Below, piece by piece: positions 1-64,000 of a DNA stretch of 64,000 bases (its first letter is position 1; every line of letters starts with the position of its first letter). Source of the DNA: Microcoleus sp. FACHB-1515 (GTDB lineage: Bacteria; Cyanobacteriota; Cyanobacteriia; Elainellales; Elainellaceae); contig NZ_JACJPO010000012.1 in assembly GCF_014696105.1 (NCBI RefSeq), forward strand, positions 1-64,000, read 5' to 3'. A program made the translations under genes and the position numbers. The notes under the pieces were generated by a model. The model was not told where the DNA came from and did no database searches. It was given only the letters and a program-made list of their open reading frames with translations.

Positions 1-38
1 TGTGGGTTACTTTGAATAAACTGTTCGAGCGTTTCCAT
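1..38 (-). CDS. Partial transposase-like N-terminus, runs off left edge
   Basis: Reading the minus strand from an ATG at 38 gives twelve residues, METLEQFIQSNP, before the window ends. This resembles the opening of cyanobacterial IS630-type helix-turn-helix transposase ORFs, but twelve residues cannot prove it. A short inverted repeat (GAGGGT at 46-51, ACCCTC at 66-71) lies directly upstream and could be part of an element end or a hairpin. Transposase debris at 97-195 supports a mobile-element context. Confidence 0.3.
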   Translation of the reverse strand, partial: METLEQFIQSNP

Positions 39-96
39 TGTCTGAGAGGGTAGAGTTTGAGGCACACCCTCAGCCTACCATTTGTTCACATCCTAT

Positions 97-195
97 TTAG
101 GCTGCCTGTATCATCGTGATGTGGATGAAACGCTCGTGATGGTTAGGCAACTTCTCGTAATCTTTGGTGTAGTGTTCGATCGCATAATTATCGAC
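97..195 (-). pseudogene. Transposase C-terminal remnant (IS5-like)
   Basis: In the minus-strand frame that stops at 97-99 the last residues include KDYEKLPNHHERFIHITMIQ. The pattern KDYE-LP followed by a hydrophobic F-I-I-MI run is typical of the C-terminal end of IS5-family transposases. No start or catalytic DDE residues remain. The frame runs into the 3' end of fghA, so the insertion or its decay has eaten up to that gene's stop codon. Family assignment is an inference from a very short match. Confidence 0.35.
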
Positions 196-1036
196 ACAGT
201 TTGGCTGCATGATGACGAATGTGATCGCCAATAAAAGTTGAAATGAAATAGTAGCTGTGATCGTAGTTGGGCTGCATTCGTAATGTTAGAGCTTGTCCGA
301 CTTTGGTGCAGGCTTGCTGGAAGCGATCGACCATCAGTTGATTCTCCAAAAATGAATCTGCACTTCCTTGATCGATTAAAATGGTGTGATTGAGTTGTGT
401 TTTTGCGACCAGTTCGGTCGCGTCGTATTCACGCCATGCATCGCGATCGCTGCCCAAATAGCCGCTGAATGCTTTTTCTCCCCAAGGGCACTGTATTGGG
501 GCGGCGATCGGCGCAAAAGCAGAAACTGACTGGTAGCGATCGGGATTACGCAAAGCGCAAATTAACGCGCCATGTCCGCCCATCGAGTGGCCGAAAATGC
601 CTTGGCGATCGATGTTGGCGGGAAAACGTTCGGCAATCAAAGCGGGAAGCTCTGAGGTGACGTAGCTGTACATCTGGTAGTGCGATCGCCAAGGTTCTGC
701 TGTCGCATCGACATAGAAGCCTGCGCCCGTTCCGAAATCCCAGTCGTCATCTTCTCCGGGAATTCCCGTATTGCGCGGACTCGTATCGGGTGCGACGAGC
801 ATAATTCCGTGTTGGGCGGCGAACTGTTGTGCTCCGGCTTTGACCATGAAGTTTTCCTCAGTGCAGGTGAGGCCAGAGAGGAAATAGAGGACGGGAACGG
901 ATTGCGATTGCGATTGCGGCGGCAGATAAACCGAAAAGCGCATATCACCGTTGCAGGTTTCAGAGCGATGACGGTAGAAGGCAATTGAGCCGCCAAAACA
1001 AGTAGATTGATTCGTTAATTCGATCGAGGTAGACAC
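188..1036 (-). CDS. fghA: S-formylglutathione hydrolase
   Basis: Esterase that hydrolyses S-formylglutathione to formate and glutathione, the second step of glutathione-dependent formaldehyde detoxification in the cytosol. The 282 residues match the usual family length (about 280). An alpha/beta-hydrolase fold is seen: the nucleophile elbow GHSMGG near residues 149-154 with Ser151, a conserved LSGLTCTEENF segment near 53-63, an acidic residue in the DQGSADSFL segment and a late catalytic His in YDHSYYFI. The partner dehydrogenase frmA lies 0.6 kb upstream on the same strand, separated only by a small LRAT-like ORF, so the two form a functional pair. Strong assignment. Confidence 0.95.
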   Translation of the reverse strand: MSTSIELTNQSTCFGGSIAFYRHRSETCNGDMRFSVYLPPQSQSQSVPVLYFLSGLTCTEENFMVKAGAQQFAAQHGIMLVAPDTSPRNTGIPGEDDDWDFGTGAGFYVDATAEPWRSHYQMYSYVTSELPALIAERFPANIDRQGIFGHSMGGHGALICALRNPDRYQSVSAFAPIAAPIQCPWGEKAFSGYLGSDRDAWREYDATELVAKTQLNHTILIDQGSADSFLENQLMVDRFQQACTKVGQALTLRMQPNYDHSYYFISTFIGDHIRHHAAKLCR

Positions 1037-1155
1037 GAAAAACTCCTACGAATGTCGAGAACTGATGAAAATTTAGCAAAGTTGATGAGGGGCACTTTGA
1101 AAATAGAAAAGAATATGGGAATGTTAATAAGGATGAAGTTCGATCGCTTACGACA

Positions 1156-1629
1156 ATGCTTAGTATTTACAGCCGTTCGATTCACGCTTCAATGGGAATT
1201 GCTCGCCACTATTACCTCAGCAAAGATGGCGATTTCGACAATTCAGTCGGTTGGACTTATACCGGAGTTGAATGGCGTGGAGAAATTGATTTGACACAGG
1301 AACAGCGCGATCGAATCGGCCATTATGCTGAAAAGTTTGGTGCATACAGCATTCTTTCCAATAACTGCGAAATGTTTGCCTGGTATGTCTTAACTGGAAA
1401 GCACTATTCCGGCCAAACTCAAGAAGTTTTTGTCGCTCAAGTTGGCGCGGCTTTGATTTCATTGGTTCAGCCTGTTTGTACAGTTCGCTCTCAGAAATAT
1501 TTGCAGGTTGAACAGGCGATTTCACATCATCTAGAGAAAAACCTAGCAGAAGCAAGAAAACACAAACTGCTCGAAGATCAAGCAGCTCGTGATGCGTTTT
1601 GGGCAGCGCGTCATGCAGCTAGAACGTAA
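1156..1629 (+). CDS. LRAT-like domain protein, probably 5'-truncated
   Basis: A 157-residue ORF with the sequence [20 protein letters not shown] near residues 70-90. This matches the NCEHFA catalytic-cysteine box of lecithin:retinol acyltransferase (LRAT/NlpC-P60-like) proteins, with His replaced by Met. The usual N-terminal catalytic HxGIxxG segment is not clear; only [14 protein letters not shown] is present, so the 5' part looks lost or diverged. The C-terminal 60 residues are charged and helical. Its last 11 bases overlap the 3' end of frmA in convergent orientation. Possible acyltransferase or peptidase; activity doubtful. Confidence 0.55.
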
Positions 1630-2728
1630 CCACGCTGCGGATCGATTCGCCTCGGTGCATGAGGTCAAAAGCGTCGTTGATTTGATCGATCGCCATCGTA
1701 TGGGTCACCAAGCTATCGATATCAATCTTGCCGTTCATGTACCAATCGACAATTTTGGGAACGTCCGTCCGGCCTTTTGCGCCCCCGAAGGCCGACCCGC
1801 GCCAAACGCGCCCCGTGACCAGTTGAAACGGACGGGTGCTGATTTCCTGTCCGGCTCCGGCCACGCCGATGATGATGCTTTCGCCCCAACCTTTGTGACA
1901 GCATTCGAGGGCTTGCCGCATGACGTTGACATTGCCGATGCACTCAAAGCTGTAGTCGGCTCCGCCTTTCGTTAAATCGACGAGATAGGGAACCAGATCG
2001 CCCTCGACTTCTTGAGGATTGACAAAGTGCGTCATGCCAAATTTTTCCGCGAGCGATCGCTTCGCCGGATTGAGATCTACGCCCACAATCATATTCGACC
2101 CGACCAGCCGCGCCGCCTGAATCACATTCAGCCCAATGCCGCCCAATCCAAACACGACGACATTTGCGCCCGGTTCGACTTTCGCCGTGTTGATCACCGC
2201 GCCGATTCCGGTCGTCACACCGCAGCCGATCAGACAGACTTTCTCAAACGGCGCATCCGATCGAATTTTGGCAACCGCAATTTCCGGTAAAACCGTGTAG
2301 TTGGCAAACGTTGACGTGCCCATGTAGTGATGCAGCATTTCGCCGCCTGCGGAAAATCGGCTGGTTCCGTCGGGCATGAGTCCGCGTCCCTGGGTCGATC
2401 GAATGGCCTGACACAAATTCGTTTTGCCGCTGAGACAGTATTCGCAGTTGCGGCATTCGGGTGTGTAGAGCGGAATTACGGAGTCACCGACCTTCAGTGA
2501 TTTCACGTCCGCACCGACTTCCACGACGACTCCGGCTCCTTCATGGCCGAGAATGGCCGGAAATAGACCTTCTGGATCGGCTCCCGATAGCGTGTAGGCA
2601 TCGGTGTGGCAAACGCCCGTCGCTTTAATTTCGATTAAAACTTCTCCGGCTTTGGGCGGTTCAAGCTCGACGGTTTCAATGCTGAGCGGTTTTCCGGCTG
2701 CGTGGGCGACTGCCGCTTTCACCTTCAT
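1619..2728 (-). CDS. frmA: S-(hydroxymethyl)glutathione dehydrogenase (class III alcohol dehydrogenase)
   Basis: Oxidises S-hydroxymethylglutathione (formed from formaldehyde and GSH) to S-formylglutathione with NAD; can also act as S-nitrosoglutathione reductase. 369 residues, the family's normal length. Seen in order: catalytic-zinc [15 protein letters not shown], the structural-zinc cluster [15 protein letters not shown], and a Rossmann [10 protein letters not shown] near residue 195. The product feeds fghA downstream on the same strand. The C-terminus SIRSVVTF is typical of the class, so the convergent overlap with the LRAT-like ORF has not damaged it. Confidence 0.96.
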
Positions 2729-2853
2729 GGGGCGTAACCTTTCAATGACTGTTCATGACTTCAACAGTGTATCAAGGCGATCGCCCGACGGATATTACGT
2801 TTCATCGCTCCAGATAGATTGGTAAACCGCGATCGCGCCTTCATAATGTTGAG

Positions 2854-3765
2854 ATGAAGTATTCCGTGAAATTCTGGGCTTGGTCGCTAGCTTTGCTCAC
2901 CGGAGGTCTCGCTGCCCTTTTGCTGCTGTGGACTGCGCCTGCTCAAGCTCAGCGCGTTGAAATTCCGAATCGCTCGCAATCCGTCAACATTCAAACGTTT
3001 CTGGCAGATCTGGCGGAGGCGCAAATTGTCTACCTGGGTGAAACGCACGATAGTCCTGCTGATCATGCGGCTCAGCTTGAAATCATTCGATCGCTCCATC
3101 AGCAAAATCTGCAATTGGCAATTGGCATGGAGATGTTTCAGCAGCAGTTTCAGTCGGTGATCGATCGCTATCTTGCCGGAGAAATTACTGAAGAAGAACT
3201 CCGCGAACAAACCGAATTCGATTCGCGCTGGGGATTTGATTGGGAATTTTATGCACCGATTTTGCGCTATGCCCGCGATCGACAAATTCCCGTGATTGCG
3301 CTGAATGTGCCGACTGAAATTACGCGGCAGGTAGCGCAAGGTGGATTGGAAAGCTTGAGTGAGAGCGATCGCGTCCAAATTCCACCTGCTTCAGAGATTC
3401 GCACAGACAATTTGCAATATCGCCAAATGGTGCAGGAAATTTACGATCAATTTCATCAGGGACATGGCGTCAGTGATGGCTTTGAGAATTTCTTTTTGGC
3501 ACAAGTGCTGTGGGATGAAACGATGGCGACCAATGTCGCGAACTTCGCTCAATCTCACCCAAACTATCAGGTGGTCGTGCTGGCGGGACAGGGACATCTT
3601 GTGTTTGGATATGGCATTCCCGATCGCGTTCAGCGACGACTCGGAACGGTGGAGCAGCGATCGATCCTGCTCAATTCCAGTCCAGAAGCCCAACAAGAAC
3701 CCAACATTGCCGATTACTTTTGGTTTAGTGAATCTGACATTGAATCGCCACAACCCCCTCTGTAA
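2854..3765 (+). CDS. ChaN-like exported protein
   Basis: A 303-residue protein with an N-terminal signal segment of about 32 residues (hydrophobic LALLTGGLAALLLLW, then an AQA-Q cleavage-like site), so it is exported to periplasm or thylakoid lumen. The body has the ChaN/DUF399 hallmarks YLGETHDSPADH, IGMEMFQQQFQ and GQGHLVFGYGIP. Family members such as Campylobacter ChaN bind haem and are linked to iron uptake; haem binding here is inference. It stands alone and its 3' end overlaps the convergent membrane-protein gene by about 50 bases. Confidence 0.85.
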   Translation: MKYSVKFWAWSLALLTGGLAALLLLWTAPAQAQRVEIPNRSQSVNIQTFLADLAEAQIVYLGETHDSPADHAAQLEIIRSLHQQNLQLAIGMEMFQQQFQSVIDRYLAGEITEEELREQTEFDSRWGFDWEFYAPILRYARDRQIPVIALNVPTEITRQVAQGGLESLSESDRVQIPPASEIRTDNLQYRQMVQEIYDQFHQGHGVSDGFENFFLAQVLWDETMATNVANFAQSHPNYQVVVLAGQGHLVFGYGIPDRVQRRLGTVEQRSILLNSSPEAQQEPNIADYFWFSESDIESPQPPL

Positions 3766-4142
3766 ATAGGCTTTAGAACATAGCTGAAAAAGACAAGAAT
3801 CGGAACCAACCACATACCCCTGATAATGTTCCATCTACCGGAATTGTTAGGACAAAGTAAACTGCTGAGTGCAGCAAGTATGAAGCCTGCAATCAACAAA
3901 TAAACCAGTGAGGCTCCTATGTAGCAAAGAAAAAGATTGAGAGCGCTTCCGATAATGCAACCAACAACAGAGAGCCAAATACCGTAAATTTCTATTGCAA
4001 GGAGAAGGCCAGCATCGCCCCGCCTAGCCCTGGCCGGATCAGTATAGACCAACAAGCAAGGGAGCGCACCACCGATAATTGCTCCAAAAAACCATCCAGC
4101 GATCGCCGCAATGATTGGAAAGAAAACATCTTGCGTCGTCAT
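3714..4142 (-). CDS. Small hypothetical membrane protein
   Basis: 142 residues, not recognised. About four hydrophobic segments are visible: IIAAIAGWFFGAIIGGALP near 9-27, LAIEIYGIWLSVVGCIIGSA near 49-68, a segment near 72-91, and GMWLVPILVFFSYVL near 109-123. Glycine-rich helices are seen, but no transport motif. The 3' end overlaps the convergent ChaN-like gene by 52 bases, so the C-terminal residues may be shorter in reality. The function is unknown. Confidence 0.6.
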   Translation of the reverse strand: MTTQDVFFPIIAAIAGWFFGAIIGGALPCLLVYTDPARARRGDAGLLLAIEIYGIWLSVVGCIIGSALNLFLCYIGASLVYLLIAGFILAALSSLLCPNNSGRWNIIRGMWLVPILVFFSYVLKPIYRGGCGDSMSDSLNQK

Positions 4143-4232
4143 GGCTTTACTCTGAGATTTTACAATCAGAATAAAGAGAATTTCAATTAGTCAAAATTGC
4201 CGACTGTGACAGTTTTTCGACTGGTGTTTTTC

Positions 4233-4958
4233 TCACGCTAAAGGTTTTTGAACGGCCAGCCCGATCGCACGGGGAAAATCTTTTGGTGTCGGCGCAACTT
4301 TCCGTAAATAGAGACAGTGACGAATGGAATAGGTGAGCGGGGTTTCAAACATTTCGATCGATTCCAGTTTGCCGCCCAACAAAGGTAAAGCTTTTTCGAT
4401 CGCGTCCGCTTCTTCTGCTGTCCACTGGCCGCGATACAAAATTGCCGTGCCACCGACTTTCAGCAGCGGCAGGGCATATTCGGCGCAGGCAACAGCGGCG
4501 GCGACGGCTCGAATCGTTGCCAGATCAAAGCGATCGCGCCACAGTCGGCCAACGGTTTCGACGCGATCGCAGCGGGTTTTCACCTGTGGCAGGTTGAGCG
4601 ATCGCGCCAGCGTTTCGAGGAAAGTAACTTTTTTGCGGGTCGAGTCGAGGAGCGTGACTTGCCAGCTAGGACAGGCGATCGCGATCGGCAAACCGGGAAA
4701 GCCTGCGCCCGTGCCGATGTCGATGACCTGCAAATCATTCTGGTTGCGAAAAGGGGCAATGCCGCGCAGCGAATCCCAGAGGTGCTTCTCCCAGAAGTCG
4801 ATCGGTTCGGTGACGCGAGTGAGATTAAGCTGACGGTTGCCTGCGAGAATTTCGGCGTAAAGCTGCTGAAACTGCTGAAGCATGGCCGCGTCGGGCTGCC
4901 AGTTGATCGATTCCTGCCAAACGTCGAGCAGGTCGGGCAGCGACTCAACAGCGCTCAT
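4233..4958 (-). CDS. rsmG: 16S rRNA (guanine527-N7)-methyltransferase
   Basis: Methylates N7 of G527 in the 530 loop of 16S rRNA; loss gives low-level streptomycin resistance in other bacteria. 241 residues. The SAM-binding motif VIDIGTGAGFPGLPIAI lies near residues 74-90, preceded by the family-typical LNLTRVTEPIDFWEKHLWDS. Its ATG overlaps the TGA of the upstream ABC ATPase gene by four bases (ATGA, 4955-4958), so the two are translationally coupled. Confidence 0.95.
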   Translation of the reverse strand: MSAVESLPDLLDVWQESINWQPDAAMLQQFQQLYAEILAGNRQLNLTRVTEPIDFWEKHLWDSLRGIAPFRNQNDLQVIDIGTGAGFPGLPIAIACPSWQVTLLDSTRKKVTFLETLARSLNLPQVKTRCDRVETVGRLWRDRFDLATIRAVAAAVACAEYALPLLKVGGTAILYRGQWTAEEADAIEKALPLLGGKLESIEMFETPLTYSIRHCLYLRKVAPTPKDFPRAIGLAVQKPLA

Positions 4959-5614
4959 TTGGCGGCGACGGAGGTGAGTTCGGCAGGCTCAACGGCTTGC
5001 AGTTCGCCGTGATGAAGCGTCCAGCAGCGATCGGCAATTTCGAGGAGATCGCTCGCGTCATGCGTCACGATCAGCAAGCTCCACTGCGTCTTAAGCTGAG
5101 CCAGCAGCCGAATCACCTGTCGCCGCATTGACCAGTCGAGTCCGGCTGTTGGTTCATCGAGCAGCAGCAAAAACGGCTGGCGAATTAACTGCACGGCAAG
5201 AGCGAGACGGCGTTGCTGACCACCGCTGAGCGATTGAGGCGCGGTTTGCAAGGGCAGATGGCCGAGGCCGACAGCAGACATGGCTTGCTCTACTCGGTCT
5301 TTCGTCAGTTCCGGGTGGCCGAGCCGCAGTTCGTCCAAAATGGTGCCGCAGCAAAAATGGCGTTCGGGAAATTGAAAGACCAAGCCGCCAAGCTGCTGAA
5401 GATGGTCGGGCGTCAGTTCTTGGTCGCGCCAGTGAATTGTGCCTGACGTTTTTGCCGCAAGTCCGGCCAGAATTTCGAGAAGCGTACTTTTGCCTGACCC
5501 GCTGGGACCGACGATCAATCCCAACTGCTGCGGGGCGAGTTCGAGGCTGATGGATTTGAGGATGGCGATCGGTGTCGCGGCGGGATGATAGGTCAGGTTG
5601 TTCAAATAGAGCAT
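4955..5614 (-). CDS. Orphan ABC transporter ATP-binding protein, ECF/CbiO-like
   Basis: 219-residue nucleotide-binding subunit. Walker A is GPSGSGKST (near 38-46), the signature is LSGGQQRRLALA (near 133), Walker B is LLLLDEPTAGLD, and the switch is VTHDASD. The Q-loop region GLVFQFPERHFCCGTILDEL resembles energy-coupling-factor (vitamin/cobalt) ATPases. No permease or substrate-binding gene is adjacent, and the only neighbour in the operon is rsmG (4-base overlap). The substrate cannot be inferred from context. Confidence 0.85.
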   Translation of the reverse strand: MLYLNNLTYHPAATPIAILKSISLELAPQQLGLIVGPSGSGKSTLLEILAGLAAKTSGTIHWRDQELTPDHLQQLGGLVFQFPERHFCCGTILDELRLGHPELTKDRVEQAMSAVGLGHLPLQTAPQSLSGGQQRRLALAVQLIRQPFLLLLDEPTAGLDWSMRRQVIRLLAQLKTQWSLLIVTHDASDLLEIADRCWTLHHGELQAVEPAELTSVAAK

Positions 5615-5776
5615 TCAGACGGCATCAACAGGCAGAGTGATTCCATTGTGACAAATTCGCAATCCAAAAAGTAGATCGATTGCCCAAGTTCACCTGAAGC
5701 GATCGCACCCGATACAAACACAAATTCGTCATTGTCCTTAGAATCAATAGAAAGCCAATACTTGTGGAGGTGGCGA

Positions 5777-6106
5777 GTGAAGATTGTTTGGGAACGCAGC
5801 GTCTACATCGGCAATGCCCCGGTCTTCTGCACCATTTGCGATCGCCGCTCCTATCCGGTTAAGGTTCACGGTCAACTGCTGCTCGCCGTCATCTACGATC
5901 AGCAAGGCGTTTTTCAAGGTGAAGTCTGCCGAAGCTGCGTGGCGTGTGGCTCAGAAGGCATCAAAGCCCGACTGCAAGAGCGGATTTCGGCGTTGCAGGC
6001 CAAAACGATCGAACTTCAAGCCCTTGCCCAAACCGACATTGAAACGCCCAGCCTCGAAGAAGAATTTCACGTCCACCGACCCTACGGCAACGAAATGACA
6101 GGCTGA
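5777..6106 (+). CDS. Small zinc-ribbon-like hypothetical protein
   Basis: About 109 residues. I chose the GTG at 5777 because GGAGG at 5766-5770 is correctly placed; a TTG 45 bases upstream is in frame but has no ribosome site. Two cysteine pairs, CTIC near residue 19 and CRSC followed by C three residues later near 51-56, look like a zinc-binding ribbon. The second half is helical (an LQERISALQAKTIELQALAQ coiled segment). No family recognised; likely a cytosolic conserved cyanobacterial protein. Confidence 0.65.
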   Translation: MKIVWERSVYIGNAPVFCTICDRRSYPVKVHGQLLLAVIYDQQGVFQGEVCRSCVACGSEGIKARLQERISALQAKTIELQALAQTDIETPSLEEEFHVHRPYGNEMTG

Positions 6107-6288
6107 AGCAAAGCGGTCAGCTTTCACATCGCTTCACAAATTGTTTCTCAAGTAAATTTGCGAGGTCGCGATCGCGCCGGAAATGGCTGTACTACAGGTT
6201 GTGCGATCGTCTAACTTGGGAATCCTACGGCAGCTTGATCTCCCTGACTTGTGGGAGAGTAGGAGTTAGGGTTCATCTACCTGCGGTC

Positions 6289-8304
6289 ATGATTTGCATT
6301 AATCCGCATTGCTTTCAACCCGACCATCCCGGCAACGATGGCAATCGCCACTGTCAAAGCTGCGGCGCAGAATTGCTGCTGCAAAATCGCTATCGCGTCG
6401 TGCGGCTGATCAGCGACAGAAGCGGCTTTGGGCGCGTGTATGACGCGATCGATCTGCAAAACCGCGCTCAGCCGAAAATTCTCAAAATTCTCAAAGAAGT
6501 TCACAGCACCAATCCCAAAGCGGTCGAACTGTTTCGCCAAGAAGCGATCGTTTTGAGTCAGTTGCATCATCCGGGCATTCCCGCGATCGAGCCGGACGGC
6601 TATTTTCAAGTGCATCTGCCGGATTTGCCCGACCCGCTGCACTGTTTGGTGATGGAAAAAATTGATGGGCCAAATTTGCGCGAATGGATGCAGCAGCAGG
6701 GCAACAATCCGATCGGCGAAAAGCAAGCGCTCAACTGGCTGATGCAGCTTACTGAAGTGCTGCATCAGGTGCATCAAAAAAACTATTTTCATCGCGACAT
6801 CAAGCCGGAAAATATTATGTTGCGATCGAACGGTCAGCTTGTGCTGGTCGATTTTGGCGCGGCTCGCGAAATGACCTACACCTATCTGGCGCAGCTTGGC
6901 GGCGGATCGAGCGGCGTCACCCGCATCAGTTCAGCCGGATACACGCCACCGGAACAAGAGCAGGGGCAGGCTGTGCCGCAGTCGGATTTTTACGCGCTCG
7001 GTCGCACGTTTATCTATTTGCTCACAGGCAGACAGCCCAGCGATCAAGCGGTTTATGACTCGCTGCACAACCAGTTTCACTGGCGCGAACATGCTCCCCA
7101 TCTCTCGCCGCAGTGGGCAGATTTGATCGATCGCCTGAGCGCCCCCAAAGCCGTCGATCGCCCCAACAACACGCAGGAAATTCTCGACGCTCTGGTACAG
7201 GTGGCTCGCAGTCCCAATCGCGTCGCGGCGTCCAACGCCACCACCGTATTGCCCTCATCAAGATCGTCCCTGCCCGTCACGCAGGTCGAAAAAGAAAAGC
7301 CGCCTGTCGATCGCCGCTGGATTGTCGGTGGAGCGATCGCGCTGGTGTTGAGTTTGGGTGGCGTCAGTCTGTGGCAGTTCACGCAGCATCAGCAGTCGGT
7401 CGTCACCGTCAACAGTTTGCGTCCGGTGCGATCGCTCGCAGGCCACACAGGTTTCATCAACTGCCTTGCCATCAGTCCCGACGGACAATCGCTGATGACA
7501 GGCAGTGCTGACTTCACGATTCGGCTGTGGAATCTGGCAACCGGACAAACGATTCGCACCCTGCAAGGTCATCAAACTTTTGTGAATGCGATCGAAACCA
7601 CCCCCAACGGTCGCACTTTGATCAGCGGCGATGCCGATGGCGAAATTAAGCTGTGGAATTTGGCGACCGGACAGGCGACTCGCAGCTTGCAAGCTCATGC
7701 CCGACCCGTGAACGCGATCGACATCAATCCCAACGGCAGCACGATCGCAACGGGTAGCGCAGATAACACCGTCAAGCTGTGGAACACCGCAACCGGAACG
7801 GTGATTCACACACTGAGCGGACATTCTAGCTCGGTGAATGCGATCGATTTCAGTCCCGATGGCAAGCTGATCGTCAGCGGCAGCGCGGACAATACCGTCA
7901 AGCTGTGGGATGTCGCGACGGGCAACGAGCGGCGCACCTTCAGCGGCCACACGGGGTATGTCAACGCTGTGCTGTTCAGTCTGGATGGCAAAACCTTGAT
8001 TAGCGCCAGTGCCGACAACACGATTAAAGTTTGGGACACCGAAACCGGGCAAATTCTGCGGACGCTGACCGGACACACCAGCTTCGTCAACTCGATCGAT
8101 CTGCAAATCAACGGCAAAACCTTGATCAGCAGCGGCGCAGACGAAACGATTCGCCTGTGGAATCTCGAAACCGGAACGGAAATCCGCAAGCTCACCGCTT
8201 CAGACGATATGCGGATCGACTACTTCGCCATCAGTTCCGACTGGAAGACGATCGCGACGGGAAGAGGCACGACTGCGATCGAAGTGTGGGAATTGCCTCG
8301 CTAG
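6289..8304 (+). CDS. Serine/threonine protein kinase with C-terminal WD40 repeats
   Basis: 671 residues from the ATG at 6289. This start puts the usual cyanobacterial zinc ribbon first (CINPHCFQ, then CQSCGAEL), followed by the kinase domain: glycine loop ISDRSGFGRVY, catalytic loop YFHRDIKPENIM, DFGAARE, and TPPEQ in the activation segment. A transmembrane helix near 340-360 (WIVGGAIALVLSLGGVSLW) separates it from seven WD40 repeats, each ending in a form of LWN or VWD and starting GHT or similar. The first glycine loop is somewhat degenerate. Probably a membrane-anchored signalling kinase with an external propeller. Confidence 0.93.
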   Translation: MICINPHCFQPDHPGNDGNRHCQSCGAELLLQNRYRVVRLISDRSGFGRVYDAIDLQNRAQPKILKILKEVHSTNPKAVELFRQEAIVLSQLHHPGIPAIEPDGYFQVHLPDLPDPLHCLVMEKIDGPNLREWMQQQGNNPIGEKQALNWLMQLTEVLHQVHQKNYFHRDIKPENIMLRSNGQLVLVDFGAAREMTYTYLAQLGGGSSGVTRISSAGYTPPEQEQGQAVPQSDFYALGRTFIYLLTGRQPSDQAVYDSLHNQFHWREHAPHLSPQWADLIDRLSAPKAVDRPNNTQEILDALVQVARSPNRVAASNATTVLPSSRSSLPVTQVEKEKPPVDRRWIVGGAIALVLSLGGVSLWQFTQHQQSVVTVNSLRPVRSLAGHTGFINCLAISPDGQSLMTGSADFTIRLWNLATGQTIRTLQGHQTFVNAIETTPNGRTLISGDADGEIKLWNLATGQATRSLQAHARPVNAIDINPNGSTIATGSADNTVKLWNTATGTVIHTLSGHSSSVNAIDFSPDGKLIVSGSADNTVKLWDVATGNERRTFSGHTGYVNAVLFSLDGKTLISASADNTIKVWDTETGQILRTLTGHTSFVNSIDLQINGKTLISSGADETIRLWNLETGTEIRKLTASDDMRIDYFAISSDWKTIATGRGTTAIEVWELPR

Positions 8305-8684
8305 CTCAAATCAAACGCATTCGGCAAATAGTGCTGCAAGTGCAACTGGTTCGATCGCACACTCACCAGCGCCACGTCAAATCGACAGGTGCAGTCTGCC
8401 CACTGCGGACGATCGGCCAAAAATAGCTGGGCGGCCTGCACCAGTTTGGCTTGCTTCTGCGGCGTGATTGCCAGCAGACCGTCTGCGTCCCAATTGCCGC
8501 CACTGCGAGCTTTGACTTCAACAAAGGCGATCACAGGAATCGGCTGCATCTGACGAGCGACGAGATCGAGTTCGCCCCATCGACAGCGCCAGCGGCGGAA
8601 TTCGATCGCCCAGCCCTGCGCGATCAGCCAGTCAGCAACCAGGGTTTCGGCGGCAATTCCCAATTCGCCCGTCGATTTTGCCAA
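8301..8684 (-). CDS. YraN family (UPF0102) endonuclease-like protein
   Basis: 127 residues. The family core is visible: GELGIAAETLVADWLIAQGW, then FRRWRCRWGELDLVAR, and FVEVKARSGGNWD. The E-x-D...E-V-K arrangement is that of a restriction-endonuclease-like fold, although the cellular role of YraN proteins is not established. Its stop overlaps the stop of the convergent kinase gene by four bases. Confidence 0.9.
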   Translation of the reverse strand: MAKSTGELGIAAETLVADWLIAQGWAIEFRRWRCRWGELDLVARQMQPIPVIAFVEVKARSGGNWDADGLLAITPQKQAKLVQAAQLFLADRPQWADCTCRFDVALVSVRSNQLHLQHYLPNAFDLS

Positions 8685-8788
8685 GCGGTACTCCTGTTCA
8701 CAACACGTAATGCCAAGCAGGGCAACAGTTTCCGGTACTATTCACAGTAGAACATAGCAGTGATGGAGTGGTGATCGAGGGAGCGAAT

Positions 8789-9316
8789 ATGACTGACCAA
8801 TTGAAAAGCGGGTTGCGCCGTTTGCTGATGGTGCTGCTTTGTGTCGGGCTGCTTTGGGGCGGGCTGTTCTGGCAGGGGCTGTCTTGGAACGAAAGAGGAT
8901 CGATCGCGCAGGCAGCAGACTACAATCGCGAAGCTTTGCTTGAACATGATTTTTCTAATCAAGATTTGACTGATTCGAGCTTCACCAAAGCCAACCTGCG
9001 CCAAAGCGACTTTAGCAACAGCAATTTGCAGGGCGTCAGCTTCTTCGGGGCAAATCTGGAGCGAGTGAACTTCACGAACGCCAATTTGACCAATGCCACG
9101 CTCGACAGTGCTCGACTGGTCGATGCCAATCTCACCAACGCCGTTCTCGAAGGCGCATTCGCGTTTAATGCCCAGTTCGATCGCGCTTCGATCGAAGGAG
9201 CCGATTTCACCGATGTCTTGTTGCGTGACGATGTGCAGCAAAAGCTGTGTCAGTCTGCCAAAGGTACAAATCCCACAACCGGACGCGATACGGCAGAAAC
9301 GCTAGAGTGCTTTTAG
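8789..9316 (+). CDS. Exported pentapeptide-repeat protein, thylakoid-lumen type
   Basis: 175 residues from the ATG at 8789 (GTG at 8768 is possible). An N-terminal signal helix (LLMVLLCVGLLWGGLFW) ends at a QAADYN site, so it is exported. About 14 pentapeptide repeats of the A(D/N)LXX type follow (DFSNQDLTDSSFTKANLRQS and onward). The C-terminus has the family's Cys-containing tail, with LCQSAKGTNPTTGRDT then TLECF, as in plant lumenal TL15/TL17 proteins. The structural role is unknown; a right-handed beta-helix is expected. Confidence 0.85.
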   Translation: MTDQLKSGLRRLLMVLLCVGLLWGGLFWQGLSWNERGSIAQAADYNREALLEHDFSNQDLTDSSFTKANLRQSDFSNSNLQGVSFFGANLERVNFTNANLTNATLDSARLVDANLTNAVLEGAFAFNAQFDRASIEGADFTDVLLRDDVQQKLCQSAKGTNPTTGRDTAETLECF

Positions 9317-9424
9317 ATTTTTGGCTTTTTCTAGTCGTTTGGTGGGTTCAGATATGTTTGTTGAAAGCGAATTTCGATGCCAACTTCTTCGAGAAAATTA
9401 TCTGGAGAACTCGCAATTTTTCTA

Positions 9425-10450
9425 TCAGCGAATTCTTAGATATCCCGCTTTTTCCAGAAGGGATTGTCCTTCATCGGAGAGCAAGAAGTTTGCATAAGTC
9501 TCACCAACTTGCTGTTCAAGCTGACCGTTTTGCTTGATCACAACATAAAGCGTATTCTTTAGCTCACTCGGATATGCTCCGCTTGCAAAAGCGGCAAGAT
9601 TGACTTGATTCCTTTGAGAAAAACATTGAGGTGAAGAAATTAACGGCTCTTTGTATGGGGTAATTGTTTGATTGGGAGTAGTCGCGATCGCCAACACTTT
9701 GACCGTACATTGTGGCACGGCTAAGGGTGCAGCAACGACTGCAAAACTTCCGGGTGTTTCTGCAACTTTGCGAATTAATTCGAGTGGAGTTGTGAGGGTT
9801 TGAAGATTGCTGTTAGCAGTCGATCGCGCCTCGATCATGTCAGAATTCACATCGCGATCGAACTGCTGAATGGGTAGATCGGGACCGCCAATTTGCCGCC
9901 AGTTGGTGATTGAACCAGAGCGAATCGCATTGATTTGATCCAGTGTGATTGAGGAAACAGGCAGCGATGGATTAACAGCAACCACATCAAAACTACTAGC
10001 AACAGGAATAAGTTTTAGCTGAATTCCCTGGCTGGCGAGTGTTTGCAGCACTTCGTTGGAAGGCAGCCGAGACGCGAGAGAAAATGCGGTTTTCCCTTGC
10101 GTCAGCAGCTCAATTCCTGACTGTGTAGAAGGAGCAACGCCGTCTTGCTGCACATAGTTCAAGCGAAACTCAGGTCTTGCCTTTTGAATTTCGAGATCGA
10201 CAGTTCCACGAATCGTTGCCCAAGTCGTACTGCCGCCATAATTAAATGTCCCATTCGGCACATTTTGCACTTGTGAAAATCTTTCAACGGGGCTAGAAGG
10301 AGTATCGATCGAACTGGTTGCTTGCCGCGATTGTTGGGGCGCGATCGAGGAGGCAATCACATCTCTAAAAGACCAAACTGCCAAGCCAACAATGCCGAGC
10401 GTTGCAAAAAGCGATAGAAGCAATACGCGCATTTCCTTCTTGCCAGTCAT
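9425..10450 (-). CDS. PstS-like substrate-binding protein, membrane-anchored
   Basis: 341 residues with an N-terminal transmembrane or signal helix (LLLSLFATLGIVGLAVW). The body is a type-II periplasmic-binding fold of the phosphate-binding (PstS) superfamily: FNYGGSTTWA near residue 70, ITLDQINAIRSGSITNWRQI near 178, and a late FLLSDEGQSLLEKAGY typical of this family. No Pst permease genes are nearby, so it is an orphan. It may bind phosphate or another oxyanion, or act as a sensor; such domains are common in cyanobacterial signalling proteins. Confidence 0.8.
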   Translation of the reverse strand: MTGKKEMRVLLLSLFATLGIVGLAVWSFRDVIASSIAPQQSRQATSSIDTPSSPVERFSQVQNVPNGTFNYGGSTTWATIRGTVDLEIQKARPEFRLNYVQQDGVAPSTQSGIELLTQGKTAFSLASRLPSNEVLQTLASQGIQLKLIPVASSFDVVAVNPSLPVSSITLDQINAIRSGSITNWRQIGGPDLPIQQFDRDVNSDMIEARSTANSNLQTLTTPLELIRKVAETPGSFAVVAAPLAVPQCTVKVLAIATTPNQTITPYKEPLISSPQCFSQRNQVNLAAFASGAYPSELKNTLYVVIKQNGQLEQQVGETYANFLLSDEGQSLLEKAGYLRIR

Positions 10451-10646
10451 TGGAAATTCCTCTGCATCAACTTCAACATCGTTATTATGACTCAGAGCCT
10501 ATCTTCACCAAAGATTTACTCATTTTCTGAAGGCGATCGAAACAGGTTGAAGGCAAACTGATATTGCTCAGCAGCTTTGAGGGTGTACTGGCTGGTCGTT
10601 CAATCCCATCCGATCGCCGCCTCCGTCATTTGGTAAGATCGATCGC

Positions 10647-10871
10647 GTGTCATGGATAACCCTTAAAATCACGAATACGCACTGGGAAGCCGAGCTAATG
10701 CAGCAAATGCTAGCCGCTCATGACATTCCGGCGCGAGTGGTCAGTCAAGGCGTTCCTCACTTTGGCTGCGGTTCTGCGGCTTGTCTTCAGGTTTTAGCCA
10801 AAGACCAGTGGACAGCCCTTTTGCTGCTCAGCCCGATCGAGGAGGAAACCAGCCTCGACCGTGATCCGTAG
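10647..10871 (+). CDS. DUF2007-type small protein
   Basis: 74 residues starting at GTG 10647. The pattern W-x-A-E-L-M-Q-Q-M-L followed by [11 protein letters not shown] matches DUF2007, a small fold proposed to have PII-like regulatory roles. It lies 35 bases upstream of accD on the same strand and may be co-transcribed with it; a link to fatty-acid synthesis is only inference from position. Confidence 0.65.
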
Positions 10872-10906
10872 CGTTTTCAAAACAATCCCCCATCCCATTA
10901 ACCCCT

Positions 10907-11836
10907 ATGTCTCTGTTTGACTGGTTTGCAAATCGGCGGAAATCAGGTGCAGCGCAGGTCGATCGCCAAGAACGTGAAATTGCCGACGGACTGTGGAGCA
11001 AGTGCCAAGCTTGCAACGCCATGACCTACACCAAAGATTTGCGATCGAATCAGATGGTGTGTCCTGAATGTCAAAATCATGCCCGTGTGTTTAGCGATGA
11101 GCGGATTCGGCAACTGATTGACGCGAACACTTGGCGATCGCTCTCGGATGAACTGTGCCCGATCGATCCGCTGGGCTTTCGCGATCGGAAAGCGTATGTC
11201 GATCGCCTGCGCGACTTTCAGGAAAAAACCGGACTGACGGATGCCGTCCAAACCGGACTCGGCCAGCTTGACGGCTTGCCTGTTGCTTTGGGCGTGATGG
11301 ACTTCCGCTTTATGGGCGGCAGCATGGGGTCGGTGGTGGGCGAAAAGCTGACGCGATTGATCGAGCGGGCAACCTGGGAAAGACTACCTGTGCTGATTGT
11401 CTGTGCGTCTGGGGGAGCCAGAATGCAAGAAGGCATGTTGAGCCTGATGCAAATGGCGAAAATTTCCGGTGCGCTAGAGCGTCACCGCGAAGCCAGCCTG
11501 CTCTACATTCCAATTCTCACCAATCCGACAACCGGAGGCGTGACGGCGAGTTTTGCGATGCTGGGCGACATCATCATTGCTGAACCGCAGGCGACGATCG
11601 CATTTGCCGGACGGCGCGTCGTCGAACAAACCCTGCGCGAAAAGCTGCCCGACGACTTCCAAACGGCGGAATATCTGCTCAATCACGGCTTTGTCGATGC
11701 GATCGTGCCGCGCACCCAGCTTAAGCAAACCTTGGCGCAACTGATTCGCCTCCATCAGCCCTACGCGCCGACTTCACATCTTCATGTGACGGATTTGCCC
11801 TTGACGCACTCAATTCCCGAAGAATCAAGCCTGTAG
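10907..11836 (+). CDS. accD: Acetyl-CoA carboxylase carboxyltransferase subunit beta
   Basis: 309 residues. Catalyses, with AccA, transfer of the carboxyl group from biotin to acetyl-CoA, giving malonyl-CoA for fatty-acid synthesis. The N-terminal zinc ribbon is seen as CQACNAMTY then CPECQNH near residues 33-57, followed by the crotonase-like fold with [12 protein letters not shown] near 166 and [17 protein letters not shown] near 205. The ATG follows a purine-poor gap; DUF2007 lies just upstream. Confidence 0.96.
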
Positions 11837-11883
11837 CGATCGCTAATTTGGTGCATCGCTTAACCCTCAATTCTTTAAGTGGT

Positions 11884-12387
11884 TCAAGTTGTCAAGCTGA
11901 CCAAACTGCTGCCGCCCAGTCGAGTATCAATGCGCTGCATGAGGTCGGCTGGAATGCTTGCGCGGTTTGAACTCCGTTCGATCGATTGCTCATTCCGAAA
12001 ATAAATTAAATGGCAATCAAACTGAAAGACATCAATGTAATAGCCAACCAAGCCTTGTGTGCTGCTCAGTAGTGCCAGCCAATCTAAAAAAGCGAAACCG
12101 ATGTTGAAGAAAGTGTCATCGTCTAATAAAACTCGAAAACACAGTTGATTGCGATCGAGCGAACTTCTATGAGTTTGGGCAGAATCTTCTTCCCCAGTGC
12201 GTGGATGATGATTCGCAATAATATTTCTCCACTCTTCACCAAATTCAATCTCAAAGAAAGGATGCTCGATCGCCGCATCAAAATCGTAATCTTGCGATCG
12301 CGTCAGATAGTTCAAAGTATCAACAATCTGCGGCGATAAATTCGGTTTTAGGTCATAAATTAAGGCAACTTCAAATGCTGTTCCCAT
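11884..12387 (-). CDS. Hypothetical protein downstream of sucCD
   Basis: 167 residues, family not recognised. Acidic and soluble, with HPFFEIEFGEEWRNI near 62 and a run of beta-like segments (CFRVLLDDDTFFNIGFAFLD, then YYIDVFQFDCHLIYF). Its ATG lies four bases below the sucD stop, so it is probably the last gene of the sucC-sucD transcript, though no functional link is evident. Confidence 0.6.
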   Translation of the reverse strand: MGTAFEVALIYDLKPNLSPQIVDTLNYLTRSQDYDFDAAIEHPFFEIEFGEEWRNIIANHHPRTGEEDSAQTHRSSLDRNQLCFRVLLDDDTFFNIGFAFLDWLALLSSTQGLVGYYIDVFQFDCHLIYFRNEQSIERSSNRASIPADLMQRIDTRLGGSSLVSLTT

Positions 12388-12391
12388 CAGA

Positions 12392-13321
12392 TTAAGCTTT
12401 CTCTAGCGATCGCTTCCCATTCAATGCTTTCTTGAGCAAATCGGGAATTTGCGAGGGGCGATCGGCAACCGGAATTTTCGCCTGCTTCATGGCGGCAATT
12501 TTGCGATCGAACGTGCCCAAATCCGCATCAAAATCGGTAATTTGCGTGGTGATCACGGCGCTAGAATGTCCCATCACTTGCCGTCGAGGGGCGGTGCGTC
12601 CGGCGATGTAGGCAATCACAGGCTTGTCGATCGCCTCAGTAATGTACTTTGCGGCTTGTTCTTCGCTGTCACCGCCGATTTCGCCCACCAGGACGATCGC
12701 CTCGGTGCGCGAATCTTGCTGGAGGTGGTTTAGCCAGTAGTCGTAGGACGAGCCGAGGATTCGATCGCCACCGATGCTGATGGCGATCGATTGGCCTAAG
12801 CCTGCCTGCGTCAGCGTCAGCGCGACTTCATAAATTAAAGTTCCGCTGCGGCTGATCAGCCCGATCGAACCGGGCTTGTAGAATTCGGCGGGATGAATGC
12901 CGAGCAGCAGTTCTCCCGGCACGATGATCCCTGGTGAACTGGAGCCGATCACGATTGTTCCGGTCGCTTCGGCTTTGCGGGTAATGCGTACCATGTCGAG
13001 CGGCGGAACACTTTCGGTCACGATCACAAGCTGACGAATGCCTGCCGCCATTGCTTCGAGTGCGGCATCAAGGACGAGATAGGGCTGGACGAGAATCACC
13101 GAGGTGTCGATCGCGCCCACTGATTCGCTACCTTGGGTCTGCGAAGCAACCGCCTGCTCGACCATATCAAAGACGGGAATGCCGCCGATCGTTTCGCCGC
13201 GATGTCCCGGACTGATTCCGGCTGCGATCGGGGTTCCGTAGTTCAGCATCAGCGGCACATAGCGCGATCCCATCGGCTCCATCATGCCCTGAATCAAAAT
13301 TTTGGAGGTGGTAAGGTTCAT
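12392..13321 (-). CDS. sucD: Succinate-CoA ligase alpha subunit-like protein
   Basis: 309 residues. SucD binds CoA and carries the phosphorylated histidine of succinyl-CoA synthetase. Seen: the CoA-binding fold with GISPGHRGETIGGIPVFD near 35-52, the segment IVIGSSSPGIIVPGE near 132, SRSGTLIYE, and the catalytic-His context QVMGHSSAVI near 255. The canonical sequence after the histidine is GHAGA followed by a GG-x-GTA loop; here it is GHSSA followed by TTQITDFDADLGTFDRK, a clear divergence that may change nucleotide or substrate choice. It follows sucC by five bases on the same strand. Confidence 0.85.
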   Translation of the reverse strand: MNLTTSKILIQGMMEPMGSRYVPLMLNYGTPIAAGISPGHRGETIGGIPVFDMVEQAVASQTQGSESVGAIDTSVILVQPYLVLDAALEAMAAGIRQLVIVTESVPPLDMVRITRKAEATGTIVIGSSSPGIIVPGELLLGIHPAEFYKPGSIGLISRSGTLIYEVALTLTQAGLGQSIAISIGGDRILGSSYDYWLNHLQQDSRTEAIVLVGEIGGDSEEQAAKYITEAIDKPVIAYIAGRTAPRRQVMGHSSAVITTQITDFDADLGTFDRKIAAMKQAKIPVADRPSQIPDLLKKALNGKRSLEKA

Positions 13322-13326
13322 GACGG

Positions 13327-14472
13327 CTAGGCGAGCTTTGATTTGCTTAAGGAGACGACTTTGGCGATCGCATCATCCAAATGATTCAGCGTCGGCACTT
13401 CGATCGCCATCAGCATTTCCTGAGCCGAGGCGAATTCGTTGCCGACCAAGCGCACGATGATTTGCGGAGCGCGATGATTGTAGGGTTGACGCTGAAGGTA
13501 GCTGGCGATCGCGTTGGCAATGTCAAGGGCGGAAACGATGCTGCTGAGCAAATTCACCAAAATCACCTTCACGCCTTTCGCCTGCCTGAGCAGTTCAAGC
13601 CCCTGTTCGATCTGGATCTGAAGCTGTTCGGGTGACAGTCCGTAGCGGCCTTCGCGTCCCAGATTGACAAATCCTGCGGGTTTGCCTCCTGCTTTGTGAA
13701 GCAGATCGAGCGTTGCCATTGTCAGCCCTGCGCCGTTGCACAATACGCCGATATTGCCTTCCAGCGAAATGAAGTTGAGGATCGATCGCAGACTGGCGGG
13801 CGATCGCGTCGGCAGTTGGGCTTGCAGCGCGGACAGGTCGGGATGGCGACCCAAGGCTTCATCGTTGACCGTAACTTTGCCATCCAGCGCCATCACGTCG
13901 CCCGATCGACTCACACCGAGCGGATTGATTTCGATCAGGTCGAGGTCTTTGGCAACAAACAGGCGATACATCTTTTCGACGATCGCGCTGACCGACTGAA
14001 TCAGTTCGCCTGACAAATTCATCTTCAAAGCCAAGCGACGGGCGTAGAACGACGAAAATTCCTGATCGACCTGCACCTGCTGTAGCTGCTGCATGGTCAA
14101 GTCGGTTTCGCTGCCGCCCGCGATCGATCCCAGCAAAAGCGGACAGCGCGTCGTGCGATCGAGCAGAACGGCGAGATAAAGCTCTTGCTGGGCGTCGTAT
14201 TTGGCTTCGGCCAGCAGCACTTCGGGATATTGCCCCATGATCGGCAGATTGAAGATTGCTTGAGCGGCGGCGATCGCATCGATCGTGTTGGCGACGAACT
14301 TGACGCCGCCCGCTTTGCCACGTCCTCCGGTATAGACCTGCGATTTCAGCACGACCGGATAGGGAATTTTCAAGCCTTTGAGGTCGCGGCAGTGGTCAAT
14401 TCGCTGTGAGGGCAAAACCGGAATGCCCATTTCGCGAAACAGCGCTTTGGCCTGATACTCTAGCAAGTCCAT
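13327..14472 (-). CDS. sucC: Succinate-CoA ligase beta subunit (ATP-grasp)
   Basis: 381 residues, close to the usual 385-390. ATP-grasp subunit that binds nucleotide and succinate. It starts MDLLEYQAKALFREMGIPVL, typical of SucC. Also visible are VLKSQVYTGGRGKAGGVK near 41, EINPLGVSRSGDVMALDGKV near 180-199, and GNIGVLCNGAGLTMATLDL near 239-257. Forms a complex with SucD immediately downstream. In cyanobacteria this enzyme closes the oxidative branch of the TCA cycle; whether this divergent pair uses succinate is inference. Confidence 0.87.
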   Translation of the reverse strand: MDLLEYQAKALFREMGIPVLPSQRIDHCRDLKGLKIPYPVVLKSQVYTGGRGKAGGVKFVANTIDAIAAAQAIFNLPIMGQYPEVLLAEAKYDAQQELYLAVLLDRTTRCPLLLGSIAGGSETDLTMQQLQQVQVDQEFSSFYARRLALKMNLSGELIQSVSAIVEKMYRLFVAKDLDLIEINPLGVSRSGDVMALDGKVTVNDEALGRHPDLSALQAQLPTRSPASLRSILNFISLEGNIGVLCNGAGLTMATLDLLHKAGGKPAGFVNLGREGRYGLSPEQLQIQIEQGLELLRQAKGVKVILVNLLSSIVSALDIANAIASYLQRQPYNHRAPQIIVRLVGNEFASAQEMLMAIEVPTLNHLDDAIAKVVSLSKSKLA

Positions 14473-14613
14473 TTCATCTGCCGCCTACTCGTGTGTGCCC
14501 GCGATTCCCTGAACTTCCATGATGAAGCGATTCCGCAGAAGCGTCTACTGATAAAATTTCGGAGAGCGAAAATTCGGCGGCAGTGGCTTTAGCGATCCGG
14601 CAGCACTTCCGCA

Positions 14614-15567
14614 TCAGTTTTGCTCGGTTGTGATGTGGGATCGATCGCCTTCATGTGATTGATTCGACAGTTCCCGCGCCTGCCACTCTTTTGCCACCAA
14701 ATTGATGCCGTAGAAGCGCTGCCAGAAGCGATCGGTAAACCACGTCGGCAACACCTTGGTCATCAGAAATAAAAGAATCGTGCCGCCCGTTGCCGCCACG
14801 TAGCGCGGACGCGGACGGCGATCGCTCAACGCTTGAATAATCACATCGGCCACCCGTTCGCAACTCCAAGCGCGGCTGTTGACCTGGCGATCGAGATGCT
14901 CCAGTTTCGCAAAAGCGGGACGATACGGCGTATTGAGGGGGTCGGTAATTGCTTCTGCCACTGCCTGATTGACGACCGAGAAAAATTCTGTTTGCACTGG
15001 TCCCGGTTCCACCACGCTGACGCGAATTTTGAACGGCTCTAGCTCCATCCGCAGCACGTCGCCCAAACTTTCGAGCGCGAATTTGGACGCGCTGTACATG
15101 CCGCCAAACGGAAACGCCATGCGTCCGCCCAAAGAGCTAATCAAGATGATGCGTCCGCCGCCCTGCGATCGCATCGTCGGGATCAAGGCGCGAATCAGCG
15201 TCAGGGGGCCAAACACGTTCACCTTGAATTGCCGCTCGGTTGCCTCAGCGGGGATCAGTTCCACTGGCCCCATCTGTCCGTATCCGGCATTGCTGACGAT
15301 CGCATCAACTCGGCCAAACTGCGCGATCGCTTTTGCGGCCAACGCCTGCACCTGCTCGGTCTGCGTCATGTCGGTGGGAACGACTAGCACTTCGGCTCCG
15401 GCTTTGCGGCAGTCGGCGGCAATTGCTTCGAGTCGATCGAAGCTCCGCGCTGCCAAAATCAAGCGAATGCCCGTGAAACGATTCGCCAGTCGCCGTGCCA
15501 AACCTGCACCGATGCCGTAAGATGCTCCGGTAATTAAAATGACTTGTTCTGCGATCCCCTGCGCCAT
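14614..15567 (-). CDS. Short-chain dehydrogenase/reductase (SDR)
   Basis: About 317 residues from the ATG at 15567 (an ATG nine bases further upstream is possible). Classical SDR: TGASYGIGAGLARRL cofactor motif near residue 14, NAGYG near 93, catalytic Ser in LISSLGG and YSASK near 155. C-terminal extension with a hydrophobic stretch (VAATGGTILLFLMTKVLPTW) suggests membrane association. This pattern resembles the YqjQ/DltE-type SDR group. Substrate unknown. Confidence 0.88.
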   Translation of the reverse strand: MAQGIAEQVILITGASYGIGAGLARRLANRFTGIRLILAARSFDRLEAIAADCRKAGAEVLVVPTDMTQTEQVQALAAKAIAQFGRVDAIVSNAGYGQMGPVELIPAEATERQFKVNVFGPLTLIRALIPTMRSQGGGRIILISSLGGRMAFPFGGMYSASKFALESLGDVLRMELEPFKIRVSVVEPGPVQTEFFSVVNQAVAEAITDPLNTPYRPAFAKLEHLDRQVNSRAWSCERVADVIIQALSDRRPRPRYVAATGGTILLFLMTKVLPTWFTDRFWQRFYGINLVAKEWQARELSNQSHEGDRSHITTEQN

Positions 15568-15641
15568 AAAAATCAATCCGCTCGTATCAGAATTTCTCTA
15601 CGCTCAATATAGAATTGCGCTTCGGGGATCGACACGCTTTC

Positions 15642-16277
15642 ATGACCAACTGTTACATCTATCTGCACGGATTCGCCTCTAGTCCGCGATCGACCAAAGC
15701 GCAAGCGTTCGTTGACAGGTTTCGAGCGATCGATCTTCCCCTGCTGATCCCCGACCTCAATCAGCCCAGCTTCACCGACCTGACGCTGACGCGCCAAATT
15801 CAGCAAACGCAAATCCTGTTTCCGCCATCCCAGCCCGTAACGCTGATCGGGTCGAGCTTTGGCGGACTGACGGCGGCATGGCTCGCTCAGCAGCAAATGC
15901 AGGTCGATCGAATCGTTTTGCTTGCGCCCGCTTTCGGATTTCTAAGGCATTGGCTGCCACGTCTGGGATCGCAAACCGTTCAGGAGTGGCGATCGATCGG
16001 AACACTTTCGGTTTACCACTACGGCGAACAGCAGCAGATTCCCTTAAGCTACAAATTCGTTGAAGATGCCAGCCAGTACGACGAAAGCCAGCTTCAGCGA
16101 TCGATCCCCACGTTGATTTTGCATGGCCGCAATGATGATGTGATCCCTGTGCAGGCAAGCCGCGATTTTGCGATCGATCGATCGTGGGTCAAACTGATTG
16201 AACTCGACAGCGATCACGCGCTAACTGATGTGATGCCGCAAATTTGGCAGGAAGTTTCCGCGTTTTGCAGCCTGTAA
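15642..16277 (+). CDS. YqiA/YcfP-type alpha/beta-hydrolase
   Basis: 211 residues from the ATG at 15642. Seen: YLHGFASSPRSTKAQ near residue 6, the nucleophile elbow LIGSSFGGLTAAW near 78 and catalytic ILHGRNDDVIP near 168 with a late DSDHALTD His. This matches the UPF0227/YqiA esterase family, small cytosolic hydrolases with short acyl-ester activity. It stands alone; the next gene is convergent. Confidence 0.87.
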   Translation: MTNCYIYLHGFASSPRSTKAQAFVDRFRAIDLPLLIPDLNQPSFTDLTLTRQIQQTQILFPPSQPVTLIGSSFGGLTAAWLAQQQMQVDRIVLLAPAFGFLRHWLPRLGSQTVQEWRSIGTLSVYHYGEQQQIPLSYKFVEDASQYDESQLQRSIPTLILHGRNDDVIPVQASRDFAIDRSWVKLIELDSDHALTDVMPQIWQEVSAFCSL

Positions 16278-16286
16278 GCCAGTTCT

Positions 16287-17033
16287 TCACTCTGGCAGCG
16301 GGATCACGTTAATTCGACCCTGACAGGCAATCTTTTCAGGATCGATCGCCAGTTGCGCTAGCTGTACATCTGCGCCAAGATCGATCGTCCAGCCATCCAA
16401 TTCTCGAAGCGGCAAACCGCGCTTTGCCTGAGCATGAGGCAACCACTGCGGCTGATCAAGCTGTAGCTGATGCCCATCTGTGACTTTTAATCCTGTCCGA
16501 ATCGCGATCTCGGTTGGCGTTCCGCTCACAGAAATCAGATTTGCGCTGAGCGTAACCTGTCCTGCGCCAAGCTGAATTCGTAGCTGATCGAAGTTGAGAT
16601 TATCAGCAGGTGCGTCGAGTAAATCCGCATCGCCCGATCGCAACAGCGTCACCAGAAATTCGCTGACGGCTTGAGCGAGGAGGGGCGATCGCAATGATGC
16701 ATTCAAATCCGCCTCGGTAATCATCGCTTCTCCGACAACGGGCACAACTTCCAGCAGTCGCAGCGGCTTTCCTCGCACAACTTGCCGCAAATTCACGCGA
16801 ATATTCGTGCCGCTCAGCCGAATCTGACTGAGATGTAAACCTTGATAGACGGCGTTTTCTGCCGCTACATTCACCTGCGGAACATAGCCGCCGAGCAATT
16901 GTCGATCGCCTCCTGCAATTTGCAACTCCAGCTTGTCGATTTGCTGAACTTGCGATCGCAGCCATAGCCGCAAAGCCGGAGTCAACACGCTGCCGAGAAT
17001 GCGGCTGGATTTGGTGGAAGGAGAATCTGTCAT
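16287..17033 (-). CDS. DUF2993 (LmeA-like) protein
   Basis: 248 residues from the ATG at 17033 (17057 is also possible). The DUF2993 pattern is visible: repeated short beta strands such as LELQIAGGDRQLLGGYVPQV and the central LRIQLGAGQVTLSANLISV. The family includes LmeA, a phospholipid-binding protein of mycobacterial lipomannan synthesis; in cyanobacteria its role is not established. No signal peptide is obvious. Confidence 0.75.
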   Translation of the reverse strand: MTDSPSTKSSRILGSVLTPALRLWLRSQVQQIDKLELQIAGGDRQLLGGYVPQVNVAAENAVYQGLHLSQIRLSGTNIRVNLRQVVRGKPLRLLEVVPVVGEAMITEADLNASLRSPLLAQAVSEFLVTLLRSGDADLLDAPADNLNFDQLRIQLGAGQVTLSANLISVSGTPTEIAIRTGLKVTDGHQLQLDQPQWLPHAQAKRGLPLRELDGWTIDLGADVQLAQLAIDPEKIACQGRINVIPLPE

Positions 17034-17312
17034 TGCCCAACGCAGATGAATGAGCAAATCATGACATACCGCGATCCCCGCTTGATCCCCGAACTGCTAA
17101 AATGTCATGTTTTCCTGACATTGCGATCCCCGCAAACCTAGCAAAATCGTCAAACTGGCGCAAAATCAATATTTTTGTCTTCTTGACCATTTTGTAAAGT
17201 TTCTGCAAGAGTATGTCTATCGAGCTGATCCCCGTGCTCCCGAAAAGATTCTGCTCTCACATTGCGATCGCCGCGATCGCGTTTTGAAGGTTCCATCCTG
17301 GAGGTCTCAACC

Positions 17313-18569
17313 ATGACCAAAGAACGTCCACCCCTAGAGGAAATGACGCTGAGGCAACTCCGCCGAGTCGCCAGCGAATGCGGCATCTCGCGCTATAGCC
17401 GAATGCGAAAAGATCAACTGCTTAGCTCGATTCAAGAAGTCCAGCGCACCCAGTTTTCGCCCGTCCCATCCCACAGCCCAGAGGTACAGCAAGAAGTGGA
17501 AGCCACAAAATTCGAGGTTGGTCAGTCCGAAGCGATCGCCCCGCCAGTCATGGCTTCTGAGCCAGTCATGGCAATGCTTGCGACCGTTGATGAAGACTTG
17601 GGCGAACTGCCAGAAGGCTATGGCGAAAGCCGCATTGTGCTGATGCCCCGCGATCCGCAATGGGCATATGCCTACTGGGACGTGACCAACGACCACAAAG
17701 AAGATTTGCGTCGGCAAGGCGGCTATCGTTTGGCCTTGCGCTTCTACGACGTGACCGACATCGACTTTGGCTACCAAACGCCGCACAGCGTTCAGCAGTA
17801 TGAATGCGACGAAATGGCGCGGGAATGGTATCTGCCGATTCCGGTGAGCGATCGCGACTATGCCGCAGAAATTGGCTACATCTGCGGCGATGGTCGCTGG
17901 CTGATCTTGGCGCGATCGGCTCCGGTTCGCATTCCGCCCGTCTATCCCTCCGACTGGATCGAAGACACCTTCATCACAGTGGCATGGGAAGAATCGCTCG
18001 AAGGCAAAAAGTTTGTCGAACTTGTGCCGCCGAGCCGCCGCATGGCAGCAATGGCCGCAGGCAACGGTACGCGCACAGGCAACGCCATCTACGACGAAAT
18101 CTTTGGCATGGCCGAATCGATCGAGGCGCAGCGCATCGCGGGATCGCTCTACGGTTCGATGCAGCAAGTTCCCCAGCAGGCGATTAGCTCGTTTGTCTTC
18201 CCCTCTGGCGTTGGCGGCTGGGCAATGCCGACCGCTTCCGGCATGGGCATGTCGGGCGTGGGCTTCTCCGCTTCGATGCCGCCAATCCGTCCGCGCCAGT
18301 TTTGGCTGGTGGCTGACGCTGAACTGATTGTTTATGGGGCAACGGAACCGGATGCGACCGTGACGATCGGCGGACGACCAATCAAGCTCAACCCCGACGG
18401 CACGTTCCGCTTCCAAATGTCGTTCCAAGACGGCCTGATCGACTATCCGATCATGGCCGTTGCCGCCGATGGCGAGCAAACGCGATCGATTCACATGAAG
18501 TTCAATCGTGAAACGCCAGAGCGCAACACCAACACCAAAGCTGAAGCCGTCACCGAATGGCTGGCCTAA
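17313..18569 (+). CDS. DUF4912 protein with N-terminal Rho_N-like domain
   Basis: 418 residues from the ATG at 17313, which has GGAGG ten bases upstream. The first 45 residues (EMTLRQLRRVASECGISRYS then RMRKDQLLSSI) are a Rho-N/SAP-like nucleic-acid-binding helix pair. The central region has the DUF4912 signature RIVLMPRDPQWAYAYWDVTN near 112-131. The C-terminal part is Gly/Met/Pro-rich linker, then a beta-rich segment (LVADAELIVYGATEPDATVT). Function is unknown; nucleic-acid binding is inferred from the N-terminal domain. Confidence 0.85.
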   Translation: MTKERPPLEEMTLRQLRRVASECGISRYSRMRKDQLLSSIQEVQRTQFSPVPSHSPEVQQEVEATKFEVGQSEAIAPPVMASEPVMAMLATVDEDLGELPEGYGESRIVLMPRDPQWAYAYWDVTNDHKEDLRRQGGYRLALRFYDVTDIDFGYQTPHSVQQYECDEMAREWYLPIPVSDRDYAAEIGYICGDGRWLILARSAPVRIPPVYPSDWIEDTFITVAWEESLEGKKFVELVPPSRRMAAMAAGNGTRTGNAIYDEIFGMAESIEAQRIAGSLYGSMQQVPQQAISSFVFPSGVGGWAMPTASGMGMSGVGFSASMPPIRPRQFWLVADAELIVYGATEPDATVTIGGRPIKLNPDGTFRFQMSFQDGLIDYPIMAVAADGEQTRSIHMKFNRETPERNTNTKAEAVTEWLA

Positions 18570-18608
18570 CCTGCTGGTTCACTTCACACACTGGATAGGG
18601 TAAAGCTT

Positions 18609-18636
18609 CCCCCGACTGACCATCGGGGGATTTTTG
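18609..18636 (+). terminator. Rho-independent terminator after DUF4912 gene
   Basis: CCCCCGA at 18609-18615 pairs with TCGGGGG at 18623-18629 across a seven-base loop, followed by ATTTTTG. It sits 40 bases after the stop of the DUF4912 gene. Confidence 0.8.
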
Positions 18637-18685
18637 TCGGGGATCGATCGTGTTAGGTTCAGGTAAAACTCTCAGCGATAACGCC

Positions 18686-19264
18686 ATGACCCCGCAAGAC
18701 ATCACAAAAACCCTGACCAACCTGTTCGGCGCAGAAGTGCAGGTGGCCGAGCCGGAATCCTGGCAGGTCGAAAATGACGGACTGCGACTGCTCGTGTTGC
18801 TCTCGGAAGATCAAAGCTGGCTGCGATCGCTCGTTTCGATCACCTCTGCTCAAGAGGCCGAACCGTTTCTCGGTCAGTTGCTCGAAGCGAATTTTGACGA
18901 AACGCAAGAAGCCCGCTACGCCATCTATCAGGGCGTGTTGTGGGGCGTGTTTCAGCACAGCGCGCAAAGCCTGACTGGAGAAGATTTTGAAGCGGCGATC
19001 GCTCAACTGATTGCGCTTCAGCAGCGCGGCCTGTCGCCCAGTTTTAATCAGCTTGCCGAAGCGCAAATTCGCCAAATTATTCTTACCGCCAAGCTGCAAG
19101 GCCAGTCGCTTGAAGCCACCATGCAGATGCTCGATCGACTGTATGAAGAAGGCGTGATGGGCGATGTTGACCTGCCTGCCGCTCAGCGCGATCAGGTATT
19201 GGGCGCGTGGCGCTATCAGCTAGAGCGTTTGTGGAACGAGGTGGAGACGTTTGGGGAAGAGTGA
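18686..19264 (+). CDS. Conserved hypothetical protein
   Basis: 192 residues from the ATG at 18686 (a GTG at 18650 is in frame). Soluble, acidic, largely helical; no signal or membrane segment. The opening MTPQDITKTLTNLFGAEVQV and the segment LLVLLSEDQSWLRSLVSITS look conserved-protein-like, but I do not recognise the family. It stands downstream of a terminator and so has its own promoter, and may be co-transcribed with the microprotein that follows. Confidence 0.7.
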   Translation: MTPQDITKTLTNLFGAEVQVAEPESWQVENDGLRLLVLLSEDQSWLRSLVSITSAQEAEPFLGQLLEANFDETQEARYAIYQGVLWGVFQHSAQSLTGEDFEAAIAQLIALQQRGLSPSFNQLAEAQIRQIILTAKLQGQSLEATMQMLDRLYEEGVMGDVDLPAAQRDQVLGAWRYQLERLWNEVETFGEE

Positions 19265-19301
19265 TCGAAAATAGAATGAACAAGCAATGCGATCGACGCT
19301 T

Positions 19302-19397
19302 ATGAACCTGTTGCGCGGCATCACCAAAAGTTTGTTTCTGCTGATTTTACTAAGCTTGCTGGCCTTTGTTTACATTGGCTTGCAGGGAGCTGCTTGA
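19302..19397 (+). CDS. 31-residue single-span membrane microprotein
   Basis: The ATG at 19302 opens an ORF that stops at 19395-19397 and is too short for routine gene calling. Its first residues are MNLLRGITKS, then an uninterrupted hydrophobic helix (LFLLILLSLLAFVYIGL) and a short QGAA tail. The size and single helix resemble the small subunits of photosynthetic complexes, but it is not PsbT, PsbM, PetL, PetN or any other that I recognise. It sits 37 bases after the hypothetical gene and 76 bases before DUF4359. Expression needs proof. Confidence 0.45.
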   Translation: MNLLRGITKSLFLLILLSLLAFVYIGLQGAA

Positions 19398-19473
19398 ATT
19401 CGTTGTGCAGGCACATCCGCCTGAGTGCGATCGTCTCGGTCAGGATAGAGATGACCTTTGTGTTGGGGCTGCT

Positions 19474-19854
19474 ATGAAGAAGCGCAATTTGTTGATTTAT
19501 GCGATCGCCGCAGTCCTCACCGCAGTCGGAATCGGCATGGCGGCAACCAATCCAGCACCAGAAGCATACGACGACTACGCGACAAAGCAGCTTACTGTCT
19601 ACCTCAAAGACAACGCCTGCACGCAAGCTCCAAACGTGCTCGGCGATTTTCTTCAGGCTCAGTGTGCGGCAATTCTAGACGACAACCAGGAACAGCTCAG
19701 GCGCTTGATTGCCAACAACACCGATCGCCAAAACTGGCTGCTGCTGAGCGTTTACAAAACCGATTTGTCCGTCAGCGATCTCCTGCCGTCCTACCGTTTC
19801 GAGACGATCGGCGTGTTTGGCAACCTCTACACCTACAAAGCGGAGCAGCAGTGA
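19474..19854 (+). CDS. DUF4359 protein, membrane-anchored
   Basis: 126 residues from the ATG at 19474. An N-terminal helix (LLIYAIAAVLTAVGIGMAAT) acts as signal or anchor; the body carries a DUF4359 pattern with two cysteines (KDNACTQAP and AQCAAIL) and a conserved YRFETIGVFGNLYTY tail. Family members are small and of unknown function, common in cyanobacteria. The exported domain probably forms a disulphide. Confidence 0.8.
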   Translation: MKKRNLLIYAIAAVLTAVGIGMAATNPAPEAYDDYATKQLTVYLKDNACTQAPNVLGDFLQAQCAAILDDNQEQLRRLIANNTDRQNWLLLSVYKTDLSVSDLLPSYRFETIGVFGNLYTYKAEQQ

Positions 19855-19864
19855 AAACTGTTCC

Positions 19865-20869
19865 TCATTCTGCCTTCCTCACTTCTGCCTGCTGCCAATC
19901 CTCGATCGCCACCCAAGCGCCATCCTGCTGCAAAGAAGCAGTTAGTGCTGCGAGAATTTGCACCAGTTCCGCGCCGACCCAGCCGGAAGAAGTTGGTGAA
20001 GGCTGGTTGTGCTGAATGCAGGCGAGAAAGTGATCGCACACCTGCCAGAGCGGTTCGGTTTGAGCAAACGACAGCGCGTCCAGTGAAGCCCTCACTTCCC
20101 CCTCACTCGGCAACCAGCGCAACACAGCCGAATCCAGTTCGTCAAAAATCAGCGTGCCGCGATCGCCCACGATGCCCATTCGTCGCTGCTTATCCGGATT
20201 GCTCCAGCACAAATGCAGTGTCGCCCCAAAGCCGCTCGGATATTCCAGCTTCACCCAGGCAAGATCGGCGCGATCGGATCGCCAGCTTTGCGCTTGTGCT
20301 TGGACGCGAATCGGACGCGATCGCAGCCAGAAATTAAAAATGCTCAAATCGTGAATCGCCAAATCCCACAGCACATCGACATCTTGTCGAATCGGAGCGG
20401 GATGGGTGCGCGTCGCATAGCCGTAGCGCAAGCGGCCAAGCTGCGGAATTTGCTGTTGTCCCTGCTGAATCGCGGGATGAAACAGGTAGGTGTGATCGAC
20501 CACAAGCTGCCGCTGTTGGCGATCGCTCAGTTCACACAGCCGCCTCGCCGCTTCAGGATGTAAGGTCAGCGGTTTTTCAGCTAGTACGTGCAATTTTTGC
20601 GTCAGAGCCGCTTCAATCAGCGCTTCATGCAGGCTGGCAGGCGTGACGATCGCCACCGCTTCCAGATTCGGCGTGTGCAGTACCTGCAGCCAATCGATCG
20701 ATCGCTGTATGCTGGCAGCAAGCTGGAAATCGTCCGCGACGGCTGTGAGGCGATCGGCGTTTGGGTCAGCGATCGCCACGACTTGCGCGTGTGGATGCGC
20801 CAAAAAATTCCGCAGCAGATGCACGCCCCAGCGACCTACGCCCAAAACGGCCAGCTTCACAGGCGGCAT
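19865..20869 (-). CDS. Gfo/Idh/MocA family oxidoreductase
   Basis: 334 residues. The Rossmann start KLAVLGVGRWGVHLLRNF and IADPNADRLTAVADDF are followed by the family's signature LAEKPLTLHPEAARRL near 123-138 (EKP, with catalytic Lys). Such enzymes reduce or oxidise sugars or cyclitols with NAD(P). Substrate is unknown. It lies five bases downstream of rnc on the same strand, so it may be transcribed from the rnpB-rnc region. Confidence 0.88.
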   Translation of the reverse strand: MPPVKLAVLGVGRWGVHLLRNFLAHPHAQVVAIADPNADRLTAVADDFQLAASIQRSIDWLQVLHTPNLEAVAIVTPASLHEALIEAALTQKLHVLAEKPLTLHPEAARRLCELSDRQQRQLVVDHTYLFHPAIQQGQQQIPQLGRLRYGYATRTHPAPIRQDVDVLWDLAIHDLSIFNFWLRSRPIRVQAQAQSWRSDRADLAWVKLEYPSGFGATLHLCWSNPDKQRRMGIVGDRGTLIFDELDSAVLRWLPSEGEVRASLDALSFAQTEPLWQVCDHFLACIQHNQPSPTSSGWVGAELVQILAALTASLQQDGAWVAIEDWQQAEVRKAE

Positions 20870-20874
20870 CCACG

Positions 20875-21585
20875 CTATCCTGCTTCAGCGAGCAGTTTCA
20901 GGTAGGCCGCTTGCGCGGCGGCTTGTTCGGCGGCTTTCTTGGATGCGCCGCTGCCACTGCCTAACGGTCGCCCCTGAAGCCAAACTTCTGCCCGAAAGCG
21001 TTCTGCGTCGTTGTGAATTTTGTTGATTTCTTCCAGCCGATATTCCGGTGCGGCTTTGAAGTGTGCGCCCGTCCATTCTTGCAGCGCTCCTTTGTAGTTT
21101 TGACGGGCAGGATCGTTGCGAACCACTTCGGCGATCGGCGCAAACTGTCCATCGAGCCAAGGATGAACCAGCGACAAATCCTGCGTACTCAAGAACAACG
21201 CCCCCAGCACCGCTTCAAACGCCGCTGCCGATCGTGTCTCTTGTCCGGTTGGGTCAGCGATCGCGCTATTCGACATCAGCAAATAGCGATCGAGACCGTA
21301 GGAATCCGCAATTTTTGCCAGGACGCGATCGCTGACTAAGATCGCGCGAATTGCCGATAGCTCTCCGGCTTTTGCCTCCGGATAGGTTTTGAACAAGAAC
21401 TGAGCAGCCGCCAGCTTCACAACCGCATCCCCGACAAATTCCAGTTCTTCGTAGTTGGCTTCGCTCGAAAAGGTTGCGTGCGTAAGGGCGCGATCGAGCA
21501 AGCTCCAATTGATTCGAGCCGTGTCAGACAGTCCCAGCTTTTGCACAAACTGCCCAAGCTGCTTTTGACGACGAAAATCTTGCAT
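20875..21585 (-). CDS. rnc: Ribonuclease III
   Basis: 236 residues using the ATG at 21585. An ORF extends upstream to 21693, but that part is inside the RNase P RNA, so the later start is right; TTG codons at 21597 and 21603 are alternatives. Seen: the RNase III signature LEFVGDAVVKLAAAQF near residue 58, with the acidic motif ELEFVGDAV, and a C-terminal dsRNA-binding domain ending LGSGSGASKKAAEQAAAQAA. It cuts double-stranded RNA in rRNA and mRNA maturation. The gene begins about 30 bases after rnpB on the same strand. Confidence 0.94.
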   Translation of the reverse strand: MQDFRRQKQLGQFVQKLGLSDTARINWSLLDRALTHATFSSEANYEELEFVGDAVVKLAAAQFLFKTYPEAKAGELSAIRAILVSDRVLAKIADSYGLDRYLLMSNSAIADPTGQETRSAAAFEAVLGALFLSTQDLSLVHPWLDGQFAPIAEVVRNDPARQNYKGALQEWTGAHFKAAPEYRLEEINKIHNDAERFRAEVWLQGRPLGSGSGASKKAAEQAAAQAAYLKLLAEAG

Positions 21586-21615
21586 CAATTCATTCAACGA
21601 CAAATCATGAATAGT

Positions 21616-21985
21616 GGAAAGAGGCGGACATAAGCCGGGTTCTGTTCTGACATTGAGTTGCCCCATGCCAGGGCAGTTATCTATCTCGAACATCTGTTAC
21701 CAAATGTCTCTAGCGGATGCACAGGAATTGCTTCCTGCTCGGAACGGGAAAACGACCAACCCTTGTTCCTTCGACCTTACTCCCCACCGGGGTTTACCGA
21801 GCCAGCACCTCTCGATGCTGCTGGTGCGCTCTTACCGCACCTTTGCACCCTTACCCGAAGGCGGTATGTTTCTGTGGCACTATCCTCACGATCGCTCGCA
21901 CTGGACGTTATCCAGCAGGTGTGGTCGTTCGGGAGACCGGACTTTCCTCAGGCTTGCGCCCGCAACTGCCTCGCCTCCTCTTTCC
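21616..21985 (-). ncRNA. rnpB: RNase P RNA
   Basis: Bacterial type-A RNase P RNA. On the minus strand the conserved 5' core CTGAGGAAAGTCCGGTCTCC is followed later by the 3' core ACAGAACCCGGCTTATG. The ends pair: GGAAAGAGG (21977-21985) with CCTCTTTCC (21616-21624) forms P1. The length of about 370 bases fits. It cleaves the 5' leader of tRNA precursors together with RnpA, which is not in the window. rnc starts about 30 bases downstream. Confidence 0.93.
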
Positions 21986-22073
21986 ATGATCCAGTCTAGT
22001 CAACTTCGGCAGATTAGATGCGTTTTCAAGCTGCTGAGGAGTTGAGATGTGAGCCTACGTTTCCAGTTCTTTC

Positions 22074-24005
22074 CTAATTCTTTGCATGGATCGGCAGCTC
22101 AATACAAAATTCTGTGCCTTTTCCCCACTGAGAATTGCAGACGATCGATCCGCCATGTCTTTCAATAATTTGATAGCTAATTGCAAGGCCAAGTCCCGTG
22201 CCTTTGCCAACGGGTTTGGTGGTGAAAAACGGATCGAAAAGATGCGATCGAATGTCCTCCGTCATTCCCAACCCGTTATCGGCAATGCGAATTTGGATCG
22301 AGGCTGCTGACGCGATCGAGGTTTGAATCGTGATTTGGTTGGGCTGCGTTGCAAGCTGCTGACCTGCCGTAATCAATTCGCAGGTGGTACGTTCTTCGAG
22401 GGCATCGATCGCATTGCTAATCAAATTCATAAATACTTGATTAAGCTGTCCGGCAAAGCAGTCAATCAGCGGCAATTTGCCATAGTTTTTGATAATTTGA
22501 ATGCCTGCATCGGTGCCGTTGGGTTTGAGGCGATGCTGAAGAATCATCAGCGTATTGTCGATGCCTTGGTGAATGTCAGCGAGCTTTTTCTCGGTTTGGT
22601 CGGCTCGCGAAAAGTTTTGCAGCGATAAAACAATTTGACGAATGCGTTCCGATCCGACTTTCATCGAGCCGAGAATTTTGGGAAAGTCTTCTTTGATAAA
22701 GTCCAGATCAACCCTGTCGAGAACGGCCTGCGTGCGATCGCTCGGCTGCGGACATTGTTCTTGATAGGCCGCGATCACCGCAAACAGATCTTGTGCGTAG
22801 CTGGTGGCGTGGCTGAGGTTGCCGTAGATGAAGCTGACGGGATTATTAATTTCGTGTGCAACTCCGGCCACAAGCTGACCGAGCGATGACATTTTCTCAG
22901 TTTGCACAAGCTGACTTTGAGCCTGCTGGAGGTCTTGGAGTGCCTGCGCGAGTTCGTTGGCGGTTTGCTCAAGCTGGCGAGCTTGCGCTCTGGCAGTGGC
23001 GGCGGCGACGCAGCTTTGCTCATACAGTTCCGCTTGCTGAATGGCGATCGCTGCTTGGTCGGCCAACTGCTGAAGCAAGTCGATTTCAAAGTCTTCCCAG
23101 TGGCGCGGAGCGCGGCACTCGTGAGCGATCAGCAATCCCCACACCTGACCGAGCATCCGAATCGGCACGACCAGATTCGCCTTGACCTGCATCGCTCGCA
23201 GCAGTCCTTTGTGGCAGTCGGCAATGTCAGATTCTTCGAGGTTGTCGATCGCACGGACGCGCCCTTCGAGATATTGCTGGCCGCTTTCTTCGGGAAAGCA
23301 GTTGTCCTGGTAGGTGTTGCCCAAGACGCGCTGCCAAGGTTCCAAGACAGACTCGACGACCACTTCGCCCACCCACTCTTGATCAAAGCGGTACATGACA
23401 ACGCGATCGGTATCAAACAGCGATCGCACCTCGTCCACAATCGTTTGCAGAACAGTTTGCGGATTGAGCGAACTGCGAATTTCGTCGGTGATTTGCTTGA
23501 GAACTCTGGCAAGCACCAGCGATCGACGCAGTTCGGCGGTTTGCTCTTGCACCTGCTGCTCCAAGCTGGCGTTTAAGGCTTGTATCTGCTTATAGAATTG
23601 CTGCTGCTTCATCGAAAAATCAAACTCGTCCATCACGGGATCGGCATCCAGGTGGTTCCAAGGTTGTTGCATCTGTTGTCGCTGGCGGAGGGCGGCGCGC
23701 GTGTTGCGATCGCGGAGTTTTCCTAAATCAAGCTGCTGCTGCTCATCAAGCAAATCTTCTCGCCGCATAAATTCGACGATGATTTCTGACAAGAGCGACT
23801 CGACCTGGATCATTTCGCCGCCGAGCCACTGATGAATTTCAGTTTCTTCGGGTGCAAATTCGATGCATTCGAGTGTGTAGTGGCGGAACTCGCGGATTTT
23901 CCTCAGTAAATCTACAAGTTGCGCCGGGCATTCACAGGCAATAACGTTCGCAGTTTCGCAAATAATTTGAAGCTGCGCGTCTGAAAAATCGGAGTTGAGT
24001 GACAT
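22074..24005 (-). CDS. GAF-domain sensor histidine kinase
   Basis: 643 residues. N-terminal 170 residues are helical and acidic, with a coiled coil ([20 protein letters not shown]). A phytochrome-type GAF domain follows (residues about 190-350), with [14 protein letters not shown] and HEC-x-x-PRHW, lacking an obvious bilin-binding Cys next to the His. Then a HisKA with [16 protein letters not shown] (phosphoacceptor His near 402) and HATPase boxes [19 protein letters not shown] and [12 protein letters not shown]. It ends 88 bases before rnpB. A cytosolic sensor whose response regulator is not adjacent. Confidence 0.9.
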
Positions 24006-24495
24006 CGCGGGCGTCGATCGAATCCGTCAAAGCAATTCAGCAGAGTTTAGCAAGGGTCAGCGACAATCAAAAACCGCTGACGTAGATACATCCTTAGGCT
24101 AGAACAGGCGCGGCGGACGAGCCACGATCGCTAGACTTAATTTTTCTTCACCGTAACGACGAGCGTGAACTTAGACGCTCTGTCCCAGGGCGGAAATTGT
24201 GTAAACAATTCATGTATAAGATAATACCCAACATTGCAAGTCATTACAATTGCGAACTTGTGACAAAGTTTACGAGCTTCTGATGAAATTGTAAGGCGAT
24301 TGCACGACTTTGTGCGATTTTGCGCTTAGGGATACTGCTTGCTACGGATGTTGTTGTTTTGCACACCGATATGCTTAAAGAAGCAAAAGCTAATCTCAAC
24401 AGCATCAGGCGAATTGTCTTGGTTTGACATCTACGATCGCTTGATTCTAGGCGGTTAGCGAGTTTCGTTGTTCTTTTATCAAGGCCCCTACAGCA
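24006..24495. other. 490-base divergent intergenic region
   Basis: Lies between the minus-strand GAF kinase and the plus-strand PAS-CRP regulator, so it should hold both promoters. On the plus strand TTGTGT at 24197-24202 and GATAAT at 24220-24225, 17 bases apart, form a plausible promoter for the regulator with a long leader of about 270 bases. No ORF, tRNA or clear palindromic CRP site was found. Confidence 0.35.
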
Positions 24496-25704
24496 ATGCT
24501 CAAATTAAATATGGATAACAATTTTCCCGCTTTTGTTCAACACCTAGAATCAATGTATGAAAGGTTGGGACAGCTTTACAGCAGTGTAGAGGTTGCCGAG
24601 CAACCCACTGAGCTATTTCCGAAGGCGCTAAAAGAACTTGGATTTGCCGCTGAAGAATTGCAGGTTGCAACCGAAGAATTGCGGCAGCAAAATGAACAAA
24701 TCACGCTCAATCTCGCCGATGCAGAACTGCAAGCCCGACAGTATCGATCGCTGTTTGACGATTCACCGCACGCCCAACTGATCACCACTCCTGCGGGCAA
24801 AATCGAAGCGGCGAACCATGCGGCCACTCGGCTGTTGCGTGTGTCGCCTGCCTACCTGCTCGATCGCTTGCTGATTCGGTTTATTCCGCTTTCTGGCCGC
24901 ACTGCCTTTCGCAACTATCTGGCTCGACTGCATCAGTTTCAGCAGCCACAATCCTGGGTCAGCAATGTGCAGCTTCAAACCGGAGAACTGAGCGAACTCG
25001 TTTTCACAGGAACGCTGGTTAAAACCGATGACTTGGCCACGATTCGTTGGACATTGCACGAGGCGGCTCCGCTGAGAGCTGCCTTGATGCAGGCCGATTT
25101 CAACGGAGGAATGCTTGCAGATGTCCAAGCGCCTCAAAATGCAACCGAACTCGATCGCTATCCAAAATATCGCTATGCCAAAGGCGACCTCATTACGCTG
25201 ACTCCGCAAACGGTGTGCTTTGTGGTGCGAGGCTTGGTGAAGCTGACAACCTTGACGGCCAACAATGAAGAAGTGCTGCTGGAACTGGCCGGATGCAACA
25301 CGCCATTTTTGCTCGGATCGGCGCGTCTGCTGACCTATCAGGCGATCGCGCTGACGGATGTGGAAATCATTGGCATTGCGATCGAAGACGCACAAACGCA
25401 TCTGGCAACGCTGCTGCTGCCCAAGTTTTTCCAGCGGCTAGAGCAAACCGAGGCGATGCTGCATGTAGCCGGACAGCGCCGCACCAAAGACCGACTCTAT
25501 CATCTGCTGCGACTGCTGGCCGTTGAAGCAGGCGAACCGATCGCTGACGGTCTTCGGATCAGCGTTCGCCTGACGCACGAAGACCTCGCCAACGCCTGCT
25601 GCACCACCAGAGTCACGGTGACGCGCTTGCTGGGTGACTTTCAGCGGCAGCAGAAAATTCGCTTTGACCACAAATTTCACATCATTTTGCGATCGAATTT
25701 CTGA
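24496..25704 (+). CDS. PAS-CRP fusion transcriptional regulator
   Basis: 402 residues. After a helical coiled segment (about 50-90, EELQVATEELRQQNEQITLN) comes a PAS domain (RSLFDDSPHAQLITTPAGKI near 94). The C-terminal half (from about 215) is a CRP/FNR unit: a degenerate cyclic-nucleotide-like beta-roll with LITLTPQTVCFVVRGLVKL, then the winged helix with LTHEDLANACCTTRVTVTRL, typical of the CRP recognition helix. No FNR Cys cluster. The unusual PAS sensor in front of a CRP domain suggests redox, light or small-molecule control. Ligand unknown. Confidence 0.85.
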   Translation: MLKLNMDNNFPAFVQHLESMYERLGQLYSSVEVAEQPTELFPKALKELGFAAEELQVATEELRQQNEQITLNLADAELQARQYRSLFDDSPHAQLITTPAGKIEAANHAATRLLRVSPAYLLDRLLIRFIPLSGRTAFRNYLARLHQFQQPQSWVSNVQLQTGELSELVFTGTLVKTDDLATIRWTLHEAAPLRAALMQADFNGGMLADVQAPQNATELDRYPKYRYAKGDLITLTPQTVCFVVRGLVKLTTLTANNEEVLLELAGCNTPFLLGSARLLTYQAIALTDVEIIGIAIEDAQTHLATLLLPKFFQRLEQTEAMLHVAGQRRTKDRLYHLLRLLAVEAGEPIADGLRISVRLTHEDLANACCTTRVTVTRLLGDFQRQQKIRFDHKFHIILRSNF

Positions 25705-25802
25705 GTGCGGAAACATGATTCGGCGGGTTTCACAACCCTTCCTGCTCAGCCTGAAGATCGCGAGAAGTGCCAGAATGGAATCGATCGATTCCACTTTCTG
25801 CC

Positions 25803-26765
25803 ATGCCCACCTACCCCGGAATTTCCAGCGAAGCGTTTCGCCATCCGCTCGACTATCAAGCTGAACAAGCGTTGCGTAGCGTTCCTGGATTTGATCTGGT
25901 CGCCCGCAAGTTTGTCGAACTCACCTACGAGCGACCGCGCTATGTGTTTTTGATGGGCAACAGCATCGAAGTGGGGCCGCGCCAATACGCTTCGATCTAT
26001 CAGTCTTTTCGCGAATGCGTCCGCTCTCTTGACATCTCGCCAGAACCGACTTTGTTTGTCACCCAGTCACCGCTGGCAAATGCTTATGCGCTGGGGCAAG
26101 AGCGGCCTTGCATTGTGTTGAATAGTGGCCTGCTCGATTTGGCGAACGAGGCAGAGTTGCGATCGATCCTCGCTCACGAACTCGGCCACATCAAATGCGG
26201 TCACACAACGCTGACGCAGATGGCAACCTGGGCAATCACGCTGGTTTCTGGCTTGAGTACAGCCACGTTTGGACTGAGTACCTTGGTGAGCACCGGATTA
26301 ATTTTGGCGTTCTACGAATGGCTGCGAAAAGCGGAACTGTCTGCCGATCGCGCCTCGCTGCTCGTCATGGACGACCTCAATCCGATTTTGCGAAACATGA
26401 TGCTGATGGCCGGAGGCAGCATTCAACATCAGCAGGAACTCAGCTTGGAAGAATTTATTCGCCAGTCGGAGCGCTACCAAAATTTGGATGAAGACGGACT
26501 TAACCAGGTCTACAAGTTCTTTCTCTACAACAACTTGTCGCAGAGCGTCTTTTTAACGCATCCGTTTACGGTTGAGCGCGTTCACTTTTTGCGCGAATGG
26601 GCGGAGTCTGAAGAGTTTCGCCAAATTCGTCAGGGCAGCTATCGCCGCACCACTGAGGGCGCAGTCAATGTGCCTGCGGAAACACCGGAAACCGAAGCCG
26701 ATCGCTTGCGTCGCGAACTGGCCGACCTTCAGCGCGAAATCGATCGCCTCAAAAACCGTTCCTAG
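25803..26765 (+). CDS. M48 family metalloprotease
   Basis: 320 residues from the ATG at 25803. Zinc motif ILAHELGHIKCGH near residue 123 (HExxH) with the third ligand in ELSADRASLL near 176. Two hydrophobic segments around 140-175 suggest membrane insertion, as in HtpX. A helical tail ends ELADLQREIDRLKNRS. Likely membrane-protein quality control; the substrate is unknown. The stop overlaps the stop of murJ by four bases (convergent). Confidence 0.9.
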   Translation: MPTYPGISSEAFRHPLDYQAEQALRSVPGFDLVARKFVELTYERPRYVFLMGNSIEVGPRQYASIYQSFRECVRSLDISPEPTLFVTQSPLANAYALGQERPCIVLNSGLLDLANEAELRSILAHELGHIKCGHTTLTQMATWAITLVSGLSTATFGLSTLVSTGLILAFYEWLRKAELSADRASLLVMDDLNPILRNMMLMAGGSIQHQQELSLEEFIRQSERYQNLDEDGLNQVYKFFLYNNLSQSVFLTHPFTVERVHFLREWAESEEFRQIRQGSYRRTTEGAVNVPAETPETEADRLRRELADLQREIDRLKNRS

Positions 26766-28381
26766 CGCCGAAACAATCGACGGCGGAAACTGGCGATAAA
26801 CTGTTGGACTTCCGGAAGCTGCAAGCGCGTCGCGAAGAGGAGAAAAACACCCGCCCCGATCGCGCTGGCAGTGCCCAGTTCGGCGACCTGAATCAGCAAA
26901 TTGGCCGATCCCAAAAATTGCGTCAAGCCTTGCCAGGTGAACCAGCTTGCGAATCCGGCGGCCACGCTGCCCAAGGCGAGAAAAGCGATCGGAAAGCTCC
27001 ATTCGCGCCAAGGCAAACCGCCGAGTTTGCGATGTAGCACAATCAGCAGCGCCACCATTGAAATTACGTTGACGCTGACGGTTGCCAGCACGATTCCCGC
27101 TGCGCCAAATCGCCACACAAGCAGAAAATCAAACAGTGCATTCAGAAAAATATTGACGACGCTGATCCGAAATGGCGTATCGGCATCTTCTAGCGCATAA
27201 AAAACCCGCACCAAAACATCGCGACCCAGATAGAAGAACATGCCGATCGCATACGCCATCAGCACAGAAGCCGTCAGATAAGAAGCATTCGTGTCAAACG
27301 CACCGCGTTCATAAACGACACGGGCGATCGGCACAGCCAAGGCAATCATCAAGGCGCTAATCGGCATCATCGTGAATGCGGTTAGCATCAAGCCTTGCCG
27401 AATGCGCGTTTTCAGTTCCGGCCAGTTTTCCGGCGCGGTCAGTCGGGCAAAAATTGGCATCAAGGGTACGAGAATGACGTTCGAGACAATGCCCAGCGGC
27501 GTTTGCACCAGCAAGCCTGCATAGCCCAACGCAGAAACGGCAGCGGTTGCATCGGGAATGAACGTGATGAAGAATAGATCGGTGGCGACGTTGATTTGCA
27601 TCATGCCCGACGAGAACACAGCAGGTCCCATAATCTTGATTACCTGCTGCACTTCCGGCTGCCGAAAATTGAAGCGCAGTCGCAAGCCGCCCAAGCCCGA
27701 TCGCCACTGACTCGGCAACTGCGCCACCCACTGCAAGACGGCTCCTGCCAAAGTAGACCATGCCAAAACTGCGCCGCCCAAAGCCGCATTTTCAGCAGCG
27801 GTAATTTGATCGCCCCCCAAATACAGCGCCAATCCGCCCAGCCCAATTAAAGTTGTCACGCTGGAGAGCAAAGGACTAATCGACGGCAGCCAATACTGAT
27901 CGTCCGCATTCAACGCGCCAAAGCCGATGCCAATCAGTCCGGCAAACACAGCCATTGGCGCCATGATCCGCAACTGCGAAACGGCGATCGATCTGGCGTC
28001 TGCCTCCAAGCCCGGAGCCGTCAGGTGCAAAAGCGGATCGGCAAAGACCGCAATTGCGATCGCCACCAGCAGCAAAATTCCGACAACGAGCGTGGTGATC
28101 GACTCGACGATCGGTGCGACTTCTGCTTTGTTGCGCTTGGCAAGTACGCTGACGATCGCGCTGTGAAACGGACCGTTGATGCCACCGAGCAAAATCAGCA
28201 AAAAGCCAGGAATCACATAGGCGAAGTTGTACGCGCCATACGCCGCTCCGGTTCCAAACGCTGCTGCGATCGCCTGTTGGCGAAACAAGCCAAAAAATTT
28301 GCTAATCAGCGTGGCGATCGCGACGATTGCTGCAATGTTAACTAGCGATCGCGTCGGTTTCTTAGAGTCAGACACAAACAT
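26762..28381 (-). CDS. murJ: Lipid II flippase
   Basis: 539 residues, about 14 transmembrane helices. MurJ moves lipid II across the plasma membrane for peptidoglycan synthesis. The MviN/MurJ features are visible: NIAAIVAIATLISKFFGLFR at the start, FAYVIPGFLLILLGGINGPF near residue 50, FARLTAPENWPELKTRIRQG near 310, and DTPFRISVVNIFLNALFDFL near 398. A strong assignment. Confidence 0.93.
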   Translation of the reverse strand: MFVSDSKKPTRSLVNIAAIVAIATLISKFFGLFRQQAIAAAFGTGAAYGAYNFAYVIPGFLLILLGGINGPFHSAIVSVLAKRNKAEVAPIVESITTLVVGILLLVAIAIAVFADPLLHLTAPGLEADARSIAVSQLRIMAPMAVFAGLIGIGFGALNADDQYWLPSISPLLSSVTTLIGLGGLALYLGGDQITAAENAALGGAVLAWSTLAGAVLQWVAQLPSQWRSGLGGLRLRFNFRQPEVQQVIKIMGPAVFSSGMMQINVATDLFFITFIPDATAAVSALGYAGLLVQTPLGIVSNVILVPLMPIFARLTAPENWPELKTRIRQGLMLTAFTMMPISALMIALAVPIARVVYERGAFDTNASYLTASVLMAYAIGMFFYLGRDVLVRVFYALEDADTPFRISVVNIFLNALFDFLLVWRFGAAGIVLATVSVNVISMVALLIVLHRKLGGLPWREWSFPIAFLALGSVAAGFASWFTWQGLTQFLGSANLLIQVAELGTASAIGAGVFLLFATRLQLPEVQQFIASFRRRLFRR

Positions 28382-28539
28382 TCAGGGCGAATGGGATTCA
28401 CACTATTTAACCGTGAATCTGGCGGCTTCGCATGAATCGCGCTGCAACAGTTCAGCCAGACTGTCTCTCAGCAAATTCTGAACGGCTGATGTAGCATGAT
28501 CCCTAACGCTACATTTGCTTCACCACATTTGTCTTGCCC

Positions 28540-28836
28540 ATGTTCAGCGCGTTCTTCATTCTGCTGGTTGGATTAACGCCTTCGTTTTTTTCGCTGTGGA
28601 TGCTGCGGCGCAGCGACGATCGTACTCAGGCGAGGTTTCGACTCGCCTTGGAATCCGTTTCGATGCGTGACTTACCCGGAGTGCGGCTGCTGCCCGACCA
28701 GCAGTATGTAGACGGGTTGGGCTACGTTGTCGGAGATTTCACCTGCCGCTTTAATGCGCGATCGACCTACATCCGCTGTGCGGTCAATCCGTTTGGCCCC
28801 TGTCAGGACTGCACGCATTATGAATCGCGGCTTTAA
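28540..28836 (+). CDS. DUF6464-type small protein
   Basis: 98 residues from the ATG at 28540. One N-terminal membrane helix (FSAFFILLVGLTPSFFSLWM) precedes a conserved body with GDFTCRFNARSTYIRCAVNP then FGPCQDCTHYES near the end. The four cysteines in the pattern C-x9-C-x6-C-x2-C suggest metal binding. The family is cyanobacterial; function unknown. Confidence 0.75.
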   Translation: MFSAFFILLVGLTPSFFSLWMLRRSDDRTQARFRLALESVSMRDLPGVRLLPDQQYVDGLGYVVGDFTCRFNARSTYIRCAVNPFGPCQDCTHYESRL

Positions 28837-29663
28837 GAGTTGAATCGGCAGATCAGCCTCAATAAATCTCGATCGATGAAAGCGGCTGACCATAACTTTG
28901 CAGAAACTTTGTAATTTTGCTCACTCGATTGATCGAAACTTTATATTTAAGGGTCATTGATTTTGCTGACTCAAAAGTTGTTCTTTGAATTGAATCAAAG
29001 CTGAAAAAATTGTTCGTTTAAATTGCTACTCAAACTTGCCTTGGCAGTCAACAACGTCATGGCTTTTGTTGGGCAAAGTAGCTTTTAATACTACAACTGC
29101 AATATTAAAATCAGTAGTAAGAAAGCAATGGACGAGCAAAAAATGAGGTCCGATGTTTTCCGCAATTTCTGCTTGAATCTACGGATGTTTTTGTTGCAGA
29201 ATTGCTACCCTACTGCCGCATTCTCATTCGGAGCGATCGAGCCATCAAGCGCTGATAAACCCTCGCATTGCTGGATTAAAGCTTTGATGAAGCAGCGCGA
29301 TATTCCTACTAAAATTGATACAATTGCGTTCTTAAAGTACTCAATAATCACAAACAGTTTTGGAACCACAGTTCTTCAAAACTGGGAAAACAAACCTAAG
29401 CCAATCAAGTCTGCTTTGCTGACATCACCATCTCAATTTGGCTGATCAATTCAGCTACTTAGCGGATCTATCTTCTTGATTGGCAATGCTAGTTTAGAAG
29501 CTAAGCAGGCAGCAAGCAATTTTTATGTCTATCGAATATCGGCCTTTTTTCATCCAGCCTGAACTTCGATCGCCACTCGCTCATCCTGCTCAACTCAATT
29601 TCTGCTTCTCGCGAATCGTTTGACAAATTCACTACAGGCCAGTGGGTACTGTTTTACTCCCTC
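28837..29663. other. 827-base gap, one doubtful ORF
   Basis: AT-rich compared with its surroundings. A 105-codon plus-strand ORF at 29128-29445 has no recognisable domain, a poor ribosome site and codon use unlike its neighbours, so it is probably spurious. Near 29088-29122 the TACTAC ... GTAGTA pair can form a short hairpin. I see no RNA gene. Confidence 0.3.
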
Positions 29664-29960
29664 ATGAAATCGAGTCCTCTAGAGCGTCAATCTGCCACTC
29701 CTGAAGTTGGCGTTTTCAACTGCGAAGTTCACCTGAAGTTTCGCCTGCTTGAAGAAAAGGGCGTTTTTATCGATACGCAAACCGCGAGTGGCCGCGAACA
29801 ACTGCTGGAAATGCTGCTTGATGCGTTTGTTTGTGGAGCAGATGAGTTTCTCGAACCGCTGCATGTCCATGTGGAGGCACAAGAAATCGCAGAGGTTGAA
29901 GCCTCACCGCAAATGCGCCGCCAGTTAATTCGCCTCCGCAACTCCAGCGATCTGACCTGA
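29664..29960 (+). CDS. Npun_R1517-type regulator-like protein
   Basis: 98 residues. VGVFNCEVHLKFRLLEEKGV and ASPQMRRQLIRLRNSS match a small cyanobacterial family that is named in databases for a heterocyst-differentiation regulator (Npun_R1517). Presence does not prove heterocysts, since the family also occurs in strains without them. Start chosen at ATG 29664; no strong upstream ribosome site is visible. Confidence 0.65.
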   Translation: MKSSPLERQSATPEVGVFNCEVHLKFRLLEEKGVFIDTQTASGREQLLEMLLDAFVCGADEFLEPLHVHVEAQEIAEVEASPQMRRQLIRLRNSSDLT

Positions 29961-30037
29961 CTGCCAAATCGTCAATTTGGAAAGCAGCGATCGCCCTGGA
30001 ATGGCGATCGCTGCTTTCTGCCTGTTAACTGCTGACT

Positions 30038-30355
30038 TCAAGGGGATCGATCGCCTTCGATTGAATCAGGCGGCTCGGCAGTAAAGGCATCGGGAATGCC
30101 TGCTGCCTTGGAATCGATGCCCATCTCCTGCATTGTCTGCCAGCCCGATCGCCACAGCTTGCGGTCTTTGAGCTGTCGCGCATTCAGCCAAAAACGTACC
30201 GTTGGGTCGCAGGCGGCTACCATCTCGGCAAACACCCACTGGCCTTCATTTTTGCGATTGACGACCTGAAAATGTCGCCAGCCCCAAGTTTCTTGCTGAG
30301 CTGTCCACCGAGAGCCGACGAGATAAGGAAACTTCTGCTTTTTGGGCATTGACAA
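30038..30355 (-). CDS. Trp-rich conserved protein (TIGR02450 type)
   Basis: 105 residues (start may be the second ATG, 30349). The tryptophan-rich block FPYLVGSRWTAQQETWGWRH, then VNRKNEGQWVFAEMVAACDP and RFWLNARQLKDRKLW is the TIGR02450 pattern. The family is small and of unknown function, common in cyanobacteria and marine proteobacteria. Confidence 0.8.
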   Translation of the reverse strand: MSMPKKQKFPYLVGSRWTAQQETWGWRHFQVVNRKNEGQWVFAEMVAACDPTVRFWLNARQLKDRKLWRSGWQTMQEMGIDSKAAGIPDAFTAEPPDSIEGDRSP

Positions 30356-30854
30356 AGTTATGTTGCTGTTTTTGCAAAAACAGCGCTAAATTCAATTCAC
30401 AGTTGTTATCTTGACGATGCCATATTGAAGCGGCGATCGGGTGAGTTGCCAGTTTCGGCTACGACCTGCGTTACGCTCTGATTCGGCATTAGGCTGAAAG
30501 TTTCGACTTCCATCCGTTTTTTGGCTTAGAGTAAAGTGCGATCGAGATTAGCCCAACATCTTCATTGCGCTTTACTCTCCTAGAAAAGGCAATCTTCCCC
30601 GGCTTTTTCTTTGACAAATCATTGGGAAAAGGCGTGCAATTTTTGTGAGAAAAGCTACAATCGGAGAGATTCCTGCCTATCGCAAGATAGATTAACCCCT
30701 TTGGTGCTTCTACCCAATGATGTATTTCGGGGAAGCATTATGTCTCGTCAGCCTCGCGGTAACGTAGCGGCTGGCTGAACTAGAAATCAATCGATTTCTT
30801 CAGTATTGTTTGACGTTTGAACTTACCTGAATTAAGGAGCATGAGGAGCGCGGC
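30356..30854 (+). promoter_or_regulatory. sigA leader and promoter region
   Basis: A 499-base stretch upstream of sigA. TTGACA at 30611-30616 is a good -35; TGCAAT at 30635-30640 is the only -10-like hexamer at normal spacing, and TACAAT at 30656-30661 is a better hexamer without a matched -35. A short ORF sits at 30740-30778 and a hairpin AGAAATC-AATC-GATTTCT near 30782-30799. Several promoters are usual for group-1 sigma genes. Start site not provable here. Confidence 0.4.
30740..30778 (+). CDS. Possible 12-residue leader peptide upstream of sigA
   Basis: ATG at 30740 after GGGGAAG (30729-30735) opens MSRQPRGNVAAG and stops at 30776-30778, 76 bases before the sigA start. The spacing and ribosome site are plausible for a translated upstream ORF, and a CAGCC-GGCTG pair within it could form a hairpin. 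No homology evidence; it may be chance. Confidence 0.25.
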   Translation: MSRQPRGNVAAG

Positions 30855-31967
30855 ATGACCCAGGCCAACGACGTACTCGAAACCATTGACCAGTCTGAAG
30901 GTGAACTGGAACTCTTAGTAGACGACAGTGAAGATCTTGATGACGTTCAATCCGAGGATGACGAAGAAGACGGCAAAGCTGGCAAGCGGTCTCGTCGCCG
31001 CGCCCCTGCCAAGAAAAAACACTATACCGAAGATTCGATTCGGCTCTACCTGCAAGAAATCGGTCGAATTCGCCTGCTGCGAGCTGACGAAGAAATTGAA
31101 CTCGCCCGCAAGATTGCTGATCTGCTAGAGCTAGAGCGCATCCGCGAGCAACTGATGCTCGATCTCGATCGCGAACCGCAAGATAAAGAATGGGCCAGCG
31201 CAGTTGATATGGCGCTGCCCGCTTTTCGTCACCGCTTGCATCTAGGCCGCCGCGCCAAAGACAAAATGGTGCAGTCGAACCTGCGACTCGTGGTGTCGAT
31301 CGCCAAGAAGTACATGAATCGCGGCTTGTCGTTCCAAGATTTGATTCAAGAAGGCAGCTTGGGCTTGATTCGCGCAGCCGAAAAGTTTGATCACGAAAAG
31401 GGCTACAAGTTCTCCACCTACGCCACCTGGTGGATTCGTCAGGCAATTACCCGTGCGATTGCGGATCAGTCACGCACCATTCGCCTTCCGGTTCACCTCT
31501 ACGAAACCATTTCCCGCATCAAGAAAACCACCAAGCTGCTGTCGCAGGAAATGGGACGTAAGCCGACCGAAGAAGAAATCGCGACGCGCATGGAGATGAC
31601 GATCGAAAAGCTCCGCTTCATCGCCAAATCCGCTCAGTTGCCAATTTCGCTGGAAACGCCGATCGGCAAAGAAGAAGATTCACGCCTGGGCGACTTCATC
31701 GAATCGGATGGTGAAACCCCGGAAGATCAAGTCTCCAAGAATCTGCTGCGTGAAGACCTCGAAAGCGTGTTGGGAACCCTCAGCCCCCGCGAGCGTGATG
31801 TGTTGCGCTTGCGCTACGGCCTAGACGATGGACGCATGAAGACGCTAGAAGAAATCGGCCAAATCTTCAACGTCACGCGAGAGCGCATTCGCCAAATAGA
31901 GGCCAAGGCGCTGCGTAAACTGCGCCACCCGAATCGCAATAGCGTGTTGAAGGAATACATCCGCTAG
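30855..31967 (+). CDS. sigA: Principal RNA polymerase sigma factor SigA (RpoD)
   Basis: 370 residues, group-1 sigma-70. Acidic N-terminus ([18 protein letters not shown]) then a basic stretch, region 1.2 ([16 protein letters not shown]), region 2 with [20 protein letters not shown], the core-binding and -10 recognition segment [20 protein letters not shown], region 3, and region 4.2 [20 protein letters not shown] with RxRxIxxxALRKL recognising the -35 element. Directs housekeeping transcription. GGAGC upstream of the ATG is the ribosome site. Confidence 0.97.
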
Positions 31968-31987
31968 AATTCGATCGAATCATTGAA

Positions 31988-32021
31988 AGCCTGGAAGCTC
32001 AATTCACTTCCAGGCTTTTTT
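31988..32021 (+). terminator. Rho-independent terminator after sigA
   Basis: AGCCTGGAAG (31988-31997) pairs perfectly with CTTCCAGGCT (32007-32016) across a nine-base loop, followed by six T residues (32016-32021). It lies 21 bases after the sigA stop. Confidence 0.92.
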
Positions 32022-32034
32022 GTGGAAAGAGTAG

Positions 32035-32412
32035 ATTTTAGCGGTAGACAATGAGCCGGATTCGTTAGAGTTTACTGCCATTGTGCTGGAGCAAGTGGAA
32101 GCAAATGTGATCACCGCAACTTCCGCAACCGAAGCATTACCGCTGTTGAATCGATTCCAGCCTGATCTGCTGCTCAGCGATGCTGGAATGCCCGATCGAG
32201 ATGGTTATGCGCTGATGCAGCAGGTGCGTTCTTTAGACTCGCTTCCGCAATCGAAAAAACAAATTCCAGCGATCGCACTCACAGCTGATGCAGACGACAG
32301 AAACTTTGAAAAGGCGATCGCAGCAGGTTTTCAGCGACACCTTGCCAAGCCTGTTGAGCCAGAAACATTAATCCGAGCGATCGCTGATTCAATTCGGCAA
32401 CAGTCTCACTGA
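32035..32412 (+). pseudogene. Response-regulator receiver remnant
   Basis: In frame after a stop at 32032-32034 the reading is ILAVDNEPDSLEF, then the receiver core with LLLSDAGMPDRDGYALMQQV and AAGFQRHLAKPVEP. That matches a CheY-type domain from a hybrid kinase, with the second acidic-pocket residue replaced (DN instead of DD). There is no ATG in frame before the core; GTG 32083 cuts off the first beta strand. The rest of the kinase is missing. It is paralogous in sequence to the receiver at 42110-42540. Confidence 0.75.
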
Positions 32413-32512
32413 ACGGGACACAACTGCGGAAAGTAGAGGTCATTCATTTCTTTGCCGAGGTCGTGCAGGCGATCGCCTCGTTAGGGCGCAGAGTCCGATC
32501 GCATCTTTGTGA

Positions 32513-32695
32513 AGCGTGAATGATGAATCGAATACATTGTTAATCAATCAGTTTTATCAGATATTCATTAATCAGATTCAACCGAGAGCCGAAGCCCTAC
32601 GCCAAGCTCAACTAACACTGCTAAAACACCAGAAATATCCAACTCCCCATATTTTGGGCGGCAGGCGCATGCCAGCCCGCTTGTGCATCTGCTGA
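32513..32695 (+). pseudogene. CHAT-domain C-terminal remnant
   Basis: The frame running from after a stop at 32510-32512 to a stop at 32693-32695 includes LLINQFYQIFINQIQPRAEA then LRQAQLTLLKHQKYPTPH. The pattern LL-x3-FY ... K/RAEALRQAQL-x-L-L is the hallmark of the C-terminal helix region of CHAT (caspase-like) peptidases. The conserved WAPF/LVGNW end is lost, and the catalytic His/Cys part is absent. No start codon fits. A decayed fragment. Confidence 0.55.
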
Positions 32696-32810
32696 CGACA
32701 CCCTGAGTTACACCAACACACTAGTCGATTCAACTGTTTATCCCCTGTAGGTTCGCCCCCGCGATCGAAAATTCGCGATAAGTTGAAGGGAAGTGCATTG
32801 TGTGCGAACC

Positions 32811-35060
32811 ATGACTTTCGATCGCGATCGCTCCAACCCGCCTGAAATTGGCGGCGGCTTGCCTGTCATCGAATATTGGGCAAAAAAAACGCTTTCACCA
32901 CAGGGCGCAAAAATTTGGAAAACCCTGCTGCACAAAAGCGCCTGCCTCTCTTGCGCGTGGGGAACGGGTGGACAAAAAGGCGGCTTTGTAGATGAAGACC
33001 ATCAGGGTTTGCAGCGCTGCGCGAAAAGCGTGGAAGCGATCGCCTCGGAACTTCAGCCCGCGATCGCACCCGAAATTTTCGATCTTTCGATTGCAGAACT
33101 TCAAAAGCGAAACTCCCAGGAAGTCAACAATCTTGGACGGCTCAGCCATCCGATGATTTTGCGTTCAGGCAAGCGGCACTACGAGCGAATTTCCTGGCAA
33201 GAAGTTTTCGAGATTGTCACGGCGGCATTTCAAAAACCTGCCGAGCGGGTGGCGTCATACAGTTCGGGGCGATCGTCCAACGAAGCCGCATTTCTCTTGC
33301 AACTGCTGCTCCGCACATTGGGATCAAATAATCTCGCGGACTGTTCTGACTTGTGCCACGCCGCTTCGACCACCGGACTCAAAACAATGTTCGGATCGGG
33401 TACGTCGATGGTCAGTTTGGAAAGTTTGCAACACGCCGATTGCGTTGTGTTGGTTGGCTCGAATGCTCCGGCGAATCATCCGCGCTTGATGAACGAACTG
33501 ATTAAACTGCGCGATCGCGGCGGCAAAGTGATGATCATCAATCCGCTGATTGAAATCGGGCTAGTGAAATTTGGCTCGCCCGCCTTTCCGATTCGATCGC
33601 TCCTTCCCGGTTCTGAAATTGCCTCACTCTACTTGCAGCTTGTTCCCGGCAGCGACACCGCTCTATTTGTTGGCATTCAAAAAGCGTTAATCGAGCAAAA
33701 TTTAGTCAAGTGGAACTACCTACGCAACGTCACGGAAAACTGGGAAGCCGTTATCAATCAGGCCAAATCCACAGCCTGGACGGAAATTACCGAAACCTGC
33801 GGCATTTCTCAGCTTGAAATTGAAGCCGCAGCGCGAATGATCGGACGGGCGCGATCGGTCGTTTTCGCTTGGGCGATGGGAATCACGCAGCACGAAAACG
33901 GCGTTGATAACGTTTACAGCATTGCCAACACTGCCTTGCTGACCGGAAATGCGGGCAAGTTGGGCGCGGGGACAATGCCGATTCGCGGCCACTCGAACGT
34001 GCAAGGCTTCGGCTCAATGGGCGTGACGATTCATCTCAAAAAGGAAATTCAGCAGGCGATCGAAATCCTTCTGGGTCGCTCGCTCAATCTATCCGGCGGC
34101 TACGACACGCGAGCTTTAATTGAAGCTGCCGATCGCAACCAAGTCGATACGCTCTTATGCCTCGGTGGAAATCTCTATGCCGCCAATCCCGACTTAACAG
34201 AGGCGAAACGCGCACTCGGCAAAATCAACACGATCGTCTATCTTGCTACCAAGCCGAATCTGGGACACTTTCACGGACTGGCAGCGGAAAATACAATCGT
34301 GCTTCCGGTTTTTGCTCGCTTTGAAAATCCACATCGCGTCACAACTGAATCCGGCAATAACTTTGTCCGCCTCAACGATTCTGGAGAGACGCATCTCAAG
34401 GACGCTGATTTGATTTCCGAAGTTGAATTTTTGTGTGAACTGGCGGCGCGACTACACGGCAACCATCCGATCGACTGGCGCAAACTGCAAGACACGCGCT
34501 ATGTCCGTCAACTGATCGCCCGCACGATTCCCGGTTACGAGAAAATCGGTCAGATTGATGAAACAGGTGAAGAATTTACGATCGCCAACCGTGTTTTCAC
34601 CGAGCCAAAATTCCCAACTTCTTCAGGCAAAGCCAAGATGTTCGCCACGCCACTGCCAACGCTTGATCTTCCCAATCCGGAAGCGTTTGGCATTTCTCGC
34701 AACATTCCGCACATTGTTCTCGCCTTGGGAACCGGACGCAGCTACGCGCAGCATAATACTGTTGTTTATCAAGCAGACGATCGCTATCGGGGAATGCCGC
34801 ATCGCAACTGCATTTTGATGAATCGGGAGGATGTCCGGCAGGCCGGACTGCAAGAGCATCAGCGCGTCACGGTGCAAGCGGATGCAGGCAAACTGGAAGA
34901 TGTTGAGATTATTTTTGGCGACATTCGATCGGGTGCGGCCTTGATGTTTTATCCGGAAGTCAATTCGATCTTTCGAGCCAAAATCGATCCGCGATCGGGC
35001 ACACCTGCCTATAAGCGAGTTGCGGCAATTGTGTATGCTCAACGACAGTTTCACTCGTGA
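32811..35060 (+). CDS. FdhF/YdeP family molybdopterin oxidoreductase
   Basis: 749 residues from the ATG at 32811. DMSO-reductase-superfamily alpha subunit: residues 40-65 with CLSCAWGTGGQKGGF, no four-Cys Fe-S cluster of the formate dehydrogenase type; conserved LGSNNLADCSDLCHAAS near 180, ASYSSGRSSNEAAFL, GAGTMPIRGHSNVQGFGSMG near 390 and a C-terminal molybdopterin dinucleotide-binding domain with LALGTGRSYAQHNT near 648. YdeP is linked to acid resistance in E. coli; substrate here is unknown. No cofactor-insertion (FdhD/MobA) gene lies nearby. Confidence 0.87.
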   Translation: MTFDRDRSNPPEIGGGLPVIEYWAKKTLSPQGAKIWKTLLHKSACLSCAWGTGGQKGGFVDEDHQGLQRCAKSVEAIASELQPAIAPEIFDLSIAELQKRNSQEVNNLGRLSHPMILRSGKRHYERISWQEVFEIVTAAFQKPAERVASYSSGRSSNEAAFLLQLLLRTLGSNNLADCSDLCHAASTTGLKTMFGSGTSMVSLESLQHADCVVLVGSNAPANHPRLMNELIKLRDRGGKVMIINPLIEIGLVKFGSPAFPIRSLLPGSEIASLYLQLVPGSDTALFVGIQKALIEQNLVKWNYLRNVTENWEAVINQAKSTAWTEITETCGISQLEIEAAARMIGRARSVVFAWAMGITQHENGVDNVYSIANTALLTGNAGKLGAGTMPIRGHSNVQGFGSMGVTIHLKKEIQQAIEILLGRSLNLSGGYDTRALIEAADRNQVDTLLCLGGNLYAANPDLTEAKRALGKINTIVYLATKPNLGHFHGLAAENTIVLPVFARFENPHRVTTESGNNFVRLNDSGETHLKDADLISEVEFLCELAARLHGNHPIDWRKLQDTRYVRQLIARTIPGYEKIGQIDETGEEFTIANRVFTEPKFPTSSGKAKMFATPLPTLDLPNPEAFGISRNIPHIVLALGTGRSYAQHNTVVYQADDRYRGMPHRNCILMNREDVRQAGLQEHQRVTVQADAGKLEDVEIIFGDIRSGAALMFYPEVNSIFRAKIDPRSGTPAYKRVAAIVYAQRQFHS

Positions 35061-35575
35061 ATTGAGTCAAATTACCTAAGTCGATCGCGCTCAATTAATT
35101 TGCTTTTGCTGCTGTTTAAAGTTCGCTTCAAAAATTGAATAAATTTGTGCTGAAATCTGGCGATCGCATACGGATTTTCGATAGTATCGCTGTAAGGTGG
35201 ACTAGCGGCAGTGCTTCGGCTACAGTGCTGCACGAACAACAATTCCATCTGATCCTCGAACTGCAATTTTGTTGCACATCGTCGATCGATTTTCCGTAAA
35301 ACTACCAACTGCCGCTTCAATTTGAGCGCTAGGATGGTAAGTAGCCTTCGTGTGAGGAATACTAGCGCTTGGACTCGTTTTAATCGCTAGCAATACTCTG
35401 TCGCAATTATGCGATCGAATCTTGATCAACGAGCCATTTGCGTTCGTTGAAAATCCATTTTCCCTATTGCTGTAATAACGATCGCTCCTCCAGCCTCGAC
35501 AACTCGTGGAGCGATCGTCGCGCAGCGCTCTTGAACGCTGTCTCACCCCACGCTTAACGTGGGAAGGATTTGATC
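35061..35575. other. 515-base gap with a candidate minus ORF and a hairpin
   Basis: A minus-strand ORF at 35220-35546 carries a non-repetitive block (VLLAIKTSPSASIPHTKATY) that looks coding but that I cannot assign. Immediately before the next gene, CCCACG (35547-35552) pairs with CGTGGG (35558-35563) across CTTAA and could affect translation of that gene. No RNA gene was recognised. Confidence 0.3.
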
Positions 35576-35797
35576 ATGATACCAACCTCAAAGCCCAAAG
35601 CAAACGTTTACCCTTGGCAAATTATTCGCCTGCTGCCCAACATGCAGCAGCAAATTACCGCACAGTTTCACCGCCGCAGCGATGCCGATGGCTATTTACG
35701 AGCGCTGCAACGTCTAACTCCTTCAGCTAACTACGCGATCGTTTTCACGGCAACAACACCCGTGCCAGAAACACCAGCAAAGGTGGAGGCTGAATAA
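35576..35797 (+). CDS. Small conserved cyanobacterial protein
   Basis: 73 residues from ATG 35576, with AAGGA at 35564-35568. NVYPWQIIRLLPNMQQQITA then FHRRSDADGYLRALQRLTP followed by a short beta strand (YAIVF) resemble a widespread cyanobacterial small protein of the type YPW-x-I-R-LLPN-MQ. Function unknown. A hairpin covers the region just upstream of the ribosome site. Confidence 0.65.
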   Translation: MIPTSKPKANVYPWQIIRLLPNMQQQITAQFHRRSDADGYLRALQRLTPSANYAIVFTATTPVPETPAKVEAE

Positions 35798-35967
35798 CTT
35801 TCAATTCCTTTTCCTTTGGCTCATCGATCGATCCGGCTAAAAATTCAATCTCTGCTTTCAGCAAAAAGCGATCGCTTCTCATTGAGGCGATCGCTTTTTG
35901 CATTGAATTATCGACAGTTAATTATCGACATAAGGTGCTAGCTCAATCGCCAGCGGTTCCCTAATTC

Positions 35968-36162
35968 CTAGTAGCTGTCTTCGCCCGCAACTACGTGACG
36001 ATCGACTTCTTGGGGCATCAGCGCGATCGCTGCATCGCGAATTGCCTGCCAGTGGCAAAACAATTCGTGTCCGCCGAAGTCGCTGGACTTGTAGCGGTGA
36101 ATAGCTTGTTCGAGTTCTTGAGTGGTTCTGGGAGTCGGAACGTTACAGGCGGATTCTGACAT
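35968..36162 (-). CDS. Small hypothetical protein
   Basis: 64 residues. TQELEQAIHRYKSSDFGGHE and CHWQAIRDAAIALMPQEVDR are typical of soluble helical small proteins; I do not recognise a family. The ATG at 36162 follows GAGGTAACTTCGATG, a weak ribosome site. Standing alone between two gaps. Confidence 0.5.
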   Translation of the reverse strand: MSESACNVPTPRTTQELEQAIHRYKSSDFGGHELFCHWQAIRDAAIALMPQEVDRHVVAGEDSY

Positions 36163-37002
36163 CGAAGTTACCTCGCTGTTTGCAATCGTTTTGACCTGTT
36201 TGCAGCAATTCTAACTGCTGAGTCATCACAGTATGAATCGCTTTGCTCTTGATTGTAATGTTTTTTTGATAAAGAAAGTATCGAGCGATACGAGTAGCAA
36301 TAGAGTTTTAGTAATCTTAACAAAGGAATGCATTGATCTATTGCTAGGAACAAGACATGATTGCTGAATGAATTTCGCCGTTCTATCTTCAATTTGATTG
36401 CGGTTAATCGAACTGGCCTTTTCCAAATCAAAAAAGCGATCCATAAGTCGGTAGACACAATTCAATATCAAACCCTGCGACCTAGAGATGCCCACTGCGT
36501 AGGCGGCTTTGGCTGGATCTCGTTTTTAATTGAAGGAAACTACTGAGAATAATTTACTTACAAAGTCAGCAGAGCAAATCAGACCATCGATCGAAAAAAC
36601 TTACCTTTATTGGCTGATATAAACATAATTTTATAATTAGTTACATTGCCGTGAAATCATTTAGAGAAAATATCAACGCTTCACTCGAAATTAACGCTAC
36701 TTTATGGGAACTTCAAAGTTGATTGCCTAGAATTTTCAAGAAGCCTGTTGAGTGAACTTAGCGTTGCGATCGCACAGCAGAAGAAAGCACTCTACCATTT
36801 CGATCGAGCTTCAATATTTCGTAGCTTGACCTCAAGCAGCATGAATTAGACTTCCGCACCCGACCAAGTTCTAATTCGCATCCTGCACAAAATAATTCCA
36901 AATTCGCGATCGAAATCGCTCCTTCATCGAGAACGGAGCGATAAATCATGGAGCCTACCAACGATTAAATTACGCTCACTTGTACTTTTTGGAGGCGTTG
37001 CA
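36163..37002. other. 840-base gap before the conservon-like operon
   Basis: AT-rich with several short ORFs (for example minus 36226-36495) that show no family motif and poor start sites. The strong ribosome site GGAGG at 36991-36995 belongs to the gene at 37003. The operon's promoter should lie in the last 300 bases, but no convincing -10/-35 pair stood out. Confidence 0.4.
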
Positions 37003-37485
37003 ATGGTTACGTCTATCTCTGCGACTAACATTCGCTCTGAATTGGGCGATTTCAGCAGCATTGTTTGTTTCAAAGCGGTTGTAGTGGGTGTTGAAGAAGC
37101 ACTCGGAGAAAAAGCTGCGGCGATCGCTTTGATTGCCGCAGGTCGCGCCAGAGGCAAACAGGTTGCCATTCAGCTTGGCCTGGCCGAACGCAATATTTCG
37201 CTGGCAGAAATGGCTCCAATTCTCAATTCAGTTTTGGGCAAAGAAGGCACTCGCCTTTGCATCATCGATCGAATTGTTGAAGACGAAATCATCAAAGTTT
37301 TTTGTCGTGAAACCATTTGTTCGGCAGGAGAAGAAGAAGGTTCGAGCCGTTGTCTCACCTACACTTTAGGCGCAATTCAAGGCGTCCTTGAGCAACTAAC
37401 CGGAAAGCGACTGCGCGGCAAGCAAATTGAATCTGTTGTGCGCGGCAGCACACACGATGTTTTGGCTTACGAAGTTCTCGCTTAG
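37003..37485 (+). CDS. V4R-like cyanobacterial protein of GTPase operon
   Basis: 160 residues, ATG 37003 with GGAGG seven bases before it. The C-terminal half, with SSRCLTYTLGAIQGVLEQLT, GKRLRGKQIESVVRGSTHDV and AYEVL, has the shape of V4R (heme-NO-like) small-molecule-binding domains, where the usual E-x-x-C-x-x-x-G is replaced by ESVVRGSTHD. Cysteines at CRETIC could bind a ligand or metal. First gene of a same-strand set (52 bases to the roadblock gene). Probable sensory or scaffold partner of the GTPase; function unknown. Confidence 0.65.
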   Translation: MVTSISATNIRSELGDFSSIVCFKAVVVGVEEALGEKAAAIALIAAGRARGKQVAIQLGLAERNISLAEMAPILNSVLGKEGTRLCIIDRIVEDEIIKVFCRETICSAGEEEGSSRCLTYTLGAIQGVLEQLTGKRLRGKQIESVVRGSTHDVLAYEVLA

Positions 37486-37537
37486 TTCTCGCAAACAATT
37501 CACCTGCAAACAATTCAACCCATAAGGAAGTCCTGCA

Positions 37538-37906
37538 ATGGCAATTAACACTGAAAAACTCAGCTACATTCTGCAAAACTTCGTCAGCAACACGATGGAT
37601 ATTCAAGGCGCAGCGATCGTCACGCCCGACGGGTTGCCGCTGGCAGCAAATCTTCCCATCGGCATGGACGAAGAGCGCGTTTCTGCGATGTCTGCGGCCA
37701 TGTTGTCGCTGGGCGAACGCATCGGCAGTGAATTAGTTCGAGGTGCGATCGATCGAATTTTTGTGGAAGGCACAGACGGCTTTGGCGTCCTGACAAGCTG
37801 CGGTGAAGATGCAGTCTTTTTGGTGCTGGCAAGCAAAGTTGTGAAGCAGGGAGTTCTAATGCTGGAAATCAAGCGGGCGGTGTCTGAACTCAAGCTGGTT
37901 TTGTAG
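37538..37906 (+). CDS. Roadblock/LC7 domain protein
   Basis: 122 residues. Roadblock fold: NFVSNTMDIQGAAIVTPDGL near residue 10, LAANLPIGMDEERVSAMSAA, then VEGTDGFGVLTSCGEDAVFL. Such proteins (MglB, CvnB) pair with small GTPases, often as GAPs or scaffolds. It lies 95 bases upstream of the GTPase gene and 52 after the V4R-like gene on the same strand, so a common transcript is likely. Confidence 0.9.
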   Translation: MAINTEKLSYILQNFVSNTMDIQGAAIVTPDGLPLAANLPIGMDEERVSAMSAAMLSLGERIGSELVRGAIDRIFVEGTDGFGVLTSCGEDAVFLVLASKVVKQGVLMLEIKRAVSELKLVL

Positions 37907-38001
37907 TTGATTTTGGCTGGGGCGATTGGCAAATTGCCCCGCTCAATTCGATCGAGGCGTCATTCGTTTACCGTTTTGTTCAAACTTTGAAGTAACACGC
38001 T

Positions 38002-38637
38002 ATGGACATTTTGCGATTTGTGGTTACAGGTACACCCGGAGCCGGAAAAACGAGTTTTGTGCGATCGATGAGTGAGGTTGGCATCGTTGAAACCGATCGC
38101 ACCGCAACCGATCAAACGGCGCAAATGAAATCAACCACCACTGTCGCGTTTGATTATGGTCGCGTCACCGTTGGATCGGCGTTTCAACTGCATCTTTATG
38201 GCACGCCCGGACAGTCTCGCTTCAACTTTATGTGGGACATTTTGATTCAGCGGGCACATGCCTACATTCTGCTGGTGGCGGCGCATCGGCCTGAAGATTT
38301 CTCGAAAGCGAGAGACATTATTGATTTCATGAACCAGCAGGTGAAAATCCCGATGGTTGTGGGAATTACGCATCTTGACTGTCCGGAAGCCTGCACCTGT
38401 GAAGAAGTCATGCTGCGCTTGGGCTATGCCGATCGCGATCGACCAATGGCGATCGGCGTTGATGCAAATAACAGCACTTCTGCCCATCTTGCCATTCATC
38501 TCGCGCTGTTGGCCGTCCTGCTCGATCAGCGGCACCGTCCAATCGCAATGTCTGTCCGTTCGCCCATCCGCTTGTCTGCTCCGGTGTGCCGCCCTCAACC
38601 GCTGCCCGTCACCTCGCTCGATCGCTCAATGCATTGA
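38002..38637 (+). CDS. Small GTPase, CvnD/MglA-like
   Basis: 211 residues. Seen in order: G1 GTPGAGKTSF near 9-18, switch region TDQTAQMKSTTTVAFDYGRV, G3-like LHLYGTPGQSRFNFMWDILI near 70 (GTPGQ instead of DxxGQ), and VGITHLDCPEA near 118 where NKxD is replaced by THLD. FGTPGQ-x-RF-x-FMWD is characteristic of the conservon GTPase group (CvnD) and some cyanobacterial paralogues. C-terminal 30 residues are Pro/Arg-rich and unlike the core. Partner of the roadblock protein upstream. Confidence 0.9.
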   Translation: MDILRFVVTGTPGAGKTSFVRSMSEVGIVETDRTATDQTAQMKSTTTVAFDYGRVTVGSAFQLHLYGTPGQSRFNFMWDILIQRAHAYILLVAAHRPEDFSKARDIIDFMNQQVKIPMVVGITHLDCPEACTCEEVMLRLGYADRDRPMAIGVDANNSTSAHLAIHLALLAVLLDQRHRPIAMSVRSPIRLSAPVCRPQPLPVTSLDRSMH

Positions 38638-38693
38638 AATGAGACGGGTTTACAGCCGACATCTGATTCCCGACCCCCGCCATCCCACCCGTC

Positions 38694-40340
38694 ATGAGTG
38701 CCACCCTCGCCAAGCTTCACTTTCATCGATCGAATTGGGCAATTCCAGCCGAGCAACTGGCGCAACCGCCCGCTTTGCCGCTGCTGCCCGCTCAGTTCAC
38801 CGGACGCCAAGCGGAAACGCAGCAGGCGATCGCGCTGTGGCAGCGGCTGCGCCCTCGCACTGCGCCGAAAGTGATGGCGATCGTTGGACAGGCGGGCGTC
38901 GGCAAGTCCGCGTTTGCTGTGCATCTGGCGCACCAGATTCGATCGCGCTTCACCAACGGGCAAGTCTATTTGAATTTACGCAGCGAGCCGCCGCTTTCGC
39001 CTGCGGCGATCGAACAGCAAATCTGTCGTGCGCTCTCGGTTGAGCAGTTGAGCGAGTTAAGCGATCGCCGGATTTTGCTGCTGCTCGATGCGATCGAAAC
39101 TGCGGCTCAGCTTCAGCCGCTCCTCAAGCTGAGCGAAGACTGTACGATTTTAGTGACCAGCGCTCAGCCGCTCGCAGAAATTGACACGATCGAACTTCAG
39201 CCGCTGTCGAGTGCGGATGGAATCGCGCTTTTGCAAGCGATCGCCCCTGCCAAACCCATTTTGGCGGAAGCAAAAACGGCCAAGGCGATCGTGCAGCTTT
39301 GTGACAATTTGCCGTTGCCGCTGTGTCTGATCGCGGCCCTGCTGCAACAGCCACAACTGCAACTCGATGACTGTTTGCAACAGCTAATGGAGGAGCGCAA
39401 ACGCTGTGAGCAAGCGCACTTGAGCTATCCCGCCATTCGCGCCAGCTTCCACTTGAGCTATCGCCGTTTGGATGCGCCCACTGCTCGACTGCTGCGGCGA
39501 ATTGGCGTGCTGGTCGAACCGACTTTGACCGCAGAAACAGCGGCAGCACTGAGCGATTCGATCGAATCGGCACAGGCAAGTCTGGCTCTGCTGCGGCGAA
39601 TGCGGCTGCTGGAATGGACGGGGACTGACTATCGCCTGCCAGATCTGCTGCGGCGACTGGTTAAAAGTCAACTGGCGATCGAAGAATCTACAGAAACGCG
39701 CCAAGCTCTTCGGCTGCGATTGGCGCAACACTATCAGGAAATGGCCGAAATCTTGAGTTCCTGCTGGGAGGCAAGCCGATCGATTTTTGAGCGCGATCGC
39801 TCGAATTTTCTAGCGGCGATCGATTGGGCAATTCAGGCGGAAGCATGGCCGATTGCCATTCCAACGATCGCCAGCTTGACGCCGTTCATGCTCGATCGCG
39901 GTGATGCGGCTCGCTGGCTGCAAATGCTGCAAACGGCGATCGCAGCGGCAGCATCCTCGGACGCGCTGCCAGTCGCCCAACTGCACAATCATCTCGGCAA
40001 CACCTACGCGCATCTTGGCGACTGGGAAAAAGCCAAAGCGCACTATCAGCAAAGCCTGCAACACCTGCAAGATCGGCAAGAACCGATTCGCGAAGCGCAA
40101 ACGATCGCCAATCTCGGACTGGTCTATCGGCAACAAAACAATCTGGAAGCCGCCGCGATGCAGTGGGCGATCGCGCTCGGACGCTTGCCCGCTGGTTCGG
40201 CTGCCGATCGCGCCATGATCCAGTGGATGCAGTCGATCGATGAAGCGCTGTTGCAAAAAGCAGGGTCGCGAGTCGATCGACCTGCTGCCAGCAATTTGCT
40301 AGGAGCGATCGGCGGCATCTTCAAGCGGATTATTTCTTAA
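38694..40340 (+). CDS. NB-ARC/AAA ATPase with C-terminal TPR repeats
   Basis: 548 residues. Walker A is VGQAGVGKSAF near 64, Walker B is RRILLLLDAIETA near 128, and the GLPL-like motif is LCDNLPLPLCLIAALL near 202. The winged-helix part is LSYRRLDAPTARLLRRIGVL near 254. Two or three TPRs close the protein: LHNHLGNTYAHLGDWEKAKA and ANLGLVYRQQNNLEAAAMQW. Typical STAND-type signalling ATPase. It starts 56 bases after the GTPase gene on the same strand. Likely effector or switch of the operon; oligomerisation on signal is inference. Confidence 0.87.
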   Translation: MSATLAKLHFHRSNWAIPAEQLAQPPALPLLPAQFTGRQAETQQAIALWQRLRPRTAPKVMAIVGQAGVGKSAFAVHLAHQIRSRFTNGQVYLNLRSEPPLSPAAIEQQICRALSVEQLSELSDRRILLLLDAIETAAQLQPLLKLSEDCTILVTSAQPLAEIDTIELQPLSSADGIALLQAIAPAKPILAEAKTAKAIVQLCDNLPLPLCLIAALLQQPQLQLDDCLQQLMEERKRCEQAHLSYPAIRASFHLSYRRLDAPTARLLRRIGVLVEPTLTAETAAALSDSIESAQASLALLRRMRLLEWTGTDYRLPDLLRRLVKSQLAIEESTETRQALRLRLAQHYQEMAEILSSCWEASRSIFERDRSNFLAAIDWAIQAEAWPIAIPTIASLTPFMLDRGDAARWLQMLQTAIAAAASSDALPVAQLHNHLGNTYAHLGDWEKAKAHYQQSLQHLQDRQEPIREAQTIANLGLVYRQQNNLEAAAMQWAIALGRLPAGSAADRAMIQWMQSIDEALLQKAGSRVDRPAASNLLGAIGGIFKRIIS

Positions 40341-40452
40341 GCGATCATTTTTTTAAGCAACCATTCGGTAGGGGCAGTTCGCAAGCCGCCCCTACAAGCT
40401 TTAAGGTGTATTCACAGCCATTGATCCTCGGACGGATTCAATCAGCCGTCCC

Positions 40453-40665
40453 TTAGCGTAACCGTCGTGTGTACGTTACCGACACCAAGTTTGGATGATT
40501 GGGAACGGGCTGCGGGCTTGTCCAATCGCTGATTTCCGAGAAGCGACAGAGGAACAGTTCGCGCACAATTTGATCGACACCCGGACGCAATCCGGTCACG
40601 GTCACTCGCACCATTTCTGGCTTTGCGCCGATCGATTCGGGCTGAGACTTTGCAGATTTTGCCAT
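40453..40665 (-). CDS. Small protein A (paralogue of 48085-48366)
   Basis: 70 residues from ATG 40665, with AAAGGAG (about 40681-40687) upstream. An ORF reaches to 40875 but that part is the leader RNA. The segment GVDQIVRELFLCRFSEISDW, then TSPQPVPNHPNLVSVTYTRR aligns with AVDRTILHLQQLRYADATTW and a similar tail in the gene at 48085, so the two are paralogues. Function unknown; small, soluble, alpha/beta. Possibly controlled by the riboswitch-like leader upstream. Confidence 0.65.
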   Translation of the reverse strand: MAKSAKSQPESIGAKPEMVRVTVTGLRPGVDQIVRELFLCRFSEISDWTSPQPVPNHPNLVSVTYTRRLR

Positions 40666-40691
40666 TTTAGATTTTGCTCCTTTTGAAGAAA

Positions 40692-40861
40692 AACCCAAAA
40701 ACCGAGTCACCCAAAACCGAGCCGCGATCGCAGCAGAAGTTAGGATGACTCGGCGGGGTAAAATCCGAAAAGCCTCCTGACTGGCCTGATCAGTTGTGGG
40801 GGTTAGCCGCTCGGAATGCTCTGGATCAGCTTCCGGTGCGGCGCAACTCAGTTTTTGAGTT
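40692..40861 (-). promoter_or_regulatory. Structured leader RNA A (cobalamin-riboswitch-like)
   Basis: Transcribed on the minus strand ahead of the gene at 40453. The ends pair over 17 bases (40845-40861 with 40692-40708; three G-U pairs). Core elements in order: CCGGAAGCTGATCCAG, CTAACCCCCACAACTGATC and GGCCAGTCAGGAGGCTTTTC. The last two resemble the conserved CCCGCAACTG and B12-box AGCCAGGAGACCTGCC of cobalamin riboswitches, in a short form lacking the peripheral domain. A homologous leader precedes 48366. Confidence 0.5.
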
Positions 40862-41041
40862 ACATGTACCGACACACGCCGTTTCCAACGTGTAATCGAA
40901 GAAGATACTCGATCGCCTTTGGGGAGTCAAGCTTTTGGGCTGAAATTGCGCTGTAAAGATTTGCGTCGATTGCCGCATCGCAGCCCTCACCCGCTTCGCG
41001 AAATCTCCCTAGAATAAAGACTGGCACATGAATTTGGACTC

Positions 41042-42013
41042 ATGAAGCGATCGATTTGGGTAGCATTTGGCCTTGCCGTTTTTCTGAGTTTGGCGATCGC
41101 TTGGCAGTGGAAATGGTCGCCGCGCCCGCAGGCGATCGAGGTCAACTTTGCCCAAGCTCAAATCAATCCGCCGACCCTCAACGCCGATCGCTTGTGGAAC
41201 GATTTGCGATCGCTGGCCTTTCGCCGCTATGCAGGCATCGATCGCAGCCGCGCCCGCCGCTATATTTTGCGATCGCTAACCGAGGCCGGATGGACACCGC
41301 AAGCGCAAACCTTCGCGCAGGGCGTCAACATCGTCGCGGAACGTTTGGGAACCAATCCCGCCGCAGGCAAGATATTACTCGGCGCACACTACGACAGCGT
41401 GGCTACTTCGCCTGGAGCCGACGACAACGCCACCGCCGTCGCCACCGTCCTTGAAGCCGCCCGACTGTTCAGCACGATCGACACGCCGCGATCGCTGCAA
41501 CTCGTTTTGTTCGATGAAGAAGAAACCGGACTGTTAGGCAGTTCCGCTTTTGTCGATCGCCTCCAGTCCGATGAACTGCAAGGAGCAGTCATCCTCGAAA
41601 TGCTCGGCTATGCCTGCTACGAATCTGGCTGTCAGCAATATCCCGGCAATTTGCCGATCGACCCGCCGACCGATCGCGGCGATTTTCTTGCAATTTTGGG
41701 CGATCGCGGTCACATGCCGCTGATCCACAGCTTCGAGCAAGCCCAGCGATCGAATCTGCCGCCGATCGTGACTTTGCCCGTTCCGCTGGCTCGCTTTTTG
41801 CCGCCCGATCTGCTCCGCAGCGACCACGCTCCCTTTTGGAAGAACGGGTTCGGAGCCGTCCTTGTCACCGATACAGCCAACTTTCGGACGCCACACTATC
41901 ACCAGCCCAGCGACACGATCGACACGATCGATCGATCGTTTTTTACGGGAGCCGCTCAGCTTGTGGTGAATGCGCTGACGACGCTTCTACAAGATGAATT
42001 GAGCGGTGCTTGA
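41042..42013 (+). CDS. M28 family zinc aminopeptidase-like protein
   Basis: 323 residues with an N-terminal signal or anchor helix (WVAFGLAVFLSLAIAWQW). The M28 zinc ligands are visible: GAHYDSVATSPGADDNATAV near 119-138 and FDEEETGLLGSSAF near 158. The C-terminal SDHAPFWKNGFGAVLVTDTA carries the last ligand His near 274. Such enzymes remove N-terminal residues or act as glutaminyl cyclase-like proteins; substrate unknown. Exported. Confidence 0.88.
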   Translation: MKRSIWVAFGLAVFLSLAIAWQWKWSPRPQAIEVNFAQAQINPPTLNADRLWNDLRSLAFRRYAGIDRSRARRYILRSLTEAGWTPQAQTFAQGVNIVAERLGTNPAAGKILLGAHYDSVATSPGADDNATAVATVLEAARLFSTIDTPRSLQLVLFDEEETGLLGSSAFVDRLQSDELQGAVILEMLGYACYESGCQQYPGNLPIDPPTDRGDFLAILGDRGHMPLIHSFEQAQRSNLPPIVTLPVPLARFLPPDLLRSDHAPFWKNGFGAVLVTDTANFRTPHYHQPSDTIDTIDRSFFTGAAQLVVNALTTLLQDELSGA

Positions 42014-42109
42014 AGGGTGAATGTGCAGAAAGATGTGTGTGACGATGATGTGAGTTCGGCAAGTAACGGCTGGCTGCGACAAGCAATCTACGATCGCTTG
42101 CGGGTCGGT

Positions 42110-43250
42110 TCATTTGAGTTGATGCCACTCTACAGAGCGGGCAACGATCGCCACCAGTTCTGCTGGTTCGACGGGTTTCGACAGGTGAGACTGAAAGCCT
42201 GCGGCGATCGTGCGCGTCCGGTCTTCCACTCTGGCGTAGGCAGTTAGGGCAACAGCGGGAATTTGTCCGCCTTGATTGGCAGGCAGCGATCGCACCTGAG
42301 CAATTAAGCTGTAGCCGTCTGCTTCGGGCATGCCAATGTCGCTGGCGAGGACATCAGGCGATTGTTGAGTCAGCAGATCGATCGCAGCTTGTGCCGAGTT
42401 TGCCATCAGCACTTCGGCTCTGCACTCTTCTAAAACCGCCGCCACATATTCGCGGGCGTCCACTTCATCGTCCACGACCAAGACCCGCACTCCGTTCAAG
42501 TCGGGTGCGTTGAAGGGTGCTCCTTTGTCCGCTTTGGGATGAACGCGATCGCTCTCCTCAAATTCAACCTGGACGGGAATCAGCGGCAGCTTGACGGTGA
42601 AGGTTGCGCCCCGACCAATGCCCGGACTGTGAGCGTGAACCGTGCCGCCGTGCAGTTCGACCAAGTGACGGACGATCGTCCTAAGCCGCTGTAAGAACGG
42701 GTTGTGGAGCTATCGACCTGCCGGAAGCGATCGAACACAGAGGGCACAAATTCAGGTTCGATGCCCTGGCCTGTATCACTAATCGCAATTTCAACGTGAG
42801 AATTCACCTGTTCGAGGCAAACCTGCACTCGTCCGCCTTTGGGCGTGAATTTAATCGCGTTAGAGACAAGATTCCAAACGATTTGCTGGAGGCGATCGCT
42901 GTCGCCTGCGCTCGATCCGGCTCTGGGATCAAGCACGGATTGCAGCCGAATTTCTTTGGCTTCGGCAGCGGGGCGCATCGTTTCGATCGCAGCTTCGATC
43001 AGCGGTTTCACGTCGAGCGGCTGCACGTTGAGGCGGACTTTTCCCTGCATGATGCGCGACACATCGAGCAAATCTTCGGCCAGTTGAGCTTGAGCGCGAG
43101 CGTTGCGCCCGATCGTTTCGAGCGCACGAGTACATCTTGCCAAGCCGGAGCCTGAATATCCCTGAGGTGATCTTGCTGCACTGCCTGCCGAAATAATGAG
43201 AGAAATTCGCGGCATTCTTGGCGCAGTTCACTTTCTTTAATAAGTCCGCG
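42110..43250 (-). pseudogene. Frameshifted hybrid histidine kinase/response regulator
   Basis: Reading 5' to 3' on minus: an N-terminal fragment of a regulatory domain (KESELRQECREFLSLFRQAV, in one frame) runs into a HisKA-like ALETIGRNARAQAQLAEDLL and HATPase LQQIVWNLVSNAIKFTPKGG, ISDTGQGIEPEF in a second frame (42580-43215). At the G2 box near 42680 the frame breaks: SYSGLG passes into RSSVT, while TIVRHLVELHGGTVHAHSPG continues in a third frame to a complete receiver domain (VLVVDDEVDAREY, ASDIGMPEADGY, LSKPVEP). At least two breaks; the H-box is lost. Not functional as one protein. Confidence 0.85.
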
Positions 43251-43527
43251 TCGATTGCTGCTTGTAGCAATTTCTTGGAGCTATTCTGTTAGCAATTCCG
43301 CTTCATATGCTGTCAAGATTTCTGAAATTCTCGTGCTGACCATATTAAAGATTTTTCGATCGAACGTTGGCCAGATTAAGTCGCTGCGATGAAACTGGCA
43401 TGAAGAGACATTTCAGCATAAATCGATCGACCTGAGCTGTAAATCAATTGTCAGAAATCTATACCCGGAGGAGCGGTCTGGGCTGGCTCTGCCTGCTGCC
43501 CGCAGCAAGCCGCTCGATCGCACAAGC

Positions 43528-43553
43528 AAAAAAAAGAGGGCGATCGCCCTCTT
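43528..43553 (-). terminator. Terminator of rpsA built on a HIP1 palindrome
   Basis: AAGAGGGCGATCGCCCTCTT (43534-43553) is a perfect palindrome with GCGATCGC at its centre; on the minus strand it is followed by a run of T (A on plus, 43528-43535). It lies 22 bases after the rpsA stop. Confidence 0.85.
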
Positions 43554-43575
43554 CAAAAGTTGATTTGCGTAGAAC

Positions 43576-44550
43576 CTACTCGGCGGTTGCAACAGCTTCT
43601 TCAACTTCCACTTCGCCTTCTTCGATCGCATCGGGAATTTCTTCTTCCTGCGGCTGCGACTGCTGGAACATCCGCTCGCGATATTTCGCCGCCATTTCTT
43701 CCGCCTTCTCGTAAACGACGCTGGGATTTTTCACCATGTCGCCCGGTTCCGGCTCAAGCTGCTTGGTCGAAAGCGAAATGCGTCCGCGCTCGGCGTCGAG
43801 ATCGATGATCATCACCTTCACTTCGTCGTTGACGTTGAAAACGCTGTGCGGCGTGTCGATGTGGTCGTGCGAGATTTCCGAGATGTGCAGCAAACCGCTG
43901 ACACCGCCGATATCGATGAATGCGCCGTAGGGTTTGAGGCCGCGCACTGCGCCGACCACAACTTCGCCCACTTCCAGACGGTTCATCTTGCGCTCCACAA
44001 GGGCGCGACGGTGGCTCAAGACCAAGCGATTGCGGTCTTCGTCCACTTCAAGAAACTTCAGCGGCAAATCTTCGCCCACCAGATCTTCTTTGGGCTTGCG
44101 GGTACTGATGTGCGATCCGGGGATGAAGCCGCGCAGACCTTCGATCCGCACGAGTGCGCCGCCTCGGTTGGTCGCGAAGACGTTCGATCGCACGGTTGCA
44201 TCTTCCGCCTGAAGCTGCCGGACGCGCTCCCAAGCCCGCATATATTCGATGCGGCGAATCGACAGCGTGAGCTGGCCGTCTTCGTTTTCGTCGGTGAGGA
44301 TGAAGAATTCGCGGGTTTCGTTGGATTGCAGCACCTCATCGGGGTTGTCAATGCGGTTGATTGACATTTCCTGAATGGGGATGTAGGCCGCTGTTTTAGC
44401 ACCAATGTCAATCAGAGCGCCCCTCGGCTCTAAGCTAAACACCGTCCCGGCAACGATGTCGCCAGGGCTGAAGTGGTAGTCATATTTGTCGAGAAGTGCA
44501 GCGAAATCGTCGAGAGTGAAGCCAATATCTGTTTTTTCCTGATTGACCAT
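43576..44550 (-). CDS. rpsA: 30S ribosomal protein S1 (three S1 domains)
   Basis: 324 residues, the short cyanobacterial/chloroplast form. Three S1 RNA-binding domains: the first with FSPGDIVAGTVFSLEPRGAL near 27, a second after residue 110 with RGGALVRIEGLRGFIPGSHI, and the third LEVGEVVVGAVRGLKPYGAF near 197 with a textbook GVSGLLHISEISHDHI. An acidic tail (EEGEVEVEEAVATAE) ends the protein. Binds mRNA on the 30S subunit. It is first of the minus-strand set after nrdR, psbT and psbB. Confidence 0.95.
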   Translation of the reverse strand: MVNQEKTDIGFTLDDFAALLDKYDYHFSPGDIVAGTVFSLEPRGALIDIGAKTAAYIPIQEMSINRIDNPDEVLQSNETREFFILTDENEDGQLTLSIRRIEYMRAWERVRQLQAEDATVRSNVFATNRGGALVRIEGLRGFIPGSHISTRKPKEDLVGEDLPLKFLEVDEDRNRLVLSHRRALVERKMNRLEVGEVVVGAVRGLKPYGAFIDIGGVSGLLHISEISHDHIDTPHSVFNVNDEVKVMIIDLDAERGRISLSTKQLEPEPGDMVKNPSVVYEKAEEMAAKYRERMFQQSQPQEEEIPDAIEEGEVEVEEAVATAE

Positions 44551-44759
44551 GCTAATAAAGTTCCTAGTGGTTGTCTCCGTTGGGGTAGTGGTCTCCTAGC
44601 GCAGCATCGGCACGTCGATTCATCAGTCGCCCCGCCCTTTGTGAATGTTTTTTGTAGGAGATGATGCCTGCAAAAATATTGCAGACCCTAGAAGATCAAT
44701 CTTAAACTAATTCGCGTCATCCGGCCAATCGATCGCCATCAATCCGCTGGATCAAGCCT

Positions 44760-45278
44760 TTAAGAACGAGTTGCCAAAGATGGAGAAGGATCGCCATCTG
44801 CTAGTAATTTCGGCTCGGTCTCTGAACTGCCGGACTGAAGATGATTGAGCGTTTCAGCAAAATCGCGAATGCCGCGAAATTGCCGATAAACCGAGGCAAA
44901 GCGAATATAGGCAACTTCGTTGATCGGCTGCAATCGCTTTAGTACAAGCTCGCCAATTTCGTTGCTGGAAATTTCCCGCACGAGCCGCTGTTGCAGCTCC
45001 ATCTCAATTTCATCCACCAGATTTTCCAGTTCGATCGAACTCACACCCGACTTCTCGCAAGCTCTGACAATGCCGCGCAACAGCTTGTTGCGATCGAACG
45101 ATTCGCGATCGCCGTTGCGCTTGATGACCGTAATTGGCACAAGTTCAATTCGTTCGTAGGTTGTGAAGCGATGCTTGCACTGCAAACATTCGCGCCGCCG
45201 CCGAATGCTCTGGCCGGATTCGGCAGAACGCGATTCAAGCACTCGGTTGTCGGTAAATTGGCAGTGTGGACAGCGCAT
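44760..45278 (-). CDS. nrdR: Transcriptional repressor of ribonucleotide reductase genes
   Basis: 172 residues from ATG 45278. The zinc ribbon [17 protein letters not shown] then [13 protein letters not shown] (C-x2-C ... C-x2-C) and the ATP-cone [20 protein letters not shown] near 53 are the complete NrdR layout. Binds (d)ATP and represses nrd genes. No nrd gene is in the window. In cyanobacteria it is commonly next to psbT/psbB. Confidence 0.95.
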
Positions 45279-45385
45279 CAGCAACGCCCTTTCGCAAAAT
45301 TAGTGGTCACAGGTGATCGTTAGTCATCAATTTTAGCAGTGACCGCAGCCTGAAACCGGACGTAATTTTCTCTTAAGACGGCAAA

Positions 45386-45416
45386 AAGCCCGAATTCTGT
45401 CGAAGAACTCAGGCTT
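45386..45416 (-). terminator. Terminator downstream of psbT
   Basis: On the minus strand AAGCCTGAGTTC (45405-45416 complement) pairs with GAATTCGGGCTT (45386-45397) with two G-U pairs, followed by TTTTTGCC. It ends the psbB-psbT transcript. Confidence 0.75.
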
Positions 45417-45435
45417 TCTTAGAAATGCAACCGAT

Positions 45436-45534
45436 CTAGTCTTTGTTAATGCGCGGCGGTTCGCGAAAGGCGATCGCAAAGAACAAAACGGCGATCGCAC
45501 CTGCCAAAAACAGAATATAGGCAACAGCTTCCAT
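45436..45534 (-). CDS. psbT: Photosystem II protein PsbT
   Basis: A 32-residue membrane peptide too short for routine gene calling. MEAVAYILFLAGAIAVLFFA and the canonical tail IAFREPPRINKD identify it. PsbT sits at the PSII dimer interface and supports QA site repair. It lies 113 bases downstream of psbB on the same strand, the arrangement conserved in cyanobacteria and chloroplasts. Confidence 0.95.
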   Translation of the reverse strand: MEAVAYILFLAGAIAVLFFAIAFREPPRINKD

Positions 45535-45647
45535 TGGTTTAGTCCCCCTAAACAGCTAATGATCAGTTTATCGAGCGAATCGAGGCGGAAAGCGCAATTG
45601 TGAGAGAACGTCATCGAACTTCACATTGCGCTTTCCGTCGATGTCGT

Positions 45648-47180
45648 TTAGACGGGTTCCTTGCGGCGGGTAGATTTGTCACCCACTTTCTGATAGAAGC
45701 CCCACTCGACTTGCTCTTCTGACAGATCCGGATCGACTCCAGCGAACACGTCGCGGTAGAGCGTCCGGGCACCGTGCCAGATGTGACCGAAGAAGAACAG
45801 CAGTGCGAAGACAGCGTGACCGTAGGTGAACCAGCCGCGCGGACTGCTGCGGAAAACGCCATCCGAGTTTAGCGTTTCGCGATCGAACGAGAACACTTCA
45901 CCCAGTTGCGCCTTGCGTGCGTACTTTTTGACTTCGGCGGGATCGTCGATCGTTTCGCCGTTCAGGTCACCACCGTAGAAGCTGACCGTGACGCCCGTTT
46001 GCTCAAAGCTGTATTTCGATTCAGCACGACGGAACGGAATGTCAGCGCGGACAACGCCATCCTTATCGGTCAAGATTACCGGGAAGGTTTCAAAGAAGTT
46101 GGGAATGCGGCGAACGGTCAGTTCACGACCTTCACTATCGGTGAAGACCGGATGACCGAGCCAGCTTTGGGCAATGCCATCACCTTTGACCATCGGACCT
46201 GTGCGGAACAAACCGCCCTTCGCAGGGTTGTTGCCCACATAGTCATAGAAGGCCAGCTTTTCGGGAATGCTCGACCAAGCTTCTTCCAGGCTGGAGCCGT
46301 CGGCTACGTCTGCTTGAACGCGACGCTGAATTTCTTGGCGGAAATAGCCGTCATCCCACTGATAGCGGGTGGGGCCAAACAGTTCGATCGGGGTTGCGGC
46401 ACTGCCGTACCACATTGTTCCGGCCACGACGAAAGCGGCGAAGAAGACGGCAGCGATACTGCTGGAAAGAACGGTTTCGATATTTCCCATCCGCAGCGCT
46501 TTGTATAGACGCTCTGGCGGACGCACAGCCAAGTGGAACAAGCCAGCGATGATTCCAACCACGCCTGCGGCGATGTGGTGAGCCACGATGCCGCCCGGAT
46601 TGAACGGGTTAAATCCTTCTGGTCCCCAAGATGGCGCGACGGGTTGGACGCTTCCGGTTAAGCCGTAGGGATCAGACACCCACATTCCCGGTCCAAACAG
46701 TCCGGTGAGGTGGAATGCGCCGAAGCCGAAGCAAAGCAGACCAGACAAGAACAAGTGGATGCCAAACATTTTGGGCAAATCCAAGGCGGGTTCGCCCGTG
46801 CGCGGGTCTCTGAACAGTTCGAGATCCCAATAAACCCAGTGCCAGCAGGCCGCTAGGAATAGCAGACCAGACAGAACGATGTGCGCGACCGCAACACCTT
46901 CAAATGACCAGATGCCCGGATCGGTGGCTGCGCCGCCTGTGACGCTCCAGCCGCCCCAAGATTCGGTGACGCCCAAGCGAGCCATGAACGGCAGAACGAA
47001 CATGCCTTGCCGCCACATCGGATTGAGAACCGGATCGCTGGGATCAAAGATGGCAAGCTCGTAGAGTGCCATTGAGCCAGCCCAGCCTGCGACGAGGGCA
47101 GTGTGCATCAGGTGTACTGCAATCAGTCGTCCGGGGTCGTTAATTACGACGGTATGAACGCGATACCAGGGTAGTCCCAT
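45648..47180 (-). CDS. psbB: Photosystem II CP47 reaction-centre antenna protein
   Basis: 510 residues, the standard length. Opens [20 protein letters not shown] and carries six transmembrane helices with paired histidines that bind chlorophyll (for example [20 protein letters not shown] near 27 and [20 protein letters not shown] near 198), then the large lumenal loop E around 260-440. It ends [10 protein letters not shown]. Inner antenna of PSII. psbT follows, and a divergent ferredoxin gene starts 271 bases upstream. Confidence 0.98.
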
Positions 47181-47451
47181 CGACTACGCTCCTCCTAATA
47201 ATTCGGGTTGAACGCTTCCTTCAGCCTTTTCTTAAGGTGGTTCATTACTGGTAGCCTACCAGATTGAGAATCACCGAAATCGAGCCACTGTCTGAAAAGT
47301 TGCGATCGCCTCACGAACGATTTCAACCTTCGACAGTTTGACAAGATGCTTGATAAAAATGAAAGTGTATGTAGAAGTGTATCGAGTGTTAGAGGCGATT
47401 GCAAGCAAAAGTCTGACGCAAGACGGGTGGAAGTGCAGCAGGAGGTAGATT

Positions 47452-47751
47452 ATGGCAAATATTAAGTTTATTAACGAAAATCAAGAGGTGATTGCCGCTG
47501 ATGGAGCGAATCTGCGAATCAAAGCGATCGAAAACCGCATCGACCTCTACACGCTGATGGGCAAGATGATGAACTGCGGCGGCTACGGCCAGTGCGGAAC
47601 CTGCACGGTCGAGATCGTCGAAGGTTTAGAAAACGTTTCGCCTCGGACGGATGTTGAGATTCGTAAATTCAAAAAGAAGCCGGACAGCTATCGATTGGCC
47701 TGTCAGGTGATGGTGAACGGCGAGATTGCGGTGAAAACAAAACCTTCGTAA
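47452..47751 (+). CDS. 2Fe-2S ferredoxin-like protein
   Basis: 99 residues. The cluster ligands are [10 protein letters not shown] near 43-52 and the last in LACQVMV near 84, arranged C-x5-C-x2-C-x31-C, similar to plant-type ferredoxins. Start ATG 47452 with AGGAGG-type site (GCAGGAGGTAG) eight bases upstream. It is divergent from psbB and 81 bases ahead of psbM on the same strand. A redox partner for photosynthetic electron flow is likely; a distinct paralogue of PetF rather than PetF itself. Confidence 0.85.
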
Positions 47752-47832
47752 TTCGATCGCGGCTGTGGCTCGATGGTGATGATATCCTTAAATTTAGGTT
47801 TCACCCATTTGAGATAAGCGTAGAGGCAGGTC

Positions 47833-47946
47833 ATGGAAGTTAACGATCTTGGATTTGTTGCCAGCCTTTTGTTTGTGTTGGTTCCTACCGTTTTTCTGTT
47901 AATTCTTTACATTCAAACGGCGAGCCGCGAAAACAAAGGTTCATAA
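47833..47946 (+). CDS. psbM: Photosystem II protein PsbM
   Basis: A 37-residue single-helix peptide, too short for routine gene calling. It begins [20 protein letters not shown] and ends [12 protein letters not shown], matching PsbM. It lies at the PSII dimer interface. The preceding sequence GAGGCAGGTC gives a ribosome site. It shares a strand and probably a transcript with the ferredoxin gene upstream. Confidence 0.95.
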
Positions 47947-48084
47947 GCTGAGATTCACTAAAACTTGAATAAGTGTTGCAAAAATGCGTTCTAGACAATT
48001 TCTTGAGCGCATTTTTGCTGTGGCAAATGGCGATCGTGACAAAATCGATCGCCTTAGCTTGCGGAACGGGATCGCCCCAACAGG

Positions 48085-48366
48085 TTATTCAATGCGGAAA
48101 TAGCGGATCAGCGTGCTAATCACATCACCCGGAGCAGGCGCGATCGATAGCGGTTCCCCAATCGCCAGCGGTCTTGCCCAAGTGGTTGCATCCGCATAGC
48201 GCAGTTGTTGCAGATGCAGGATCGTGCGATCGACTGCCACAGGCTGACCGATCAGCACGTGTTTGATCACATAGCGCGGGTCTTGCGGCAGGATGAAAGC
48301 CGAGGGAATTTGCAGCAGCGCAGAGCCGTCGCGCTCATTCGGGCGCGACATGAAGTCGTTTCTCAT
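48085..48366 (-). CDS. Small protein B (paralogue of 40453-40665)
   Basis: 93 residues from ATG 48366, with AAAGGAAG just upstream. The segment HVLIGQPVAVDRTILHLQQL then RYADATTWARPLAIGEPL aligns with protein A over the VDxIxxLxxxRxxExxxW core, and both end in a short basic beta strand (STLIRYFR here, SVTYTRR there). B is longer, with an N-terminal extension MRNDFMSRPNERDGSALL. Small soluble protein, function unknown; controlled by its own copy of the structured leader. Confidence 0.65.
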   Translation of the reverse strand: MRNDFMSRPNERDGSALLQIPSAFILPQDPRYVIKHVLIGQPVAVDRTILHLQQLRYADATTWARPLAIGEPLSIAPAPGDVISTLIRYFRIE

Positions 48367-48398
48367 GTGGGTCTTCCTTTTGTAAGCGGGCAGGAAAA

Positions 48399-48559
48399 CC
48401 CAAAAACTCAGCCGACCCCAAAAGTCAAAGCAAGACAATCGGGGTGGCTGGGAGAGTAAAATCTCCGTAGCCCGCTCGGACTGGCTCTATCAGTTTGACG
48501 GGTTAGCGATCCGTTGTTGGCTGGAATCAACTTCGGGTCGCGTCGGCTCAGCTTTTGGG
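48399..48559 (-). promoter_or_regulatory. Structured leader RNA B (cobalamin-riboswitch-like)
   Basis: Homologue of the leader at 40692-40861, upstream of the gene at 48085. Ends pair over 17 of 18 bases (48542-48559 with 48399-48416). The core keeps GCTAACCCGTCAAACTGATA, GAGCCAGTCCGAGCGGGCT and a GATTTTAC element; the closing stem keeps its pairing although many bases differ from copy A, which supports selection on structure. The second element is less like a B12 box than in copy A. Confidence 0.5.
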
Positions 48560-48820
48560 CACAACGCTGGGAGCAGCGTTAAGGCAAAAAGTAGCGGAAG
48601 GACTTTGCTCTGTCAAGCAAATTTCTGAAGCGAGATGTGGAACGATCGCCAAACGGCTGATTCTGTCTATGTTTTGCGGATTTGGGTGTGAGGAAGTAAA
48701 GATCGATCGCGATCGAAAATTTGTAGCAGAAATTACAGAATGTCCGCGAATCCAGGGGGTTAAGTAGGGGATGAGGAGATTTCCTAGCCGTCGATGCCGT
48801 TTCAACAATCTGAATTGAAC

Positions 48821-49996
48821 TCAGGCAATGCTGCCGCGCTTGCGGGCTTCCTTGTAGGACGTGCCGATGTTCGTCAGGCCAGCGCGGATCATCTGCTGTT
48901 CCAGAAGCGCAAAAAAGCGGGCGCGATCGCCGCCTCGGACGACTGCCTGATTGTGCGCTTCTGCCAGCGCAACCGGATAGCCGTAGCCCTTTTGGACTTG
49001 GGCGATCGTCAAGGTCAAAGCGGTATCGAGCAGGTGGCGATCGGCAAACACCCAGGCGGGCACTTCAACGCGAGCCACTTCCGAGCCAACATGGACGTAG
49101 CAGAAATAGATCGCCTGTTCGCCATAAAACTCCAAGATTTTTGCCGAACTGCGCCAAAACGGACTGCGCTGCCCTGGTTCTAGCAGCAGCGACCACAAGG
49201 CCGTGTCGCGCAAGGGCGCAAACACTTGGCAGGGCGCGGTTTCGGTTTGTCCCTGACAGTGCGACTGACAGTCGGGCGTTGTGTGCGGACAGGTGTGCAA
49301 CCGCAGAAAATTCAACGCCTCGCCGCTGCGGGCAGCACTCAGATAGCCGACCAGCGGAATTCGCGCCTCGCGCAACTGCTGCCATGCATCGAGAATCGGC
49401 GGCAAAATCGCCTCTCGCGCCTCAGCCGGAAGCGGTTCGAGGAACCAGTGAATCAAGGAACCATCCACCATTGCGAGAATTGGGGATCGATCGCTCATTT
49501 CCCGTCCCAATTCTGCCAGCGCGATCGCCTCGGAAACCGTGCGCCGATATCCCATCCACTCTTCGGTGCGAATGCCCCACTGCCGAGAAACGTAAAGGTC
49601 TTCGGGACGGTAGAACACTTCGGGGAGGCTGTCGAGCAGCGGATGGCGACTTTGGCCGTAGTGCAGCACGATTCGTCCGACATTGATCAAATAGCAGTAG
49701 GCGATTTCGTGATGACTAGGGGCAATTTGCGATCCGTCAGTGGCAAGGACGGTGTGAACCAAAGGCGCAGCGGCGATCGCCTGTCTTGTATCGAGCGGTT
49801 CCACAGGTTCGGCGGCGGCAAAGCCCAAGCGATCGCGCCACATCTGCTGCAAAGTGACCAGATCAGCCTGATGCGATCGTGCCTGCACCAGCAGTTTTTC
49901 AGCCAGGGTAAGCCGCTGGCGGGTGGCTTCGGCTTCGTCGCTGAGGTGCTGGCTAATGCCTTGCATCTGTCGCGCCAGTTTTACCAAATCAAGCAT
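48821..49996 (-). CDS. nurA: NurA-domain nuclease
   Basis: 391 residues. NurA features: VLATDGSQIAPSHHEIAYCY near 83-102 (catalytic DGS), ILAMVDGSLIHWFL near 173-186 and late DTALTLTIAQVQKGYGYPVA, LAEAHNQAVV. NurA acts as a 5'-3' exonuclease with the HerA helicase in double-strand-break end resection in archaea; cyanobacterial homologues usually lack HerA nearby, as here. A central Cys/His-rich stretch (CPHTTPDCQSHCQGQTE) is extra and could bind zinc. Confidence 0.88.
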   Translation of the reverse strand: MLDLVKLARQMQGISQHLSDEAEATRQRLTLAEKLLVQARSHQADLVTLQQMWRDRLGFAAAEPVEPLDTRQAIAAAPLVHTVLATDGSQIAPSHHEIAYCYLINVGRIVLHYGQSRHPLLDSLPEVFYRPEDLYVSRQWGIRTEEWMGYRRTVSEAIALAELGREMSDRSPILAMVDGSLIHWFLEPLPAEAREAILPPILDAWQQLREARIPLVGYLSAARSGEALNFLRLHTCPHTTPDCQSHCQGQTETAPCQVFAPLRDTALWSLLLEPGQRSPFWRSSAKILEFYGEQAIYFCYVHVGSEVARVEVPAWVFADRHLLDTALTLTIAQVQKGYGYPVALAEAHNQAVVRGGDRARFFALLEQQMIRAGLTNIGTSYKEARKRGSIA

Positions 49997-50138
49997 CTCT
50001 AGAAAATCAAAATCGCTTGTTCAAATCCTACTGCGCGATCGCCTTGAAAATACATTTGTTCTTTGTGCTTGTTGCTCTCGTTCCTGACAGCCTCTAAGCT
50101 AAAGTGGCACGCGATCGAATAGAACGGGTAGACGATCT

Positions 50139-51218
50139 TTGACTGTGACTCGCGTTCATTCTTCCTTGCTGATTAGCTGTGCGGCGCTGATGGCTGAGCC
50201 GACAGGCATTAGCACTTATTTGTCGGGCATTTTGCCACACCTAAAGTCGCTTTCGCCCGTCTTGCTAAGCTGGCAGGAACATCCGGGCTTTCAGGTTGAA
50301 CCTGTGCCGAACAACATGAACGCGCAGTATGGCTTTCGGGGACATGTGCGCCGTTTGATTTGGACACAGTTTCAGCTTCCAAAGCTGTATCAGCAGCGAA
50401 AGGCAAATTTGCTGTTTTCTCCCATTCCCGAAGCGCCCGTTTACTCCAACTGTCGATCGATCGTGATGGTGCATGATCTCATTCCACTGCGATTTGGGCG
50501 AGCCAAATCACCGCTGACGGCGTATTTTCGCTATGGCGTTCCGCAAGTGTTGAACCAAGCCGAACACATCATTTGTAATTCGATCGCAACTGCCCAAGAT
50601 TTAGAAGACTTTTTCAAAATTTCTGCAAATAAAATTACGCCAATTCTGCTAGCTTATGATGCCGATCGCTTTTTCGATCGCAACTTGCCCACCGCCAACT
50701 ATTTTCTTTATGTTGGACGACAAGATCCCTACAAGAATTTGCAGCGTTTAATTGCAGGCTTTGCCGCTGTTTCTGGAGAAGCAGAACTGTGGATTGCAGG
50801 AGCGATCGATCCGCGCTACGCTCCGGCTCTCCAAGCGCAAGCGGAGCAGCTTCAAATTGCAAATCGCGTCAAGTTTCTTCGCTATGTGACGGCGGAGCAG
50901 CTACCGATTTTGATTGGGCAGGCGATCGCGCTCGTTTTTCCGAGTCTGTGGGAAGGTTTTGGTCTGCCGATTCTCGAAGCGATGGCCTGCGGAACTCCGG
51001 TGATCACCTCGAATCTTGCTTCACTGCCTGAAGTTGCAGGAGATGCGGCAATTTTAATCGATCCGTATCAGGTGCAAGAAATTTCGGAGGCAATGCAGAT
51101 GATGCTGAAATCCGAAGTGCGATCGAATTTGCGGGCGGCAGGTTTGGCGCGATCGCGCTTATTTAGCTGGGAAAAAACAGGTAAAGAGACGGCTGCAATT
51201 TTAGAAAAATTCAGCTAG
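50139..51218 (+). CDS. Glycosyltransferase family 4 (GT-B)
   Basis: 359 residues. GT-B fold: the N-terminal half has [20 protein letters not shown]; the C-terminal domain has [20 protein letters not shown] near 190 and the donor-binding [20 protein letters not shown] near 268-287. Transfers a sugar from a nucleotide or lipid donor, probably in exopolysaccharide or cell-surface glycan assembly. No other polysaccharide genes are near, so the acceptor cannot be guessed. Confidence 0.9.
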
Positions 51219-51254
51219 CTATTACACTGCAACTGAAAAGCTGAATCGGCTTTT

Positions 51255-51623
51255 TCACTTTTTCCAAATCACCAACAGCACGCCGCAGACGATGCAGGCT
51301 AACCCGACAAGGCGGCTGAACGGAATCGGTTCGCGATACACCACAAAGCCGATCAACACAGCGAAAACATAAATGAGGGAAACAGCAGGAGCCGCCACGC
51401 TGAGATTAACGCGAGTGAGCAGCAGAATATAGGTAATTGCGCCCACTCCATAGCAGGCCAATCCTGCTACTAGTTCCGGCGTCGTGGCGATATTGAGGAT
51501 GTGGCTCATCCAGTTGCTCTCGCTGACCTGGCCGAGCTTGAGCGCTCCGGCCTTGAGAAAAAACTGACCGCCCACGCTCGCAAATACCGAAGCCAGCAGC
51601 AGCAAAAATTCTTGCCAGTTCAC
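51255..51623 (-). CDS. Small EamA/SMR-type transporter
   Basis: 122 residues with four membrane helices: QEFLLLLASVFASVGGQFFL, VAGLACYGVGAITYILLL, VAAPAVSLIYVFAVLIGFVV, and LVGLACIVCGVLLVIW. Half-size EamA / drug-metabolite-transporter protein that must form dimers. A conserved ..PAVSLIY.. block precedes helix three. Substrate unknown. Confidence 0.82.
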   Translation of the reverse strand: MNWQEFLLLLASVFASVGGQFFLKAGALKLGQVSESNWMSHILNIATTPELVAGLACYGVGAITYILLLTRVNLSVAAPAVSLIYVFAVLIGFVVYREPIPFSRLVGLACIVCGVLLVIWKK

Positions 51624-51721
51624 GCACCTATCTCCTCAACTCAGTTTCCTAGTTTACAGCGACACCGCCGTGCTCCGAAGTTAAAATCAACTCGGTCTTT
51701 ATCTACATCAGGCAAACCGTT

Positions 51722-52393
51722 ATGGTTCAGCGTGTTCGATCGCCATACGCTTCCGCACAAATGGCAGTTTGGCTCCGAGGATTGCTGACGATCGCCTTGG
51801 CCGATGGTCAGTGTGACGAAAACGAGCAGCGTTTGATTGCAACGCTGATGGACGAACAAGACTTGCACTGCGAACCGATTTCCGCCGCAGAACTCGCGGC
51901 TGGCCTTGGAGACGATCCGACTGTTGGCGAAAACTTTTTGCGGACAGCAGTGATGGTGGCGATCGCAGACGGCGCTTACTCACACTCAGAAGCCCTTAAA
52001 ATTCAAGAGTTCAGCGCAGCGCTGAATCTAGCGCCTCCCCTGCTCAATTCGCTCAACGCTGCGATCGAGCCTGTCTCCAACCTCATCATCGAAACCGAGC
52101 AGCCCGCCTTCGCCGTCAACTCACCAGACCTGCATCACTCGCTGCTGCACCCACTGCAAGACTGGCTCGATCAGGTGGATGTGCAGGATGCGCGGCTGGC
52201 GCATTTTTTGTGCCGCATGATTCCCGCTCAATGTCCGTTTGAGCGCGACGTGAATCTGTTTGGCCGCAAGATTGCCCACATCCCCGCTTTGTGCAAACTC
52301 AATCCGGTGTATGAGCAACTTGTGGGCTTGCGGTTTCGAGCGCTGTCGTATCTGGCGGATGAATGCAAAGAAGACGTGACGCGCTACTGCTAG
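51722..52393 (+). CDS. TerB-like protein with Mo-nitrogenase C-terminal domain
   Basis: 223 residues. The first 120 residues are TerB-like helices (GLLTIALADGQCDENEQRLI and MVAIADGAYSHSEALKIQEF, each with the acidic DGxxxxxE pattern). The C-terminal 85 residues, with LLHPLQDWLDQVDVQDARLA and CRMIPAQCPFERDVNLFGRK, match the Mo-dependent-nitrogenase-C-terminal family. In spite of that name the domain is widespread in cyanobacteria without nitrogenase. Role unknown; metal or stress response is inferred from TerB. Confidence 0.8.
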   Translation: MVQRVRSPYASAQMAVWLRGLLTIALADGQCDENEQRLIATLMDEQDLHCEPISAAELAAGLGDDPTVGENFLRTAVMVAIADGAYSHSEALKIQEFSAALNLAPPLLNSLNAAIEPVSNLIIETEQPAFAVNSPDLHHSLLHPLQDWLDQVDVQDARLAHFLCRMIPAQCPFERDVNLFGRKIAHIPALCKLNPVYEQLVGLRFRALSYLADECKEDVTRYC

Positions 52394-52699
52394 GCAGTGT
52401 ATTAAGCGGTCAATGCCTCGTGCCGCAACGTTGTCTCGACCGATTGCGCTCAGCAGGTTTACCTCGCTCACGCAAGGTTGGAGAGCGATCGCTCACGACA
52501 TTGCTCGACTGTTGCCGCTTGCACACTCGATTAGCCTCGCGCCCTGGAGAAGGGGGACGTGGGTGGCGTGGATGTGTAGGCTTTTGCAGCGGTAATTATC
52601 CAGGACTTTTCAGACGGAAATGGCTCGATCGACTGTGTTGGGTTGAGCGGCGGGGCGATCGAACAAGAAAAGATTTGGTCGGTTAAAGAGTGAGATTTG
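52394..52699. other. 306-base gap
   Basis: A plus-strand 60-codon ORF at 52413-52595 shows no family motif. It is rich in Arg, Leu and Trp but has no ribosome site, so I do not call it. No hairpin or RNA gene was seen. Confidence 0.4.
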
Positions 52700-53146
52700 C
52701 TAGCGCAGCAGCGGCAAACGGCGTGGTTTTACTTCTTTGCACAGGCGCAGTTCGGTTCCCTGCTGGTTCCACAACACCTGATCAAAAACTTGGTGGAGGA
52801 TGAAGAGGCCGCGCCCGCATTCGTCAACCTCGTGGGTGCTGGGGTGGACAGGATCGATCGAGCAGCAGCAGGCGGGCGTGAAACCCGAACCTTGATCGGA
52901 AATAATCCACCAGTATTGATCTTCGACCGAGAAAAATTCAACCGCAACTGTTTTGTTGGGGTCAAGCTTGTTGCCATGTTTGGCGGCATTGACAAGCGCT
53001 TCCTGTAGACCGAGGCGTACATCTTCGCGACAGCAGGCTGGAACTTCGGCCAGCAGCAAATCTAGAACCGGGCAGAGGTGCAAAGTAGAGGCAAAGCTAA
53101 CAGTGCCCCACTTGCGCCCGCTCGGACGCAGCGAGATAGCAAGCAC
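52700..53146 (-). CDS. Anti-sigma regulatory factor (RsbW-like kinase fold)
   Basis: 148 residues. GHKL ATP-binding fold: REDVRLGLQEALVNAAKHGN (N box) near 41-60, IISDQGSGF (G1) near 81-89, and DECGRGLFILHQVFDQV (G2) near 108. This is the serine-kinase/anti-sigma type that phosphorylates an anti-anti-sigma factor. No partner STAS or PP2C gene adjacent. Cytosolic. Confidence 0.88.
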   Translation of the reverse strand: MLAISLRPSGRKWGTVSFASTLHLCPVLDLLLAEVPACCREDVRLGLQEALVNAAKHGNKLDPNKTVAVEFFSVEDQYWWIISDQGSGFTPACCCSIDPVHPSTHEVDECGRGLFILHQVFDQVLWNQQGTELRLCKEVKPRRLPLLR

Positions 53147-53353
53147 GCAAGAAACCTCACAGCTTCAGGTGAACAAGTTGGACGGTCTCTTTGATTCGAC
53201 GCGATCGCGCCTGTTTGAAACCAGCGAGCTTCAAGAAGACGGCTTGACGTGAGCAAAACACCCGCAAACCGCAGCAGATGACGATTCCCTGGGCGAGGTA
53301 GTGTTTTCCACACCTCTATGCTCATCCTATCACATCCCTTTCTGCTGGCGACG

Positions 53354-53698
53354 CTAGCTCCAATCTTCGCGCTGGCTGCCGCGCCCCCGATACACCTGTG
53401 CAGCTTGGTGAATTTGCCGGGTGCGATCGAACAAGCTGGCCTCGGTCAAGTTCCACTGTGCCAAGACGCGCTTCAAATCCGTCTGGATGTCTCGTGCACC
53501 GGGAAATCCGCGATAGCGAATGCACAGCCGCGCCAGTTCTGCCAAATTGTAATCGTCGGGCGTACCGTCCAACAGAGCGTTAACGATGTCGCGATCGCTG
53601 CGCCAAAGCGGATGCTGTTGATCTTTGAGCAGTTGATCTTTGGACGGTTGGTCTTTGGGCGGTTGGTTTTTGGAAGGTGAGTTTGTTTCGCCAGCCAT
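53354..53698 (-). CDS. DUF3288 protein
   Basis: 114 residues from ATG 53698 (53728 is possible). The core QHPLWRSDRDIVNALLDGTP, NLAELARLCIRYRGFPGARD and IHQAAQVYRGRG is the DUF3288 pattern, found in cyanobacteria only. Its N-terminus has a 15-base tandem repeat encoding a K-D-Q rich stretch (53618-53677). Function unknown. Confidence 0.82.
   Translation of the reverse strand: MAGETNSPSKNQPPKDQPSKDQLLKDQQHPLWRSDRDIVNALLDGTPDDYNLAELARLCIRYRGFPGARDIQTDLKRVLAQWNLTEASLFDRTRQIHQAAQVYRGRGSQREDWS
53618..53677 (-). repeat. Tandem 15-base repeat inside DUF3288 gene
   Basis: Four in-frame copies at 53618-53632, 53633-53647, 53648-53662 and 53663-53677 of a unit near TTGGTCTTTGGGCGG. They encode a repeated KDQxx / xxKDQ stretch at the protein's N-terminus. 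The copies differ by one to four bases, so the length may vary between strains. Confidence 0.85.
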
Positions 53699-53826
53699 AG
53701 ATTGAAAAAGTGCAGAATTGAGAAGCAATCCTACCTGATTTGGGGTCGAGTGCGATCGCTGATTTTGCTGTTTTGCTGACGGCGATCGCTTGTTGGCAGC
53801 AAGATGTAGAGCAAGACTTTGTCAGC

Positions 53827-54921
53827 CTACGCGATCGGCAGGGAAAATCGAAACGTGCTGCCGACGCCCAGTTCGCTTTCGACTTCGATCGCGCCGCCTT
53901 GCAGTTCGACCAAGCGGCGCGAGATGGCAAGACCAATGCCCGTTCCGCCCGATGTGCGGTTGCGCGATCGATCGGCTCGCCAAAAGCGCTCAAACACCTG
54001 CGGCAAATCTTCTGGCGCGATGCCAATGCCCGTGTCGCTGATCGCAATCCACACTCGGCTACCGTCCGGCTTGACGGAAACCTCGATCGAGCCTGCGGGC
54101 GTATAGCGAATCGCATTGCCGATTAGATTCACCAAAATTTGCTCAACCCGCTCGGCATCGGCCAAGACTAGCGGCACGGCAGGCGGATAAATCAGCTTTA
54201 AGTTTGGGCTGGTTTCGTCCAAAAGCTGATCGGAAAAGCGCTGCACGAGGCTAGAAAGTAGCGGCTGCAAGTCCAACGGTTGCACGTCGATCGCCAGATA
54301 GCCCGCTTCCATCTTGGAAAGCTCCTGCAAGTCATCGACCAGACGGCGCATCCGCGTGGTTTCGCTCAGCAAGCGCTGATGCACTTCCGGCGTGGGATCG
54401 ATCGCGCCATCGCTCAAGCCCTCCAAATATCCGGCCAGCACGGTCAACGGTGTGCGAAGTTCGTGCGTCAAATCGCTGACCAGATCGCGCCGTCGATGCT
54501 CGATGTTTTCGATCGCTGCCGCCATCCGGTTAAAGCTCATTGCCAGATGGTCAAATTCTTCGATTTCCTGAGCGCCCATCCGCTCGTCCATTTCACCCGC
54601 CGCAAACTTCTGGGTAATCTCTTCCATCTGCTCTAGCGGCTGCACAATCCGCCGCGACAGCCAGTAGCTGACGCCCGCTGCCGTTCCCACACCGCTCACC
54701 ACCGCCCACAGCGCACCTCGCGACCAAGCCGTATCAAAGCCGCGCACCAGTTCTTTGCGATATTGCCAAACGCGAAAGCCGCGCACTTCAATTTGCCGCA
54801 GATACACGGCGAAAAAGCGCGGCGAAAAAATCTTGCCGATCGCCAAAATCGTCACCAGCGCCACGACCAGCACGATCAAATGTGAGAAAAACAGGCGCGA
54901 TCGCAGCCCTCCATTTTTCAT
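53827..54921 (-). CDS. Membrane sensor histidine kinase
   Basis: 364 residues. Two N-terminal membrane helices (LIVLVVALVTILAIGKIF near 12, and GALWAVVSGVGTAAGVSYWL near 65) with a short periplasmic loop, HAMP near 90-145, HisKA LVSDLTHELRTPLTVLAGYL (His near 150), and HATPase boxes LVNLIGNAIRYTP, ISDTGIGIAPEDL, GGTGIGLAISRRL. The response-regulator gene lies two bases upstream on the same strand. BaeS-type. Confidence 0.94.
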   Translation of the reverse strand: MKNGGLRSRLFFSHLIVLVVALVTILAIGKIFSPRFFAVYLRQIEVRGFRVWQYRKELVRGFDTAWSRGALWAVVSGVGTAAGVSYWLSRRIVQPLEQMEEITQKFAAGEMDERMGAQEIEEFDHLAMSFNRMAAAIENIEHRRRDLVSDLTHELRTPLTVLAGYLEGLSDGAIDPTPEVHQRLLSETTRMRRLVDDLQELSKMEAGYLAIDVQPLDLQPLLSSLVQRFSDQLLDETSPNLKLIYPPAVPLVLADAERVEQILVNLIGNAIRYTPAGSIEVSVKPDGSRVWIAISDTGIGIAPEDLPQVFERFWRADRSRNRTSGGTGIGLAISRRLVELQGGAIEVESELGVGSTFRFSLPIA

Positions 54922-54923
54922 GG

Positions 54924-55625
54924 CTAAGCGGCATCCTCAAACTTATAGCCCACGCCGATCACCGTTTTCACAAAAGTCGGACTAGCCGGATCAGGCTCAA
55001 TTTTCTTTCGCAACCGAGCAATATGCGTGTCCACCACGCGCTCATCGCCAAAGAAATCGCCGCCCCACAGTTTTTCAATCAGTTGCGATCGATTCCACAC
55101 GCGCCCCGGATGGCTCATAAACGTCGAGAGCAAATCAAACTCCAGTGTGGTCAAATCCAGCGGTTCCGCTGTGCCTTCCAGCAGGCGATTGGCGACGCGC
55201 TGTTCGATATCGATCGCAAAGTGCGCCGTTTGATAGCCCTGCGACTGTCCGCCCTGCCGCAGAGTGCGTCGCAGCAGAGCGCGAACGCGGGCGACCAGTT
55301 CACGCGGACTGAACGGCTTCACCATATAGTCATCCGCTCCAGTCGAAAGGCCGATGATGCGATCGATCTCTTCCCCTTTCGCCGTCAGCATCAAAATGTA
55401 AGGATCTTTGGCTCCGGGCTTTTGGCGAATGCGGGCGCACACTTCCAGTCCGTCCAGTCCGGGCAGCATCAGGTCAAGAATGATTAAGTCGGGCTGCTGC
55501 TCTTGAAACATCTGCACAGCGGTCAGGCCATCGCGACAAACCCGACAGGCAAAGCCTTCTTTCTCCAGATACATCTGGATCAACTTGGCGATCTCGACTT
55601 CATCTTCCACAATCAAAATGTCCAT
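54924..55625 (-). CDS. OmpR-family response regulator
   Basis: 233 residues from ATG 55625 (55631 is also possible). Receiver domain: ILIVEDEVEIAKLIQMYLEK, LIILDLMLPGLDGLEV (phosphoacceptor Asp near 54) and VKPFSPRELVARVRALLRR; a winged helix with LDLTTLEFDLLSTFMSHPGR and VVDTHIARLRKKIE. Two bases before the cognate kinase gene. Binds DNA when phosphorylated. Confidence 0.95.
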   Translation of the reverse strand: MDILIVEDEVEIAKLIQMYLEKEGFACRVCRDGLTAVQMFQEQQPDLIILDLMLPGLDGLEVCARIRQKPGAKDPYILMLTAKGEEIDRIIGLSTGADDYMVKPFSPRELVARVRALLRRTLRQGGQSQGYQTAHFAIDIEQRVANRLLEGTAEPLDLTTLEFDLLSTFMSHPGRVWNRSQLIEKLWGGDFFGDERVVDTHIARLRKKIEPDPASPTFVKTVIGVGYKFEDAA

Positions 55626-55693
55626 AATCATTGACTTTATGGCACACTTCGGCCATCTATGAATAGAACGATCGAGCGCATCTTAACGAATTT

Positions 55694-55788
55694 TCCTCAT
55701 CCTCAATTCCTCCCCCTCAGGAAGAGGGACTTTGAAATCCGGTTCCCCTTCTCCCTGGGGGAAAGGGAAAGGGGATGAGGGGGCTGTT
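55694..55788. repeat. Dispersed C/G-rich intergenic repeat, copy 1
   Basis: A degenerate cyanobacterial repeat with CCTCATCCTC, GAGGGACTTTGAAATCCGG, CCCTTCTCCCTGGGGGAAAG and GGGGATGAGGGGG; the two halves are roughly inverted. Similar words occur at 60873-61104 and 63735-63945. It lies in the gap between the response regulator and the next plus-strand gene. Confidence 0.7.
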
Positions 55789-55856
55789 TAACGCTAAGAT
55801 GCTTCTTCATTCTCGCAAGCGGTTCAAAATCAAGCAGAAATTTTTGGTTCACTGCC

Positions 55857-57620
55857 ATGAAAACCGTCACTCCTCATCGATCGCAGCCCACCAAGCTGCA
55901 AACGCTCGCCACCAAGCTGCAAGCCGCCCTCACTCCACCGCTTTCGATTCGCTGCGGCCACAAAGACGATCGACTATTAATCTTGGCAGAAATCTCGGCA
56001 GAACAATCGCAAGAGACTGATCAAAGCTCACTCTTTGCTCGGTTGCAGGCAGCGATCGAATCAATTCAATCAGACGTACTTGCCGCCGTTGATGCGGCTG
56101 ACGCGCTGCCTGTACAGATGTTTTTGCGCGTCAAGGGACAGGCTCAGCCCTATGCAATGCAAGAATTTTCTCTTGCTTCCGCAGGCGCGATCGTACCCGC
56201 CACCAGCGCGATCGTGGCGTCCCGGAACGATATCGTTGCCACAAAGACAACTGCCCCGCTTGCTTTGGTGGAAGCTGATTTGGAGCCAACAAGCGATCGG
56301 CGTTGGCGCGATGCATCGCTGCCTGTCGGCGTTTTGGGGCTGGGCGTTTTGGTGGCAGTGACGGCGTTTGGCGGCAGCTTGTGGGCAATGACGCGCCCTT
56401 GTGTTTTGGGAAACTGTGTGCCGCTGGTGCAGGCCGAGCGACTGCGAGAAACGGCAGGTCAGACGATCGCCACGACGACATCCGCCCAAGCCGTGATCGA
56501 CGCTTACGATCAACTGACGAAAGCGAGCGATTTGCTCGAAACAATTCCGCCTTGGTCGCGGCGGCATGACGAAGCGCAATCTCAACTGCAACTCGTGCAG
56601 GCTCAAGCAGGCGAACTCCAGCAGATCGTGTCTGCCCTGCATCTGGCAAACGCCGCCGCCCTAAAAAGCCAAAATCCGCCGCACCCGTTTCGCACGTGGC
56701 AGGAAATCCGTGCCGACTGGCAGCAGGCGATCGCTCGTGTCCAGCAGGTTCCACCCGACAGCCCGGTGGCGTCTCTCGCCCAGCGCAAACTGACGGAATA
56801 TCAAGCCAACCTCGCCACGATCAGCCGCCGCATCGACCTGGAACGGCAGGCACAAGCGCAGTTGAACAACGCGCGATCGACCGCTCGCATTGCTGAAGCT
56901 AGAGAAGGCGTCGCCAACTCGGTTGATAGCTGGCAGCTTGTGCAGGCGACTTGGGAAAGCGTCGTGTCCGCGCTGCAAAAAGTGCCCGCGACGACAATGG
57001 CGCAAACCGAAGCCCAACAGCTTTTGGCAATCTACCAGCCAAAACTCGCAGCATCTCGCGATCGCGCTACCCGCGAAACCGCCTCGACTCGGTTCTACAA
57101 CGATGCCCTGAGTGCCGCCAATCAAGCCGAAGCTGCCGAGCGGAATCGCGCTTGGTCGCAAGCCGTTGAAGCGTGGCAGTCTGCTCTCACCAATGCTCAG
57201 CAAGTTCCGCCCAACACGATCTATCACGATCGCACCCAGCCGCTACTTGCCGCTTATGGAACGGCATTGGCGCGATCGCGAGAAATGTTGAAGACGGCAA
57301 GAGCGCAGGAGGCGGCAGCGGACGATCTCGATCGCACCTGCAACGGCTCGCCCAAAATCTGCGATTTCTCGTTTGCCGATCAAGCGATTCGGGTGCGGAT
57401 CACCTCAACTTACGATCGTCTCGTTGAGCAAACGATGACGCAAACCCGTATGAGCGGCGACTATGCAACTCAGGCCGACCTGCTCTCTCATGTCAATTCT
57501 CTGTTGCGGGCACTGGCAGCAATCAGTGAAAATGCCGACTTGCCGATCGAGCTTTACAATTCCGACGGCTCGCTGTTTGGCACGTATAAGCCAGAATTTT
57601 CCGGGTATGTGCCGAGGTGA
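55857..57620 (+). CDS. Membrane-anchored protein with three coiled repeats
   Basis: 587 residues. Residues 1-160 are cytosolic. A membrane helix near 165-185 (VLGLGVLVAVTAFGGSLWAM) is followed by CVLGNCVPLVQAERL, a motif I have seen in cyanobacterial hypothetical proteins. Then at least three related helical repeats, each near 45-75 residues and with the pattern W-x5-W-x2-A-x2-VP: RTWQEIRADWQQAIARVQQV near 283, SWQLVQATWESVVSALQKV near 360, RAWSQAVEAWQSALTNAQQV near 440. The tail is beta-rich. Likely scaffold, function unknown. Confidence 0.75.
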   Translation: MKTVTPHRSQPTKLQTLATKLQAALTPPLSIRCGHKDDRLLILAEISAEQSQETDQSSLFARLQAAIESIQSDVLAAVDAADALPVQMFLRVKGQAQPYAMQEFSLASAGAIVPATSAIVASRNDIVATKTTAPLALVEADLEPTSDRRWRDASLPVGVLGLGVLVAVTAFGGSLWAMTRPCVLGNCVPLVQAERLRETAGQTIATTTSAQAVIDAYDQLTKASDLLETIPPWSRRHDEAQSQLQLVQAQAGELQQIVSALHLANAAALKSQNPPHPFRTWQEIRADWQQAIARVQQVPPDSPVASLAQRKLTEYQANLATISRRIDLERQAQAQLNNARSTARIAEAREGVANSVDSWQLVQATWESVVSALQKVPATTMAQTEAQQLLAIYQPKLAASRDRATRETASTRFYNDALSAANQAEAAERNRAWSQAVEAWQSALTNAQQVPPNTIYHDRTQPLLAAYGTALARSREMLKTARAQEAAADDLDRTCNGSPKICDFSFADQAIRVRITSTYDRLVEQTMTQTRMSGDYATQADLLSHVNSLLRALAAISENADLPIELYNSDGSLFGTYKPEFSGYVPR

Positions 57621-57624
57621 GGCA

Positions 57625-58392
57625 TTAGCGACGGTTAAACTGCCAGGCGGCATTGAAGAATTGACGGGCGATCGCTTGCGTAATCAAAATGCTGCTGAGG
57701 GCAGCGACAAAGGCGATCGAAACGAGCACCACCACTTGATACAGTGCCGCCTGAAACGGATCGACTCCGGCCAGAACAAGACCGCAAAAAACTCCGGGCA
57801 GCGTTGCGGCTCCAGCGATCAGCATGGCGTTGAGCGTTGGGAGAATTCCGGCTTTGATCGCGTCGTGGCGGAAAGTGGCGATCGCCTGCTGTGGATTTGC
57901 GCCTAAGCTCAGGTGCGTCTCAATCTCAATCCGACTGGATTTAAGCGAAGTGATTAGCCGTTCACCCGATTGGGCGATCGCATTGGCACTTGCCGCCAGC
58001 AGCAGTCCGGCCAGCGGAATCAAATATTGCGGCGCATACCAAGGATTCGGACGCAGCACCAGCAAATATAGATAGATCAGCGCGATCGCCACGCTGCCAA
58101 CCAGCACGCCCACAGTCATCAGCAAATTCGGCAGGTCGCCCAAGCGACTGCGAGCCGTGACAACAGCAACCGCCAGCATCAGCAGCACGATCGCCAGCAC
58201 CAAACCCAAATTGGGAGATGCAAACACAACCGAGAAAACCACGCCGATCGCGCCCAGTTGCAGCAGCATCCGCCCGATCGCAATCGTCATGTTCACAGGC
58301 TGCGATCGCTGCCAGGTGAGCAGTCCCAGCGTGATTGCCGCTAAACCCAGCAGCCAAGCCATGTTGGTCGGACTCAGTTCGATCGCATTCAC
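57625..58392 (-). CDS. fetB: FetB-type ABC transporter permease (UPF0014)
   Basis: 255 residues, seven membrane helices. FetB exports iron in E. coli with the ATPase FetA. The family signature SGERLITSLKSSRIEIETHL near 141 and LSLGANPQQAI plus IKAGILPTLNAMLIAGAATL, PGVFCGLVLAGVDPFQAALY are visible. No fetA-type ATPase lies next to it. Convergent with the preceding gene (four bases between stops). Confidence 0.9.
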   Translation of the reverse strand: MNAIELSPTNMAWLLGLAAITLGLLTWQRSQPVNMTIAIGRMLLQLGAIGVVFSVVFASPNLGLVLAIVLLMLAVAVVTARSRLGDLPNLLMTVGVLVGSVAIALIYLYLLVLRPNPWYAPQYLIPLAGLLLAASANAIAQSGERLITSLKSSRIEIETHLSLGANPQQAIATFRHDAIKAGILPTLNAMLIAGAATLPGVFCGLVLAGVDPFQAALYQVVVLVSIAFVAALSSILITQAIARQFFNAAWQFNRR

Positions 58393-58455
58393 AGCATTTG
58401 TTCAAACTTGCTTTTTGAGCGTACCGCGAAACCAGCGCCAACTTAGGATCGAGCT

Positions 58456-59733
58456 ATGACGACGATCGCCTATCTCTACCTGGAACCGCTGCTCGACACC
58501 CAGCCGAATGCTGCATGGGGTCAAGCTGTCGATCGCGTCTATTCCGACTGGGGCGATCGCTCCCAGTGGGATCAGCTTTTGCAAGATTGTCAAACGGCAA
58601 GCGTCGAAACGGTTCTTGTCCGCAGGCTGGCAGATTTGGGCGAAACGGTTGCAGCGGTGAGCGATCGCCTGACTGCTCTAGAAGCCTTGGGGATCACTTT
58701 AATTTCTCTCGAAGAACCGATTGCAGAGGGACTGAAGCGATCGGATTTGCTGCGTCTGCTGGCAACGCTTCCCGCCGATCAGCGGCAGCAAAAACTGCGG
58801 CTAGGCCATGCCCGCAATCGCCTTAAAGCCCTTCCGCCACCGGGAAAAGCGCCCTACGGCTATCGACGCGGAAAAGATCGGTATGCGATCGATCGTGCGA
58901 CGGCTCCGGTCGTCAAAGATTTTTTCGATCACTTTTTGCTTTATGGTTCGCTGCGCGGCAGCGTCCGCCATCTCGAAAAAAAATACGGCAAAAAAATTTC
59001 CGCCTCAACCGGAAAACGCTGGCTCACCAGTCCAATCTATCGCGGCGATTTGGTTTATCAAACTGGGGAAGTGATGCCAAACACACATCCGGCAATTTTG
59101 CCGCGTGCCGAAGCCGCCCAGATCGATCGCCTCTTGCGCCGCAATCGCCGTTTGCCGCCCAGAACCGCGAGTGCGCCGCGATCGCTGGCTGGACTTGTCA
59201 CCTGCGCTCAGTGTCAGTCCGGCATGACGATCGCCCGCGTCAAAACGCGCCGTCAGGAATATCTGTATCTGCGTCCGACAAGCTGCCCGCAAAAGCCGAA
59301 ATGTCGCGCTTTGGCTTATGAGGAGGTGCTGCGGCGATCGATCGAGCAAATTTGCGCTCAACTGCCTGCCGCTGTTGCTGCCACGCCACAGCCGGATGTC
59401 AGTCGCATTCAGCAGGCGATCGCTGCCGAAATTGCCGCGAAAGAATCGACGCTAGCCAAAATTCCGACGCTGGAAGCTGAAGGCATTCTGGATGCAGAAA
59501 CGGCTGAACTGCGAATCTACAAACTCAAAACGGAACTCGCGACCTTGCAGGCAAAACTGGCGCAACTGCCGCCCGCCAACTTGCAAGCGATCGCTCAAAC
59601 CGTTTCCATCCCGCAATTCTGGCTAGATTTATCGGAAGCCGAACGCCGCTTTTATTTTCGCGAATTTCTAAGAACGATCGAGATCGATCGATCCGCTGAG
59701 ACTTGGCAAATTCGACTTGTCCTCATCTTTTAG
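58456..59733 (+). CDS. XisF-like serine recombinase with doubtful nucleophile
   Basis: 425 residues, the large serine recombinase layout: an N-terminal resolvase-like domain (1-100), recombinase domain (PPPGKAPYGYRRGKDRYAID near 134-153), zinc ribbon CAQCQSGM ... CPQKPKC near 252-276, and a coiled C-terminus. The catalytic serine usually sits in Y-x-R-V-S or YSYSDPLL in this subgroup; here the segment is AYLYLEPLLDTQ, without a serine. LVRRLADLGE retains the catalytic arginines. Possibly inactive, or using another residue. Confidence 0.82.
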   Translation: MTTIAYLYLEPLLDTQPNAAWGQAVDRVYSDWGDRSQWDQLLQDCQTASVETVLVRRLADLGETVAAVSDRLTALEALGITLISLEEPIAEGLKRSDLLRLLATLPADQRQQKLRLGHARNRLKALPPPGKAPYGYRRGKDRYAIDRATAPVVKDFFDHFLLYGSLRGSVRHLEKKYGKKISASTGKRWLTSPIYRGDLVYQTGEVMPNTHPAILPRAEAAQIDRLLRRNRRLPPRTASAPRSLAGLVTCAQCQSGMTIARVKTRRQEYLYLRPTSCPQKPKCRALAYEEVLRRSIEQICAQLPAAVAATPQPDVSRIQQAIAAEIAAKESTLAKIPTLEAEGILDAETAELRIYKLKTELATLQAKLAQLPPANLQAIAQTVSIPQFWLDLSEAERRFYFREFLRTIEIDRSAETWQIRLVLIF

Positions 59734-60843
59734 CGTGGCAGCGAAAAAGCGATCGACATAGAAAAGGGCAATTTGATTGCCCAAACCGCGAAAAACTGCA
59801 TCAAATGCATGTTCCGACCAAGGAAGCTCGATCATCGCGCTCGGAACTTGCTCGGATCGCAATCGATCGAACAGCGATCGGCCAAACTTCGCCTGCACAA
59901 TATGATCGCGACTGCCATAAATCAACAGCGTCGGCGGAGTCGATCGATTCACAAATTCAATCGGTGATGCTTGTCGATACTGCTCCGGCAGTTCGGCAGG
60001 CGTTCCACCCAAAAAGGCTTCAAGGACGGCGCGAGTGTCGATCGGGTCAGGAGAAGGCGGATCGGCATAGCCTTGCGCTAAATCAACAGGGCCGTAATAG
60101 TTCACGACCGATCGAATCACCGCATCGTTCGCTTGATATCCGGCCAGCATCGCCAAATGTGCGCCCGCCGATCGCCCGATCAGCCCAATGCGATCGACAT
60201 CCGTTTCATATTCCGCTGCGTGATCCCGGATGAACTGCAATGCCGTTTTCACATCCTCAAGCTGAATGGGAAAGCGAAACTGCGGCGCGTGCCGATAGTC
60301 GATCGCCCAAACCACATAGCCTTTTGCTGCCATGTAGCGATTGAAATCGGCGTTGTCTGAGGGACTGCCTGCCCGCCATGCGCCACCATAGATCGCAACG
60401 ATCGCCGGATAAATTCCGACTTCCAGCGGGCGATACACCTCCAAATGCAGCGGCACACCATCCGGCTTGGCAAACTCGATCGCCGCCGTCTGCCGGACAG
60501 CAGCAATCGGGACGCCGCGAAACACGCCTGCGATTGCTCCAAGCGCAGAAGGCGCAGGCGAATTCCCAAACGCCTGCTCAAAACTCGACTGGGCACGATC
60601 GATCGTGCCAAAAAGCTGCACGACCGGAAGCAAGCTCAACACCAGCGCAATCGCACTCAGGCCAATCGCGACATGAACTTTGCGAATCAAGCTGAGTGCG
60701 ATCGCGCCCAAGCTCAGCACCACCAGCCAAGGACTGATTTCCGGTGCGCCCACACCCAGCGGCAGCAAAGCAAAAATCGGAGCCGGAACGACGATCCACA
60801 GGCTGAGGAATAAGGTGAAGCTGGCGATCGCGATGGAGAACAT
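59668..60843 (-). CDS. Alpha/beta-hydrolase (carboxylesterase/lipase type)
   Basis: 391 residues from ATG 60843. N-terminal membrane helices (FSIAIASFTLFLSLWIVVPA, then ALSLIRKVHVAIGLSAIALV) precede the catalytic domain. HGG-like oxyanion AIYGGAWRAGSPSDN near 155, nucleophile LIGRSAGAHLAMLAGY near 227, LLIYGSRDHIVQAKF near 310 and catalytic His in LPWSEHAFD near 345. Ester hydrolase of unknown substrate. The 3' end overlaps the recombinase by 66 bases. Confidence 0.87.
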   Translation of the reverse strand: MFSIAIASFTLFLSLWIVVPAPIFALLPLGVGAPEISPWLVVLSLGAIALSLIRKVHVAIGLSAIALVLSLLPVVQLFGTIDRAQSSFEQAFGNSPAPSALGAIAGVFRGVPIAAVRQTAAIEFAKPDGVPLHLEVYRPLEVGIYPAIVAIYGGAWRAGSPSDNADFNRYMAAKGYVVWAIDYRHAPQFRFPIQLEDVKTALQFIRDHAAEYETDVDRIGLIGRSAGAHLAMLAGYQANDAVIRSVVNYYGPVDLAQGYADPPSPDPIDTRAVLEAFLGGTPAELPEQYRQASPIEFVNRSTPPTLLIYGSRDHIVQAKFGRSLFDRLRSEQVPSAMIELPWSEHAFDAVFRGLGNQIALFYVDRFFAATLKDEDKSNLPSLSGSIDLDRS

Positions 60844-60872
60844 AACTCGATCGAGTAATGAGCAAACAGCCG

Positions 60873-61104
60873 CCCTCATCCCCTACGCCGTGTTTTAGAA
60901 CCCGCTTAATCCTCCCCAACCCCATAAAAAAGAGGGAGTCATCCTCAAAGTCCGGGTTCTCAAGGGGGATTTAGGGGGATCTCAGTGGAGAAATCTCACC
61001 ACCAAGAGGTTTTAACACACCCCCTAGCCCCTTCTCCGAGAGAAGGGAAACCAACCTTCAAAGTCCCTCTCCCTGGGGGAGAGGGATTCAGCAAGGGGGC
61101 TGTT
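60873..61104. repeat. Dispersed C/G-rich intergenic repeat, copy 2
   Basis: A composite of the words CTCATCCCCTA, AAAGTCCGGGTTCTCAAGG, GGGATTTAGGGGGATC, CCCTTCTCCGAGAGAAGG and GAGGGATTCAGCAAGGGGGC. Contains several overlapping stems. It fills the gap between the esterase and transketolase genes. Related to copies at 55694 and 63735. Confidence 0.75.
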
Positions 61105-61108
61105 ATTC

Positions 61109-63019
61109 TCAGCCGATCAATTCCTTCACCTTGTTCATGATCCCCACTGGATCAATGCCCTGATGCGGATATTGTTCCCACAGGCCGCCGCAGCCTTCGT
61201 GATGCGTTCCCAGATGGGCATACTTCGGAGTCAAGCCGCGCTCCAGCAGCCAGGTTCCAAAGCGGCTACCGAGTCCCGTGCGGCGGTTGAAAGCTTCCAC
61301 GACGAGAACAAACGGCGCATTGCCGACTTTGGCAATCATTTCCTCATCGACCACATTCAGTGTTGCCTTGTTGATCAATCCGACATCCACGCCTTCTTGC
61401 TTCAGCCGTTCGACCGCATCAAGCGCACGATACAGTCCTTCGCCAAAGCTGACAACATATCCGGCTGTACCTTCGCGGATGACTTCATCTTTGCCAGGCG
61501 TAAACTGATAGCCGCTGCCGTAGAAATCGTTGCCCTGACTGTCAAGAATGTTTGGGGTTTTCGATCGCGTCGAGAACACAAATCGCAGGCCGGGCTGATG
61601 GAAAATCGCATCAATGCAGGCGGTCATCTGTCCCGCATCCGCAGGGAAATACAGCGCGGTTGGATAGCCATCATCCAGGCCATTGTCGGCAAACATATTG
61701 TTGATGCCGAAGTGACAGGTGTTGTCGGCCATGTCATCGACGCCCGCATGAGAGAAATGACACAGCACGTTCGACTTGTTCAGTCGCGCCATTGTGATTT
61801 CCGAGATGCACATTTCCAAAAAGGCGCTGAACGTCGCGAAAATCCCTTGCTTGCCCTCGGCCATGCCAAATCCGGCAGCGGCGGAAAAGTTGCCCCGCTC
61901 CATGATCCCCGCATTGATAAAAATTTCAGGATAGGCATCGTGAATCGGCTTGAAGCCGACCGAGCCTTCCAGATCGCTGTCGATTACCAAAACTTTTTCC
62001 TTGCGCTCCGTCTCGCTCATCTGCCCCAGCACCTTCACGACCGACTCGCCAAACACAACGCGATTGGCTTTCATCTGATCGCCCGATCCCAGGAAGGTGT
62101 AGTCCTGCTTCGGATACTGCACGTTCTTGAGGAAATTCACCGCATCCGTCAGGCCGCGCTTTTCCAGGTAGGGAATCGCATGTTTCACGGGGATCACGTC
62201 ATGACCGTGATTCGAGCCTTCGATTCCTTCAATGCCAACCGCCATTTTGCGCTTGTTGACCAAGGCGATCGGTCCCGGCGTCGTCACGGCTTCGCACATG
62301 CGGCGATACAGATCGTCTAGATCCTCGCCGTCGCCTTCGTTGACGCTGAGGCCATGACCTTCTAGCGTTTTGGCAACCGAAAAACCGGGTAAATAGTCAG
62401 AAGGGTGTCCGGCGATCGTCACGTCGTTGTCGTCAATAAACAGCTTCACATTGAGATGCTGCGCGACTGCTAGCCTTGCGGCCTCGGCATCGTTGCCTTC
62501 CTGCTGCGACCCGTCAGAACCGAGGCAAACCACGACCTTACCGGGATTCGCCAGTGCAACCCCGTTGATGTACGGCCAGATGTGCCCCAAGCGACCGGAA
62601 CTGAACTTGATCCCCGGAGCCATGCCTAATTCTGGGTGTCCGGGCAGCATCGAATGCGCTTCGCGATAGCGGACAAGCTGTTCGGCAGGTAGATCGCCAT
62701 AGATCGCCGCCATCAGGTATTGCGTCGCGACCCGATGTCCAGCTTCATCAAAGAAAATCGGCACAAATTTATCCGGTGCGCCTCGGAAAAACGCATCGAG
62801 AATCACCACTTCCGGCACGGTGTCGTAGGGGCCACCCGTGTGCCCACCGACGCCTTTGGCGGCTCCGGTGGCCGTAAACAGAATGATCGCATCACGACAC
62901 AGTTGAATATTGGCTTTCAGGGCTTGCCGCTGTTCATCCGTCAGCGTGGGATTGGTGGGATCAAGCGCAATTTTTTGATAAGCACCCAGATCGATCGGAA
63001 AAGGAGCAGGAGTTGTCAT
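61109..63019 (-). CDS. Transketolase-family enzyme
   Basis: 636 residues from ATG 63019, near the family's length. TPP-binding: VVCLGSDGSQQEGNDAEAAR near 165, FIDDNDVTIAG, HGLSVNEGDGED. Pyrimidine and C-terminal domains follow (ESVVKVLGQMSETERKEKVL, then GTAGYVVSFGEGLYRALDAV near 540). It lacks the standard transketolase order of residues around GHPGAP and instead has GHTGGPYDTVPEVVILDAFF near 58, as in a divergent transketolase-like group common in cyanobacteria. Substrate not inferable. Confidence 0.85.
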   Translation of the reverse strand: MTTPAPFPIDLGAYQKIALDPTNPTLTDEQRQALKANIQLCRDAIILFTATGAAKGVGGHTGGPYDTVPEVVILDAFFRGAPDKFVPIFFDEAGHRVATQYLMAAIYGDLPAEQLVRYREAHSMLPGHPELGMAPGIKFSSGRLGHIWPYINGVALANPGKVVVCLGSDGSQQEGNDAEAARLAVAQHLNVKLFIDDNDVTIAGHPSDYLPGFSVAKTLEGHGLSVNEGDGEDLDDLYRRMCEAVTTPGPIALVNKRKMAVGIEGIEGSNHGHDVIPVKHAIPYLEKRGLTDAVNFLKNVQYPKQDYTFLGSGDQMKANRVVFGESVVKVLGQMSETERKEKVLVIDSDLEGSVGFKPIHDAYPEIFINAGIMERGNFSAAAGFGMAEGKQGIFATFSAFLEMCISEITMARLNKSNVLCHFSHAGVDDMADNTCHFGINNMFADNGLDDGYPTALYFPADAGQMTACIDAIFHQPGLRFVFSTRSKTPNILDSQGNDFYGSGYQFTPGKDEVIREGTAGYVVSFGEGLYRALDAVERLKQEGVDVGLINKATLNVVDEEMIAKVGNAPFVLVVEAFNRRTGLGSRFGTWLLERGLTPKYAHLGTHHEGCGGLWEQYPHQGIDPVGIMNKVKELIG

Positions 63020-63326
63020 GACCAGAGTCCTAATGGCAGCTTTGATGGCACGATTCACCAAAACTATAGAACGATCGCGCCGCCTCTGGCTCAATTGATA
63101 GCATTGGGGATCGGATGTCGGGGATCAAAAATTGGCTGTGAAGCAGCGCGGCCATAGCAAATTGGAGCAATTCGGTTTGCGACAGAAGGCGAGGCGGCTC
63201 CGTTGTCATTTCTGACAGCGCAGTAAAATTGCCCTGAATCAGGAAAGAGCGCGATCGCCACTGTTGCACTCAGCAGCATCCGAGTAAGATGACGAATACT
63301 CTCGCTGGAGTTGAGGAGTGGTTTGA

Positions 63327-63734
63327 ATGTTGAGGCGCAATGTGCAGTTGATGCAGCCGCTCTTGGCTGAATTTCGAGCCGCCTGCGTGGAATTGGGGCT
63401 AAAGCTGCCTGCCAGCACGCCGCAAATCGATCGCCAAGTTGCCCAGATCCTTACTGCACGCGGACGGCTTGCCAAGCTGCACCGCCAAATTCAGCGCTAC
63501 CTGATTCGAGAAATGCCGCCACCGATGCGCCAACAGCTTCACACGCTGCTGCACAGCACAAGCGATCTATTGCAGCTTGCCGACAGTCTAGTTTTTCTGG
63601 CCGAAGAATATCCGCTTGATCCCGAAGGCTCGATCGCCTGTTCGAGACGGCTGCATCTGCACAAAATAAATGTTCTCGCTCAGATGCAGCGATCGCTGCC
63701 GCTGGCGATTGACACGAATGCGATCGGCTCCTAG
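63327..63734 (+). CDS. Small helical hypothetical protein
   Basis: 135 residues from ATG 63327. The body is nearly all helix: LLAEFRAACVELGLKLPAST, RLAKLHRQIQRYLIREMPPP, HTLLHSTSDLLQLADSLVFL. No family recognised. It lies 230 bases after the minus-strand transketolase and has its own promoter region. Confidence 0.6.
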   Translation: MLRRNVQLMQPLLAEFRAACVELGLKLPASTPQIDRQVAQILTARGRLAKLHRQIQRYLIREMPPPMRQQLHTLLHSTSDLLQLADSLVFLAEEYPLDPEGSIACSRRLHLHKINVLAQMQRSLPLAIDTNAIGS

Positions 63735-63945
63735 GGCGTGTTTTCAAAGCTCCAGCGAGTGGAGGGTGCGCGATTACGGTACGGATTAGCTTGGCTGGCC
63801 GCGAAGCGCTCTTTGCAGGAATCGATTCCCCTAAATCCCCCTTGTTAAGGGAGACTTTGAGGAGTGGTTCGGCTCCCTCCTCAGCAAGGAGGGTTGGGGA
63901 GGATCATGCAGTTTCAAATATGCCCTAACCCCCAACCCCTATTAT
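63735..63945. repeat. Dispersed C/G-rich intergenic repeat, copy 3
   Basis: Contains CCCTAAATCCCCCTTGTTAA, GGGAGACTTTGAGGAGTGG, CTCCCTCCTCAGCAAGGAGG and CCCTAACCCCCAACCCC. Shares these words with the copies at 55694 and 60873, and likely represents decayed insertion-element ends. It overlaps no gene. Confidence 0.7.
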
Positions 63946-63977
63946 GGAGTCAGCCCAGAAAACGCATCTGTTCTGTA

Positions 63978-64000
63978 ATGACTCAACTTCGACTCAATCT
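63978..64000 (+). CDS. Possible start of a gene cut by the right edge
   Basis: ATG at 63978 opens MTQLRLN, which runs off the end of the window. Only seven residues are available, so identity and even coding status cannot be judged. Confidence 0.2.

Follow-up and report, generated by a model that had tools for sequence, protein, structure and literature searches.

Close neighbourhood of the RNase P RNA gene and the RNase III gene in cyanobacteria and its possible meaning for their expression

Introduction

In the genome of Microcoleus sp. FACHB-1515 the gene of RNase III (rnc) follows the gene of RNase P RNA (rnpB) at a very short distance. This raises the question whether both are made from one transcript, which would carry a ribozyme as well as the mRNA of another ribonuclease, or whether they are neighbours that are expressed separately. 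The analysed stretch of DNA comprises 64,000 nucleotides and is referred to as the window. An initial annotation, made from the sequence alone, had suggested a joint transcript and had added that RNase III could process its own precursor.

The question has a practical side as expression studies in cyanobacteria use rnpB as a reference RNA, for example as the standard in real-time PCR (PMC2897979, text excerpts). If it is true that rnpB heads the RNase III mRNA, changes to its 3′ flank would alter RNase III, too. In the open-access literature searched (titles, beginnings of abstracts and passages, among the matches listed, with most subscription papers and supplementary tables outside this scope) rnpB and rnc are not described as neighbours or as co-transcribed, and the passages considered from PMC10989914, PMC4264200, PMC2897979, PMC1242208, PMC7191817 and PMC5371410 contain no description of the pairing. 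Specialists may well be aware of the pair.

Results

The locus in the window

All features considered lie on the minus strand and are given here in the direction of transcription:

21993..21998, minus strand: −10 box TAGACT of the putative rnpB promoter, read from the sequence and matching a recurrent pattern
21616..21981, minus strand: rnpB, bacterial class A RNase P RNA (Rfam RF00010, 230.9 bits)
21586..21693, minus strand: in-frame upstream extension of the rnc reading frame, from the list of open reading frames, judged not to be protein
21586..21615, minus strand: rnpB-rnc junction of 30 nt, in which no terminator, recognisable promoter or notable structure was found
20875..21585, minus strand: rnc, RNase III of 236 amino acids with ATG start (TIGR02191; start inferred from a congener)
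19865..20869, minus strand: Gfo/Idh/MocA-type oxidoreductase (PF01408, 5.6e-23)

The RF00010 match over rnpB is full length (model positions 1-367 of 367; 230.9 bits, gathering score 100). No other Rfam match in the window reaches gathering level, and the whole 5.8-Mb genome has no second RF00010 match. Judged by this model the gene is that of a bacterial class A RNase P RNA, which is predicted to be catalytic. Upstream of it a histidine kinase gene, on the minus strand as well, ends at 22074. The rnc product was scanned as an open reading frame of 272 amino acids and reached 188 bits with TIGR02191 (cut-off 166.25); it contains the Pfam domains Ribonuclease_3 (PF00636, 6.9e-21) and dsrm (PF00035, 2.4e-12) and, in the alignment, the stretch NYEELEFVGDA, which we take to be the signature motif of RNase III. 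A second RNase III-like gene with 33% identity is located on contig C32 of the same genome. The arrangement given by the initial annotation, with rnc directly downstream of rnpB on the same strand, an rnpB end at 21616 and a first rnc codon at 21585, is thus confirmed; the strand, which had not been named, is minus for both genes, and the gap of about 30 bases is 30 nt.

The 272-residue reading frame begins at an ATG at 21693, inside rnpB, and ends at 20875. In the congener Leptolyngbyaceae cyanobacterium SM1_3_5 (L152, with L032 as its start) close similarity is found in the 3′ part of rnpB and then again from the ATG at 21585 onwards, while the stretch between the two genes measures 83 nt compared to 30 nt in the window and is mostly unrelated sequence. 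Among 18 tightly spaced pairs the rnc frame is shut before rnpB in eight and open into rnpB in ten. As the open frame of the extension is kept neither in the congener nor across these 18 pairs, we regard it as a product of chance and reject real coding, in agreement with the initial annotation. The junction is also a spot where automatic annotation could stretch rnc into the ribozyme gene. A motif resembling a Shine-Dalgarno sequence precedes the rnc start in nine of 69 genomes with linked genes.

On the other side of rnc, the Gfo/Idh/MocA gene starts 5 nt past the rnc stop codon. In 58 of the best 80 named loci, rnc is followed on its own strand by a relative of this oxidoreductase, which begins between −7 and +620 nt from the projected rnc end. 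The gene is a possible third member of the unit.

Occurrence of the gene pair

RF00010 is present in 239 of the 244 genomes of the phylum, and a relative of rnc (E ≤ 1e-25) in 225 of them. Linkage was counted by joining both results for the 117 of these 244 genomes that belong to the class of the window. In at least 59 of the 117, rnc follows rnpB on the same strand at a distance of no more than 350 nt. Among the matches listed, the gap is 150 nt or less in 44 genomes, 150-350 nt in 15 and 350-6000 nt in 14; the genes are far apart on the same strand in 12, on opposite strands in 11 and on different contigs in 14. For the remaining seven the row is missing: rnpB of G195, G230 and G258 is not among the matches listed, three genomes have no rnc at E ≤ 1e-25, and one has neither gene. 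Once further relatives of the window are included, 18 of 36 families (codes f1-f36) contain one or more genomes in which rnc lies no more than 350 nt from rnpB (17 families from the junction set, f10 from coordinates), and a gap of 20-61 nt is kept in 18 genomes of ten families, in small (f2) and large genomes alike.

The named loci, the best 80 among the matches listed and fetched with an rnc alignment, may share species with the class genomes. In 40 of them rnpB lies within 350 nt upstream of rnc, including loci of Planktothrix, Moorena, Nostoc, Fischerella, Microcoleus, Gloeocapsopsis and one Pleurocapsales strain; rnpB is found at a distance of 451-3579 nt in 17 and nowhere within the fetched stretch in 15, and eight end at a contig edge. 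Twelve rnpB loci from the phylum's other classes showed no rnc match in their fetched flanks (up to 1500 nt), a thin control which lacks f38 with most of the non-class genomes and includes two loci at contig ends as well as G036 and G044, in which no rnc was found at all.

The gene order seen in the window thus recurs in other cyanobacteria; the adjacency is more than chance and not a quirk of one genome. The best rnpB tree, which has few supported branches, implies 29 changes of linkage. Since the genes are 350-6000 nt apart in 14 of 117 genomes, and far apart, on opposite strands or on other contigs in 37 of 117, the link is dispensable.

Inserted genes and spacers

Several relatives carry additional sequence between rnpB and rnc. 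At L144:314-2619 (minus strand, G124, family f17) a gene pair resembles AriA (3.1e-28) and AriB (2.7e-42) of the PARIS anti-phage system, with the domains AAA_15 and DUF4435. Similar reading frames stand between rnpB and rnc in L148 (G264), and in G058 (L140) only shorter ones are left, as judged by eye. At L147:197-2149 (minus strand, G250) the insert encodes a protein of 650 amino acids with Schlafen AlbA_2 and RecG-C-terminal-like domains, and a shorter reading frame in G085 (L141) was likened by eye to its C-terminal part. The 3′ side of rnpB may be an insertion hot spot in f17. In several families a protein of about 205-245 amino acids is encoded between the two genes: L139:177-797 (minus strand; this copy matched nothing in Pfam or PADLOC), L149 and L150 (similar as judged by eye), and the named loci L154, L159, L218 and L224, where it was matched by tblastn 179-701 nt before rnc. 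Short tandem repeats such as CAGTTATCAGTTAT and ACTAATAACTAATG were noticed by eye in several spacers of 100-300 nt (L109, L110, L112, L113 and f17 loci such as L114 and L116), and the rnpB-rnc spacing therefore varies strongly among near relatives.

Promoter of rnpB and search for a promoter before rnc

The pattern TA[ACG]A[CA]T occurs between −26 and −6 (21 nt) of rnpB in 43 of 70 genomes, compared to a shuffled mean of 3.5, and is absent from the other 27 (the listing of positions leaves out G224). The commonest boxes are TAAACT, TAGACT and TACACT, starting mostly 14-19 nt ahead of the model start; a clear −35 box was not seen upstream of these genes. From the position of the −10 box, transcription should begin a few bases from the 5′ end of RNase P RNA, and for the window a start at about 21985-21982 (GGAA) is predicted. 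In all 12 of the f2 loci examined (L092-L103) a tRNA-Arg gene (anticodon CCT) stands just upstream of rnpB on the opposite strand, and the usual −10 box was mostly not seen in f2 loci.

None of the 18 tight pairs shows this pattern in the 92 nt ahead of rnc (shuffled mean 3.1, sd 1.5). The pattern had been picked after viewing the regions upstream of rnpB, so this is a consistency check and not a blind test, and the count would miss an unlike promoter inside rnpB. By an automated rule for start codons, rnc begins 15-30 nt past the rnpB end in 21 of 69 linked genomes, and the nearest starts, at 15, 17, 19 and 21 nt, leave no room for a promoter in the gap. A consensus scan of 20700-22500 found nothing on the minus strand around the junction; it gave a single terminator-like site, at 22249-22232 on the upstream side of rnpB, and a single plus-strand promoter-like site. 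Since the rnpB −10 region escaped it as well, the scan lacks the sensitivity to carry weight and was replaced by the pattern count.

Terminators behind rnpB

A terminator was defined as a hairpin of at least six pairs and at most −8 kcal/mol with at least six T in eight positions, within 80 nt of rnpB, and shuffled sequences served as controls. Such hairpins occur in none of 17 tight pairs (gap ≤60 in this count; shuffled expectation 0.2) and in two of 52 looser linked pairs (1.38), compared to seven of 15 interrupted pairs (0.3) and eight of 34 unlinked genomes (0.65). For the named loci the counts are two of 40 linked (expected 0.87) versus nine of 17 interrupted (0.77). The terminator count and the tree test cover part of the unlinked genomes and leave out G001, G027, G011, G012, G014, G028 and G192 (contig ends, partial RNA or not added). 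A looser rule gave 0/17 tight, 10/52 looser, 10/15 interrupted and 14/34 unlinked; it used longer stretches, longest in the unlinked genomes, and no shuffled control, and was redone with a single stretch of 80 nt and shuffles.

Fisher tests, which ignore relatedness and thereby overstate the contrast, give p = 2.8e-5 (linked 2/69, not linked 15/49), p = 6.9e-5 within f17 (1/12 versus 13/15) and p = 1.1e-4 for the named loci (2/40 versus 9/17). Of the 15 terminator-bearing interrupted or unlinked genomes 13 belong to f17, where two recurrent terminator types end about 35-45 nt past rnpB. Both types also occur in named loci of Nostoc, Anabaena and Trichormus, and f17 is therefore taken as Nostocaceae. 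Outside f17, terminators are rare everywhere (linked 1/57, interrupted 0/6, unlinked 2/28), so that their absence is weak evidence there. Independent contrasts on the rnpB tree amount to three pairs on supported branches only, and this underpowered sign test is not significant. The observations fit the idea that terminators after rnpB belong to genomes in which rnc has become independent of rnpB. One genome, G093, has a strong terminator after rnpB, yet rnc follows 236 nt downstream.

Discussion

Adjacency, recurrence, the −10 box of rnpB, the lack of a detectable terminator and the lack of a matching −10 box before rnc in tight pairs can be read directly from the sequences. We propose, with a probability of roughly 0.6, that rnpB and rnc form one unit which would be driven by the rnpB promoter and possibly extend into the Gfo/Idh/MocA gene, rnc being expressed by read-through and the 3′ end of RNase P RNA arising by processing. 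Transcription would begin at the 5′ end of RNase P RNA or close to it. As no intrinsic terminator is found at the 3′ end of rnpB, some transcripts would continue into rnc; this read-through is what we infer. The 3′ end of RNase P RNA might then be formed by an endonuclease, by trimming or by both, within the U-rich flank beside helix P1, and an enzyme of the RNase E type is our guess. The rnc mRNA would be left with a leader of about 30 nt or less in the window. The fraction of T in the first six nucleotides after rnpB is 0.53 in linked, 0.52 in unlinked and 0.38 in interrupted genomes; a T-rich flank common to linked and unlinked genomes suggests a feature of the 3′ side of RNase P RNA and not of the pair. 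A terminator or a strong promoter in the 30-nt gap had been named initially as evidence against a single transcript, and neither was found. With the order recurring in many families, the single transcript is still the simplest reading of the junction, co-transcription itself being deduced.

A promoter of rnc inside rnpB or elsewhere upstream, unlike that of rnpB, would make the adjacency incidental to the expression of rnc. Promoters inside genes are common in bacteria, the spacers of looser pairs could hold one, and where rnpB is followed by a terminator or rnc lies elsewhere in the genome, rnc must be expressed in another way. The 92 nt before rnc are free of an rnpB-type −10 box in every tight pair, however, and this sequence is probably constrained by the structure of RNase P RNA, so that we regard a separate promoter as unlikely. 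It appears still less probable that the order is kept by descent only, with no functional coupling of RNase P RNA and RNase III expression: the pair is often broken, as the 29 linkage changes on the weakly supported tree indicate, but the gaps of 20-61 nt persist in 18 genomes from ten families with small and large genomes.

The remaining explanation takes up the idea of the initial annotation that RNase III cuts the rnpB-rnc precursor itself; the cut would free the 3′ end of RNase P RNA and set the rnc mRNA level by feedback. This explanation found no support here. It can draw on the double helix P1 directly at the junction. Compared to dinucleotide shuffles, however, the first 100 nt after rnpB have a mean z of +0.27 in the 18 tight pairs, with one of 18 below −2, and the junction stretch of the window has a z of −0.16; a structured junction element was rejected on these values. 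The junction being no more structured than shuffles, nothing points to a leader hairpin like that of E. coli rnc; by eye the junctions of different genomes do not align. In 70 RNAs, P1 has between 6 and 16 contiguous pairs with a median of 11 (ten in the window), and RNase III sites usually require a longer helix than these roughly 10-11 contiguous pairs. A possible long-range extension of P1 in the window (ATCATG upstream, CATGAT downstream) was considered as such a site and rejected: its 3′ part is absent from the congener, whose contig stops short of the 5′ part. Cutting of its own precursor by RNase III is accordingly possible but very improbable.

Within the proposed read-through unit a further coupling can be imagined, which we put forward tentatively and hold to be rather doubtful. 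Each 3′ maturation cut of a read-through RNase P RNA would yield one ribozyme and one rnc mRNA. With an rnc start 15-30 nt from the rnpB end, a bound ribosome would touch the 3′ strand of P1. Speculatively, ribozyme folding and rnc translation on one molecule may therefore be mutually exclusive as long as the RNA is uncut; ribosomes initiating on rnc would compete with the closing of P1, and RNase III synthesis would report the rate at which RNase P RNA is made and folded. If true, a recurrent cyanobacterial circuit would couple two RNA-processing enzymes, RNase P and RNase III.

Comparison with known systems

Operons joining a stable RNA to an mRNA are known from E. coli as tRNA-tufB and metY-nusA. 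The cyanobacterial pair would resemble them in that the leading part of the transcript is released as a stable non-coding RNA while the rest encodes a protein. Its two genes share a strand, and neither a terminator nor a matching −10 box was found between them, in a search that would miss other promoter types. It would differ in its stable RNA, which would be RNase P RNA, and in its protein, a second ribonuclease. Among cyanobacteria, the RNase III genes slr0346/slr1646, alr0280/all4107 and A0061/A2542 have been described (PMC10989914); the passages considered on these genes do not mention rnpB as a neighbour. They belong to the same enzyme family, and the genome of the window has a second copy, too.

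The rnc gene of E. coli has a 5′ leader that is cleaved by RNase III itself in an autoregulatory manner (PMC5371410, text excerpts). In the cyanobacterial pair a complete ribozyme gene takes the place of the leader hairpin upstream of rnc, and the junction showed no structure of that kind. The proposed read-through unit would nevertheless share with E. coli that the fate of the rnc mRNA is tied to RNA cutting upstream of its start codon.
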